Shown here piece after piece: positions 1 to 39,813 of a DNA stretch of 39,813 nt; positions within the stretch are counted from its first letter, which is position 1; each line of letters begins with the position of its first letter. The stretch lies in assembly GCA_023136835.1 (NCBI GenBank), contig JAGLQN010000002.1, positions 1 through 39,813 on the forward strand, in the 5' to 3' direction. The notes below the pieces were generated by a model that saw only the letters and a program-made list of their open reading frames with translations, had not been told where the DNA came from and made no database searches. Position numbers and translations under genes: made by a program. The stretch is from Candidatus Omnitrophota bacterium. GTDB lineage: Bacteria; Omnitrophota; Gorgyraeia; Zapsychrales; Zapsychraceae.

Positions 1-12
1 CTACTTTGTGCC
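1..12. repeat. 12-bp terminal direct repeat, left copy (possible cohesive end)
   Basis: The first 12 bases, ctactttgtgcc, are identical to the last 12 (39802-39813). When the ends are joined, the repeat sits inside a hyphenated dyad, CGGGC-N8-GCCCG, whose centre is within one base of the middle of the repeat. Lambda cosN is also 12 nt with imperfect two-fold symmetry. Filling in a 12-nt 5' overhang during library preparation would leave exactly this duplication. The alternative is a short overlap from a circular assembly. Confidence 0.6.
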
Positions 13-483
13 CGCAACACGCTACCCTCTGGAAGTACCTTTTTTTGTTACGATTATTGGGCAGAATAATTTGATTGTAGTGTTGTGTGTCCTGTCGGAC
101 GGCGGGCCGCGTAGCCGCGGACCTTGAAAAAGATAGGTGCCGGGGTTAAAGATTAAATCAATGCGCCATTTCAAACTAAATCTTTTCGCTCACACAAGCG
201 ACGTGACGACGACCCGCACGCCAGGCCGACGGACGGACCACACGAAGGCACTAACGACAAAGCGACGTCGTGGAAGGTCTCGACGGCTTTGTGGTGTGTG
301 TGTCAATGGGCGCGGAAGACGTACGTTGATATATTAGCGCGGCGGGCCTGGAAGCCCAGCACCCCCCCCATATGAAAAACTGGCCTTAATATTGATGTTG
401 TTTTTTAGATTGGTCGTCAACGCCGTGATTTACACAATCCACCAGGGCGGTGAGCTGTTCACACCCCCCATATTTTTTTCAGG

Positions 484-497
484 ACCGCCCGGTATTT
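484..497. repeat. 14-bp direct repeat, copy 1
   Basis: accgcccggtattt occurs here and again at 556-569, 72 bases away, where it lies inside the C-terminal codons of the gpZ-like gene. The non-coding copy lies just beyond the stop of that gene. It may be a protein-binding site near the packaging end, or a remnant of a small duplication. No function can be assigned. Confidence 0.5.
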
Positions 498-512
498 ACT
501 ACTACCCCCCCC

Positions 513-1160
513 TTATCTTTTAGATCGCAGGGTCAACCGTAGTTTTCTGTCTAGTACCGCCCGGTATTTTAGCAAAAAGAATTGTTGTAATCGCACATCA
601 ATACCCCGCGAGCTTAGTAGCTGTGGTACGCTCGGCCCGGTGATCGATTTAATAACCTCACGCTTGCCCTTTCGTGACATGCGCGCGCGCTTTGAAGGAT
701 TCAATAAGTTCCGGCGGCGTGCGCTACCCTGGAATCCGGAGAAGCGCGCAGACTTAAAGCGGCCCGTTCGCACCATTCCAAACTTGTCGATCTTGACGGC
801 CGGGCTGGGTGAATTGTGGCCGACCTTAAAGCCGTGTAATAATTCAATCCTCTTACCGCGCTTGACGGACCAGGTAATGCCCTTCTTTGTTTGCCGCAAC
901 CCGTAGTCTTTTACGTTGATCCGGCGGGCCTGATAAACCAAAAGATATCTTTCACGCGTTGTCGTCGCCCTCTTCGGCGGCCTCTTTGCTTTGTTCACCT
1001 GTCCGGCCTTCACCATAAAACTAAAACGAAGTTGTCGCTTCGCTTCCGGGTGTGTGTCGCGTCCGGCACGATTAAGCGCGAATACTTCCGCCTTACGGAT
1101 CGTCCGCGCTGTGTTCTTGACGTCCCTAATCACTTGATCAATGTTTGTTGTTTTTGCCAT
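513..1160 (-). CDS. Minor tail protein Z-like (gpZ family), displaced from the tail module
   Basis: 215 aa, very basic. The layout resembles lambda gpZ (192 aa): an N-terminal helix (about 5-35) with an 'A-L-N-R-A' motif like gpZ 'A-M-A-I-N-R', a central basic region, and a C-terminal segment starting 'GPSVPQLLSSRG' (about 175-188) followed by long helices. gpZ-type proteins are minor tail proteins needed in lambda for DNA ejection and tail completion, and usually sit between FII and U. Here FII- and U-like genes (31775-31033) adjoin with no Z between, and this gene lies alone beyond the early operon, next to the packaging end. The start has AAAAGGAT about 7 nt upstream. It lies downstream of a terminator (1727-1756), so it may have its own promoter or be read by read-through. 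Confidence 0.7.
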   Translation of the reverse strand: MAKTTNIDQVIRDVKNTARTIRKAEVFALNRAGRDTHPEAKRQLRFSFMVKAGQVNKAKRPPKRATTTRERYLLVYQARRINVKDYGLRQTKKGITWSVKRGKRIELLHGFKVGHNSPSPAVKIDKFGMVRTGRFKSARFSGFQGSARRRNLLNPSKRARMSRKGKREVIKSITGPSVPQLLSSRGIDVRLQQFFLLKYRAVLDRKLRLTLRSKR

Positions 1161-1516
1161 ATCAAATCCTTTTAAATCATATTATCATATCAAAATCAAA
1201 GTCTCTATAAAAAAAGGTCTTATAATACCCTCTACTCTCTTAAAAAAAAGTTCGCCCACGGCGGAAGATTATTATAATAGACAATAGTAATACCCCCCAT
1301 AAAAAACAAAAACCTAAAAACCTAACAATATTAACACACTAAATATATTCAAAGTACTGCTTATAACCTATGATTCAAAAAACAACGTATACCCTAATAA
1401 AAAACTTTCTTTTTTTGGGAGTATGTACCGTTTTACGGCTACGGGGTTACTACCCCCCCCTATTTTTATTGATATTTCAACAAAATCAACAAATTAAGGT
1501 AATACCCCTTACATTT

Positions 1517-1563
1517 AAAAAATCGCGGCGGCTTCGCCGCCGACCGAAAAGCCCGGGCGTTGC
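1517..1563 (+). repeat. Dispersed composite palindrome, copy A
   Basis: The order is an A-run, GGCGGC-TTC-GCCGCC hairpin (stem 1526-1542, 7 bp), a 7-nt spacer, then aagcccgggcgttgc (1549-1563), which contains the palindrome GCCCGGGC. The same arrangement occurs in inverted orientation at 38890-38933 with a 6-nt spacer. Read on the minus strand, the hairpin is followed by CGATTTTTT, so it could also act as an intrinsic terminator. Confidence 0.7.
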
Positions 1564-1726
1564 TCCCTATTTTTTAATGTAATAATAATAATACTATAGA
1601 ATTAGAAATTAACTGCGGTCGGCTTAAAGGCGAAGGATAGCCCGGGGTGGGCCTTCGGCCGATCCGGGCGGATCAAAGGCAAAGTATTGTCCGGGGATAT
1701 GCGGCCGTCGGCCGCGGCCCGGACAC

Positions 1727-1756
1727 AAAAAAAGCGGCCCGAAAGGACCGCTTTTT
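1727..1756 (-). terminator. Intrinsic terminator of the early operon
   Basis: On the minus strand a 7-bp stem (GCGGTCC / GGGCCGC, one G-T pair) with a TTTC loop (1734-1751) is followed by seven T. It starts about 24 bases beyond the stop codon of the last early gene (1780). A T5 run on the plus-strand side makes it potentially bidirectional. Confidence 0.85.
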
Positions 1757-1779
1757 GTCGATATAGTGAACGTTTTGTT

Positions 1780-2721
1780 CTAGGACGATTCAGACGCCCC
1801 CAAAGGCGCCTCTTTCGAACCTGGGGCCTGGTCCTTCGGGTCGCCCAAATCGTCCCGTGTCGTCGATTCTGCGGACCCGGACGTTTTCGAGTCGGCCGGT
1901 GGTTCATTTACAAGTACTTTTCGCCAATTACCGCGCCCGTCAGCGGCCCCGATAATATTACCTTTTGTTAATTCCTCAAGTATATATATCGATTCACCAT
2001 CGGATAAATTAAATCGATTTTGTATTTGAAGCTGTGTCACATTTTTTAAACCAGAAACATAGCTTACTATTTCAGAATAACCGACCGTTTCCTTGCCAGC
2101 CGTGACAGAGTTCATCAAAAAGCCGTCCACGTCGGGCGCCGTGTCCGTAGCCTGGTCAAATTGGCCGTTGATCAATTCGCCGCCCGGCCCGCCCGTTGCG
2201 TCGCCCAGGGCCATTTGCAGGGGTTGAAGCTTATCAACGTATTTTGCTTTTGTGCGCCAAAACGTACCGCATTCCGTACAATGGATTTGCGAATGCTCCG
2301 AAGGTGTATATTTGTATCCGCTAAAGGCGCTTTTGTTGTGCTTATACATTGTGACAAACCATTTACGTTGATCGATCGGCTTGTTTCGTTCCGGGCAATG
2401 ACACACCGAAACAAAAGGGGTCCGCTTATGTTCAAGAGGATCCTCTTTGATATCCGAAACCGGCCCGGGGCGCGCCTTTCCGGGTTCGTTAATTCCATTA
2501 AGCGCTTTTTTCGCGTCCTGGACGTCTCCCGGGTCGGCCGTTAAGGGCGCCCCATCGTCGGCAATACCGACAACATTAACCGCGCTATCCGGCGGACCGT
2601 TACCCTTCTTAATCGCCGCCCACCTGGACCCGGGCGGCGGGTCTTTCCACCGGGGCCATAATAGCTTATAAATTACCATCACCATTGCCACAATAACCAA
2701 AATTACAAATCCTGTCTTCAT
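1780..2721 (-). CDS. Membrane-anchored protein with zinc motif and FtsK-gamma-like winged helix
   Basis: 313 aa. A single hydrophobic N-terminal helix (about 4-21) is followed by a proline/glycine-rich linker (25-100), a C-x-C ... C-x2-C putative zinc site (C107, C109, C148, C151), and a C-terminal domain (about 213-272) resembling the FtsK gamma winged helix: E-I-V ... 'LQIQNRF' ... 'LEELTKGNIIG' ... 'WRKVLV'. In FtsK this domain binds the KOPS DNA polarity motif and contacts XerD. There is no translocase motor here, so the protein could tether DNA to the membrane, which is inference. The acidic, Ser/Gly-rich tail is probably disordered. The start is set by AGGAGG 5 nt upstream of ATG 2721. 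Last gene of the early unit. Confidence 0.65.
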   Translation of the reverse strand: MKTGFVILVIVAMVMVIYKLLWPRWKDPPPGSRWAAIKKGNGPPDSAVNVVGIADDGAPLTADPGDVQDAKKALNGINEPGKARPGPVSDIKEDPLEHKRTPFVSVCHCPERNKPIDQRKWFVTMYKHNKSAFSGYKYTPSEHSQIHCTECGTFWRTKAKYVDKLQPLQMALGDATGGPGGELINGQFDQATDTAPDVDGFLMNSVTAGKETVGYSEIVSYVSGLKNVTQLQIQNRFNLSDGESIYILEELTKGNIIGAADGRGNWRKVLVNEPPADSKTSGSAESTTRDDLGDPKDQAPGSKEAPLGASESS

Positions 2722-2807
2722 TTCTTCCTCCTTTTTTTGATCGCCGGGCGGCGGCCGAAGCCGCCAATTATACAGCATCCAATCTGTTATTTTTTACCCG
2801 GCTATAA

Positions 2808-3287
2808 TTATTTACCGTCGATATGAACGATATTTATTTCTTTAGCGTCTTGATTTTCACCCTCAAAAACCTTTAAGGCGTCGGCGCTTTCCTTCTTTAC
2901 TTCCGACAACGTTTTTAGCCCGATCCGGTCCGCTACTTCCTTTATGCTTTCGGCCTTCATATCGGTTATGGCCTTTTCGTTCGGCACGGATTCACCGCAC
3001 CAACCCGTAGATCGTACAACCGGCCATATCGCGCGGTTATAAAGATACCCCGGCGGCTTTACAGAACCATCATCGTCATATTCCGTAGCGGCGGGCGCAC
3101 GTCTTTTACACAACCCTAACAGATTGTTTTCTGCCGGTTCGCCGTCATAAAAAGCGCATTCCCCACACGGCCAGATTTGATGCCTTAAATAGTCAAAGTC
3201 TTCGGGCGCATGTTCACCCTTCTTGACCTCGATCACCCCCGGCAGATCATCACCGGTTACACCTTCACCTATTTTTTCTTGACACAT
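2808..3287 (-). CDS. Small cysteine-motif (zinc-binding) phage protein
   Basis: 159 aa, acidic. It has C41-x2-C44, C60 and C97 in the pattern 'CGECAFYDGE ... LGLCKRRAP ... WPVVRSTGWCGE'. This spacing, with a tryptophan-proline before the last cysteine pair region, recurs in short phage and bacterial proteins of unknown role and suggests one zinc or iron-sulfur site. The C-terminal third is Lys/Glu-rich and helical. Start chosen at ATG 3287 because AGGGGG lies 7 nt upstream; an upstream in-frame TTG has no ribosome site. Its neighbours are the Spo11-like gene and the FtsK-gamma-like gene, so a DNA-related role is possible but not shown. Confidence 0.7.
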   Translation of the reverse strand: MCQEKIGEGVTGDDLPGVIEVKKGEHAPEDFDYLRHQIWPCGECAFYDGEPAENNLLGLCKRRAPAATEYDDDGSVKPPGYLYNRAIWPVVRSTGWCGESVPNEKAITDMKAESIKEVADRIGLKTLSEVKKESADALKVFEGENQDAKEINIVHIDGK

Positions 3288-3309
3288 AAAATTACCCCCT
3301 TTATTAATA

Positions 3310-4212
3310 TTATTCAACCAACGGGCGTATTTCGTCCCATTCTTGATATACTCTACTTAACATATCCTTCATTTCTCTTTCTTCTACTACTACTGCATCC
3401 CAGACCTCTTTATTAATATACTTATTGACCTCTCGTTTAATTTTAGATTCTAATATCGCCGGGTCAAGCGCGTCAAGCTCCCACGAAGTATATCCAAACC
3501 TTTTAATATATTCTTGAGCGCGGCTATCTGATATTTTTGTGGGGTTTGGTGGCGGTTGATATTCTTCCACCTGGTCCATATTAAGAGCAAGCCTTATTAC
3601 TTCTACCTCTTCCGGAAAACCCGTAAAAATATTTAGACGGTCGATATTGTCCCTTGTCATATCTATACCAGATGGGTCATGGTCTCCCAGGTGGATAAGT
3701 ATACACCTTTTACCCCCTACTATCTTGTTTCTAAAGCGCCGCCCCGACCGCCAAGCCTCCGAAGCTGACAAGTAACCCTTACAGGCCATGTGCGGTATTA
3801 GAAAAGGTTTACAGGCCCTTGATACAACATTTCCAAGCGCTTCTTTTTCAACCCAAACCTCAATGTAATATTCTTGACGCGCCCACCTATCAAAACGAAT
3901 GTAATCCGGGAGATCTTTTATAGGGCTTAACTCGTCCTCATCATACCAATATCCATGATGTTGCCGGTTACGATCTTCAATAGACGACCATGAGAGCATA
4001 CCGGACATGCGGGCTTTTGTAATAATTCGCCCCAGGTTCTTATAGCTCCTTTCTGAATTTGCGATTATACCCCTTGCAACAAACTGATAATAAAGCTGGC
4101 GGACCGTTAATATATATCCGGCCGTATCATATTCGCTAATTATGTCGTCGGCTTGATCTATTAAATCACGCGTTTTTTCTTTCGGCGACCATTCTATAAA
4201 TTTTTGCTTCAT
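3310..4212 (-). CDS. Spo11/topoisomerase VI subunit A-like protein
   Basis: 300 aa. The N-terminal part carries 'TVRQLYYQF' (36-44), matching the catalytic R-x3-Y-Y motif of the Spo11/TopoVI-A winged-helix domain (candidate tyrosines Y41/Y42). A TOPRIM domain follows, with the glutamate motif 'VWVEKEAL' (E122), a 'CKGYLSASEAWRS' segment as in TopoVI-A, and the metal-binding 'LGDHDPSGIDM' (D177, D179). Both halves needed for tyrosine-mediated DNA cleavage therefore appear intact. No TopoVI-B-like GHKL ATPase is encoded in this genome. Free-standing A-like proteins ('Mini-A') are known from mobile elements, with no settled function. GGGAGGG precedes ATG 4212. Cotranscribed with the PP-loop ATPase upstream. 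Confidence 0.8.
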   Translation of the reverse strand: MKQKFIEWSPKEKTRDLIDQADDIISEYDTAGYILTVRQLYYQFVARGIIANSERSYKNLGRIITKARMSGMLSWSSIEDRNRQHHGYWYDEDELSPIKDLPDYIRFDRWARQEYYIEVWVEKEALGNVVSRACKPFLIPHMACKGYLSASEAWRSGRRFRNKIVGGKRCILIHLGDHDPSGIDMTRDNIDRLNIFTGFPEEVEVIRLALNMDQVEEYQPPPNPTKISDSRAQEYIKRFGYTSWELDALDPAILESKIKREVNKYINKEVWDAVVVEEREMKDMLSRVYQEWDEIRPLVE

Positions 4213-4229
4213 TTCAACCCTCCCGTTTT

Positions 4230-5036
4230 TTATTCACACACACCCAGACCTGCATAGGCGCAAATAGTACTTTCTTGTTTTATCGTTCCTAACTCCATTT
4301 GACCGTCAAGCGTTTTTAGCGCCCAGGCTACATGCTGGTCAATGGTCCACACGATCGCCTCACCGGTGATCTTGTTAAATTTACGCCGTGGCAAATAAGA
4401 CAGGCCGGTTTGCTTCTCAACCTCTCTAATTTCGGCGATACGATCCGGGTAGTGCCGCGCTAATACTATCAACTCATTACGCCCGGCATTGACACACGGG
4501 AAGCAACCAACGCGTTTTAAGCCCTTCTTATAAAGCGGGTTTATATCGATCCTATATTTTTTATGTATTGCAAAAACTTCCGCGGCGGACCAGGTGATTA
4601 TCGGATTCCATAGTGGCCGCCCGTAGGTGCTTTTGTCTTCATGTTCTTTTCGTTTACTTCTTGCCTTTGATTCGGCCGCGCGTATCCCGGTTATTATGGT
4701 GCAATCATCAGCATAGGGTTGTTCTTCAAGCCACCGCAAAAACGGCACGATCTTTAACCACTCTGTACAAAAGCGCGCCTTCATTGACGGGAACCGCTTC
4801 TTCTTTATAGCCAACGAAAAAAAATCATATTCACCCTTCAACTTTATTACTTCCGTACCGGTCCACCCATTCAACAAACCCGATATATAATCAATATAAG
4901 CATAAGTATCCTTTGATTCGTTGCCGGTATCCTGGAACGTAACAATGGGTACAATGTTCTTTTCCTTAATCAAATATAGCAATGTCGCGGTGCTATCTTT
5001 GCCGCCGCTAAAACAAAGCACGTATTGATGTTTCAA
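4230..5036 (-). CDS. PP-loop ATPase, PAPS reductase/DndC-like
   Basis: 268 aa. It begins with the PP-loop 'LCFSGGKDST' (SGGKDS 10-15), which binds and adenylates or pyrophosphorylates substrates in the adenine nucleotide alpha-hydrolase superfamily. It continues with 'RFCTEWLK' (88-95, C90), 'GIRAAESKAR' (117-126) and 'RVGCFPC' (C178, C181), the arrangement of PAPS reductase-like and DndC-like proteins. Free PAPS reduction is unlikely in a phage. Sulfur activation or nucleotide modification is a possible role by analogy with DndC phosphorothioation, but DndD/DndE partners are not seen. The start is TTG 5036, with AGGGGG about 6 nt upstream. It sits between a radical SAM gene pair and a Spo11-like gene. 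Confidence 0.8.
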   Translation of the reverse strand: MKHQYVLCFSGGKDSTATLLYLIKEKNIVPIVTFQDTGNESKDTYAYIDYISGLLNGWTGTEVIKLKGEYDFFSLAIKKKRFPSMKARFCTEWLKIVPFLRWLEEQPYADDCTIITGIRAAESKARSKRKEHEDKSTYGRPLWNPIITWSAAEVFAIHKKYRIDINPLYKKGLKRVGCFPCVNAGRNELIVLARHYPDRIAEIREVEKQTGLSYLPRRKFNKITGEAIVWTIDQHVAWALKTLDGQMELGTIKQESTICAYAGLGVCE

Positions 5037-5045
5037 ATTAGCCCC

Positions 5046-5402
5046 CTAAAAAAAACTTAATTGACCGCCGGTGTGTATAATTATTTCGTCGTCATTATTG
5101 CCAAAAAGCTTTAATATCCTACCGTCAACGGCCACCAGTTCACTAAAACAACTATCGGTGTCAAAGTCCAGGTACATAGCCCCCAAACTATATGTTTTAT
5201 GCCCCATAACTTCATATTCCCCGATAGAAATAACCCTGTGCAACCGATCACTATAGCTAGTACTTATTATAGCCCCGGGACCTATCAACCCGGCAACGTC
5301 CGCCTGGTCTTCCGGGGTTTGTCTAAATATCATTCCCGGCGGAATCGGATAACCCAATTCGTGTTGACATGAATTATGCGCGTATTGTTTCCAGGCGCCC
5401 AT
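5046..5402 (-). CDS. Hypothetical protein between radical SAM and PP-loop genes
   Basis: 118 aa, no family recognised. The sequence is predicted mostly beta, with a hydrophobic core, two cysteines in the N-terminal half and C-terminal half ('NSCQHELG', 'DSCFSEL'), and an acidic 'GNNDDEIIIHTGG' near the end. Start chosen at ATG 5402 because it overlaps the TGA of the upstream gene and follows a run of seven G (positions 5409-5415). Translational coupling to the radical SAM gene suggests a shared task, possibly as a small subunit, which is inference. Confidence 0.7.
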   Translation of the reverse strand: MGAWKQYAHNSCQHELGYPIPPGMIFRQTPEDQADVAGLIGPGAIISTSYSDRLHRVISIGEYEVMGHKTYSLGAMYLDFDTDSCFSELVAVDGRILKLFGNNDDEIIIHTGGQLSFF

Positions 5403-6415
5403 CAAACGACCCCCCCGGCCTTCTTGTAGCCCCACACGTCATTTAATATTTTCAAGCGCTTTTGAAGGGTATCATCACGTAACCCGCGCTTAATCAGGAA
5501 TTCTTTAAACGTCATTTTTTTAAAAAACGACGGTTGATTGCACCAAGCGGCTAGGTCCGCATAAAAGCCTTTCTTTGTCGATTGATAACAATTATCATCA
5601 CGCATTAAATAAGGTAGGCATTTGTTTTTCTTGCACCAAGCTATCCTGGGGATCACGTCGGTTGACAGGTCCATTTCAGCGCTACAATAAATATAAAACC
5701 TAATATATATCGATTTAATGTATTTCAACAATATATCAAGCTTATCGTTAAGGACCTGCGCGCTTGATATGTTATCAAAGGCGAAAGTATAGGGCTTGAT
5801 ATAGTGTTTAATCCGCGACAATAGCCTTGCGTTCTCATCATCAACCAATCTAATATCTAGCCCCTGGCTAAATGAACATTTTATTTTCTTATCAATAAGG
5901 CGTTGCAATATTGCTTTATGATCTCGATATGCCAGAATATTATTGTCCAAAAATTCAACCCGGTCATGTTCTATTATTGAATCAAGATCGGTTTCTTTAT
6001 AAATGCGGCCCTCTTTTTCCGGCACGATACAAAACCCACAATTTCGTATACACCCCCGGGTAATAAACCCGTAAGACGTCCGGTTTTCCGGATAAATGCT
6101 GTAGTCCGGCGGGCAACAATCTATTTCCGGCGGCAACTTCTTTTTTATATCGTAACCCGATCCGCCGATATCAACATGATCACAACTCACGACCTTAATA
6201 ATGTCCCGGTTACATCTAAATATTACAGAAACAAACACCTTGTCATATTTCGCGGCGGTGATCGTTTTCCTACCCTTGCGCCCCCGGTTGTATCCGCTAA
6301 AACCAAACCGCCATAGGGTTATATTATGCCCGCGGTCCCGGTAATAAGTTGATATTTTCATGAGCGCTAAGTTTGGTATTTTACTATCCGCGTCTATTAA
6401 TAATATATTATCCAT
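5402..6415 (-). CDS. Radical SAM enzyme
   Basis: 337 aa. The N-terminal 70 residues have a B12-binding-like alpha/beta pattern ('ILLIDAD', 'ALMKISTYYRDRGHNITL') but lack the DxHxxG cobalamin motif. 'IGGSGYD' (83-89) and 'PDYSIYP' precede the radical SAM cluster motif C122-x3-C126-x2-C129 ('RGCIRNCGFCIVPEKEG'), which would hold a [4Fe-4S] cluster and cleave S-adenosylmethionine. This layout is seen in a recurrent group of phage and bacterial radical SAM proteins whose substrate is not known. The start at ATG 6415 follows AAAGG and avoids overlap with the gene before. It is translationally coupled to the next gene and followed by the PP-loop ATPase. Confidence 0.85.
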   Translation of the reverse strand: MDNILLIDADSKIPNLALMKISTYYRDRGHNITLWRFGFSGYNRGRKGRKTITAAKYDKVFVSVIFRCNRDIIKVVSCDHVDIGGSGYDIKKKLPPEIDCCPPDYSIYPENRTSYGFITRGCIRNCGFCIVPEKEGRIYKETDLDSIIEHDRVEFLDNNILAYRDHKAILQRLIDKKIKCSFSQGLDIRLVDDENARLLSRIKHYIKPYTFAFDNISSAQVLNDKLDILLKYIKSIYIRFYIYCSAEMDLSTDVIPRIAWCKKNKCLPYLMRDDNCYQSTKKGFYADLAAWCNQPSFFKKMTFKEFLIKRGLRDDTLQKRLKILNDVWGYKKAGGVV

Positions 6416-6425
6416 TTTCAACCTT

Positions 6426-6644
6426 TTATTGTCTTTGCCATGCGGCATAGGCGCTATCATAATCACCAAAATAAGGCGTACCAGGTGGGATCACATTGCC
6501 CACGGTTTTAAAAGTTCTACCTATCGCCCACCTGGTCACCCGGCAATCGATACGAACCCAATAGATCAACCCTACGCCTTTAAGTCTTTTAAAGTCTAAT
6601 ACGGTCCGTACCGTGTACGCCTTATTTGTGAATCTTGCGGCCAA
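6426..6644 (-). CDS. Small basic hypothetical protein
   Basis: 72 aa, no family recognised. It is basic and aromatic-rich, with a hydrophobic centre and a 'PPGTPYFGDYDSA' C-terminal part. The only start with a good ribosome site is TTG 6644, preceded by GGGGG at about 5 nt. It lies tightly between the primase-helicase stop (6654) and the radical SAM start (6415). Real coding is supported by packing and ribosome site rather than by similarity. Confidence 0.55.
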   Translation of the reverse strand: MAARFTNKAYTVRTVLDFKRLKGVGLIYWVRIDCRVTRWAIGRTFKTVGNVIPPGTPYFGDYDSAYAAWQRQ

Positions 6645-6653
6645 TATAACCCC

Positions 6654-9548
6654 CTATCCCCACCCCGGGTTGTCGTCGTCTTCTTCGTCAGGGTCCGGCA
6701 TCTCCATTACGTTAAAATAATCCGGGTGCGTCCGTTCAAGTTCGCGTAAGAATTTAACAAACTTAGGTTGTTTTTGATAGCCATTTTTCCCGGATCGTAT
6801 CAAGTGATATTTCTTTAAAAAGCTAACCACCTTTTTGATCGTATCAAGCCCACAACCGACAAAATCCTTTAAATCATCACGCTTTATACTGGTACTAATT
6901 CGTAGATGATAAATCGTTTTAACAAAGAAGTTGCCCCTGTTTTTTTCTATTCCGGTCTTGCGCTTCTTCATAAATGCGGTTTCCAGTTCTTCAAAATTAA
7001 GCAGGTGGGTTTTAAGCTTGACGATCTCGGAATACTTATCTAATGACGCCGATTGGTGGCGATAAATACACCCGATAAAATCAATCGCGGCCTCAACATG
7101 TTCCTTTTTTACTGTCACCGTTTCAAAGTTTTCCGTTGACATAACTATAAAAGCAAGCGCGGTTGATATGCGCGCCAAATTATATCGAAAATCGGACGGG
7201 GCTACCAAAGGAATATCAACGGCGTTACCGAATTCCTTACTTAATATTAGCGCCTGGCTTAAACAATATTCCTCTGCTTCCGGATCAAAAAATATTTGAT
7301 CTTCGGTGCGGGTCCAGGCAAAGAAGACGGCCGAACGTAGCATTGAAGGGGTTATTTTTGGCAATTTTGTATTTTTTCGGTTCATCACGCTATAATCCAT
7401 CATATCACCGGAATTAGCGAAAACGGCAAAGTCAACGCGCCTTAATATTGTCGGCGGGTAGATCGTCTTTAGCGTTTCGCAACCATACATACATTCGTCC
7501 ATCACCCGATCGTATTTAGGGTTACACATCATCAACAATCTGGTCATAGAATCATAGCCCCGGGATTTCACCCGGTCAATTTGCATAAACCCTTCGTCCA
7601 TAGCTTTACTAATAGATTGAAGGTCGAATTCTTGAAGGTGTTGAACCTCGTCAACCGCTAAAAGCTTCCCTGAATTCGCCGGATAGCGTCCTATTTTTAT
7701 CTGCCAGCCGCCGCGCCGGTGATCCTCAACTAAAGCGTATGAAAGGCCCGTGCGGGACCCGGTAAGGCACGAAAAGAAGTCACCGGCCCCGATATAATCT
7801 GATATACGGTTATAGGTCTGCGTCTTACCTAGTCCACTATCGCCTATTATTATCGATAGAATCCAACCGCGGATTCGGTTCTTGTTAAAGTTTATCCATA
7901 GCGGCGAAAAGAACGTAAGAAGGACCGCCATTAATAATTCGTCGCGTTCATATATATTAGTGACGCCGTTTGTTAGGTCCTCGATAATTTCCGGTAAAGA
8001 AAATTTTTGATAGGCTTTAAGGTGTTCAATTTCCTTTGTTACATCAAAAGATTGATAGTCGTCTTCTTGCGGTATAAGGGTTTCAATTAAAAAGGTGATA
8101 GCTTGCGTTTTCGGGTGCGCTTTCGCGTAACCGGTAGCCAAATACGAACCAGGCGGCGCGTCATTAGATGATATATAATAACATTTCTTTTCAACTAATT
8201 CCTGCATTTTGCCGCCGGATTTTGACCGCTTAATAGTTTGGTGTGCAAAGAATTCCTGGACCGTTACCCGGCGCGTTATTTTTATTGTCGGCTTTTTATC
8301 AAATTTGCAACAATATGATCTTAACATTCCGACGACCTGGGGATTCGTTGACATGCACGATCCGATATATTCTTGCTCTGATATCGGGATTGTGATAGGC
8401 CGGATACACCTAGAACATTTGCTATCCTCACGGGTCTTGCAATGGTCAACCTCAAACTCGGATACCGCATAAAATGAATCGGACGTTTCCCCGGACACGA
8501 CGATTTCGCATTGTATTCTTTGATCGACGTGTTTATGGTCCTCGATCTCAACAAAGGATTCTAGTACCGTGATCGGGTCGGTGGACCCTTCAAGCTCATA
8601 CTCGTAAGCGTGTACCGGCGTTTCGTCTATAAGGGTCCTTAAATCTTTAGCAGTAAAGCCGTGTGCGTGGAAATAATCGGTTATATCGTTGTCTTTTGAA
8701 GTGCCTTCAAGCGGCAACAATATATTCTTTATTGATCGCACGCCGCTATTTTCAAACATCGGCAACAAAAGCCCTTTAGCGGCTACCTGGCCGCCGTCGT
8801 CACAATCTTGCAATATAACCACGTCTTTACCCTTAAAAAAGCGGACCCATTCCGCCAAGAAGCTTTTACAGCCGTTTGTTGTCGTGACAGCCATAAAACC
8901 GTTTTGTTGCAATAGAAGACGGTCAAATTCACCCTCACAAATAATAACTTCATGTTCTTTATATTTTACTAGTTCGTCAAGCCCATAAAGGCGCGCCGGT
9001 GATCCATAAGTATAATCTTTACCCTTAACCCTTTGATTATAGGGCATCATTTTCCAGCGGCCTTTCTTTGCGTTGTATCGGCGTATGTTTACTAGTTTGC
9101 CGTTTTCGTCGCGAATCGGAATTGTATTACGGCCGCCCGGTAGGTCCGGGTCCCAACCTATCTCATATTGCTTGATTGTGTCGATAGTCAAACCGCGCTT
9201 TTCATATAAATATTGTACCGCCTGGTCGTTTAATTGTTCTGTACATTTTTTCACGTAACCCTCGGGTATCGGCGGCTTTGCCGGTTCCGCGGGCGCGGCC
9301 TTCTTCTTTGCCTTCTTCGCGGGCGTCTTCTTTTTTGATTCTTTATTACGATCCGCGGCCGCCGGGTCGTACAGCTCAAGAAATTGTTGATAATTGCCTT
9401 TGCCGCATTGAGAAAAACACACCCAGGCGCCCGTTTCAGGGTCGTATGAAAAAGAAGGGCTTTTATCGTCGTGAATCGGGCAACACCCTTTTATCCAGCC
9501 GTTTGTGTCTCTTGATTCTTTATGTAATTTAGGAAAATCATAGCTCAT
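6654..9548 (-). CDS. DnaG-type primase fused to MCM-like AAA+ helicase
   Basis: 964 aa. A CHC2-type zinc finger ('CCPIHDDKSPSF', C23, H26, C44, C48) is followed by a Lys/Ala/Pro linker (70-95), a primase core and TOPRIM domain ('ICEGEFD' E206; 'LQDCDDGG' D248/D250), a cysteine-bearing insert (370-415), then an AAA+ domain. That domain has Walker A 'GDSGLGKTQ' (569-577), Walker B 'LLAVDE' (629-634), sensor 1 N676 in 'MMCNPKYD', arginine finger in 'ILRRVDF' (R703/R704) and an 'FRYNLARISTALAF' lid helix (787-800). 'LTGSRTGLSYAL' and 'AMDEGFMQIDR' match MCM-specific stretches rather than DnaB/gp4. A winged helix ends the protein (about 870-935). It should prime and unwind phage DNA. GGAG precedes ATG 9548. 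Confidence 0.85.
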   Translation of the reverse strand: MSYDFPKLHKESRDTNGWIKGCCPIHDDKSPSFSYDPETGAWVCFSQCGKGNYQQFLELYDPAAADRNKESKKKTPAKKAKKKAAPAEPAKPPIPEGYVKKCTEQLNDQAVQYLYEKRGLTIDTIKQYEIGWDPDLPGGRNTIPIRDENGKLVNIRRYNAKKGRWKMMPYNQRVKGKDYTYGSPARLYGLDELVKYKEHEVIICEGEFDRLLLQQNGFMAVTTTNGCKSFLAEWVRFFKGKDVVILQDCDDGGQVAAKGLLLPMFENSGVRSIKNILLPLEGTSKDNDITDYFHAHGFTAKDLRTLIDETPVHAYEYELEGSTDPITVLESFVEIEDHKHVDQRIQCEIVVSGETSDSFYAVSEFEVDHCKTREDSKCSRCIRPITIPISEQEYIGSCMSTNPQVVGMLRSYCCKFDKKPTIKITRRVTVQEFFAHQTIKRSKSGGKMQELVEKKCYYISSNDAPPGSYLATGYAKAHPKTQAITFLIETLIPQEDDYQSFDVTKEIEHLKAYQKFSLPEIIEDLTNGVTNIYERDELLMAVLLTFFSPLWINFNKNRIRGWILSIIIGDSGLGKTQTYNRISDYIGAGDFFSCLTGSRTGLSYALVEDHRRGGWQIKIGRYPANSGKLLAVDEVQHLQEFDLQSISKAMDEGFMQIDRVKSRGYDSMTRLLMMCNPKYDRVMDECMYGCETLKTIYPPTILRRVDFAVFANSGDMMDYSVMNRKNTKLPKITPSMLRSAVFFAWTRTEDQIFFDPEAEEYCLSQALILSKEFGNAVDIPLVAPSDFRYNLARISTALAFIVMSTENFETVTVKKEHVEAAIDFIGCIYRHQSASLDKYSEIVKLKTHLLNFEELETAFMKKRKTGIEKNRGNFFVKTIYHLRISTSIKRDDLKDFVGCGLDTIKKVVSFLKKYHLIRSGKNGYQKQPKFVKFLRELERTHPDYFNVMEMPDPDEEDDDNPGWG

Positions 9549-9871
9549 AAATATCTCCGATTGTTTTTATGTAGTCTACCCTCAAACATCTTTTTTGCGT
9601 TATGAATCTTGCGGATCGCGTCATGGTCACCCTTGAAACGTTCCATTTCGTTTATTTCCGCCGGGGAATATATCACAACCCCCGGGTGTTCTTCTTGTAG
9701 CTTTTTAAGCATCTTTTTATCTTTAAGCACAATAATGTCTTCATCTAATATTTTAGACCGTATGATAGCCGCATAAGCGTCTTTTTCATTATAAAGAGCG
9801 GTCTCTTTCACCGGCGGCTTTGTCGGCTCCGGGGCTGGTGCGCCCTTCTTGCCTAAATGTTTCAGGTCCAT
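9545..9871 (-). CDS. Hypothetical protein upstream of primase-helicase
   Basis: 108 aa, no family recognised. A Pro/Lys-rich N-terminal linker (8-22) precedes an alpha/beta segment ('DIIVLKDKKMLKKLQEEHP', 44-62) and charged helices to the end ('NEMERFKGDHDAIRKIHNAKK'-like, basic). ATG 9871 overlaps the TAA of the preceding gene, and its own stop overlaps the primase start by four bases. This chain of start-stop overlaps suggests coupled translation with the replication protein, perhaps as an accessory or loader; the function is not visible. Confidence 0.65.
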   Translation of the reverse strand: MDLKHLGKKGAPAPEPTKPPVKETALYNEKDAYAAIIRSKILDEDIIVLKDKKMLKKLQEEHPGVVIYSPAEINEMERFKGDHDAIRKIHNAKKMFEGRLHKNNRRYL

Positions 9872-10077
9872 TATTTACCCCGGTGATATTTTATACAGTT
9901 AAACGTTATTAATAACGGTATCCATTTCCCGCCGCGGCGCTCAATCTCAACAATCTTACTATAATAATATTTACTATCAAGCGCGTAGGTATATTGTGCG
10001 CCTTCATAACTAGCAACAATTTCACCCCGGGCGGTGACTGGGTCCCAGGTGTTACTTATTATCCGGTTCTTTTTCAT
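9871..10077 (-). CDS. Small hypothetical protein
   Basis: 68 aa, basic, probably a small beta domain: 'EIVASYEGAQYTYAL', then 'YYYSKIVEIERRGGKWIPL'. No family recognised. AAGGGG lies 6 nt before ATG 10077. It overlaps the end of the upstream gene by 26 bases and its stop overlaps the next start (TAATG). Packing and ribosome site support it as real. Confidence 0.6.
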   Translation of the reverse strand: MKKNRIISNTWDPVTARGEIVASYEGAQYTYALDSKYYYSKIVEIERRGGKWIPLLITFNCIKYHRGK

Positions 10078-10441
10078 CTTTAAGCCCCTTAAAATTCAAC
10101 ATTCCAACGCATTTTTTTAATGTTTGCACGATCCGGCCATAAAGAAACAATCTTTCGGTGCGCCGCTTTTGTAGTTCGTTTTCCACATTTGCCGCGCGCT
10201 TAATTAATACTTTAAGGTCTTTATCGGGGATATTTTCCAGGTCATATATTATTCCGCCCGGGGCGTCTCTGTTATCAACAATCAGAATAGAAGATGTTTT
10301 TTCACCTGGGGCCACCAACTTAACAATAAGTTCTAAACCTGCCGGGTGTAATACCCGCCGGTTCAATTCTTGTAAAAATCCGGAATCGATAAATTCCAAT
10401 ATGTCCATTAGTTTTTTCAGGTCTTTAGGCTTCTCTTGCAT
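10052..10441 (-). CDS. Conserved-type small phage protein
   Basis: 129 aa. 'FIDSGFLQELNRRVLHPAGLE' (about 17-37) followed by 'ILIVDNRDAPGGIIYDLE' resembles a widespread family of short phage proteins of unknown role that carry an 'LQE.NR..LHP.GL.L' motif. The C-terminal half is helical and Arg/Lys-rich. GGGGGG lies about 9 nt before ATG 10441, and the gene overlaps its neighbours on both sides (10425, 10077), as expected within a compact early operon. Confidence 0.7.
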   Translation of the reverse strand: MQEKPKDLKKLMDILEFIDSGFLQELNRRVLHPAGLELIVKLVAPGEKTSSILIVDNRDAPGGIIYDLENIPDKDLKVLIKRAANVENELQKRRTERLFLYGRIVQTLKKCVGMLNFKGLKDEKEPDNK

Positions 10442-10913
10442 AATAATATCCCCCCTGTTTTGATTTTGTGCGTTTCAAAGGCTCCAACCAGGCCCGGGTC
10501 CCATCAATCAAAGTAACCGGCCGCCAAGCAAAACACAATTCCCATAGTCGATATTTCGTTGCTAACCTAATTTCCACGTCTTTGTCGGTGATAAGGTTTG
10601 ACCAATCTATCCGCCGGATCGTCTTGTTTAGTTCGATAGCGCGGGCCTCTTCACGCCTCATACCGGCCGACAAACCATCATGTACAAATATCCATACCTC
10701 ATCACATAAGGGCATAAATTTAAGGCCCCAGGCTATCCCGCGGTCCCTTTGATTCGGATCGAATTCATTCATAAATTGCGGGAAATAGACGTGCGGGGCA
10801 AACGGTAAATAATAATATTCGTACGCGACCTTTTCACATATCAATTCCGCAAGCGCCAGGTTATCATCATCACCGCCAAACGGTGAACATACAAAGATCG
10901 TCTTATTTGTCAT
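10425..10913 (-). CDS. Nucleoside 2-deoxyribosyltransferase-fold protein (DUF4406/DUF7768-like)
   Basis: 162 aa. The opening 'IFVCSPFGGD' (6-15), central 'PFAPHVYFPQF' and 'CDEVWIFVHDGLSAGMRREEA' match the phosphate/ribose pocket pattern of the nucleoside deoxyribosyltransferase-like phage proteins. The S-x-GM-xx-E stretch holds the expected catalytic glutamate region. These enzymes swap or hydrolyse the base of deoxynucleosides; in phages they may adjust nucleotide pools or degrade nucleotides, and the substrate here is unknown. GGGAG precedes ATG 10913, which overlaps the HTH gene's end. Confidence 0.7.
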   Translation of the reverse strand: MTNKTIFVCSPFGGDDDNLALAELICEKVAYEYYYLPFAPHVYFPQFMNEFDPNQRDRGIAWGLKFMPLCDEVWIFVHDGLSAGMRREEARAIELNKTIRRIDWSNLITDKDVEIRLATKYRLWELCFAWRPVTLIDGTRAWLEPLKRTKSKQGGYYYAREA

Positions 10914-11103
10914 TGTCGGCTCCCGCTAAAAAGTTTTCAAGCGCCTTACGATACATTTGACTGGGTTCATTTTTATTACTTAACCAGTTCGTTAACGTGA
11001 TCATTGACACCGGGACGTCGGCCGCCCTTAGTTCAATAAACAGATCGTCCTTTGAAAGCTTCTTTGTTTCCTTATAGGTTTTAAGCCTATCAATTAAATT
11101 CAT
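10903..11103 (-). CDS. Small helix-turn-helix (XRE/Cro-like) protein
   Basis: 66 aa. The pattern 'LIDRLKTYKETKKLSKDDL ... MITLTNWLSNKNEPSQMYRKALENFL' fits a Cro/CI-type HTH: helix 1, a short turn, a recognition helix containing 'TLTNWL' and a final helix after the 'PS' typical of XRE proteins. Start chosen at ATG 11103 because GGAGG lies 8 nt upstream; longer in-frame starts lack a site. It is the only clear DNA-binding regulator candidate in the genome and could act at the paired palindromes at 14262-14283, which is inference. Confidence 0.65.
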   Translation of the reverse strand: MNLIDRLKTYKETKKLSKDDLFIELRAADVPVSMITLTNWLSNKNEPSQMYRKALENFLAGADNDK

Positions 11104-11128
11104 ACTATTAACCTCCACTTTTTTATAT

Positions 11129-11380
11129 TTATTTTGGTTCATCATTACTTTTACATTCCGGGCATCGATAAGACGGTAGCGTTCCATTAAAGCCGCCGAT
11201 CACTTCCCAACCGCGATATATTAACGCAGACCAAAAAGCCCGCATACCGCCCGCGAATGACAGATTTTGATATACATATACTTTTGTGCATTCCCCGCAA
11301 GTCACGCGGCAAGGCGGTTTCGGCAACCGTTGCCCCGGGTTAATATTAGGGAAAACCCCACTAATAGATTTTATTTTCAT
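11129..11380 (-). CDS. Small zinc-ribbon-like protein
   Basis: 83 aa. Two CxxC knuckles, C28-x2-C31 ('TCGEC') and C73-x2-C76 ('RCPEC'), with C24 extra, are separated by about 42 residues of aromatic, Gly-rich sequence ('FAGGMRAFWSALIYRGWEV'). This is the layout of a zinc ribbon in small nucleic-acid-binding or host-takeover proteins. The role is not known. A very strong ribosome site, GGGGGAGGA, lies 5 nt before ATG 11380. Confidence 0.7.
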   Translation of the reverse strand: MKIKSISGVFPNINPGQRLPKPPCRVTCGECTKVYVYQNLSFAGGMRAFWSALIYRGWEVIGGFNGTLPSYRCPECKSNDEPK

Positions 11381-11546
11381 CGTAATCCTCCCCCTCGATT
11401 TCGTAATGTCTATATGGAAAGGTTCTATTAAGTGACTTTGTCATTTCTACGAGTCCCGCGCGGCCGGTTGACCAGGGACCGGCCCCGGCTTTCTTTGATT
11501 TCTTACTTTTCCACACGATCCTGTACATTTGTTTAACCTTTTTCAC
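11361..11546 (-). CDS. Small basic hypothetical protein
   Basis: About 61 aa, Lys/Arg-rich in the first half ('IVWKSKKSKKAGAGPWS') and acidic at the end ('YEIEGEDYDENKIY'). No family recognised. The start is uncertain: GTG 11546 has AAGGGGG at 5 nt and overlaps the previous stop; ATG 11528 has only AAAGG. The small size and charge would suit a nucleic-acid- or RNA-polymerase-binding factor, but this is a guess. Confidence 0.55.
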   Translation of the reverse strand: MKKVKQMYRIVWKSKKSKKAGAGPWSTGRAGLVEMTKSLNRTFPYRHYEIEGEDYDENKIY

Positions 11547-12060
11547 CTTTACCCCCTTCAATTATTGTTAGATCAGGCGCGCCCCGGCGATAGTGTCGCC
11601 CGCGGTATTGCTTGCCTATACCTATATGGTGCGGCGGCAAGCCTAAATCGTTTGTTATGGCCTGGAATATCCTTGCTGTAAATTCGCTAAACGATACGTC
11701 GCCCGGGATATCAACCGTGACAACCGGTATCTTTTTTCTAAGCTCGGTTATAGAATGGTGCGGTATGTCGGCTTGTTTACCTTCCGGCGGCCAGGGCGCT
11801 ATTTCGTCATGAATAATAAAAGGCGGGGGCGTTGTTACTGTGTTGTTGTCTTCAATCGCCTTGACGAAGGCGCCCTTCTCGATACCGGTAAAGGGATCAA
11901 CCCAGGTTATTTTGTCACCTGGTGATAAGTCAGAAAGCCCCCCGCCGGAATCGGTCAAGGTTGTTGTTGTGGTGATCCTAACAAACGGACCACGTAAGGC
12001 GTTTAAATAAAGCCCCACCATCACCGACAACATCACTATATTTAGAATCAATACAATCAT
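11533..12060 (-). CDS. Hypothetical protein with N-terminal membrane anchor
   Basis: 175 aa. A 20-residue hydrophobic helix at the N-terminus ('VLILNIVMLSVMVGLYL') is followed by a soluble part containing 'LSPGDKITWVDPFTG', a proline-rich stretch ('TVTTPPPF') and 'RARIF'-like helices near 130. The tail is Gly/Arg-rich. There is no lipobox, so it is a signal anchor or an uncleaved signal. Start taken as ATG 12060 (AGGGG 6 nt upstream) rather than GTG 12066. Possible roles include superinfection exclusion or a membrane tether; no family is recognised. Confidence 0.6.
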   Translation of the reverse strand: MIVLILNIVMLSVMVGLYLNALRGPFVRITTTTTLTDSGGGLSDLSPGDKITWVDPFTGIEKGAFVKAIEDNNTVTTPPPFIIHDEIAPWPPEGKQADIPHHSITELRKKIPVVTVDIPGDVSFSEFTARIFQAITNDLGLPPHHIGIGKQYRGRHYRRGAPDLTIIEGGKGEKG

Positions 12061-12074
12061 GGCCACCCCTTATT

Positions 12075-12923
12075 TTATAGCCTTCTTGACGTTGGTTTAT
12101 CGCCCGGTTCCGAGGCGCCGAATTCTTGACCGTATTCTAGCTTAAATTTATCTTTACTAGATAATATTTCACCCGGATATTGCATAAATATTTCACCGCG
12201 TAAAACGTTGCCGCCCTTCTTAGGTCCACGGCCGCCCACTTGCTTAAAGAAAAACGGTATTTTCTGTGCTTCGCAAAAGGCCCGGATTTTATCGGCCCAA
12301 ATTGGTTGCATGGCCCGCGGATTGTTGCCGGATTCTCCGCCCGCTATTACCCAACCTATATGGTCGTTTATTAAAGAAAAGAAACGCACCTGTTCATTAT
12401 ATCTAGTTTTTGTTTTATATCGATCCCCGAAAATATCCTCTAATAAAGGTTCAAACGATATATATTTCATATTAGCATCAACACAATGCGCTAATAATTC
12501 TACCCGGGAAGCATATTTAAGGGCTTCAACGCTCACACCGGCCCAAAGATTAGCGGTCCACAACAACTTGTCGTTTAAAGCCGCCATGCGTTCCGGGCGC
12601 TTAGTCAACACCTGAAAGGTATGTTGCGGGCATTTATTCATTACCGTGAAAACCTCAAACATAAACTCGTCCGGGACGTCCGGGTGAAATAAATCAGACA
12701 TTGAGTTTACAAACACCCGGCGCGGCTTCAACCACGTATAAGGCGCCTTTAATCGCTTCGGGTGACACTTCACCTTAAAACCTTTTTCGTATCCCGGGAT
12801 ACCCCGCTTTTGAAATTTAAGCGCGATAGGTTCCGCGTAGCAATTATTACAGCCCGCGGAATATTTAGTACACCCGGTTACCGGGTTCCACGTTTCATCG
12901 GTCCAGCCAATTTTAGTTGTCAT
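12075..12923 (-). CDS. DUF5131 (phage Gp37/Gp68) radical-SAM-like protein
   Basis: 282 aa. The signature 'IGWTDETWNPVTGC' opens the protein, followed by C18-x6-C25-x2-C28 ('GCTKYSAGCNNCYAE'), a cysteine motif that would hold a [4Fe-4S] cluster. Further conserved stretches are 'VFVNSMSDLFHP', 'QVLTKRPERM', 'WAGVSVE', 'ISFEPLL' and 'WVIAGGESG'. These identify the DUF5131/Gp37-Gp68 family, common in phages and plasmids, with a TIM-barrel radical-SAM-like build and unproven substrate. GAGGG precedes ATG 12923. With the gene at 5402-6415 this makes two radical-SAM-type proteins in one early operon. Confidence 0.88.
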   Translation of the reverse strand: MTTKIGWTDETWNPVTGCTKYSAGCNNCYAEPIALKFQKRGIPGYEKGFKVKCHPKRLKAPYTWLKPRRVFVNSMSDLFHPDVPDEFMFEVFTVMNKCPQHTFQVLTKRPERMAALNDKLLWTANLWAGVSVEALKYASRVELLAHCVDANMKYISFEPLLEDIFGDRYKTKTRYNEQVRFFSLINDHIGWVIAGGESGNNPRAMQPIWADKIRAFCEAQKIPFFFKQVGGRGPKKGGNVLRGEIFMQYPGEILSSKDKFKLEYGQEFGASEPGDKPTSRRL

Positions 12924-12924
12924 T

Positions 12925-13173
12925 TTAACCCTCGTTATGTTTTAACATTGATTCGATACCAGAAATAAACTTAGCGGCTTGTATAGTAGTATCACAAAAA
13001 TTAATTACTGGTTTGCGGCGGCCACGCTGTACAAGAATTTCCCACGAGTCCGGCATACCATTAATTACATCATGCCTTACTTGCACAATAACTTTGTCGT
13101 GTTCTGGTTGATCGTAATAATCACCATTTATAAATTTTGCTCGTCCTTTAATTTGTTGTGGTGTTATGCTCAT
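12925..13173 (-). CDS. Small hypothetical protein
   Basis: 82 aa, no family recognised. The fold is probably beta-rich with a C-terminal helix: 'KVIVQVRHDVINGMPDSWEI', then 'TIQAAKFISGIESML'. A run of nine G lies about 8 nt before ATG 13173, which shares bases with the stop of the upstream gene. It ends one base before the DUF5131 start, suggesting coupled expression. Confidence 0.65.
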   Translation of the reverse strand: MSITPQQIKGRAKFINGDYYDQPEHDKVIVQVRHDVINGMPDSWEILVQRGRRKPVINFCDTTIQAAKFISGIESMLKHNEG

Positions 13174-13565
13174 TATTTACCCCCCCCCGTTTTATCATTA
13201 TCATAATGCAGACAACTATAAATATGACTTTTCCCTTTCCCATAATCACACTTGACCAGGCACGAATCACATAAATGTACCCGGGCCTCAAGATCATTAA
13301 CCGGCCATTCTTTGCCTAATGATTTATCAAGAAATTTATCTAATTCGCTCGGCGGTATTGCGGGCATGTCAAGAGTTCGCATAGTACCGGTTTTTTCATT
13401 CAGCCGCCAGGTTATTTGTTGACGGCAATTATAACATGCAACATATTCACGCTTCATAATGCCTTGCTTGCCATATTCTAAAATAATAAGCTTAAATTTA
13501 TGGGGTTGATTTTCTGACTCGGCTATTTCTGGTAAAATAGCTTTACAATAACTACACTTTTCCAT
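13173..13565 (-). CDS. Double zinc-site protein
   Basis: 130 aa. Four CxxC-type elements are visible: C4-x2-C7, C44-x2-C47, C99-x2-C102 with C106, and C118. The first two could form one treble-clef or ribbon and the last two another ('LCDSCLVKCDYG ... YSCLHYD'). Between them lies a helical spacer rich in Pro/Leu/Lys. No specific family is recognised; a nucleic-acid- or protein-binding role is likely for such a build. GGGAGAGGG lies 3-4 nt before ATG 13565. Confidence 0.7.
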   Translation of the reverse strand: MEKCSYCKAILPEIAESENQPHKFKLIILEYGKQGIMKREYVACYNCRQQITWRLNEKTGTMRTLDMPAIPPSELDKFLDKSLGKEWPVNDLEARVHLCDSCLVKCDYGKGKSHIYSCLHYDNDKTGGGK

Positions 13566-13583
13566 GATCCCTCTCCCGAAAAT

Positions 13584-13745
13584 TTATTTTGATTCTTTAC
13601 ATTTTTTTACTTTTTTAGTGACTTCTTTAAAGGCTAGGGATTGTTTAACGGAACCGTATTTTTCACAATTACCGACACAACCGGGGTGGAAATTTTTGCA
13701 TTTTTTGTTTTCACAAAGGACGCCGCCTGACATTGATTTTTTCAT
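13584..13745 (-). CDS. Small cysteine-rich protein
   Basis: 53 aa, strongly basic, with five cysteines: C11-x4-C16-x6-C23-x3-C27 and C49. The C11-C27 group could bind one metal ion. The C-terminus is a Lys-rich helix. Start fixed at ATG 13745, with GGGAGAGG 6 nt upstream. No family is recognised. Confidence 0.6.
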   Translation of the reverse strand: MKKSMSGGVLCENKKCKNFHPGCVGNCEKYGSVKQSLAFKEVTKKVKKCKESK

Positions 13746-13765
13746 ATTACCTCTCTCCCAAAAAG

Positions 13766-14218
13766 TTATCCATACAAACAATCTTTCCCGTTAAGGTGAT
13801 CCATTTCGTGTTGAATTATCCTAGCTTCAAGCCCCCTAAACACCTTTCTGCAAGTTTTGCCTTTACAGTTCTGCCATTGCAACAATACGGAATCGCACCG
13901 GCCACGGATTTTTTCAACACCCGGGCGGCTTAAACAACCCTCGTTATCTTTAACTATCGTGGTGCTTTTTTTAAGGATCACCGGGTTAATAAATTCGCGG
14001 CGACGCTTTTCACCTTTCATAACAAAAATGCGATACGCGATATCGATTTGAACACCGGCAAGTCCTACGCCGGTTTCGTGCGCGTCTAAGGAGTCCCATA
14101 GGTCCTCAAGGATATAATCCAGGTAAACATCACTATTAAAATCAAACTTGACCGACGCTTTAGCGAGTGCCTTTGATCCTTCCGAATCTTCGTATTGTAC
14201 TATTTGACGGATTGCCAT
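13766..14218 (-). CDS. def: Peptide deformylase
   Basis: 150 aa, shorter than most bacterial enzymes (about 165-190) and like phage forms that lack the C-terminal helix. All three metalloprotease motifs are present: motif 1 'GVGLAGVQ' (50-57; the usual AA is AG here), motif 2 'EGCLS' (93-97, metal ligand C95) and motif 3 'QHEMDH' (136-141, ligands H137 and H141, catalytic E138). It removes the formyl group from nascent N-terminal methionine; phage versions are thought to speed maturation of phage-made proteins. It is the first gene of the early unit. The start is ATG 14218, with GGGAGGG 9 nt upstream. Confidence 0.93.
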   Translation of the reverse strand: MAIRQIVQYEDSEGSKALAKASVKFDFNSDVYLDYILEDLWDSLDAHETGVGLAGVQIDIAYRIFVMKGEKRRREFINPVILKKSTTIVKDNEGCLSRPGVEKIRGRCDSVLLQWQNCKGKTCRKVFRGLEARIIQHEMDHLNGKDCLYG

Positions 14219-14261
14219 TGGTTGTATCCCTCCCGAAAAGGTTAATATGTTATATCTAACT

Positions 14262-14283
14262 TTATATATAACATTATATATAA
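14262..14283. promoter_or_regulatory. Tandem TTATATATAA palindromes (candidate operator)
   Basis: Two identical 10-bp perfect palindromes, 14262-14271 and 14274-14283, are separated by 2 bp, giving a 12-bp period on one DNA face. They occupy the spacer and -10 region of the promoter at 14263-14292. A looser GTTA-N12-TAAC inverted repeat follows at 14241-14260. The placement suits a dimeric repressor blocking RNA polymerase; the small HTH protein at 10903-11103 is a candidate ligand. AT-rich melting DNA alone could explain part of the pattern. Confidence 0.5.
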
Positions 14284-14292
14284 CGGTGTCAA
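14263..14292 (-). promoter_or_regulatory. Early-operon sigma70-type promoter
   Basis: Perfect -35 TTGACA (minus strand, 14292-14287), followed by TATATA at either 16 or 18 bp spacing. It lies directly downstream of the late terminator (14303-14333) and about 45 to 70 bases ahead of the deformylase start. No other comparable promoter is seen between here and 1780, so it probably drives the whole early unit. Confidence 0.7.
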
Positions 14293-14302
14293 GAAATAAA
14301 AT

Positions 14303-14333
14303 AAAAAAAGGGCAACTTTTTTCAAAGCCGCCC
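14303..14333 (-). terminator. Intrinsic terminator of the late operon
   Basis: On the minus strand a 10-bp stem (GGGCGGCTTT / AAAGTTGCCC with two G-T pairs) closed by a GAAA tetraloop (14310-14333) is followed by seven T (14309-14303). It lies 29 bases beyond the stop of the last structural gene and immediately before the early promoter, so it insulates early from late transcription. Confidence 0.92.
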
Positions 14334-14361
14334 ATTTAATCTCATAAACTTTTGGAGGAAG

Positions 14362-15342
14362 TTATGAAAGGTATATGTCGCCCAGGTTCGTTGTGGCGCC
14401 GGTTCCAACGGTAAAATTACGGTCGATCAAGTCGCCGTTGTCGTCTACACCTAAAACTTTTATTGATTTAATATTTACATGCGTCCCCTTAACAATGGCC
14501 GCTTGCCAGGTTCCCGATCCGGCATGATAAACCATATCAACGCCGGTATTGGTTATAAAGTTGTCGTTTACGTCCTTTGTAATGTCGTCGTGCTTCGTGA
14601 TCGTTAAGGTGATCCCAGACGTGACGACGACGCCCGCAAGATCGTAAACGGCTATGTAACAATTTGACGTGTCCGGGTTCGCCGGTGGTGATATCACTAG
14701 GGCCGTGCCGGTGACATTATAGGTCCCGGACGCGGTTATGTTCTTTGCGGTACTTGTGAAGACAAGCCCGGCTTTTTTCACGCGTATATAAACGTTGCCT
14801 TGTAAATTAAGCGTGACATTGCCGTTTAGGTCGGTCGTTCCTGCGGCGACGATCGGACCATCATCATCGGCCGCATTATGGATTGTCACATAAGCATCGG
14901 CTACGTCAACCGGGGTGTCGTCTTGTACGTTTATCGTCGCGTTATAAGCACCCGCCCCCGCGGTGCCGCCCCATTGACCGGCACCGTGGTTAGTCGAAAG
15001 TTCCGTATCTATTTCGGCGGCCGTTGGCAACGCGCTTACGGCCGTCGCTAACGAATCAAAATCATCTATGGTTTGATCATAACTATCATGGTCATATTCT
15101 GTTATACTTCCTAAGACACCCTTATAGGCTACCTGGTGCGCCCCAACCGGTGCGCTCGATCCCGTAGTATAGTCATAATACCAAACACGATTAAGGGTAC
15201 CCGCAAGAACCAGCATAGCCGTTTCAGCCAATACAAGCGTCCCTTGTCTTTCTATTTTCACGGTGGGATCGGCCGACGGCGCCGCATCTAACGATAAATA
15301 AAGCCTAAATGTTTCATTTCTTAATTTTTCGCCTAAATTCAT
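14362..15342 (-). CDS. Virion-associated protein with Ig/carboxypeptidase-regulatory-like domain
   Basis: 326 aa, acidic and Thr/Gly/Ala-rich like tail appendages. Residues about 1-90 are unassigned; 'IDTELSTNHGAGQWGG' (110-125) is a motif often found in phage structural proteins. From about 133 a beta-sandwich-like domain follows ('INVQDDTPVDVADAYVTIHN ... TTDLNGNVTLNL ... VYIRVKKAGLVF'), resembling carboxypeptidase-regulatory or big Ig-like domains that decorate tails and bind carbohydrates. It is the last gene of the late unit, next to the lectin-like gene, which suggests a fibre or adhesin role. AAAGGAG lies about 6 nt before ATG 15342. Confidence 0.65.
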   Translation of the reverse strand: MNLGEKLRNETFRLYLSLDAAPSADPTVKIERQGTLVLAETAMLVLAGTLNRVWYYDYTTGSSAPVGAHQVAYKGVLGSITEYDHDSYDQTIDDFDSLATAVSALPTAAEIDTELSTNHGAGQWGGTAGAGAYNATINVQDDTPVDVADAYVTIHNAADDDGPIVAAGTTDLNGNVTLNLQGNVYIRVKKAGLVFTSTAKNITASGTYNVTGTALVISPPANPDTSNCYIAVYDLAGVVVTSGITLTITKHDDITKDVNDNFITNTGVDMVYHAGSGTWQAAIVKGTHVNIKSIKVLGVDDNGDLIDRNFTVGTGATTNLGDIYLS

Positions 15343-15375
15343 ATTTACTCCTTTCGTTTAAAATGTCTAATTCGA

Positions 15376-16503
15376 TTAATCAATTATTATTGGATTGACC
15401 CGGCCGTTATATAGAAACACTAATGGTCCCGGATATGCAAAATTAGCGGCATCCATAAGATTATTATTTTCAGTTACGCATTTATTTGCATTAAATACCC
15501 CGTCTATATATACAAGCGCTTGCTCTATGATTGCATCGGCGTGATATTGTGAGGTATCATGTAAATATCGGCCAAATTCAAGCGGATCACTTGTTGAGGC
15601 TATCGCGGCGTGCGTTCCCCGGCTAGAGTATGTCACTTCAACGCCATTCTTATATATTGTAACATTCGACGACCCGGAACCTTCTCTAACCACATGCCAC
15701 AAGGCCGTTTCATCTACAACTAAGGTATTAAGAGCCGCATATGTTTGATCTATGGTTGGGGCGCTAGAAGTAAATAAAAATTTCCCGCCCGTGGAGTGTT
15801 GTATATAATATCCACCCACGAACGCCTCACCCTTAACTAGAAACACCGATTGGCCGCTTGAACCGCTTGCCGCTAGTGTGTGTGGTGTAATTATGAGCCT
15901 TAAAACATAATTTTCACCATTAATATCAAGACTGCTGTCTGTACCGCAATTAAGAAAATCATTAGTACCGTCATAATCAAGCGCCTTATCTATTGTAGCA
16001 TCTACTAGCGTCGGCGCTTTTGAGGAATCGCCGCCGCCGCCGGTGCCGTGGTTTTGGTTTTCCGTCGCCTCTTTTGATTCGTCGGTTGTACCATTACAAG
16101 ATTCCTCGAAGTGCCAAACACCTTTACACTTAGAATCATAAGCATTATATTGACCAAAAGCAGAGTCCGGCGCCGGTTCCGTTGCGCCGGGATCGCCCCA
16201 GGTCGCCCAGCATTCCGGATCGTCACCGCTAGGAAAAGACGCGTATAGTGTGTAAATCTGCAATGTGCCAAGTGCCGGGTTATTGTTTTTTATAATTTTC
16301 TTGACGTGTCGCGGCATCGGGATTGTGAAAGCCGCATCAGCCCAAAGTCTAATGTCCTCTCCCGCATCTTTTGCACAGTTCCCGTCAGCGTCTAGAATGT
16401 CCGACACAAAGCTCTGTCTTACCAATAAAACCGTTTGATTAATTTGTGTACCCGGATTTTTGGCTTTTGGAACCGTTACCTTACATGAAAATCGGGGTGC
16501 CAT
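15376..16503 (-). CDS. LamG/concanavalin-like lectin-domain tail protein
   Basis: 375 aa. N-terminal about 110 residues form an unassigned beta domain (DUF2341-like opening: 'YTLYASFPSGDDPECWATWG'). From about 128 'GVWHFEES ... TDES ... NQNHGTGGG ... ATIDKALDYDGTNDFLNCG' is the standard start of a LamG/pentraxin jelly roll, continuing with 'VFLVKGEAF', 'WHVVREGSGSSNVTIYKNGV' and 'LEFGRYLHD' to about 345. Such domains in phage appendages bind surface glycans, so this is a good receptor-binding candidate. GAGG sits 5 nt before ATG 16503. Confidence 0.8.
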   Translation of the reverse strand: MAPRFSCKVTVPKAKNPGTQINQTVLLVRQSFVSDILDADGNCAKDAGEDIRLWADAAFTIPMPRHVKKIIKNNNPALGTLQIYTLYASFPSGDDPECWATWGDPGATEPAPDSAFGQYNAYDSKCKGVWHFEESCNGTTDESKEATENQNHGTGGGGDSSKAPTLVDATIDKALDYDGTNDFLNCGTDSSLDINGENYVLRLIITPHTLAASGSSGQSVFLVKGEAFVGGYYIQHSTGGKFLFTSSAPTIDQTYAALNTLVVDETALWHVVREGSGSSNVTIYKNGVEVTYSSRGTHAAIASTSDPLEFGRYLHDTSQYHADAIIEQALVYIDGVFNANKCVTENNNLMDAANFAYPGPLVFLYNGRVNPIIID

Positions 16504-16914
16504 TTAAACCTCATTTATCGCGGCGACAGTGTCCGCCGCTAGTGCGCTTTTTTCTTCCGGTGATCTTTCGGGTGACGCCTGTATTCTCTCGTTAAGTTTA
16601 CTCATGGTTCCGTTGCGTTGCTCGATTGCGGCGTTTAGTTGCTTTACTTTTTCACCCTTAAGATATTCGGCTTTTTCCAATAACGCCGCGTCGTCAGCTA
16701 AAAGAATATCATATTCCGCTTTCTTTGCGGCAGACACGACACTATATCGTTCATTTATTACGGCCCTAAGATCATCTTTTAGTTGTTCTGGTTGGGTTAA
16801 TTCTACACCTATCTCCGCAATGCGGGCCCTATCTGTTCTGTTTTGTTTGAGTGGTTTGTTAAAATCTTCGTTTAGCTCGTTTATATAAGCGGCTAGTTGT
16901 GTGGTCATTATCAT
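16504..16914 (-). CDS. Coiled-coil hypothetical protein in the fibre module
   Basis: 136 aa, almost entirely helical and charged, rich in Ala/Glu/Leu with few aromatics. Long heptad-like stretches occur ('AAYINELNEDFNKPL', 'LEKAEYLKGEKVKQLNAAIE'). No family recognised. It lies between the large fibre gene and the lectin gene with one- to three-base gaps, so it may be a fibre-assembly chaperone or a coiled-coil connector. ATG 16914 has GGGAG 7 nt upstream; ATG 16908 is a second option. Confidence 0.65.
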   Translation of the reverse strand: MIMTTQLAAYINELNEDFNKPLKQNRTDRARIAEIGVELTQPEQLKDDLRAVINERYSVVSAAKKAEYDILLADDAALLEKAEYLKGEKVKQLNAAIEQRNGTMSKLNERIQASPERSPEEKSALAADTVAAINEV

Positions 16915-16916
16915 AA

Positions 16917-18977
16917 TTATACTCCCGTTTTGTTATATTTTATTATAAGTTTCACATCAGTAAAGGCTGTATTACTCACAATATTAGGCCGTATTTTTGT
17001 GTCGGCCGGTTGTGCGTGATCCCAACTAGAAACGTCTGTATCTTTGCTTTTTATTGCGCTAGTAACTGTAGGCGGATCGGTTGCCGTGATCTTATCCGCA
17101 ACGGTCGGCGGATAGTTAGCATAAGAATCCGCCCATAGCTCTATTACTATTGATCCGGTTTGATCGCCCAATATTTGCGCTTCATATATGTCTATTCCAT
17201 ACGGTATAGTTATTTCAAGGTGTGCGTATTCGCCGGTCGCTAAAATGTTGCCGCCGTCATAAAACGGGAAAATTATTACACCCTTATTTAACCCGGCATC
17301 ATTAATTGTTTGAAGTGCGGCCTGTACATTAGTGTCGAGTGAGCTTAAAACTTCATCAAACCCCGACGTTTCTGTTAAGATTTGTGAGGCTTGACTAGAA
17401 CCGCCGGTACTTATTGTACCGCCGAGCGCCCTTTTTTGTATTTGTATTTCCTGTATATGACCACCTGCGGCCGTATTTCTAACAATAATAAAACCATATT
17501 CCGCAAGCTCAAGCGCTTTCAGTTCGTTAGTAAATAGCGGTACGTCGCCGTTAGCAATTGCCGTTTGCGCTTGTGTTAATGTTGAAAATTCCGCGGTGTG
17601 CATCAATGAAAATAATTTTGCGGGGCTATTATTAAGGTCGTCTTTACTAAGGGCAATTCTAAAAATACCATACTTGTCGGGTGCCGTTGTAATGGCGGTC
17701 GGGGTGCCGCTACTATTAAACAACATAGGGAAAGTAGCCGACGACGAATTTCTAATATATTTTCCGGAAGCATTAGTATAATAATGTTTAAAAACTACAC
17801 CCGATCCGGAAGAATCCGCCAAAATTGACTCAATCCCCTGGTCGTGTATTTCTGATTCACCCACTTGTTTTGCTTGACGATCTGTAGCAACGCTACCCGT
17901 TCCGGTTGTCACGCGCTCTAATATTCCCAAATCGTCTAATTCAAAGACAGTTCCTTGCGTGTCATGTTGATCATTAGAAACTTGCACATCATAATCATAG
18001 GGGTGGTCTTCTCTAACAACTTCATGGACAGAACCGTCATAAAGGACCTCAAACAATATAATATTATCTCTATATAAGGCATGTGTCCGCGTTGTTGTCG
18101 CTTGAATCGATCCCGTAGAATCAATATATATAAAATTTGTTGTATTTGCGGAAAAGGCCGCGGTTTCTTGTGGTAAAGCAACCGTAATTTGTTTGCTTTT
18201 TATTCTGCCGGTCGGCGCCCTTAACAACTTAAGCTTATTATCAGAAACAAGAAAAGCCTCATCATAATAGTCACCGGTACCGGACCATGAAACAATACCG
18301 GAGTCGTTTTGTTGTACTAGTGCCTGGTCGTTTATATAATAAGTATTATCATTGTTTTTTATGATAATATCACCGGCCTGTGGATTTGTTTCAAGGACAT
18401 CGTGCATTTCTTTCATTTCATGGCCATTAGCAATATTTACATTAATAATCCCGGCATTTGCATGACTTAAATTAACATGGCCGATAAAAACGGAATGATT
18501 GGGGGTGTCAGGATCAACATTAGTTTTGCCGCCAGAAACCGTAGCTGACAACCACAAGGCATCGCCGTCTGAAAAAGAAGAAGTGTCAAGCGTATATAAA
18601 GGACCATTACTAAGTACATAAGCAAAACCACCAGTAGGCAAATCTTCAACCAATAAAGCCCACGTGCCAGCACTTGTAGGCTCCGCATCTGCTTTTGCTA
18701 GGGAAACCGTCGGAGTACCACCTTGAGCGGCCGCCTGCCAAACAACTTGACCCTTATACATGTCAGGACCAGATGGGTTTCTTACTAATTGACCACCCGG
18801 CAATTTCCAAATCGCTTCGTTTAATAAAGGGCTAACGCAAGTATATATTTGAAAATGGGCTGTATCAACCCAGGGCGAACCAACCTCATAACCCTGTGTA
18901 CTATCGTTTGTTTTTAATGGCGCCGTTACAGCATCAAACTTGCCATACTTAGCTTTTAAAAAAGATATTTTCCCCAT
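16917..18977 (-). CDS. Large tail fibre/receptor-binding protein
   Basis: 686 aa, Thr/Ser/Asn/Gly-rich and low in cysteine, as in fibres. The N-terminal region contains 'VVWQAAAQGGTPTVSLAKAD' and 'DGDALWLSATVSGGKTN' followed by 'FIGHVNLSHANAGIINVNI', a small beta domain repeated in many phage fibres and capsid-associated proteins (about 85-200). The middle is beta-rich; a conserved-looking segment ends about 555 ('GFDEVLSSLDTNVQAALQTI'), then a C-terminal jelly-roll-like domain (about 575-686). It lies between the endolysin and lectin genes. AAGGA is 6-8 nt before ATG 18977. Confidence 0.75.
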   Translation of the reverse strand: MGKISFLKAKYGKFDAVTAPLKTNDSTQGYEVGSPWVDTAHFQIYTCVSPLLNEAIWKLPGGQLVRNPSGPDMYKGQVVWQAAAQGGTPTVSLAKADAEPTSAGTWALLVEDLPTGGFAYVLSNGPLYTLDTSSFSDGDALWLSATVSGGKTNVDPDTPNHSVFIGHVNLSHANAGIINVNIANGHEMKEMHDVLETNPQAGDIIIKNNDNTYYINDQALVQQNDSGIVSWSGTGDYYDEAFLVSDNKLKLLRAPTGRIKSKQITVALPQETAAFSANTTNFIYIDSTGSIQATTTRTHALYRDNIILFEVLYDGSVHEVVREDHPYDYDVQVSNDQHDTQGTVFELDDLGILERVTTGTGSVATDRQAKQVGESEIHDQGIESILADSSGSGVVFKHYYTNASGKYIRNSSSATFPMLFNSSGTPTAITTAPDKYGIFRIALSKDDLNNSPAKLFSLMHTAEFSTLTQAQTAIANGDVPLFTNELKALELAEYGFIIVRNTAAGGHIQEIQIQKRALGGTISTGGSSQASQILTETSGFDEVLSSLDTNVQAALQTINDAGLNKGVIIFPFYDGGNILATGEYAHLEITIPYGIDIYEAQILGDQTGSIVIELWADSYANYPPTVADKITATDPPTVTSAIKSKDTDVSSWDHAQPADTKIRPNIVSNTAFTDVKLIIKYNKTGV

Positions 18978-19036
18978 TTCCTATCCTTGTTTATTTAAAG
19001 GTTCTTAAACTTTCCACACCCAGTATTGTTTCACCC

Positions 19037-19594
19037 CTAAAAGGTTTTAAAGCGCGCCGCATCGGGCGTGTTTAATGTAAGTAGATGTTTTTCCAACCGG
19101 ATCGGCTTTCCGCCGTCGGCCGGGCGCACATAAATACCAAATCTACGATCGATATAACCGGGCGCCTTCTTAGCATAATGGATATTAGTAGGAACCCCGG
19201 AAATAGTGACATAAAGAAAACACTCACGAAAAATAAGATCACTAAACATTGTAATAAATTTATATATTTTCTTTAGATGTGCCGGGTCCTCGGTTTTAAA
19301 ATCAACTCCCCGCATAAGTGTATGAAGTGATTTCACCGCGCCCGATCCTTGCGCGGCGTTTAGGTCCGGGTCACGATAACCGGACGTATTAGTTATCCGT
19401 ATGTCTTTATCGTCTTTATTCATTGAATTAATAAAATCACGCATTTTTTGTTGATCAAGCGCTAATTCATATGCTAAAACTTCTTGAAAAGGTGTACATT
19501 GGTCAAAAAGTTCCGCGGCCGCGGCTTCGTTTTCACTATCAACAAAATACTCGTTAAGCCAGAAATTGTCGGTTAATTGTGTGTTTTGTGTCAT
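19037..19594 (-). CDS. Peptidase M15-type endolysin
   Basis: 185 aa. 'ITNTSGYRDPDLNAA' (67-81) and 'SLHTLMRGVDF' (89-99; the family S-x-H-x6-D motif) give zinc ligands H91 and D98, and H139 in 'NIHYA' is the third. This is the D-Ala-D-Ala carboxypeptidase/endopeptidase family (M15_3-like), which cuts peptide cross-links of peptidoglycan at lysis. There is no signal peptide, so export would depend on a holin. The family's glutamate upstream of the last histidine is not obvious. GGAG lies 7-8 nt before ATG 19594. The three preceding small genes probably complete the lysis set. Confidence 0.85.
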   Translation of the reverse strand: MTQNTQLTDNFWLNEYFVDSENEAAAAELFDQCTPFQEVLAYELALDQQKMRDFINSMNKDDKDIRITNTSGYRDPDLNAAQGSGAVKSLHTLMRGVDFKTEDPAHLKKIYKFITMFSDLIFRECFLYVTISGVPTNIHYAKKAPGYIDRRFGIYVRPADGGKPIRLEKHLLTLNTPDAARFKTF

Positions 19595-19597
19595 GGT

Positions 19598-19924
19598 TTA
19601 TCTCCAAAATTTTAAAATTGCCGCATAAGCGGTAACGTAAGAAAGTCCGCCGGTCAATCCTAGTGCAAGTATCCAACCGGCGGCGCGTAAAATATTTTTA
19701 CCAAGTGATTTTATAGAATCTAATTTGCGCCGATCGCGGACGCCCTCTTGCGTTATAAAATGTTCTTTTAGCTCGCCAAGTTTAGTTAAAACTTTTTCAT
19801 TATTAGAGGTTACCTGCTTGGCAAGATCGCCATAAGCGCCCCAAAGATTACCTAATCCTTTTTCAACCCTTTCTAAAATAGCAACCATACCACTATGTTC
19901 TTTGCAAAGATCGTCGCCTGGCAT
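19598..19924 (-). CDS. Probable holin with N-terminal coiled coil and C-terminal membrane segment
   Basis: 108 aa. An N-terminal 'CKEHSG' motif and an amphipathic helix (10-65) lead to a basic stretch and then a C-terminal hydrophobic part ('ILRAAGWILALGLTGGLSYVTAYAAIL', about 78-104), long enough for one or a tight pair of membrane helices. This build resembles single-span XhlA-like or class III holins. The start at ATG 19924 has GGGGG upstream; a longer start at 19966 has none and overlaps the previous gene. Placed 3 bases before the endolysin, which supports a lysis role. Confidence 0.6.
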   Translation of the reverse strand: MPGDDLCKEHSGMVAILERVEKGLGNLWGAYGDLAKQVTSNNEKVLTKLGELKEHFITQEGVRDRRKLDSIKSLGKNILRAAGWILALGLTGGLSYVTAYAAILKFWR

Positions 19925-19934
19925 AAAACCCCCA

Positions 19935-20411
19935 TTAAGATTTTTTTGTGAATAAACCGAAGTCATTAAACAGTTTAACTTGATCGTTTATAAAGCCTTC
20001 CCAAAATTCGCGGGGCGCCATTGTGTCTAGCGTCGTTTTATCATCATTGAAAATTTCAAAGCGGATATGACGTTGTGCATATTCTAATTTCGTTTCCGGC
20101 TCATAATCCGCGCAATTCAATTCCATACCCATTATGCGCTCGATAATCGTTTTTATTATCGGGGCGCCGAGCGTCCAGCCGATATCATTATCTTTTAAAA
20201 CTTGCACCTGGGCGTCTATAAGGTCCCCTAATTGACTTGCGTCAAAAGGGATACCCTCATCTATGATCATTTTTATAATAGCTTTATGGACCACATCCCG
20301 CTTTGTGTTGCCAGATCGAGGCGAAGTATGCTCTTTTTCGGCCGCAAAGATATTCTCTATTAAGGCCGGTAAAACTATTTTACCGAGTTCTAGTAGTATA
20401 GTTCCTATCAT
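19935..20411 (-). CDS. Hypothetical protein of the lysis neighbourhood
   Basis: 158 aa. An amphipathic-hydrophobic N-terminal helix ('MIGTILLELGKIVLPALIENIF') precedes a helical domain: 'DVVHKAIIKMIIDEG', 'LGDLIDAQVQVLKDNDIGW', and an acidic C-terminal half. No family recognised. The N-terminal segment could associate with membrane but is less hydrophobic than a typical holin. ATG 20411 overlaps the stop of the upstream gene (ATGA) and has GGGGGTGA upstream. Position just ahead of the holin-like gene and endolysin suggests a lysis or late accessory role. Confidence 0.6.
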   Translation of the reverse strand: MIGTILLELGKIVLPALIENIFAAEKEHTSPRSGNTKRDVVHKAIIKMIIDEGIPFDASQLGDLIDAQVQVLKDNDIGWTLGAPIIKTIIERIMGMELNCADYEPETKLEYAQRHIRFEIFNDDKTTLDTMAPREFWEGFINDQVKLFNDFGLFTKKS

Positions 20412-20770
20412 TTTGTCACCCCCGAAGTAATAAAATATGGGCTTGCTAGTTTCTTAAGGTCTGCATAGGTTTGATCTTCAAAAAGAAACCGATTAAAAAG
20501 TAATGTAGCCGCATAATTGATTTTATGATTAGTGTTTTCAAGCGGCCATGCTTGCGGGTTATTCAGGCCGCTTTTTACCGGCTTACCGGCGGCGGCCGCC
20601 GCCTCAACCGCGATAACGGCAAGGCGCATAATAATTAAACGGCCGTGAGCTTTTAAGCTTCGCCCGGCGGTTTCAAGTTCTGGTTTAAGCTTTTTAGAAT
20701 GTCGCCATACGGTCATTGCAAAAAATAGCCAACGCATAAATTTCTTAATGTAATCCTTTTTCTTTTCCAT
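20408..20770 (-). CDS. Hypothetical basic helical protein
   Basis: 120 aa. A Lys-rich N-terminus followed by 'FMRWLFFAMTVWR' (about 11-23) might insert into the membrane. The rest is helical, with an Ala-rich stretch ('VIAVEAAAAAGKPV') and an aromatic C-terminal end. No family recognised. It starts at ATG 20770 with the GGGAGAGAGATT cassette repeated ahead of several genes here, and its stop overlaps the next start. It begins the small-gene cluster between tail tip and endolysin. Confidence 0.6.
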   Translation of the reverse strand: MEKKKDYIKKFMRWLFFAMTVWRHSKKLKPELETAGRSLKAHGRLIIMRLAVIAVEAAAAAGKPVKSGLNNPQAWPLENTNHKINYAATLLFNRFLFEDQTYADLKKLASPYFITSGVTK

Positions 20771-20800
20771 AATCTCTCTCTCCCTGTTTAATGTTGATAA

Positions 20801-22951
20801 TTACCACCATTCCCGGCCGGTGATAGTAAGTGTATTATCGTCATTTATTCTTAACTTTTCAACAAAAAACTTTTTATTGTTATGAAGTGAACATGATACC
20901 TGGAAAGTATCACCTATTTTAAGCGTCTGATACTTCCAGCTTGTCTTGAATTTTACCGTCTTATATAGGTCCTGGTGCTGTAATAATATATGATCTAATA
21001 CTGATTGCGCCATTGCCGACAACGTAACAAGGGGAAGGTCTATGTTTTTTATTCGGGTCCCGTATTTATTACCAGCATCAACCGCGGTGACGATATCTAC
21101 CCAGGTACCGTCTGTATTTAACCCGTATCGGGCAGTGTAATCGGTGTGAAGGTCTTCAATCTTGCCATGATCATATAAGAACCCTACCGCGTCAATAACT
21201 TCCGTCTCCGGTATAATCATATCCGCACCCGGGGCCGTATCCGGCACATAATCAAGATAATATTTACCCTGTGTCATATAAATAACGCTACGGCATTCGC
21301 GCGCCATTTGATCTTCGTCTATCGACGGCGACCATAGAAAATTAAGCTTATAACCGGCGGAAGCATAAGAACCGCCCGCCGCACTAAAAGAGGCGCTATG
21401 AATTTCCGAAGAAATAGCGCCCTTCACATTTACTAGGAAGTGTTTTATAACCCAGTCTGGCCTTTCGATAAGGTTACCCGATCCGCCATAATCGCCGGTA
21501 GTATCTACCGCAAAGCGGCCGTCTACTGATATAACATTACCAATAACGATTTTACCCGAAGAAGAAGCGGCCAGGTTCGCCGTCGTCGTAGAGGCCGGGG
21601 TTGAATATTCTATTACCTTTTTTATTTTCATGTTCTCAATCTTTGATAAAGGTAGATCGTTCACCATAACATAGGTTGCGGTGTCCCAGGACCCGTCTGT
21701 ATGCGTAATACTCATTAAAAAGGTGTCTGACCCTGACAAGGTATAGGTCCGGGTCTTTAAAACGGTACCGTTCTTTTCGACGGCCGCGATTGACAGTTCA
21801 ACTATTTCGTCGTCGCCGGAAGTATCGATAAATTCAACAACGTGCGTTTGCTTTATTATAGTAGGCCCCAGCGCCGTTGATGGATATGTCGCCATTCTTG
21901 ACTGGGAATTTATTAATATTTGTTGCAAAACCGGTACTTCGGCGTCAATATTTACAGCCGCCTGGTCCGGTACCGCTTGCGGCGCTAATAATACCGATTT
22001 CCGCATATCAAGTATTATTAGATCGGAAGCATACGAATATATCCTTAATACGTCGTCGAATATTCCCGCGGCCCGCGACACCTCTAAGGTGATCGTCTGG
22101 TTCTTAGGAATAGAAAACGGTTGCGATAATTTAAGATCGTCGCCCTCCGTTATCATTACGTCTACGTTTATTGTTTCTTCGTCGGCCGAGGCGTTCTCTA
22201 CATCTATATAATAGGTTTGGGTGTCTATTGTGCCGTAATCGACCTTGAATTTTACAAACGCCTGGTTGGTCGTGCCGGGACCTTTAAGCCCAATAACCGT
22301 ACCCCATATACTAGCCGTAGGATCAAGCGTAATAGAATCATCATCATCATTTGATAATTCAGGGTGGGAAGCATGTTCTGTTTTGCCGTTTATGGTTTCA
22401 GAGGAAGTTATATCCTCTTCGGTTACATTATATTGTTTCCCTATATAACCATCCGCCGGGAAAGCAATTACCGCGACACCAGGCCAATCTGTATGGGCGT
22501 CACCCGCCTGTCCGGTATATGCGGTATAGTCGGCGGAATCTTGTTTTATTCCTTCAATATATACCGCGTCGATTGCCTTCACGGGACCGTCGTTTAGCTT
22601 AAATATATATTCTGTTATGACCTCAAAAACCGTCTCGGTAATATTGTGCGCCACGGCCTCCGTACCATCATATCCACGGGTCACCGTAAAGACGGCGCCG
22701 GTCTTTACGGTGACCCTTAAACGCTCTTCGTTTATCTGTACAGTAAAAGGCGCCGCCGGGTAACGGGTAGCATCATCGACGGTCAAGCTAGTAACAACCG
22801 AATTTATACTTGCCGATAAAAGGCTGGTCGCGCCGGTGACTATACCATGCGCGCGCACCTTTTCAAGCGTACCATATCCTTTATTTTCAAGCTCGCCGAT
22901 ATCAGCAAGATCAATGTTTGGATAGTCTGATTTGTTTAGATAAAGCGCCAT
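20801..22951 (-). CDS. Tail tip/hub protein
   Basis: 716 aa. Residues about 50-112 form a beta domain, 'TSLTVDDATRYPAAPFTVQI ... FTVTRGYDGTEAVAH', often found in phage tail proteins. The C-terminal third ('DEDQMARECRSVIYMTQGKYYLDYV', then 'LSAMAQSVLDHILLQH' and 'LKIGDTFQVS') has the look of hub proteins of the gpJ/gp27 type, with repeated beta-barrel folds. The middle is Thr/Asp-rich beta structure. By order after tape measure and three tip genes it occupies the place of lambda J, the central tip that contacts the host. The ribosome site is weak (GGGA about 10 nt before ATG 22951) and the start overlaps the previous stop, suggesting coupling. Confidence 0.75.
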   Translation of the reverse strand: MALYLNKSDYPNIDLADIGELENKGYGTLEKVRAHGIVTGATSLLSASINSVVTSLTVDDATRYPAAPFTVQINEERLRVTVKTGAVFTVTRGYDGTEAVAHNITETVFEVITEYIFKLNDGPVKAIDAVYIEGIKQDSADYTAYTGQAGDAHTDWPGVAVIAFPADGYIGKQYNVTEEDITSSETINGKTEHASHPELSNDDDDSITLDPTASIWGTVIGLKGPGTTNQAFVKFKVDYGTIDTQTYYIDVENASADEETINVDVMITEGDDLKLSQPFSIPKNQTITLEVSRAAGIFDDVLRIYSYASDLIILDMRKSVLLAPQAVPDQAAVNIDAEVPVLQQILINSQSRMATYPSTALGPTIIKQTHVVEFIDTSGDDEIVELSIAAVEKNGTVLKTRTYTLSGSDTFLMSITHTDGSWDTATYVMVNDLPLSKIENMKIKKVIEYSTPASTTTANLAASSSGKIVIGNVISVDGRFAVDTTGDYGGSGNLIERPDWVIKHFLVNVKGAISSEIHSASFSAAGGSYASAGYKLNFLWSPSIDEDQMARECRSVIYMTQGKYYLDYVPDTAPGADMIIPETEVIDAVGFLYDHGKIEDLHTDYTARYGLNTDGTWVDIVTAVDAGNKYGTRIKNIDLPLVTLSAMAQSVLDHILLQHQDLYKTVKFKTSWKYQTLKIGDTFQVSCSLHNNKKFFVEKLRINDDNTLTITGREWW

Positions 22952-24369
22952 TAATCAATTGTCCCGTTTAACCTGCAATAATTATAATCATCGTTTGTTG
23001 TAAGCGTAAAAGTCTTACCCGTCCCGGTAGCCGAAAACACCATTCTAAATTCAAACGGTCCCTTTAGGCCGGAAGTCCACCCGGTAAAATCAGAGCTTAA
23101 AAGATCATCGTGGAATTTTTGTGCGGTCGGAATCGTTGTTAAGGTTACAACCTTACTAATAGCGGTCTTCCATACTGTCTCGGTTGTGGGCCTGACTTGC
23201 CATGTAAGCGTTGTTACTTGTGTCCCGGAATCGACCGAAGCAAGCACGTTGGTATTTATTTCAAGGGTATCTATTGACCCGGTAAATCCGGGATCAACAT
23301 AGCCCATAAAGGCTATTTCGCTAGATGGGTTATCTACCTGTTTTATGAAAGGATCTGCCGAAGTACCCAAAAGGTGTACCGCGCTTTTAATATACTGCGT
23401 CCAATCAAACTGGAAATTTGTACCCGATCCGGTGACACTATTACCGACGATACTGGCAGAATTATGTTGTGTAAATATTTCAAAATCGATATCAGGGGTT
23501 GCGGTGCATAATAATCTTATATCGGCCGGAATATCATTATTTGTAAGTGTAGGATTAAAAACTGTTATAGGAAACTCTGTAGGGGTTGGTGTTGTGGCGA
23601 TAGTCTGTGCGGTTCCGGGGATATCTTCCCAACCTAAGCCGTTTGGGTTAATTTGAAATTTTGTTGAAATATTGGCAGTAAAATATACTATTATTTCTAC
23701 AGTATGCACATATGCTATTTTGTCTAAATTGTCTGGGTCTTGCGCCGCGAATTGTACCCCAAAATTACTAGCATTTATATCCGAATATGTCCAAGTTTCG
23801 CCCCACAACTCGGTTGGACCGCCGTAAGTTTCAACCGTCGCCGTTGTAGACCAATAATCTGTTGTCCATTCACCCGGCGTCACCACGACACCGCCTTTAA
23901 TAAGTCGGGCGCCGATATCTTTTATGGCGGTTGCGGCGCTTGCACGCTTTAATACTTTAACTTCAATTCCTTTTATTGTTGCGGTTGATGGTATTGTAAA
24001 CCCAAAAGTATCACACCACAACCAATCTGTTTCCTGGTATGTAGACATAGAAGAAAGCGACCAGGTTGAAGGTGTATCGTCTTCGGCGTTTGCGGGGCTG
24101 GTCCACGCATGAGCGCTACCGCGCGTTACATTTATAGCATTGGTTGTGAATTTTTCTTCTACCGATCCGGCAGACGACGCTTTAAAATTAGTATTCAATA
24201 CTATTGAATCAAATTCCGCGCGGAAGTTCGGGTCAAGTCTTGTTTTCCACACTTCCGCATTTGTTGACGGACCGGGTACGGTAATAGATTCTTTGTCGGT
24301 CGCGGGCGTCGATCCTAAAATATGGGCCGCAGAAAGTAGCGGCGCAATACGCCTGTATGGTAAAGTCAT
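22951..24369 (-). CDS. Tail tip structural protein
   Basis: 472 aa, Thr/Asp/Trp-rich, no enzymatic motif. Residues about 75-230 form a recurring phage structural domain: 'TSPANAEDDTPSTWSLSSMS ... TIKGIEVKVLKRAS ... VETYGGPTELWGETWTYSDI'. The C-terminal part contains 'WQVRPTTETVWK' and beta-sandwich-like segments. Located between two tail-tip genes with start-stop overlaps on both sides, it is probably part of the tip or baseplate. GGGAGGG lies 7-8 nt before ATG 24369. Confidence 0.7.
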   Translation of the reverse strand: MTLPYRRIAPLLSAAHILGSTPATDKESITVPGPSTNAEVWKTRLDPNFRAEFDSIVLNTNFKASSAGSVEEKFTTNAINVTRGSAHAWTSPANAEDDTPSTWSLSSMSTYQETDWLWCDTFGFTIPSTATIKGIEVKVLKRASAATAIKDIGARLIKGGVVVTPGEWTTDYWSTTATVETYGGPTELWGETWTYSDINASNFGVQFAAQDPDNLDKIAYVHTVEIIVYFTANISTKFQINPNGLGWEDIPGTAQTIATTPTPTEFPITVFNPTLTNNDIPADIRLLCTATPDIDFEIFTQHNSASIVGNSVTGSGTNFQFDWTQYIKSAVHLLGTSADPFIKQVDNPSSEIAFMGYVDPGFTGSIDTLEINTNVLASVDSGTQVTTLTWQVRPTTETVWKTAISKVVTLTTIPTAQKFHDDLLSSDFTGWTSGLKGPFEFRMVFSATGTGKTFTLTTNDDYNYCRLNGTID

Positions 24370-24833
24370 TAATTAACCCTCCCGGTATTCTGTAATGAAT
24401 TTGATTCTTTTATATTCATTGCAACTAAAGTAAACTGTTCTATAGTCTCGGCTTTAATCTCTTCAAGGCGTCCGACAAATAAAGTCTCCGCCGTTGATGG
24501 GTTGCCGTCGTCGTCAAGATAAACCTCTTGTATCGTCACCTTACCGCCGGAAAATGGATATGTCGCCGCGATAAGGCTTAAATGTAAATATGTTCTAAAT
24601 GATTTATTATTAAAAATTATCGTAACGGCCGGATTGTCGCCGGTTGATGTATCACGTTTAACTGCATCGGAAACGTCGGAAGCATTTAAAATATAATGAT
24701 GATATGGGGTTGATCCTATAGTAATCGTGCGGTCACTAAAACATAACGTACCACCGCCGTTAAGTAGTTCTATATCAAACAAAAGTACCGGCTCTAGCCT
24801 GTTTTTTGCGCGTGCTTCACCTGGTGTTGTCAT
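24369..24833 (-). CDS. Tail tip protein (small hub-like)
   Basis: 154 aa, beta-rich: 'VLLFDIELLNGGGTLCFSD', 'YHHYILNASDVSDAVKRDTS', 'VFVGRLEEIKAETIEQF'-like strands. The pattern of a target-value line ('LFVGRLEEIKAE') resembles N-terminal hub domains of siphovirus tail tips that follow the distal tail protein. Its start overlaps the stop before it (TAATG) and its stop abuts the next start. Probably a ring component between tail tube and central tip, by position. Confidence 0.65.
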   Translation of the reverse strand: MTTPGEARAKNRLEPVLLFDIELLNGGGTLCFSDRTITIGSTPYHHYILNASDVSDAVKRDTSTGDNPAVTIIFNNKSFRTYLHLSLIAATYPFSGGKVTIQEVYLDDDGNPSTAETLFVGRLEEIKAETIEQFTLVAMNIKESNSLQNTGRVN

Positions 24834-25573
24834 TAAACTAATACCTCTCGCAAATTCATTATAGCGCCATAGACACCTTTTATTTTCCCGCCCAGGTTCA
24901 AGGGACCAATTATTTCTGTAAAAAATATGGTGCCGTCATGGTCAGTTATATAGAACGGTTTGTAACCGCCCCAATCCGCCCACAAATCAAGCAAATTATC
25001 TTTTTGTGTTTCTAATATAAGTTGCATATTGTATTTTCTTATCTTTTTCGGATCGCCTTTTTTTAGATAATAGTTTGATCCGGCCGCGTCGGTGATCGAT
25101 TGAATATTATGTTGATCCTCTATCGTCTCTAAAGGATATGACGGGTCGGCCTCCCAATCATAAGAGGGTGAAAAAAAGAGTTCGGGTATTTCAACCGCGG
25201 CCGACGGTGACGTAACTTTTAAACGCCAATATCGTTTTGTGCCACCGGTTAATGTTTTTATTATAACCCCGTCGGTCCCGGCAAACTGGGTGGTTGCATC
25301 GGTCCAGGCGGCGCCGTCGGGCGAATGTTGAATGTCGAGTGTTTCGCCGGTAAGGTTATGGTCGGCGGCTATTATGCAAGTGTTTATTTCTATGTTTCCC
25401 GTAGCGCCCTGGTCAACCCTAATTTCCGTTGTCACGGCGGCGGTAGTTTTAAAAAGATCGCTTATGTTTCTATCAAAAAGCCTTACAAGCGGAAAATCGG
25501 CGTGTGCGGTTCCGGCCGTTAAACTAACGGTCCCGGTTTCCATTATATTTTTTGAATAAGTTTTAACGGACAT
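24833..25573 (-). CDS. Distal tail-type protein with discoidin-like domain
   Basis: 246 aa. The first 150 residues are a beta-sandwich resembling F5/8 type C (discoidin-like) domains: 'DFPLVRLFDRNISDLFKTTA', 'TCIIAADHNLTGETLDIQHS', 'YWRLKVTSP'. The second part ('YNMQLILETQKDNLLDLWAD ... KPFYITDHDGTIFFTEI') has the look of a gpM/Dit-like ring domain. Directly after the tape measure gene, it occupies the place of lambda M or Dit, capping the tube end. GGGAGG lies 6 nt before ATG 25573. Confidence 0.7.
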   Translation of the reverse strand: MSVKTYSKNIMETGTVSLTAGTAHADFPLVRLFDRNISDLFKTTAAVTTEIRVDQGATGNIEINTCIIAADHNLTGETLDIQHSPDGAAWTDATTQFAGTDGVIIKTLTGGTKRYWRLKVTSPSAAVEIPELFFSPSYDWEADPSYPLETIEDQHNIQSITDAAGSNYYLKKGDPKKIRKYNMQLILETQKDNLLDLWADWGGYKPFYITDHDGTIFFTEIIGPLNLGGKIKGVYGAIMNLREVLV

Positions 25574-27949
25574 TTATGCCTCCCGGATTGCCTGTTTAAG
25601 ATCACGCGCGCGGCCGGTGTTAAGTTTTCTCGCAAGTGATTCCGCTATTTCGTCGGTGATTGAATCTATATTATTACTATTGATCTCTTTTGTAGTTATA
25701 TTTACCGTAAGCTCGATATTTTGATTTGTGGTATTTTGCACCTTCGTTGGTCCATTATTTAACCCGGTAGAAAAAGGATCACGCACACCGGTTGATCGCG
25801 ACAATAATATATTCGGCACCATACCCCGGTCACCGTTCGGTAGTTCCGTATCAATAACAAGCCCTCGACGACCCGGAAGGTCTTCAATTTTTTCCTTGAT
25901 ATACTTCATTCCTTCGGAAAATGGGCGACGTGGTGACGCTTCCGTTTCCACTTTCATTACAAGGGTTTTAACTGTAACATCCGGTATACTTGCAAGTTTA
26001 TGTTCTACTGTGTCGATCGCGTCAAGCGCCGCGGCTATTTCCATATTTATTTCGCGCGTTATGTCTGGGATACTTTCAAGATCATCAACAACGGTTGATA
26101 TTGACGCAAGCGCGTTAATATTTTCAACCAACGCCTCGACGGTGGTAGTGTCTGGAATACTATCAAGTTCTGCTTTGATTATTGTTGTTGACTCCTTTAC
26201 CGGCTCGGTGTCAATGGATACTGTTAGGCCCGCGCTTTTAACTTCAAACAAAACAAACAATTCCTCAATAGCTACTTTCATCTTGTCGGCTTCTTTTTTT
26301 GCTTCGTCGGCGTTAAATAATGATTTTATAAAGTCTAGCGCTTCAAGCTCTTTTATCTTTTTTAATATGTCAGCAATAAAATTACTTGCCGTTTTTAACA
26401 TTTCCTCGGCCCAGTCCCAAAAGGCCGTTTTCGCTTTTTGTAGTGATTCCTCTAGTGAAAATAAACTATCAACAATATCATGTATACCGGAACCTAAAGC
26501 AATACCAATAGTTTTTATAAGTTGCCCGAACCCCTTCAATGTTAAAGCCGCCTCCGGATCAACCCCAGGAACCAAAGGTTCATGTTCTAATCCGGTCCCG
26601 CGTATTTTTTTAATAGCCTTTACTACGGCATCACTCATGCTTGACGCATTCAATTCTATGTCAATAAGCCCGCCCACAAAAGATTTTATGCCAGCCATTA
26701 TACTATCAAACGCCGGGGTGACGGCATCCTGTAATTCAATAAACTTTATTACCGCAGAATCAACGGTTGTTTTAATAAATTTAGACCATTCCCAGAAAGC
26801 CTCTATCACGATCCTGGTTGCTTCTACTAAGTTTTTACCCCATTCAATTATTTCGGCTCGGTTTTCTTCAAAATATAAAGATATTTCCCCTAATATTAAT
26901 TTTATATCCGGGGCAATGGCCGCGCCAAACTCTATTGCCATATTACCGATAGTATTTTTAAATGTTTTCCATAGCCCCTCAAGCGTACCAGACCAAGCTT
27001 TAAAAGCTTCGTCGGTTGCACCGGTACTATTGGCCATTTCACCAATATTATCGTCAAGGATTTGTAAATTGTTTTGAAACGCGGGCGCGATACCGTTAAG
27101 CGCCCGTTGGTTCTTAAACAGGTCTTGAATCGTCGTATTTTCACGGCGAATTTCATCATTTAAGGCGGCCAATACACCCATAAACCCGCGGGAATCTATC
27201 GCGGCGCGCGCAGACGCAAAGCCCATTTCGTCCAATACTTTTGCCATATCCGCCGAAGGGCGTAATAATGAATTGAAAATAGCTTTTACTTGCGTCGCGG
27301 CGACCTCGGTTGATCCGGCCGTTTTTGTAACAGTAGCAAACAAGCCGCCCAATTCGTCTAAGCTGACACCTAATATATTCGCATTTGATGATACTTGACC
27401 GATCACCGGCGCAAGTTCACTAAATCTAGTCTTACCGATCCGCTCGATAGTAAACAATTTATCTGACGCGACCGTTGCGCTTTCGATTGACCCCCCGAAA
27501 CCGTCCATTAAATTAGTTATACCAGCCACGGTTGTATCAAGTTCCAGGTGCGCGGTGTTTGACGCTTTCGCGGCCGTTGTAAGTAGGTCTAGGGCCGCCT
27601 GGGGCTTAGTTACTCCGGCGGATATGACATTATAATAACCCCTGACAAGTTCGGTTGCGCCGCCCAATTCAGGCGCCAACCCTAACATTGTTTCTTTAAT
27701 TTCTCCCAGGCTATCGTTTGTTACCCTGGTCATATCTGTTAGGGCCGTTTCAAAATCAGCAAAGGCAACAATGGACGTAGTGGCGACGAGGGCCGCGGCC
27801 ACCCCTATAGCGGCTACCGCTTTCGCGGTAGCCAGGGCAAGGGTTTTCATACTGGGTAGTTGTGAAGTGATTTTACCGAAGGCTTTTTTTGTTTCATTTT
27901 TAGCGGTCAATAAAAATTTAATTTCATGTTCTGCTATTTTTTTGGCCAT
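25574..27949 (-). CDS. Tail tape measure protein
   Basis: 791 aa, the longest tail gene. After a short start a hydrophobic stretch (about 36-64) leads into 'FADFETALTDMTRVTNDSLGEIKETM', the TP901-type tape-measure core, continuing with 'GGATELVRGYYNVISAGV' and 'TQVKAIFNSLLRPSADMAKVLDEMG'. The middle and end are helical, with repeated 'SIPD' units (about 590-670: SIPDTTT, SIPDITR, SIPDVTV) spaced 28-36 residues. By the usual 0.15 nm per residue the tail should be near 120 nm. Its start overlaps the T-like chaperone gene by 26 bases; GAGGG lies about 10 nt upstream. Confidence 0.9.
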   Translation of the reverse strand: MAKKIAEHEIKFLLTAKNETKKAFGKITSQLPSMKTLALATAKAVAAIGVAAALVATTSIVAFADFETALTDMTRVTNDSLGEIKETMLGLAPELGGATELVRGYYNVISAGVTKPQAALDLLTTAAKASNTAHLELDTTVAGITNLMDGFGGSIESATVASDKLFTIERIGKTRFSELAPVIGQVSSNANILGVSLDELGGLFATVTKTAGSTEVAATQVKAIFNSLLRPSADMAKVLDEMGFASARAAIDSRGFMGVLAALNDEIRRENTTIQDLFKNQRALNGIAPAFQNNLQILDDNIGEMANSTGATDEAFKAWSGTLEGLWKTFKNTIGNMAIEFGAAIAPDIKLILGEISLYFEENRAEIIEWGKNLVEATRIVIEAFWEWSKFIKTTVDSAVIKFIELQDAVTPAFDSIMAGIKSFVGGLIDIELNASSMSDAVVKAIKKIRGTGLEHEPLVPGVDPEAALTLKGFGQLIKTIGIALGSGIHDIVDSLFSLEESLQKAKTAFWDWAEEMLKTASNFIADILKKIKELEALDFIKSLFNADEAKKEADKMKVAIEELFVLFEVKSAGLTVSIDTEPVKESTTIIKAELDSIPDTTTVEALVENINALASISTVVDDLESIPDITREINMEIAAALDAIDTVEHKLASIPDVTVKTLVMKVETEASPRRPFSEGMKYIKEKIEDLPGRRGLVIDTELPNGDRGMVPNILLSRSTGVRDPFSTGLNNGPTKVQNTTNQNIELTVNITTKEINSNNIDSITDEIAESLARKLNTGRARDLKQAIREA

Positions 27950-28253
27950 TTTGTGAAGCCCTCACTTTTTGTTGATATTCTGCTATTATTTCATCTGCTA
28001 ACATTGACAACTGCATTATATGAATATCCGGGGCGTGTTCGCTATCAATATATCCCTTTTTATAAGCTTCCGGAAACCCCATTTCTTTTAGTCTAAATAA
28101 ATCTTGTCTAAGTGCAATTGCCTGGTCTATCTTGCGCGGGACCGCCGGAATTTTACACCCCCCAGGGGTCCAGCAATCTAATGTAATGTCGGGCAGAATC
28201 TCTAGTTGCTCTTGACAATTTGAACACCGTACATTAGGCCATAAAAGCGACAT
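27924..28253 (-). CDS. Tail assembly chaperone T-like domain (frameshift extension)
   Basis: 109 aa counted from ATG 28253, but probably made mainly as the C-terminal part of a -1 frameshift fusion with the gene upstream. Reading after the slip adds six residues (LREYIR) before this methionine, giving a 246-aa product. It has four cysteines (C10-x2-C13, C27, C33) that could hold zinc, then helices rich in Leu/Ile ('LFRLKEMGFPEAYKKGYI'). In lambda the equivalent GT protein loads the tape measure for tail polymerisation. Here the tape measure gene follows with a 26-base overlap, as expected. A separate start with weak GAGAG is possible. Confidence 0.75.
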   Translation of the reverse strand: MSLLWPNVRCSNCQEQLEILPDITLDCWTPGGCKIPAVPRKIDQAIALRQDLFRLKEMGFPEAYKKGYIDSEHAPDIHIMQLSMLADEIIAEYQQKVRASQNGQKNSRT

Positions 28254-28267
28254 CCTAATGTACTCTC

Positions 28268-28663
28268 TTAGTTTTTTGTGTCTTCCTCGCTAATCGTTTG
28301 ATACATTAGGTCGGCATTTGAAACACGTTGTATAATATGGGCGCCCAGGCCGGGGTAATTGAGTATAAACGCATTTACGTTGTCCCTGGTTACTTCAATT
28401 TCTTTTCCGCCCGGGTGTACTAATTTCCCGCCGTCTTCGTGGGTCCAACCCTTCATAGCTAAAAACACCAATTCTTGACCTTTCTTTTCAAGATCATATT
28501 TCGGCTTTTTAGGATTTCCGCCCGGCTTGCGTGATACTTTTTCAGCGGCCCTTTGATCGCCGACGGTTAAAAACCTAACCTCAAACCTTAAACCGGAAAA
28601 AGGTAATACAAACGTCTTTTCGTCTTTCAAATTTAATTCGTGTTGTGTGCCTTTCTGTGTCAT
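28268..28663 (-). CDS. Tail assembly chaperone G-like
   Basis: 131 aa. Located between tail tube and tape measure in the place of lambda G. The sequence opens 'HELNLKDEKTFVLPFSGLRFEVRFLTVGDQRAAEKVS' in layout: a short beta start, then helices, typical of gpG/gp13-like chaperones that coat the tape measure. The last codons before TAA form an A AAA AAC slippery heptamer, and the -1 frame leads into the next gene without a stop. GGGAGAGAGATT precedes ATG 28663, and a strong hairpin lies further upstream (28685-28714). Confidence 0.8.
   Translation of the reverse strand: MTQKGTQHELNLKDEKTFVLPFSGLRFEVRFLTVGDQRAAEKVSRKPGGNPKKPKYDLEKKGQELVFLAMKGWTHEDGGKLVHPGGKEIEVTRDNVNAFILNYPGLGAHIIQRVSNADLMYQTISEEDTKN
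28271..28277 (-). promoter_or_regulatory. -1 programmed frameshift site (A AAA AAC)
   Basis: The minus-strand reading is ACA AAA AAC TAA, so the heptamer A_AAA_AAC sits in the zero frame directly before the G stop codon. A slip of -1 re-pairs on AAA AAA and continues CTA AGA GAG TAC ATT AGG ATG, entering the T-like frame. A AAA AAC is one of the most efficient slippery sequences known. G/GT frameshifting is nearly universal in lambda-type tails. Confidence 0.88.
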
Positions 28664-28684
28664 AATCTCTCTCCCTTTTAATTC

Positions 28685-28714
28685 GGGGCGGATAATCTTA
28701 AGACGATCCGCCCC
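28685..28714 (-). other. Perfect 9-bp hairpin ahead of the tail chaperone genes
   Basis: GGGGCGGAT / ATCCGCCCC with a 12-nt loop whose core is TCTTAAGA. The minus-strand side is followed by GAATTAAAA, not a T-run, so it is not a standard intrinsic terminator. It lies between the small tail gene and the chaperone start and could set mRNA stability, act as a processing site or cause partial termination. Confidence 0.6.
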
Positions 28715-28740
28715 TTAATAATATTACTTTAATGCAGTTA

Positions 28741-29175
28741 TTACTTATTTTCCTTGTCAAGAACAATATAAGTAATGTTCAGGTCCGAAGCCGTACCGTG
28801 TGTACCTTCCATATTAGGTATCACGGTTACATACGAAGGATCACCGACGTAAGGTATAAAGTAACCAGCCAGCAATGTTGCCGCCAACTGTGCCGAAGCT
28901 ATAATACCGCCGGTTATTACTGCCCCGCCGCCAATATCCGCCGAAACCACCGGTGACCCGGCCGCCTCTGCTAGTGCCGCGGTTGTACCCTTATAGGCTT
29001 TAAAGTCAATCCGGTTGGTGGCGTCAAGTGTGATCCCCGCCTTTCCGGTGATTAAAAAGCCGCCCATAAGTCCCTCGGAAACATCTACCGCGGTAGGCGC
29101 GGAAGGTGTTGCCGTGATTGAATCTTGATAAAGTGCAATATGTCCTGCTTTGTCTGTAAAGTCTTTTCTTGCCAT
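28741..29175 (-). CDS. Small virion-type protein after the tail tube
   Basis: 144 aa, Ala/Gly/Thr/Ile-rich, no cysteine, beta-like. It contains a hydrophobic glycine-rich centre ('IGGGAVITGGIIASAQLAATLLAGYFI', about 83-109) that could pass for a membrane segment but is also typical of packed virion beta proteins. No family recognised. It sits between the tail tube gene and the chaperones, a slot often filled by a second tube-associated or decoration protein. GGGGG lies 6-7 nt before ATG 29175. Confidence 0.6.
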   Translation of the reverse strand: MARKDFTDKAGHIALYQDSITATPSAPTAVDVSEGLMGGFLITGKAGITLDATNRIDFKAYKGTTAALAEAAGSPVVSADIGGGAVITGGIIASAQLAATLLAGYFIPYVGDPSYVTVIPNMEGTHGTASDLNITYIVLDKENK

Positions 29176-29225
29176 GTTGAAGCCCCCTATTTTTTTATTA
29201 GTACATCATTTGTTAATAATATCTA

Positions 29226-30743
29226 TTATGTGTTGCCCGCCTGGATCGGGTTACCGCCGTAGCCGTCGGTGATCTCAAGCTTAAACGCTTCCGTATAGCT
29301 CATACCCGAAGGCGCCGCGGCCGCGTCAAACATAGAGCTTGTCACCGTCGTTACAACAAACCCAGGGTCGTTGATAGGCGCCGCAACTTCGTTTAATGCT
29401 ATGTTTGGCATGTTTATTACCAGTTCTGCGTTTTGGTTCGCGTTTAACGCCGCGCCGGTAAGCGTTAAGCTGGCCTTTTGTGCATAATTACCGTTCCGCT
29501 CCGATATCAACGTATCGTCTTCGGTCAACGGCTCGGTGAAATTCAACGACATGGCCGGGTGCGCGTTCTGTATTGGTTCGCTCATGATGTTGTTACCGCC
29601 CGGTCCGGTCCGTAGGCTTCCTTCAATTGCTTGCTCAAACCTAAAGGCAAATTCATTAACCTTACGGTCGTCCGTTCCGGTGGCAAGGGCCGATCCGGTC
29701 GCCCGGTTCATTAATATTGAACACGTTGTTTTCTTCATAGGGATTTCGCCCGACGATTGCCTAATAGTCCATAAGGTTTGATCTGTGTTGACCGTCGCAG
29801 GGACAACGTCCTGGTCGCCGATAGTTGTAAACCGGGTCATTATGAAACCGTCATACGTGCCTAATATCTCAAAAGCACCTATTTTTAAATGCGGTATTTC
29901 TTTGATATACGGCGCTATTCCTTCCGTCTTCGTGAAGTAAATACCTTCCGTATCGCCGATCTCGTAAATATGCGTGCAAGCGTCGCCCATAACTTCAACT
30001 ACGCTCGTCGCGTCCGGGGTGGTGTCCCAGGCGGCCAATACTGTAAAAGTATCCGCGGTGTTTGATACTATCTCACGCGTTTGGTCAATGCCCGTGCCGG
30101 TTGTAATTGTGATCCACTTGCCCGCATAAGCATTGACGCCCATAGAGGTGTTTTTGGTAACCGTAACGGTTGTTGATGTGGCCGTACCGTCGCAAATATC
30201 AAAAATAGCCGGGCCAAAGTCAACAACCTCGTATGTATCGCCGGACAACGGCGCGGTGGCCGTTGCAAACGTCAACGTATCACTTGTGCTATCGGTTATT
30301 GCTAACACCTGATATATCCCGGTCCCGGTGTTGATTATCAAGTATTTACCGATTTGTAGATCATCGGCGCCGAACGGTGCGCCACTATCTACCAACGTTA
30401 CCGTTGATCCGCCGGTTGCGGTCCCGGTGACGATCTTTGTTAATGATCGATAACTAACCGTATCGACAACACCCAAAGCGCCCGCGAAAAGCTGGTGCAT
30501 TTTACCGCCGAACCTAAACTTCTTGTTAAAATCGCCGCCCTTTTGGATTGCTTGTTGCACCCAGGACGACGGCCGATCTTGCCCCAAACTTACAGAGCTT
30601 ATTATGGGCCTGGTATCCGACGGCAGGGAATCTTCTACTAACATCCCGCTATTCGCTATACACGCTTCCGCCGCGCCGGTTTCCCATACGCTAGAATTTA
30701 GCGCAAGCCCCATCTTTGCTCCTTTTCCAGTTCCTACCGACAT
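29226..30743 (-). CDS. Major tail tube protein with two inserted beta-repeat domains
   Basis: 505 aa, much longer than a plain tube subunit (about 150-250). The N- and C-terminal parts ('GAKMGLALNSSVWETGA', 'HLKIGAFEILGTYDGFIMTR', 'AYTEAFKLEI'-like end) fit a phage tail tube protein of the Phage_tube_2 kind. Residues 105-175 and 185-252 are two copies of one beta module ('GTATGGSTVTLVD ... IINTGTGIYQVLAI' and 'GTATSTTVTVTK ... ITTGTGIDQTREIVSNTAD'). This module also occurs in other phage capsid and tail proteins and probably projects from the tube. GGGAGGA lies 6-8 nt before ATG 30743. Confidence 0.8.
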   Translation of the reverse strand: MSVGTGKGAKMGLALNSSVWETGAAEACIANSGMLVEDSLPSDTRPIISSVSLGQDRPSSWVQQAIQKGGDFNKKFRFGGKMHQLFAGALGVVDTVSYRSLTKIVTGTATGGSTVTLVDSGAPFGADDLQIGKYLIINTGTGIYQVLAITDSTSDTLTFATATAPLSGDTYEVVDFGPAIFDICDGTATSTTVTVTKNTSMGVNAYAGKWITITTGTGIDQTREIVSNTADTFTVLAAWDTTPDATSVVEVMGDACTHIYEIGDTEGIYFTKTEGIAPYIKEIPHLKIGAFEILGTYDGFIMTRFTTIGDQDVVPATVNTDQTLWTIRQSSGEIPMKKTTCSILMNRATGSALATGTDDRKVNEFAFRFEQAIEGSLRTGPGGNNIMSEPIQNAHPAMSLNFTEPLTEDDTLISERNGNYAQKASLTLTGAALNANQNAELVINMPNIALNEVAAPINDPGFVVTTVTSSMFDAAAAPSGMSYTEAFKLEITDGYGGNPIQAGNT

Positions 30744-30745
30744 AA

Positions 30746-31036
30746 TTATTTCCTCCCTCGTAAACGCTTAATAGCGAGTTTATTTTCTATTTCATACTGC
30801 TTTTTGTTCTTTTTAAATTGCGCAAAAGCTTTTTTTCTGATTGTGCGGGCCTTTTTACAAGTAATTATATTACCCTCGTCGTCAAGGCCCGGCACAATAA
30901 TATCATGCTCATTTATCGGCATTGCTTGAAACAACAAGGGGTTAAAGTGTTTTTTGTCTATGTCGCGGAAAAGGCCGCGCATCATCTGACCGTAGATTGC
31001 GTGTCGTGTGCCGCTTATTAAATCTCTTACCCTCAT
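30746..31036 (-). CDS. Small basic hypothetical protein of the tail module
   Basis: 96 aa, strongly basic, with a Lys-rich helical C-terminal end ('AFAQFKKNKKQYEIENKLAI'). It starts 'MRVRDLISGTRHAIYGQMMRG', similar in feel to small tail-assembly or head-tail proteins, but I recognise no family. It overlaps the U-like gene's stop by 4 bases and ends 2 bases before the tail tube gene. GGAGGG lies about 9 nt before ATG 31036. Confidence 0.6.
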   Translation of the reverse strand: MRVRDLISGTRHAIYGQMMRGLFRDIDKKHFNPLLFQAMPINEHDIIVPGLDDEGNIITCKKARTIRKKAFAQFKKNKKQYEIENKLAIKRLRGRK

Positions 31037-31458
31037 ATCTTTTTACCCTCCACAACTGAATATTTTACAGTAAAGTCCATTTCAACGCCCTGTGCGCCCG
31101 CCGGGATAGATACGTCAAGAATATCAAGATAGCTATCCGGGGTGGTGTCAATAGCGTTTCCGTCCTGTGTCAAATCTACGCTTATCGCTTCTTTTATGTC
31201 GCCGCGGAGATCCTCTGCGTTTCCGGCGGTTGATATAATACTTGTTGTTACCATCAGGTCCCACATTTCTATACTGCCGGTTGCGGATTCCCGGGCGTTA
31301 TATTTTGCAAAGGACGTAATGTTAACAAAAGGCATATGATCGGATACAACGGTATGCAGTGCGCGGGTAGAATTCACCTCGCAGGTGGTGACGCTTGCAA
31401 GGGCTTGAATCGTTGACCTTATAAACTCTAATATGTTTCCCTTTTTCGTGCTTGCCAT
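31033..31458 (-). CDS. Tail terminator (gpU-like)
   Basis: 141 aa. A helical start ('NILEFIRSTIQALASVTTC') and a beta-rich centre with 'FVNITSFAKYNARESATG ... DLMVTTSIISTAGNAEDLRGDIKEAISVD' give the alpha/beta pattern of gpU-type terminators. These proteins ring the end of the tail tube and form the face that joins the head. It sits just after the FII-like gene and ahead of the tail tube, in lambda order. AAGGA lies 7-8 nt before ATG 31458. Confidence 0.72.
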   Translation of the reverse strand: MASTKKGNILEFIRSTIQALASVTTCEVNSTRALHTVVSDHMPFVNITSFAKYNARESATGSIEMWDLMVTTSIISTAGNAEDLRGDIKEAISVDLTQDGNAIDTTPDSYLDILDVSIPAGAQGVEMDFTVKYSVVEGKKI

Positions 31459-31460
31459 TA

Positions 31461-31775
31461 TTACATCCTTAAGAATATTTTCATTTGACCGTGACTATTG
31501 CTTATATATTCATCGGCATAATATGTAGTGCCGTTTATTGTAAATGTTGCGGTTGTTGTGTCTCTATCGTCTATGTCGCTTTCTAATACCCTTATTGCTG
31601 GTTGCGGTGCTACTACCCGCGTCACTTCGTTGTCTGATTCACCCTCTCGATTTCTAAAAATAACCTTGATTGATTTAGACGCCGCGACCGCATTAACATA
31701 TACGGCCGCGACCCCTAAAGTTCTTAATACCTGACTAAAAGCCGCAAGAGCTTGTTGATCATAGTTTCGGATCAT
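31461..31775 (-). CDS. Head-tail connector (gpFII-like)
   Basis: 104 aa. An N-terminal helix ('YDQQALAAFSQVLRTLGVAA') is followed by a small beta barrel ('SIKVIFRNREGESDN', 'AIRVLESDIDDRDTTTATFT', 'TYYADEYISNSHGQMKIFL'). Length, layout and place between the capsid cluster and the U-like gene match lambda FII (117 aa), which completes the head opening and provides the tail docking surface. AAAGGG lies 6-7 nt before ATG 31775. The gpZ gene that follows FII in lambda is absent here and lies at 513-1160. Confidence 0.7.
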   Translation of the reverse strand: MIRNYDQQALAAFSQVLRTLGVAAVYVNAVAASKSIKVIFRNREGESDNEVTRVVAPQPAIRVLESDIDDRDTTTATFTINGTTYYADEYISNSHGQMKIFLRM

Positions 31776-31777
31776 AA

Positions 31778-31987
31778 CTAGCCCTTTTTCTTTGCGTCGG
31801 CTTCGGCTTTGAGTTTAGCGTGGTCAACCGGCGGCGCAACGTATACCTTTGCGTGTTTAGCATCACAAAGGGCGGTCGCTACGTCTTCGTCGAACGTGTC
31901 CGTATTGCCCTTTTGATAAAGCCCTTCGGGTCCGCCATAGTTCCGCACAAACTCAACCTTTACCTTTACTGGTTTTTTCTTTCCCAT
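31778..31987 (-). CDS. Small head-module protein
   Basis: 69 aa. 'VKVKVEFVRNYGGPEGLYQK ... TDTFDEDVATALCDAKHAKVY' then a Lys/Ala tail. Short phage proteins with this 'KVKFLRNYG ... Y.KGD ... A..L' pattern are common beside head-tail connector genes; their role is not established. GGGGGG lies about 12 nt before ATG 31987. It occupies part of the lambda FI position. Confidence 0.65.
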   Translation of the reverse strand: MGKKKPVKVKVEFVRNYGGPEGLYQKGNTDTFDEDVATALCDAKHAKVYVAPPVDHAKLKAEADAKKKG

Positions 31988-32020
31988 TAGTCTTTTTACC
32001 CCCCTATTTTCTCACCGGGG

Positions 32021-32380
32021 TTATTCCGGTGGCTGGTCCTTCTTCTTCTCTTCCTTCTTCGGATCAACTAGAATTATCGGAATTGCTTCTTCTAGCGGCT
32101 TCCCGTAAACATTACAGGCGACCCATTCGCCCTTGATCTTTTTAACATTTACGGCGGCATTTTCTTGTATAAGCTTCCCGGCGTCTTCTTCGCTTATTTT
32201 GAATTTGACCGTCTTACCCTTTGCCGTTTTTTCTACTGATTCGTATTTCTTGTCGTCAACCGTAAATATCTGCTGGGGTGCAAGATAGCAACCGCGCGCT
32301 AACTCACGGTTGCCTATCTGCGTCCCCCTCAAGATATAAATAGCCTCAATCTTTGCCGGTTTTACTGGTTTCCTGCTCAT
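32021..32380 (-). CDS. Hypothetical head-module protein
   Basis: 119 aa, Lys/Glu-rich, basic at the start ('SRKPVKPAKIEAIYILRGTQ') and charged at the end ('PKKEEKKKDQPPE'). No catalytic motif. It directly follows the capsid gene, in the place of lambda FI or a head decoration protein, but the sequence does not settle this. It uses the repeated GGGAGAGAGATT ribosome-site cassette before ATG 32380. Confidence 0.6.
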   Translation of the reverse strand: MSRKPVKPAKIEAIYILRGTQIGNRELARGCYLAPQQIFTVDDKKYESVEKTAKGKTVKFKISEEDAGKLIQENAAVNVKKIKGEWVACNVYGKPLEEAIPIILVDPKKEEKKKDQPPE

Positions 32381-32414
32381 AATCTCTCTCCCTTAGAATG
32401 TATTTTTGACCGAT

Positions 32415-34565
32415 CTATGTAGTGATCAGGTCATTCATGTAAGATACAGCGACCGCATGGCCTAACATGTAATCGACGTACTCATGAATATAAGTTGTTG
32501 TTTCGTCGGTTGCCGCGTCTGATTTGTCGTCAACTACTACGCGGATAGTTCCCCAACGGCCCTCGTAACACTCGGCCGGATTAAGGAAAAACGCCTCTGA
32601 TAGATTCGTTCCAGACCCTTTTGTGAGGTTAGAACGTAAGAGGTTGCTTTCAATAACCGGGTGTCCGATACATGCCTTTTGTTGACCCGGCGGCGTATCG
32701 TGCGCCATGATTCTAGGAACCTGGCCCGAAGTGATTTCTGTTCTCTGATTCTTGCCGACGGTAACCGCGTTCATTAAGAATATCGGCATACCACCAGGTA
32801 GATCACCTGCGTTTGCGGCCATAACCAGCGTACGCATATTAATGTAGTTGTCTAGCGTCGGCGCAAGCCCGTCAGTGCCACCAGCTACCACATTAATGCC
32901 TGAATTAACGGCTATACCCAAAGGTTCCCCGCTCTGTCCAGTTCCGTAGATAAAGAGCTTGTTTCGCTTGATCGCTTGCGCTAACGCAAGCTTTCTTTCG
33001 ATTATCGCCTCAATACCCATACCCGCGCCCTGAATCTTTAAAAGGTGCGATATTTTAGTACCGGCAGAAACAAGTCTAGGTGACATTTTCCTGGTTGATG
33101 TTGTAAGATCGCTTAACGTGGCGGCTTCATGCTCACCCCTTGTATAAGCGTCTTGAATAGCGTCAAGCACACCAAAGTTAAGATCACCCGACAAACCTGG
33201 TACTTGCGTTATACCGATCCGGTCGGTAATCGTTGCGGCGTTCAGGAAGTCTATAAACCTGGCACGGGTCAAACCTTCCGCAGTCCAGGCGCCGCCCTTT
33301 GTTGATTGATCAACCGACATTGAACGCATGGCCCGACCGTTCGCGCTATTTAGATATGCTTTAACAAAAGCAATATCATTAGGTGTTACCGCGTTCCGAC
33401 GCGCATAACTATTGATGATATCAACCGGTAAGGTCAACGATCTTTCGCCCGTCTTTTGCGAAGATATACAGTTCGGTTGTAGCTTTTCAGCCTCTACCGA
33501 AACCCTATATTCGTAGCTTGCTTCCTTGCTACTTTCGTTGAAGTCACCGGCGTGCATTGAACGGATAGCCCTTGCAAGGCTAAAGTCTACCTGCTCTTTG
33601 TCGGTCATTCCAAGCGCGTTGTCGTCGGCGTCAAGCGCCTTTCGTTCCCCCACCTTTTTCATGATAACGGCCCGGAATTGATCCGCCGGGACGCCTTCGG
33701 CTTTGATACGCGCGGCCTCTTCCTTGATATCCTTAAACTCGATACCAAGACTTTCAACGGCTATATCAATCAAGCCGTCAATGTCCTTTATCCTGGTACG
33801 TTCGGCCTTCATTTTATCAGGCCCTATGTCGATCTTATGACCCGATCCTGGCGGGTCTTCATCCTTTGCCTTTCTGTGCGCCTCTACTTTAAGCGCAAGC
33901 TCGGCTTGATCTTCTCGAAGCTTTTTTTCTTGAGCTTCTAACTGCTCTTGTGTTAACTTCATTTGTTGCCCCCTTGTACTATTTATTTTTACTTCTATAA
34001 TTTCATCCCGGTTATCGCTTGCGCTTCGGAATGCTGCTGCGTTTGGATCGGCCCCCTCGTGAACGCCTGATACTTCGTCGGGGCGCCACTTAAACCTTAC
34101 AACCGGGTAGCCGGTTTTTTGATCTATCGTAATATCAAGGGGCGGAAAAATCTTTGTAGCACCGACGGATACATTCGCCCGGTGTTCGCCTAAAAAATCT
34201 TTTTCCGCATCTTGACCACGTTGTGATTCTGAAAACTCCATAAAACCCCGCCCTATCCGTTCGCCCGCGGGTGCATCTTGTGGAAACGCTATGTCGGTAA
34301 CGGAACCCAGGACCACCATAGGGTCCTTCATATGTGACTCTAATAATGATAAGCGCCCATCACGTAAAGCGCTTTTATCAATATTTTCCTCGGAATGGTC
34401 AAAGATTTCAAAATAAGGGCGGCCCATTGCGTCCCTTTCTAAAACTGGTACTTCCGAAGAAAAAATAACCGGTATCCTTTCACCTTCGGCCGGTAGATCA
34501 ATGTGTGCAACTCTAACCGACGTCGCGGCTATTTTCAATGACGTCAAGTTTGGTTTTTTTTTCAT
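32415..34565 (-). CDS. Prohead protease fused to HK97-fold major capsid protein
   Basis: 716 aa. Residues 1-180 are an S78-type (HK97 gp4-like) prohead protease: 'LSLLESHMKDPMVVLGSVTD' has the catalytic H78 and 'NVSVGATKI' the nucleophile S133. Residues about 202-300 are a charged coiled coil ('LTQEQLEAQEKKLREDQAEL'), the scaffold-like delta region, and about 310-716 an HK97 capsid ('GGAWTAEGLTRARF', 'IYGTGQSGEPLGIAV', 'GHAVAVSYMND'). Protease, scaffold and shell are thus one frame. A strong internal start at M202 could supply free scaffold-capsid. GGGGG lies about 11 nt before ATG 34565, and the first 53 bases overlap the portal gene's end. Confidence 0.9.
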   Translation of the reverse strand: MKKKPNLTSLKIAATSVRVAHIDLPAEGERIPVIFSSEVPVLERDAMGRPYFEIFDHSEENIDKSALRDGRLSLLESHMKDPMVVLGSVTDIAFPQDAPAGERIGRGFMEFSESQRGQDAEKDFLGEHRANVSVGATKIFPPLDITIDQKTGYPVVRFKWRPDEVSGVHEGADPNAAAFRSASDNRDEIIEVKINSTRGQQMKLTQEQLEAQEKKLREDQAELALKVEAHRKAKDEDPPGSGHKIDIGPDKMKAERTRIKDIDGLIDIAVESLGIEFKDIKEEAARIKAEGVPADQFRAVIMKKVGERKALDADDNALGMTDKEQVDFSLARAIRSMHAGDFNESSKEASYEYRVSVEAEKLQPNCISSQKTGERSLTLPVDIINSYARRNAVTPNDIAFVKAYLNSANGRAMRSMSVDQSTKGGAWTAEGLTRARFIDFLNAATITDRIGITQVPGLSGDLNFGVLDAIQDAYTRGEHEAATLSDLTTSTRKMSPRLVSAGTKISHLLKIQGAGMGIEAIIERKLALAQAIKRNKLFIYGTGQSGEPLGIAVNSGINVVAGGTDGLAPTLDNYINMRTLVMAANAGDLPGGMPIFLMNAVTVGKNQRTEITSGQVPRIMAHDTPPGQQKACIGHPVIESNLLRSNLTKGSGTNLSEAFFLNPAECYEGRWGTIRVVVDDKSDAATDETTTYIHEYVDYMLGHAVAVSYMNDLITT
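33962..33975 (-). promoter_or_regulatory. Internal ribosome-binding site and start within the protease-capsid gene
   Basis: AAGGGGG (33975-33969) lies 6 nt before ATG 33962, in frame (M202 of the fusion), exactly at the junction between protease and coiled-coil scaffold. Initiation here would give a 515-aa scaffold-capsid protein in excess over the full-length fusion, much as lambda Nu3 is made from an internal start in C. Confidence 0.8.
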
Positions 34566-36033
34566 TTTTACTCTTACCCCCTAAATTTAAGCCCTTTAAG
34601 TCGGCGGCTTCTTTTTTAAGCTCTTCGATATGATCATCATAATTTATATTTAATTCTGCCAGTTCTTTATGTAGGGACGTAACGCCCGTACCCAAATTAC
34701 GCTCAACAACTTTGCTCATAGCTTCCGGATCAACCCAAACAACCGGCTTGTCATATACTACCGCGGAATTTGCGTATAGCTCAACTTCGTTTGGCCCGAT
34801 AACATTATAAAGACGGTCTTGCGTTAAATAGGCCCACGTCAACCACCGTTTAAATATTTTCAGCTTTGAACGGTTTATAAAGTTCGTGCGCCGCAACGTC
34901 CAATAATCTTGAACCTCAAGAGCGCCCAAACGACCCGAAGCAAAACTTGTTTTCGTTAAATCACCAGACAAGCTTGCATAGGTAACGCCAAGCGCCGAAG
35001 CATAGCCCTGTAAAATCGCGGTTACGAACGGCCCAAATTGACCGCTCGGTTGTTTCGGATCAAAAACATCTAAAGATTCGCCCGGGCGTAATCTGAAAAT
35101 TCGGCCCGGCTCTACTTTGTTTATTATTTCACCCTTGTTAGGGTCGGGCGTCCCGTGTTGTGGTGTGTTGAACGGGTCCGCTTCTTTTGATGTTATGGCC
35201 GCAAACTTACTTGATATTACGCGGCAAGCCACAATAGTAGCCTTGACATAGGCGTTTAAGTGTTTCGCGTTCACAATAGCCGCGTGCGTTGAAGGAATAC
35301 CGCGGCCCTGTCCTGGGCGTAGCGGTTCAAAAAAATGTACTATCTCATTTGCCGGTATACGCATTCTAAACCGACCGTCGGGCCACCTGGCTACATTGTC
35401 GCCCGGGTGACGTTCTAATATGTGATAGGCCGCTGGGCGACCCCATTTATCATATTCTATTGAATTTCTAATATATGAACCGTCGGGCCGCGGCATACAA
35501 TCAAAGCCTAATTCCAGGCGGTCCGCGTCAAACGGGAAAAGCGCAAACTTAAATTTATTATCTTTAAACTTTTCAACGATCCGGGCGAAAAATTCACCAT
35601 CACAATGACGGGTCCGGACCTCTAGTTGTTCAAAATCAAGTAAAGACATATCGCCGGAAGTACAACAATCAAGCGACCATTCGGCATAAAGTTCTTCGAT
35701 TATTTTATTTGCTTCCGGATCAGGGCCTTGCGAAGAAAGTTTTAAACCCTTCGGTCCGATAGTTTCTTGTACGGCCATGTTTAAAAACTTCGTAATATGG
35801 CAATCGTCCATAGCAAGCTGACGGGATCGTTGCCGCAAGATCGCTAAATTTTCGTATATACTACGGTTAATTTCGCCCATTTCGCCCAGGCCGGAGTCTA
35901 GGCGTGACACCTTCGCGCCCGCAAAGATTGATCTATCCGTTACGGGCGCAAGGTGAACACAATCATTCTCTTTTCGGGAGAGAAGATTTTGAGAAACCTC
36001 AACTTGATTTTTTGATAAGTCTATTATTTTCAT
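34513..36033 (-). CDS. Portal protein, lambda family
   Basis: 506 aa. Lambda-type portal signature stretches: 'SIYENLAILRQRSRQLAMDD' (about 56-75), 'VQETIGPKGLKLSSQGPDPE', 'VRTRHCDGEFFARIVE', 'YHILERHPGD', 'ANEIVHFFEPLRPGQGRGIP' and 'RTNFINRSKL'. Portal dodecamers form the DNA channel at one head vertex, bind terminase during packaging and the connector after. Length agrees with lambda B (533). Start ATG 36033 overlaps the preceding stop (TAATG), with AAGG 7 nt upstream. Its last 53 bases overlap the start of the protease-capsid gene, probably coupling their translation. Confidence 0.93.
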   Translation of the reverse strand: MKIIDLSKNQVEVSQNLLSRKENDCVHLAPVTDRSIFAGAKVSRLDSGLGEMGEINRSIYENLAILRQRSRQLAMDDCHITKFLNMAVQETIGPKGLKLSSQGPDPEANKIIEELYAEWSLDCCTSGDMSLLDFEQLEVRTRHCDGEFFARIVEKFKDNKFKFALFPFDADRLELGFDCMPRPDGSYIRNSIEYDKWGRPAAYHILERHPGDNVARWPDGRFRMRIPANEIVHFFEPLRPGQGRGIPSTHAAIVNAKHLNAYVKATIVACRVISSKFAAITSKEADPFNTPQHGTPDPNKGEIINKVEPGRIFRLRPGESLDVFDPKQPSGQFGPFVTAILQGYASALGVTYASLSGDLTKTSFASGRLGALEVQDYWTLRRTNFINRSKLKIFKRWLTWAYLTQDRLYNVIGPNEVELYANSAVVYDKPVVWVDPEAMSKVVERNLGTGVTSLHKELAELNINYDDHIEELKKEAADLKGLNLGGKSKNEKKTKLDVIENSRDVG

Positions 36034-36278
36034 TATTTAACCTTGACAAAGTTTATCGCGATAGCTTCAAAATAGCTTTCGTTCCTTTTATCAACCATGT
36101 AATGAACACCTTCATATAAAAATGCAGACGGGCTTTCGTCAAGATCGTCTTTTAGCGTAAAGGTAATCATTTTACCCCTTGCGGAATCGTTACCAATAAC
36201 TATATCACATCTTTTTTTGGTGATCCCGTTTATATCAAAATCGGCGTCTCTAATTTTCACAATGCAACGTTCTGTCAT
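36033..36278 (-). CDS. Small hypothetical protein between terminase and portal
   Basis: 81 aa, beta-rich, with 'CIVKIRDADFDINGITKKRCDIVI' and 'FLYEGVHYMVDKRNESYFEAI'. No family recognised. Start chosen at ATG 36278, because GGGAGAGAGATT precedes it; longer in-frame starts would run into the previous gene without a site. Place and small beta fold suggest a head-completion or connector accessory. Confidence 0.6.
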   Translation of the reverse strand: MTERCIVKIRDADFDINGITKKRCDIVIGNDSARGKMITFTLKDDLDESPSAFLYEGVHYMVDKRNESYFEAIAINFVKVK

Positions 36279-36291
36279 AATCTCTCTCCCG

Positions 36292-36867
36292 TTATAGATC
36301 ACCATTAAATGAAAAAACAATATCGTTTGATACGTCTTTGCCTTGACGGAGAAGGTCCGCCTGGCTTTCGTCAAACTTCATGTTTTTATATTTCTCTATC
36401 AAAGCTTCAAGCTGTTCCATGTTTTGTAAACTATAAATCGAATCTTGTAATTGAATCGTTTTGTATGGGTTCTTAGAAATTTCAAGTGCAAGCTCTTGTA
36501 GGCGCTCCAGAAATATTGCCGTAAATGTGCGGGCTTCGTGCGTGGTCTTTTGGATAGGATCATACAATATCTCAATGGTTCCGTATTTTGCGATATCTAC
36601 AATTCCAGCGGTATCGGTGTGCTTTATTGTATACGCGTATATTCCCGGAGGCCATTTAGTAGTTGCGGCGGGCAGTGCATCTATAGTAAACAAATCCCCA
36701 TCGGTCCCGGTAGTAAAATCCCCGTCCGGGACGTCGCCCGGACCGCGGAAATAAACGGCGATACTTCCACCCTCGGAAGCTAAAAGCGACGGCAAAGAAA
36801 GGTCAATCCGTAGGTTGCTTCCGGCGGTGAATGCTATAGGAATGTTGTTTAGTCTATCGTATGCCAT
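36292..36867 (-). CDS. Protein in gpW position with N-terminal beta-sandwich
   Basis: 191 aa. The first 110 residues form a beta domain ('NIPIAFTAGSNLRIDLSLPS', 'WPPGIYAYTIKHTDTAGIVD'), and the C-terminal part ends in 'YKTIQLQDSIYSLQNMEQLE' followed by a helix, which resembles the strand pair and second helix of lambda gpW (68 aa: a short hairpin then 'S-DL-KYI-EL'). gpW seals the portal after packaging. The similarity is short, so this is tentative. It occupies the W position between large terminase and portal. There is no ribosome site before ATG 36867; the leader is T-rich and follows an A/T hairpin-prone gap (36868-36930). Confidence 0.5.
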   Translation of the reverse strand: MAYDRLNNIPIAFTAGSNLRIDLSLPSLLASEGGSIAVYFRGPGDVPDGDFTTGTDGDLFTIDALPAATTKWPPGIYAYTIKHTDTAGIVDIAKYGTIEILYDPIQKTTHEARTFTAIFLERLQELALEISKNPYKTIQLQDSIYSLQNMEQLEALIEKYKNMKFDESQADLLRQGKDVSNDIVFSFNGDL

Positions 36868-36930
36868 AAAAAAAGCGTAGCATAGGGTATTCCAGGTTTC
36901 AACAACAAAATGCTTTTTTTAAAAATTTTT

Positions 36931-38889
36931 TTATAGATCGTCGGTGAATGTGTTTGGTGGCTTTGTCGGTGCGGCTTTCGGTTCCTCTTCTTCGGGTTCC
37001 GGATCATAATTTATAATATCTTTTATCGTTTGGTCCATATTACCCAGCCCGCATAAGTGTAAAGCGGCATAGGCGTAACCCTCTATATCAAACCCCTCGT
37101 TGTCTTTTCCCGCGGGCTTTTCCCACACATAAACAAACCCGGTAGCCGTTTGCTTTTTTACCCTCTTTTCGGCGGTGAATTCTTTAAAATATTTTGTAGA
37201 ATATGATTCGTTCCAATGAATACAACCGGGCGCCGGGCTACCCGGGAAGTGAGTAATAAAACTTCGTTGATAAATTGTGTTCTTTATTGTATCAACGCCT
37301 ATCGTATATACCGGCACGCGCTTGTCGTTTGCCCGTGTCGGCGTTCCGTTGTGTACTGGCAGACCGGCGCCGCCCTTTCCTTTAATGGCCACCGCGGGCC
37401 ATTTGCGGCGGTGTACAAAGTTATAAACCCGGTCGGTAGCAAACCCGGAATCTATAGCGCATTTTTGAATTCTTAAAACCGCGCCGGTGGGGTGCTTATA
37501 TTGTTTTTCTAGTAGTGCGTTTAGTTGCTCCCAAACGGCATCCTGAAAAGGATCACCATATAAAATAAGGTGTTCAATTCCCCAACTTTCATACCCGACG
37601 CCCCACAACCGAACGGTCACTTCAAGCCTGTCTATTTGAACATCTACCCCGGCGGTAAGGATCGCACCGTCTTTAGGTAGTTCCGGTTCCACGCGGTCGC
37701 CGTTTTTATCAGTATACCAGCGGTAATAATCTTCGCGGCGGGCGGCCAGGTCGTCGGATTTCATACTTTCGTGCGGTATTTCCCAAACTTCACCCAAAGT
37801 AGCATTAACAAAGACTTGCATTGTTTCTGGGTTATCTTTTTTCTTTAAGTAATCCCTGACAATATCTGAAAACGTCCGCTTCGGTGAATACATTTCGTTT
37901 AAATGAAAGCCAGCCGATCCGGTAAACGGCCTTTCTGCTATCCAGCGCCCTTGCGTCACCATCAGATTTTTTTCATAATCTGATATCAGCGTACCGCATT
38001 CCGGGCAAACGATCCGGGCGGTATCCGGGAAGTGTAGTTTTTTCTTATTGGTTTTGGATTCCCAAAACACAACCCCGTCGGCTATAAAATCGTCCTTTGC
38101 TTTATTGTATTCCGCTTCGGTTTCATAAATTACCGAATCCCAATCTACGTTATCCCAAATTAAAAGGTGTTCTTTTGCACAATGATAACATGGTACATAG
38201 AACCGGCGCTTGTCGGACGCCTCATAAAGATCGTCGATCTTACTTGAACCCTTTATACTGGGCGTTGACGCTGACACTTGTAGCGGGTTTATCTGCATTT
38301 TCATTCGGGCCTCTAGCAGTCCATATGCGTCACCCTCTTTTGTCTTCGGCCACTTGTCTATTTCGTCACCAATAACAAGCGGCGCCGACGCGGACGCAAG
38401 CGCCCTTTCGGTCCCGGCGGTAATAAACCTAATCCAACCGCCGTCATAGTCTTTAAATAGTTTTGTATTTTTTGTGTTTCGATATCCTACGGCGGCAACA
38501 ATTTCACTTAGTGCCGGTGATTCATCAATCATAGGGGTGAAGCGTGACGCCGATAAAAATTCTACAGATTCCTTTGAGTCCATAGCCCAAACAATACCGC
38601 AAGGCCGGTGCTTCATGCGGTGGGCGGCGATAATTAACATCGACCAGGTTTTTGCTACCTGGGCGCTGGTCTTTAAAACGATTTCCCGGGTCGCTAGGTT
38701 CGTGCTTTCGTTTAAAATATCTACCTGGTACGCAAACGGTTTATACGGCCCGCCGATAGAATCAACCTTAGTACTCATGTTGATATTCTTAGGGGTCCAC
38801 TCTGCTACCGTCTCGTCGGGCGGCGGGGCAAAGATACTATTACACTCTTTTAAAAGACTGCAAAGCTTATAGAGTATTTCATTAAACAT
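36931..38889 (-). CDS. Terminase large subunit, GpA family
   Basis: 652 aa, close to lambda gpA (641). N-terminal ATPase: Walker A-type 'TSAQVAKTW' (74-82; the usual G of QVGKT is A here) and Walker B 'LVIGDEIDKWP' (171-181, D175/E176). A zinc motif follows ('VPCYHCAKEH', then 'IVCPECG', about 230-300). The nuclease domain holds 'LTAGVDVQIDRLEV' and 'CAIDSGFATD' (about 415-490). It cuts concatemers at the packaging site and pumps DNA into the prohead. The ATG at 38889 has no good ribosome site and lies in a composite palindrome; no better start exists in the open frame upstream. Confidence 0.93.
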   Translation of the reverse strand: MFNEILYKLCSLLKECNSIFAPPPDETVAEWTPKNINMSTKVDSIGGPYKPFAYQVDILNESTNLATREIVLKTSAQVAKTWSMLIIAAHRMKHRPCGIVWAMDSKESVEFLSASRFTPMIDESPALSEIVAAVGYRNTKNTKLFKDYDGGWIRFITAGTERALASASAPLVIGDEIDKWPKTKEGDAYGLLEARMKMQINPLQVSASTPSIKGSSKIDDLYEASDKRRFYVPCYHCAKEHLLIWDNVDWDSVIYETEAEYNKAKDDFIADGVVFWESKTNKKKLHFPDTARIVCPECGTLISDYEKNLMVTQGRWIAERPFTGSAGFHLNEMYSPKRTFSDIVRDYLKKKDNPETMQVFVNATLGEVWEIPHESMKSDDLAARREDYYRWYTDKNGDRVEPELPKDGAILTAGVDVQIDRLEVTVRLWGVGYESWGIEHLILYGDPFQDAVWEQLNALLEKQYKHPTGAVLRIQKCAIDSGFATDRVYNFVHRRKWPAVAIKGKGGAGLPVHNGTPTRANDKRVPVYTIGVDTIKNTIYQRSFITHFPGSPAPGCIHWNESYSTKYFKEFTAEKRVKKQTATGFVYVWEKPAGKDNEGFDIEGYAYAALHLCGLGNMDQTIKDIINYDPEPEEEEPKAAPTKPPNTFTDDL

Positions 38890-38933
38890 GCAACGCCCGG
38901 GCTTGTACGGGGCGGCGAAGCCGCCGAATTTTT
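38890..38933 (-). repeat. Dispersed composite palindrome, copy B
   Basis: Read on the minus strand, an A-run is followed by GGCGGC-TTC-GCCGCC (38911-38925), a 6-nt spacer and aagcccgggcgttgc (38904-38890) touching the large-terminase ATG. It matches copy A (1517-1563) in inverted orientation. It forms the leader of the large-terminase gene and could mask its start. A farther arm (38953-38959) can pair with the first half of the hairpin instead. Confidence 0.7.
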
Positions 38934-39020
38934 CTGTCCAATCGTGTTTTTTCGGCGGCCGCTGCGTACCCGTTTTTGTTAATAATTTCGCGCTATATAG
39001 TGTTTTTAATATATATCGTG

Positions 39021-39620
39021 TTACTCTTTTACAATTGTGGCCATTAATTCCTGATATATTTTTTCAACGTCTATTTTTGAGAGGGCAAGCAAGGATTCTT
39101 GTACCACTTCATTTACTACGGTTTCGGCTACCGGGCGCATTTTTGGGTCCGGCATGGCAAGCGCCGCACGCTTCGGCGACGATAAAAATATGCTCTTTGC
39201 TTCGGCGTGGACCTTCATAATTGCTTGACGGACCAACGGCAGGAATAAATTTGTGTTGATAATATACCCCTTTCTTAACTGGGCTTCCTCTTCTTCACGA
39301 TCTGCTTTGTTTTTTTCACGCCGGGCGCGCTGTTTTTGATAGCTTAATTGGTGCGCTATAGATTCGGGTGATACTGTGATTGCCGGGGCGGTGTGGTCGG
39401 GCGTGGCTTTTGGTCCTGGGTCGTCAAGTGGAAGTCGCGGGGCCTGGTCGATCCGGGGGGCGTTTGTTTTGTTGTTGCGAAAATTTTTGATCGATTCGGA
39501 TAGGTCAAATTTTTTGTTGAGGCCGACGCGAAGTACGCCTTCGTTCTTTAGCTGTGTTACGCGCCCCGGGGTTACCCCCAGGTGCGCGGCCAGCTCCTTA
39601 CCATTGACCCACTTTGACAT
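39021..39620 (-). CDS. Terminase small subunit (Nu1-like)
   Basis: 199 aa. An N-terminal winged HTH of the Nu1 kind ('VNGKELAAHLGVTPGRVTQL', 4-23) would bind the packaging site. Then comes a Pro-rich linker (55-85), a helical Arg/Lys/Glu-rich oligomerisation region ('RREKNKADREEEEAQLRKGY') and a C-terminal domain that would contact the large subunit ('VVNEVVQESLLALSKIDVEK'). The start lies 193 bases from the right end of the sequence, like nu1 from the lambda left end. GGGAGAG precedes ATG 39620. First gene of the late unit. Confidence 0.88.
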   Translation of the reverse strand: MSKWVNGKELAAHLGVTPGRVTQLKNEGVLRVGLNKKFDLSESIKNFRNNKTNAPRIDQAPRLPLDDPGPKATPDHTAPAITVSPESIAHQLSYQKQRARREKNKADREEEEAQLRKGYIINTNLFLPLVRQAIMKVHAEAKSIFLSSPKRAALAMPDPKMRPVAETVVNEVVQESLLALSKIDVEKIYQELMATIVKE

Positions 39621-39660
39621 GCTCGTCTCTCTCCCGAATTGTGGAAACGTTCCGGGTACG

Positions 39661-39702
39661 AAAAAAAAGATCGGACCCGTCGGGCAATCGTGTTACTGCC
39701 CG
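39661..39702 (-). promoter_or_regulatory. Attenuator-like exclusive hairpins in the late leader
   Basis: Minus-strand GATTGCCCGACGGGTCCGATC (39689-39669) can fold into an 8-bp stem with a small bulge, followed directly by eight T (39668-39661): an intrinsic terminator. Upstream CGGGCA (39702-39697) can instead pair with TGCCCG (39686-39681), taking away the left arm of the terminator. The two folds exclude each other, as in transcriptional attenuators. It lies between the late promoter and the small-terminase start. Confidence 0.55.
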
Positions 39703-39708
39703 CCATTT

Positions 39709-39737
39709 ATTATCACACAATCCCGATTAAACTTCAA
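39709..39737 (-). promoter_or_regulatory. Candidate late promoter
   Basis: Minus-strand TTGAAG (39737-39732), 17-bp spacer, GATAAT (39714-39709) preceded by TGT, i.e. an extended -10 TGnGATAAT. Transcription would start near 39702 and run through the attenuator-like hairpins into the small terminase and the long structural operon. Confidence 0.6.
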
Positions 39738-39801
39738 CTATTTAATTAAACTATTATTATTTAGGTAATTAAATGGCCCAAATATATAGTTGAGAATCGG
39801 G

Positions 39802-39813
39802 CTACTTTGTGCC
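39802..39813. repeat. 12-bp terminal direct repeat, right copy
   Basis: Identical to bases 1-12. See the left copy. Its inner flank, tcggg, supplies the left arm of the dyad that appears when the two ends are joined. Confidence 0.6.

Follow-up and report, generated by a model that had tools for sequence, protein, structure and literature searches.

Closest Described Systems

Mini-A is a viral type IIB topoisomerase-like subfamily attributed to Takahashi et al. (2020) in later accounts of that work (PMC8185306, PMC7614492, and PMC11302465). The reviews mentioning these proteins give no known function for them, and Mini-A biochemistry was not found in the literature searched. Members such as those of Pseudomonas phage NP1 and the archaeal virus HCIV-1 are short, virus encoded, and devoid of a B subunit.

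The best-studied relatives are the A subunits of topoisomerase VI (Topo VI-A) of archaea and plants. In the Methanosarcina mazei enzyme (Top6A), Y106 is the catalytic tyrosine, E202, D254, and D256 form the metal triad, and R102 and E342 form an "electrostatic clasp" that restrains cleavage; the E342Q exchange strongly raises the tendency of Topo VI to cleave DNA (PMC13040014). An N-terminal latch comprising residues 44 to 67 is needed for supercoil relaxation, which is abolished by its mutation (PMC13040014). The eukaryotic Spo11 protein has the same fold and active-site set. Mouse SPO11 cuts DNA without a B-like partner: it dimerizes to form hybrid active sites, remains linked to the 5' ends, is able to reseal nicks, and uses the second tyrosine of its pair, Y138, for catalysis (PMC11922746). 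Action without an ATPase is thus possible in principle for this group. In vivo, Spo11 is the meiotic double-strand-break enzyme and works with Rec102/Rec104 or TOP6BL, in contrast to the phage-borne Mini-A, for which no B-like partner is detected.

Topo VIII enzymes resemble Mini-A in being type IIB and encoded by mobile elements, but they have a B part: a GHKL B part is either joined to the A part in one polypeptide or specified by an accompanying gene, whereas the protein described below is a single A-type polypeptide of 300 residues. Topo VIII has been described as close to Mini-A (PMC8185306). The nucleases JetD/MksG (Wadjet) and GajA (Gabija) share with Mini-A a Top6A-related, DNA-bending TOPRIM fold (PMC13040014). 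These enzymes act in defense operons with motor partners, in contrast to Mini-A.

The Mini-A Gene and Its Genome

The window, that is, the whole stretch of DNA analyzed, comprises the 39,813 nucleotides of contig JAGLQN010000002.1 from an assembly binned as a Candidatus Omnitrophota bacterium (GCA_023136835.1). The gene under study is as follows:

3310 to 4212, minus strand: Mini-A, Top6A/Spo11-like protein of 300 amino acids (phrog_6247, AlphaFold2 model, and PDB fold matches); 5Y-CAP/winged-helix domain at about residues 1 to 80, TOPRIM domain at about residues 115 to 250, then C-terminal helices

The open reading frame starts with ATG, and a GGAGGG ribosome-binding-like site lies just 5' of the start codon. 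An earlier reading of the DNA, made from the letters alone (here, the sequence-only reading), had placed the gene correctly in coordinates and motifs; the strand had to be set to minus.

The contig is a tailed-phage genome with genes for a small terminase, a lambda-gpA-type large terminase, a portal protein, a major head protein, and a tape-measure protein. Identical 12-base termini (CTACTTTGTGCC) occupy positions 1 to 12 and 39802 to 39813 and adjoin the small and large terminase genes. The contig probably represents an entire linear phage genome whose 12-nucleotide cohesive ends were filled in during library preparation. The window contains no tRNA or Rfam RNA; it also encodes a DUF5131 radical-SAM-like protein of the mobile pair protein A type (12075 to 12923, minus strand) and a phage peptide deformylase (13766 to 14335, minus strand). 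The binned genome holds no second Mini-A copy, and none of 54 genomes of bacterial relatives of the binned host carries the gene, which indicates that it travels with the virus.

Family Membership and Distribution

The protein is a further member of the described viral Mini-A family. It matches phrog_6247 ("DNA topoisomerase") from end to end (E = 5.8e-101) and shows 39.3% identity over residues 1 to 294 with the homologue from Pseudomonas phage NP1 (KX129925.1, 41172 to 42050; E = 1e-60). This full-length homology establishes the assignment, as the NP1 protein has been published as a Mini-A example (PMC7614492, Fig. 4). The protein had at first seemed peculiar, an impression that did not hold, and nothing places it outside the Mini-A family.

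The closest relatives found belong to environmental phages (L001, L024, and L025) and are ∼61 to 63% identical. Relatives occur in 76 phage records from many genera, some of which annotate the homologue just as "DNA binding protein". A scan of viral contigs confirmed at least 579 Mini-A relatives (579 of 600 among the pattern matches listed), and Mini-A was confirmed at 126 places in bacterial or archaeal genome contigs. The archaeal virus HCIV-1 encodes a distant member with full-length homology at 23% identity (L185, 7989 to 9020). In a quick family tree, most forks have little support and the window protein has no firm placement; no deep branching order is claimed, since the branches of the HCIV-1 and Cellulophaga sequences are saturated.

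Some copies are damaged or divided. The Mini-A copy of Marinobacterium jannaschii (L104, 10001 to 10903) contains an in-frame stop codon that splits it, as would a prophage in decay, and in Roseobacter phage RDJL Phi 1 the gene lies in two pieces.

Fold and Remote Homology

The sequence-only reading had identified the protein as Spo11/Topo VI-A-like, which structure prediction bears out. An AlphaFold2 model built from 111 family members has a mean pLDDT of 92.3. The top two hits in the PDB are chains from the cleavage-state structure of M. mazei Topo VI (E = 6.6e-5, probability 1.00), and the alignment spans both domains; the fold is thus that of Topo VI-A and not of another TOPRIM family lacking the 5Y-CAP domain. 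An earlier model, built from 19 sequences, had four Topo VI-A chains and one Spo11 chain (8urq) as its five best PDB matches. Whole-chain TM-scores are modest (0.27 to 0.49), as would be expected if the inter-domain hinge differs.

The homology of Mini-A to Top6A is visible by structure only, since PDB sequence searches gave no real match: the single protein returned only chance matches to acetyltransferases, and a 19-row profile returned none. At the profile level (HH), a comparison of the family with 25 Top6A sequences from archaea, a set too uniform for the purpose (Neff 1.8), was not significant; its sole aligned block (Prob 1.9) pairs the tyrosine motifs of the two families. The window protein matches no Pfam family at E ≤ 0.1, TP6A_N included, in which it differs from Topo VI-A. 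A search of the binned genome with PF04406 (TP6A_N) likewise gave no match.

In one archaeal class, PF04406 is present in 40 of 41 genomes. A Methanimicrococcus bin of this class (L180) has a Mini-A contig and no PF04406 match, which probably reflects incompleteness of the bin.

Active Site and Predicted Electrostatic Clasp

The motifs named in the sequence-only reading are present exactly as described: T36-V-R38-Q-L-Y41-Y42-Q-F, E122 (in VEKEA), and D177 and D179 (in GDHDPSG). The same motif scan in Methanosarcina-type Top6A recovers R102, Y106, E202, D254, D256, and E342 in M. mazei numbering. The corresponding codons, all on the minus strand, are as follows:

4087 to 4089: Y42, predicted catalytic tyrosine (equivalent to M. 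mazei Top6A Y106 and mouse SPO11 Y138), from conservation
4099 to 4101: R38, predicted clasp arginine (equivalent to Top6A R102), from the four-residue spacing to the catalytic tyrosine as in Top6A
3847 to 3849: E122, TOPRIM metal-binding glutamate (equivalent to Top6A E202), from conservation and motif scan
3676 to 3684: D177-H178-D179, TOPRIM DxD (equivalent to Top6A D254/D256), from conservation and motif scan
3478 to 3480: E245 in WELDAL, predicted clasp glutamate (equivalent to Top6A E342), from motif correspondence

In a family alignment of 164 distinct rows, R38, Y42, E122, K123, D177, and D179 do not vary, a constancy that places the motifs far beyond chance. The choice between Y41 and Y42 had been left open; far from being poorly conserved, Y42 is invariant, being kept in all 164 rows and in seven of seven distant phages. 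Y41 is replaced by phenylalanine in five of the 164 rows and by histidine or alanine in distant phages. Y42, not Y41, is likely the nucleophile, judging from this pattern. The HCIV-1 protein has asparagine in place of the second TOPRIM aspartate (D179); in yeast Spo11, the equivalent aspartate is not essential (PMC11922746).

The block from W244 to L249 (WELDAL) is constant in 164 of 164 rows, and its E245 is also kept in all seven distant phages. This family-specific motif stands where Top6A has KAEQQAF, in which E342 is located according to the PDB sequence of the E342Q mutant; the TOPRIM motif GDHDPSG likewise takes the place of the Top6A motif TDGDPWS. The pairing of E245 with E342 follows from motif and order rather than from a residue-level superposition, and an R38/E245 clasp equivalent to that of Topo VI, with a similar function, appears to be conserved in Mini-A. 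The catalytic tyrosine, the TOPRIM E/D/D residues, and the arginine-glutamate clasp would then be common to Mini-A and Topo VI-A.

This conservation bears on two other explanations. Mini-A might have lost catalysis and serve only to bind DNA in a structural or regulatory role, as could be read from its sole annotation in some phages; with all catalytic and clasp residues constant across 164 diverse rows, this is extremely improbable. Mini-A might also be a nuclease that degrades host DNA or excludes superinfecting phages by TOPRIM hydrolysis. Host DNA degradation is known for phages, and the JetD/MksG/GajA enzymes provide examples with a Top6A-like TOPRIM fold (PMC13040014). The absolutely conserved tyrosine and clasp arginine would, however, be needless for hydrolysis by a TOPRIM domain alone, and the window gene products scanned include neither an SMC-type JetABC partner nor a UvrD-like GajB partner. 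PADLOC assigned no family to the Mini-A protein, on which ground a role as a defense nuclease was rejected. Taken together, a nuclease of this kind is quite improbable.

Absence of a B Subunit and of the N-Terminal Latch

The intact active site occurs without a B subunit, as the sequence-only reading had proposed. A search of the contig for GHKL domains (PF02518) gave no candidate even with the threshold relaxed to E ≤ 10, although it picked up 15 such domains elsewhere in the binned genome; the Topo VI-B transducer (PF09239) was found nowhere in that genome. Across the family, a GHKL domain was found in 0 of 50 Mini-A virus records and the transducer in 0 of 48 records tested, with both archaeal controls positive; IMG/VR records can be fragmentary, and a transducer-only B-like partner (compare Rec102) is invisible to the HMMs used.

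Mini-A also lacks the ∼60-residue N-terminal latch region of Top6A. In Top6A, 105 residues precede Y106, whereas an upstream stop codon in the window limits the frame to at most 48 residues before Y42, and 142 of 161 Mini-A loci have no room for 105 residues ahead of the tyrosine. Because Top6A holoenzymes need the latch residues, the activity of Mini-A could be very weak or partner dependent. In the literature searched, a body that excludes the defining 2020 paper, no description was found of Mini-A as a family that has neither partner nor latch yet keeps the clasp.

A genuine topoisomerase could be assembled if a host GHKL protein (GyrB, ParE, or another) or an unrecognized phage protein served as the ATPase gate, and such an enzyme would pass strands, thereby relaxing or decatenating replicating phage DNA. 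The database name of the family, the retained clasp and religation chemistry, and the 15 GHKL domains of the binned genome fit this explanation, as does the ability of certain Topo VIII enzymes to relax DNA without ATP (PMC7614492). It is nevertheless unlikely, given that Topo VI-B is absent from both the binned genome and the virus records and that the missing N-terminal residues include the latch critical for relaxation (PMC13040014).

Gene Neighborhood

The genes around Mini-A, all on the minus strand, are as follows:

2808 to 3317: Cys-containing protein, downstream neighbor (no Pfam, PHROG, or PADLOC match)
4230 to 5036: PP-loop ATPase of the PAPS-reductase/SspD type (PF01507, E = 4e-25; phrog_424; PADLOC SspD, E = 8.6e-27)
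5402 to 6469: radical SAM protein with CxxxCxxC motif (phrog_9298, E = 2.8e-65)
6654 to 9548: CHC2-zinc-ribbon/TOPRIM primase fused to an MCM-like helicase (PF01807, PF00493, and phrog_47)

The primase-MCM-like fusion is a phage replication protein of unusual architecture and lies upstream of Mini-A. The PP-loop gene is directly upstream of Mini-A with a gap of 17 bases; its best scores are to SspD (phosphorothioation) in PADLOC and to PAPS reductases in NCBIfam, under every NCBIfam curated cutoff. Of the operon partners listed in the sequence-only reading, the PP-loop and radical SAM proteins were confirmed. The FtsK-gamma call on a membrane protein falls below threshold (15.2 bits against a cutoff of 30.6), and the supposed zinc protein is the Cys-containing protein without a family match.

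These neighbors had been taken to suggest that Mini-A senses or acts on modified DNA. An enzyme that is tied to DNA or nucleotide modification by the PP-loop ATPase and the radical SAM protein, and that cuts or senses modified DNA, would agree with the close, SspD/DndC-like PP-loop gene, with the 7-deazaguanine-pathway genes on the Mini-A stretch of phage NP1 and Cellulophaga phage phi3ST:2, and with a PAPS-reductase gene 1.3 kb upstream of Mini-A in Salmonella phage SPN19. Among 182 loci, however, homologues near Mini-A were found in only 5 for the PP-loop protein, 3 for the radical SAM protein, 3 for the membrane protein, and 0 for the Cys-containing protein. With such counts, conserved operon partners were dismissed as a general feature of Mini-A; the modified-DNA proposal is not borne out and is regarded as very doubtful.

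By raw counts, the commonest neighbor in the family is an SNF2 helicase, found in 27 of 165 loci, in all cases on the same strand and in 11 within 500 bases. Other common neighbors are a ResIII-type helicase, DnaB, DNA polymerase A, SSB, RecT, and the YqaJ and DUF2800 nucleases, and in named phages a DNA ligase, a RecA-like ATPase, a RecB-like exonuclease, a primase, and a polymerase. This setting, mostly related to replication and recombination, favors a role in one of these processes but is too variable to prove it. The earlier suggestion that the protein cuts DNA for such processes thus stands as plausible.

Single loci show further arrangements. In L024 (10906 to 12279), and likewise in L161, L167, L172, L173, and L179, the SNF2-family helicase gene follows Mini-A immediately downstream or with an overlap. 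In Elizabethkingia phage TCUEAP2, an AAA_23 protein is encoded near Mini-A. In L001 (4285 to 5349 and 5561 to 7732, plus strand), an Mre11-like phosphoesterase and a Rad50/SMC-like ATPase are encoded directly upstream of Mini-A; phmmer found no homologues of this pair in the other Mini-A loci, and an Mre11/Rad50 association confined to L001 was set aside as a family trait.

Proposed Mechanism and Biological Role

The best explanation of the evidence as a whole is that Mini-A acts on phage DNA as a stand-alone, self-sufficient homodimeric DNA transesterase of the Top6A/Spo11 type (probability of roughly 0.62). Mouse SPO11, which cuts alone as a dimer, indicates that an A-type subunit without a B subunit can suffice in principle, and by analogy Mini-A is probably self-sufficient. 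Two copies would come together where duplex DNA is bent or supercoiled, and each hybrid active site would combine Y42 of one subunit with the metal-bound E122, D177, and D179 of the other. The enzyme would break strands and stay covalently attached to the 5' ends, giving nicks or double-strand breaks with 2-nucleotide overhangs. The R38-E245 clasp may restrain the tyrosine on DNA that lacks a suitable bend; cutting would then normally be rare and rejoining possible. ATP-driven strand passage would be impossible without a B subunit.

Family, fold, active-site conservation, and the lack of a detectable B subunit are established by the data, whereas dimer formation, covalent cleavage, and the working of the clasp are inferred; the biological role is the least certain part of this proposal. 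Mini-A most likely acts on phage DNA during replication, where its nicks or breaks would provide substrates for recombination-dependent replication or relieve torsion through nicking and resealing. A more specific version is put forward only tentatively: Mini-A would be a viral "Spo11" reduced to a minimum and working without a partner. Under control of the clasp, the homodimer would introduce programmed nicks or double-strand breaks into phage DNA, with protein linked to the 5' ends, as the starting point of recombination-dependent replication, and nucleases of the SbcCD/Mre11-Rad50 type would clear away the covalent protein. L001, a close relative, has an Mre11/Rad50-like pair, and pairs of this kind take Spo11 off DNA ends in meiosis.

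As a relative of Top6A and Spo11, Mini-A is very widespread among viruses. The residue mapping makes cutting through Y42, and the question of whether loss of the R38-E245 clasp raises cutting as in Topo VI, directly testable in tractable phages, such as NP1, PaMx25, and chi-like phages. If Mini-A does cut through Y42, it would show what the partner-free form of these enzymes does, which would also bear on the way in which Spo11 came to function with a reduced B subunit.

Follow-up and report, generated by a model that had tools for sequence, protein, structure and literature searches.

A phage radical SAM protein and a recurrent PP-loop ATPase neighbour as candidate nucleic-acid modification enzymes

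Phages evade restriction by means of chemical marks on their DNA, and most of the known marks have been traced from odd gene clusters. A short gene run in DNA assembled for Candidatus Omnitrophota, in which a radical SAM gene is followed by an orphan and by a gene for a PP-loop ATPase, raises the question of whether these genes form a nucleic-acid modification cassette, as a sequence-only reading of this DNA had proposed.

The gene run and the phage that carries it

The window, that is, the whole stretch of 39,813 nucleotides analysed, is a phage contig binned with a 3.17 Mb assembly. Nearly all its genes are on the minus strand, including those for terminase, portal, major head protein, tape measure, lysis and a primase-helicase. 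Its two ends (positions 1-12 and 39802-39813) are identical over 12 bases (CTACTTTGTGCC), a string that does not recur in the window even when one mismatch is allowed; thus, the contig is probably circular and would correspond to an essentially complete genome. The genes concerned, together with the next one downstream, are the following:

6415..5402, minus strand: radical SAM protein (phrog_9298), 337 aa, ATG start, with a Rossmann-like N-terminal domain and a CxxxCxxC-IVPEKEG core
5402..5046, minus strand: orphan protein, 118 aa, whose ATG overlaps the radical SAM stop by one base (TGATG)
5036..4230, minus strand: PP-loop ATPase of the PAPS-reductase/DndC/SspD superfamily, 268 aa, TTG start, with SGGKDS
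3310..4212, minus strand: Topo6A/Spo11-like protein (phrog_6247, labelled DNA topoisomerase), next gene downstream of the PP-loop gene

The limits given by the sequence-only reading and its gap of nine bases before a DndC/PAPS-reductase-like ATPase were exact, and the coupling that it described between the first two genes corresponds to the one-base overlap. The latter gene starts with TTG, not ATG, nine bases past the stop of the 118-aa gene, and is preceded by AGGGGG. Judged by codon usage relative to the other phage genes, all three frames are coding: when the score of each own frame was compared with those of the other five frames and of 500 shuffles, the own frame was the highest in every case (for the 118-aa gene, 0.113 versus at most 0.023 in the other frames and 0.013 in the shuffles).

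The 118-aa protein had no match in four libraries, in the viral contigs or in the 31 further genomes available for the host family. Its faint resemblance (E 1-9) to proteins of Felix O1-like phages was not accepted as homology, and its single-sequence AF2 model (pLDDT 35) was unusable.

Other genes of this phage include one at 6654-9548 (minus strand) for a 964-aa protein, in which a DnaG-type zinc finger and a Toprim primase are fused to an MCM/AAA+ helicase, and a phage-encoded peptide deformylase (13766-14335, minus strand; phrog_2890). Single-protein scans of the viral contigs gave no close relative of the primase-helicase fusion and one relative of the terminase.

Families, motifs and predicted fold of the two enzymes

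The radical SAM protein gave a full-length profile match to phrog_9298 (E 2.3e-65, residues 3-317 of 337), a family without assigned function whose conserved core it shares with no difference, while Pfam Radical_SAM by itself gives a poor match (E 0.0075). This family is present in hundreds of viral contigs. When 22 viral relatives were aligned, 29 columns were invariant, and the only invariant cysteines were the three of the core, corresponding to C122, C126 and C129 in the CxxxCxxC motif, directly after which the IVPEKEG stretch is conserved.

A fold search against the PDB with the AF2 model of this protein (pLDDT 87) gave MgmA (9ccb), a methyl-coenzyme M reductase glutamine C-methyltransferase, as the only significant match (E 9e-6, TM 0.54 by query). 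Both proteins appear to have a Rossmann-like N-terminal domain and a radical SAM core in common, although the phage protein is shorter, identity over the fold alignment is 12%, and its sequence score is 20 against a 360-bit cut-off. Class B (B12-dependent) radical SAM enzymes are characterised by a cobalamin-binding Rossmann domain before the core, and what bears on such an arrangement here is the predicted fold match to MgmA, at this TM of 0.54, cobalamin binding by the phage protein being hypothetical. A MiaB/RimO methylthiotransferase was also considered and rejected, the three N-terminal cysteines of the auxiliary cluster not being conserved and the TIGR00089 score being 17 versus 251 bits.

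The PP-loop protein matches PF01507 (E 4e-25) and phrog_424 (E 1e-51), and is therefore a member of the phage 'PAPS reductases', similar proteins being encoded by many phages. In the window, its gene and a radical SAM gene belong to the same run, with the orphan in between. A single-protein scan of the viral contigs gave no viral relatives of this protein. Together with SGGKDS, its sequence contains C90, C178-x2-C181 and the C-terminal C259 and C267. Taking into account that a three-cysteine Fe-S site has been described for DndC (PMC10853773), such a site is plausible in the phage protein, in which C90, C178 and C181 would fit it. Thus, the PP-loop with SGGKDS and three conserved cysteines compatible with an Fe-S site would be shared with the SspD/DndC sulfurtransferases.

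Recurrent pairing and genomic company

The radical SAM family was surveyed in phage records, viral contigs and genomes, giving 140 loci that form 121 clusters at 85% identity; flanks reached up to about 8 kb and were often shortened by contig ends, gene calls in the relatives were mechanical, and the collections are biased. PP-loop relatives were gathered with a tighter alignment, the first one being too diverse for scanning. Within these flanks, 19 of the 121 clusters have a PP-loop gene. The two genes directly adjoin each other in 8 of these 19 loci, versus 1.7 expected under random placement within loci (p ~1e-4, or 5e-4 once one related cluster is left out). The two genes are on the same strand in 19/19 loci, often overlapping or separated by 20 bases or fewer, and their order varies, with the PP-loop gene upstream in seven of the eight adjacent cases. 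Carriers of both genes include phages of Lachnospiraceae and of Bacteroides, among the latter BI-TP1 and BKO1-TP3, and the LoVEphage group. The proposed cassette has consequently to be reduced: the two enzymes recur together, and a conserved three-gene unit was rejected because the 118-aa gene has no relative in any of the collections searched and the order is variable.

A quick maximum-likelihood tree was built from 116 proteins of the radical SAM family. When the presence of a PP-loop gene within 800 bases is taken as a label (12 rows), the tree requires 12 changes of this label, and strongly supported branches make at least 10 of these unavoidable. Thus, the association is convergent, not inherited. 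Among the papers searched, none describes a radical SAM/PP-loop pair.

The strongest rival to a functional pairing is that phages insert independent accessory genes into one early DNA-metabolism slot next to methyltransferases, where the two would meet, an explanation that we consider somewhat unlikely. It draws on the fact that a PP-loop gene is missing from the flank in 102/121 clusters, among which are all the nearest relatives of the window's protein except one (L120, where the PP-loop gene is 7.5 kb from the radical SAM gene), so that in most phages this enzyme has to function without the ATPase. Moreover, most PP-loop genes have no radical SAM gene, the closest radical SAM relatives all have different neighbours, and the PP-loop proteins of the pairs differ widely in sequence, with 22-34% identity to that of the window. 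A shared slot, however, would be expected to give a broader enrichment than the one found, which is sharpest at the immediate neighbour: the PP-loop gene occupies 6/237 of these slots and 1/439 at distances 3-4, and its frequency per slot at distance 1 is 6.8-fold that over distances 3-15 (p 0.0015). Several of the pairs also overlap by 1-4 bases. In the reverse search, which started from one PP-loop subfamily (33 clusters), a radical SAM gene was present in three clusters, always two or fewer genes away, and in none of 379 farther slots. This steep fall beyond the nearest neighbours, together with the overlapping frames, favours a functional pairing over a slot effect, while the frequent absence of one partner indicates that each enzyme can act alone.

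Self-marking for the neighbouring Spo11-like enzyme, which had also been suggested, found no support among relatives, since the radical SAM gene is present in 0/22 loci of phrog_6247 relatives and, conversely, no phrog_6247 relative was found in the loci of the radical SAM family. In the absence of mutual co-occurrence, the Spo11-like gene was rejected as part of the pair.

With respect to the genes that surround both partners, C5 DNA methyltransferases are enriched 7.7-fold in the positions adjoining the radical SAM gene (p 2e-5) and N4/N6 methyltransferases 2.6-fold (p 0.01). A DNA methyltransferase is present within the locus in 58/121 radical SAM clusters and in 17/66 slots adjoining PP-loop genes; none was recognised in the phage of the window. 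This company, kept by both genes, is the main evidence, of a contextual kind, that points to a role on nucleic acid, probably DNA, although the clustering could also reflect a common site for accessory genes and not a common chemistry.

Alternatively, the pair could modify host tRNA, rRNA or protein, for example to sustain translation or to counter a defence aimed at anticodons. Modification of tRNA is a classic activity of both radical SAM and PP-loop enzymes, the BFVD fold matches of the radical SAM protein include a viral tRNA methylthiotransferase, a tRNA splicing ligase is annotated near the LoVEphage pair, and this phage encodes a peptide deformylase. Furthermore, the substrate of MgmA, the solved structure closest in fold, is a protein (PMC11796369). 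However, the radical SAM neighbourhoods consist mostly of DNA methyltransferases, ParB domains, helicases, primases and endonuclease I, not of tRNA genes, and the lack of the conserved MiaB/RimO auxiliary-cluster cysteines also argues against it; we consider such a target unlikely.

Some additional genes of these loci have to be mentioned. In seven clusters, a PD-(D/E)xK/endonuclease-I-like gene is directly downstream of the radical SAM gene, a placement that looks like the property of one phage lineage and not a general one. In the locus L013 (8876-9310), a 144-aa gene of this type, similar to T7 endonuclease I, overlaps or directly follows the radical SAM end, and homologues with the same placement are present in L012, L019, L020, L024, L027, L028, L030 and L031; a modification-nuclease pair is possible in this case. 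The window itself contains, at 12075-12923 (minus strand), a member of the DUF5131/Gp37-Gp68 family (PF07505, E 1e-81) with a CX6CX2C motif, which is a PADLOC candidate (PDC-M41B/M30B) and possibly a second radical-SAM-like phage protein. At 10425-10913 (minus strand) there is a nucleoside 2-deoxyribosyltransferase-like DUF7768 (PF24963; phrog_355), possibly a base- or nucleotide-processing enzyme. DUF5131 is present in nine loci of the radical SAM family, never adjoining, and DUF7768 in one.

Known systems and a possible anti-restriction role

The combination of the PP-loop enzyme QueC with the radical SAM enzyme QueE, which belongs to 7-deazaguanine synthesis, is known in phages. Nevertheless, this DNA pathway (dPreQ0/dADG) fails here: the PP-loop protein is below the QueC cut-off (Pfam E 0.014; 17 versus 150 bits), the radical SAM protein has no QueE match, and no DpdA/TGT, FolE or QueD was recognised among the phage proteins scanned. 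The IbrA/IbrB pair fails as well, no ParB domain, as the IbrB partner, being present among these proteins.

A reduced phosphorothioate (Dnd/Ssp) system is very improbable. In PADLOC, the best defence model for the PP-loop protein is SspD (E 9e-27, a model without curated cut-off), followed by DndC (E 2e-8), whereas its DndC equivalog score is 26.6 versus a cut-off of 290.4 bits, and neither DndB/D/E nor SspB/C-like partners were recognised among the phage proteins scanned. DndE was not found in the host genome by a search without positive control. Phosphorothioate DNA, which the sequence-only reading had contemplated, is thus not favoured. Likewise, it is highly improbable that the PP-loop gene serves sulfate assimilation as an auxiliary metabolic gene (CysH) and follows the radical SAM gene by accident, although phage cysH-like genes are commonly annotated in this way (PMC9301287) and the Pfam name is PAPS_reduct. 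The ECGxH motif of CysH is absent from the window's protein and from all 20 phage PP-loop proteins examined, the curated cysH score of the window's protein is 41 versus 165.1 bits, and SspD matches better. Overall, sequence and predicted fold exclude or disfavour Dnd/Ssp, 7-deazaguanine, MiaB-type methylthiolation and sulfate assimilation.

Taking all this into account, our preferred reading, to which we assign a probability of roughly 0.4, is that the radical SAM and PP-loop proteins serve the phage as accessory enzymes of nucleic-acid modification, acting most likely on its own DNA, as a protection against host restriction. The pairing beyond chance of the two enzymes and their methyltransferase neighbours make a modification or anti-restriction role reasonable, including the protection from host nucleases that had been proposed. 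The genes, their families and motifs, the predicted fold, the repeated pairing and the methyltransferase neighbours are established here, and from them we infer a joint action of the two enzymes, on DNA and for anti-restriction, as well as their chemistry. As for the possible mechanism, the PP-loop enzyme would adenylate or thiolate a position through its SGGKDS loop and its cysteine/Fe-S site, with sulfur that may be drawn from a host cysteine desulfurase, a family of which a member is encoded in the host genome. The radical SAM enzyme, with its B12-methylase-like predicted fold, would carry out a C-methylation or another radical step at the same or a second site, and the 118-aa protein could perhaps be a phage-specific helper.

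A more specific proposal, rather unlikely as formulated, is that the B12-methylase-like radical SAM protein and the DndC/SspD-like PP-loop protein constitute a convergent pathway for an undescribed sulfur- and/or carbon-based modification of phage DNA, which would have been recruited at least 10 times, either in place of DNA methyltransferases or alongside them.

In sum, an unassigned radical SAM family that recurs with a sulfur-type PP-loop ATPase beside methyltransferases offers a lead to a new nucleic-acid modification. Relatives are encoded by phages whose Bacteroides hosts are named (BI-TP1, BKO1-TP3 and PV4-TP1), which makes the modification idea testable.
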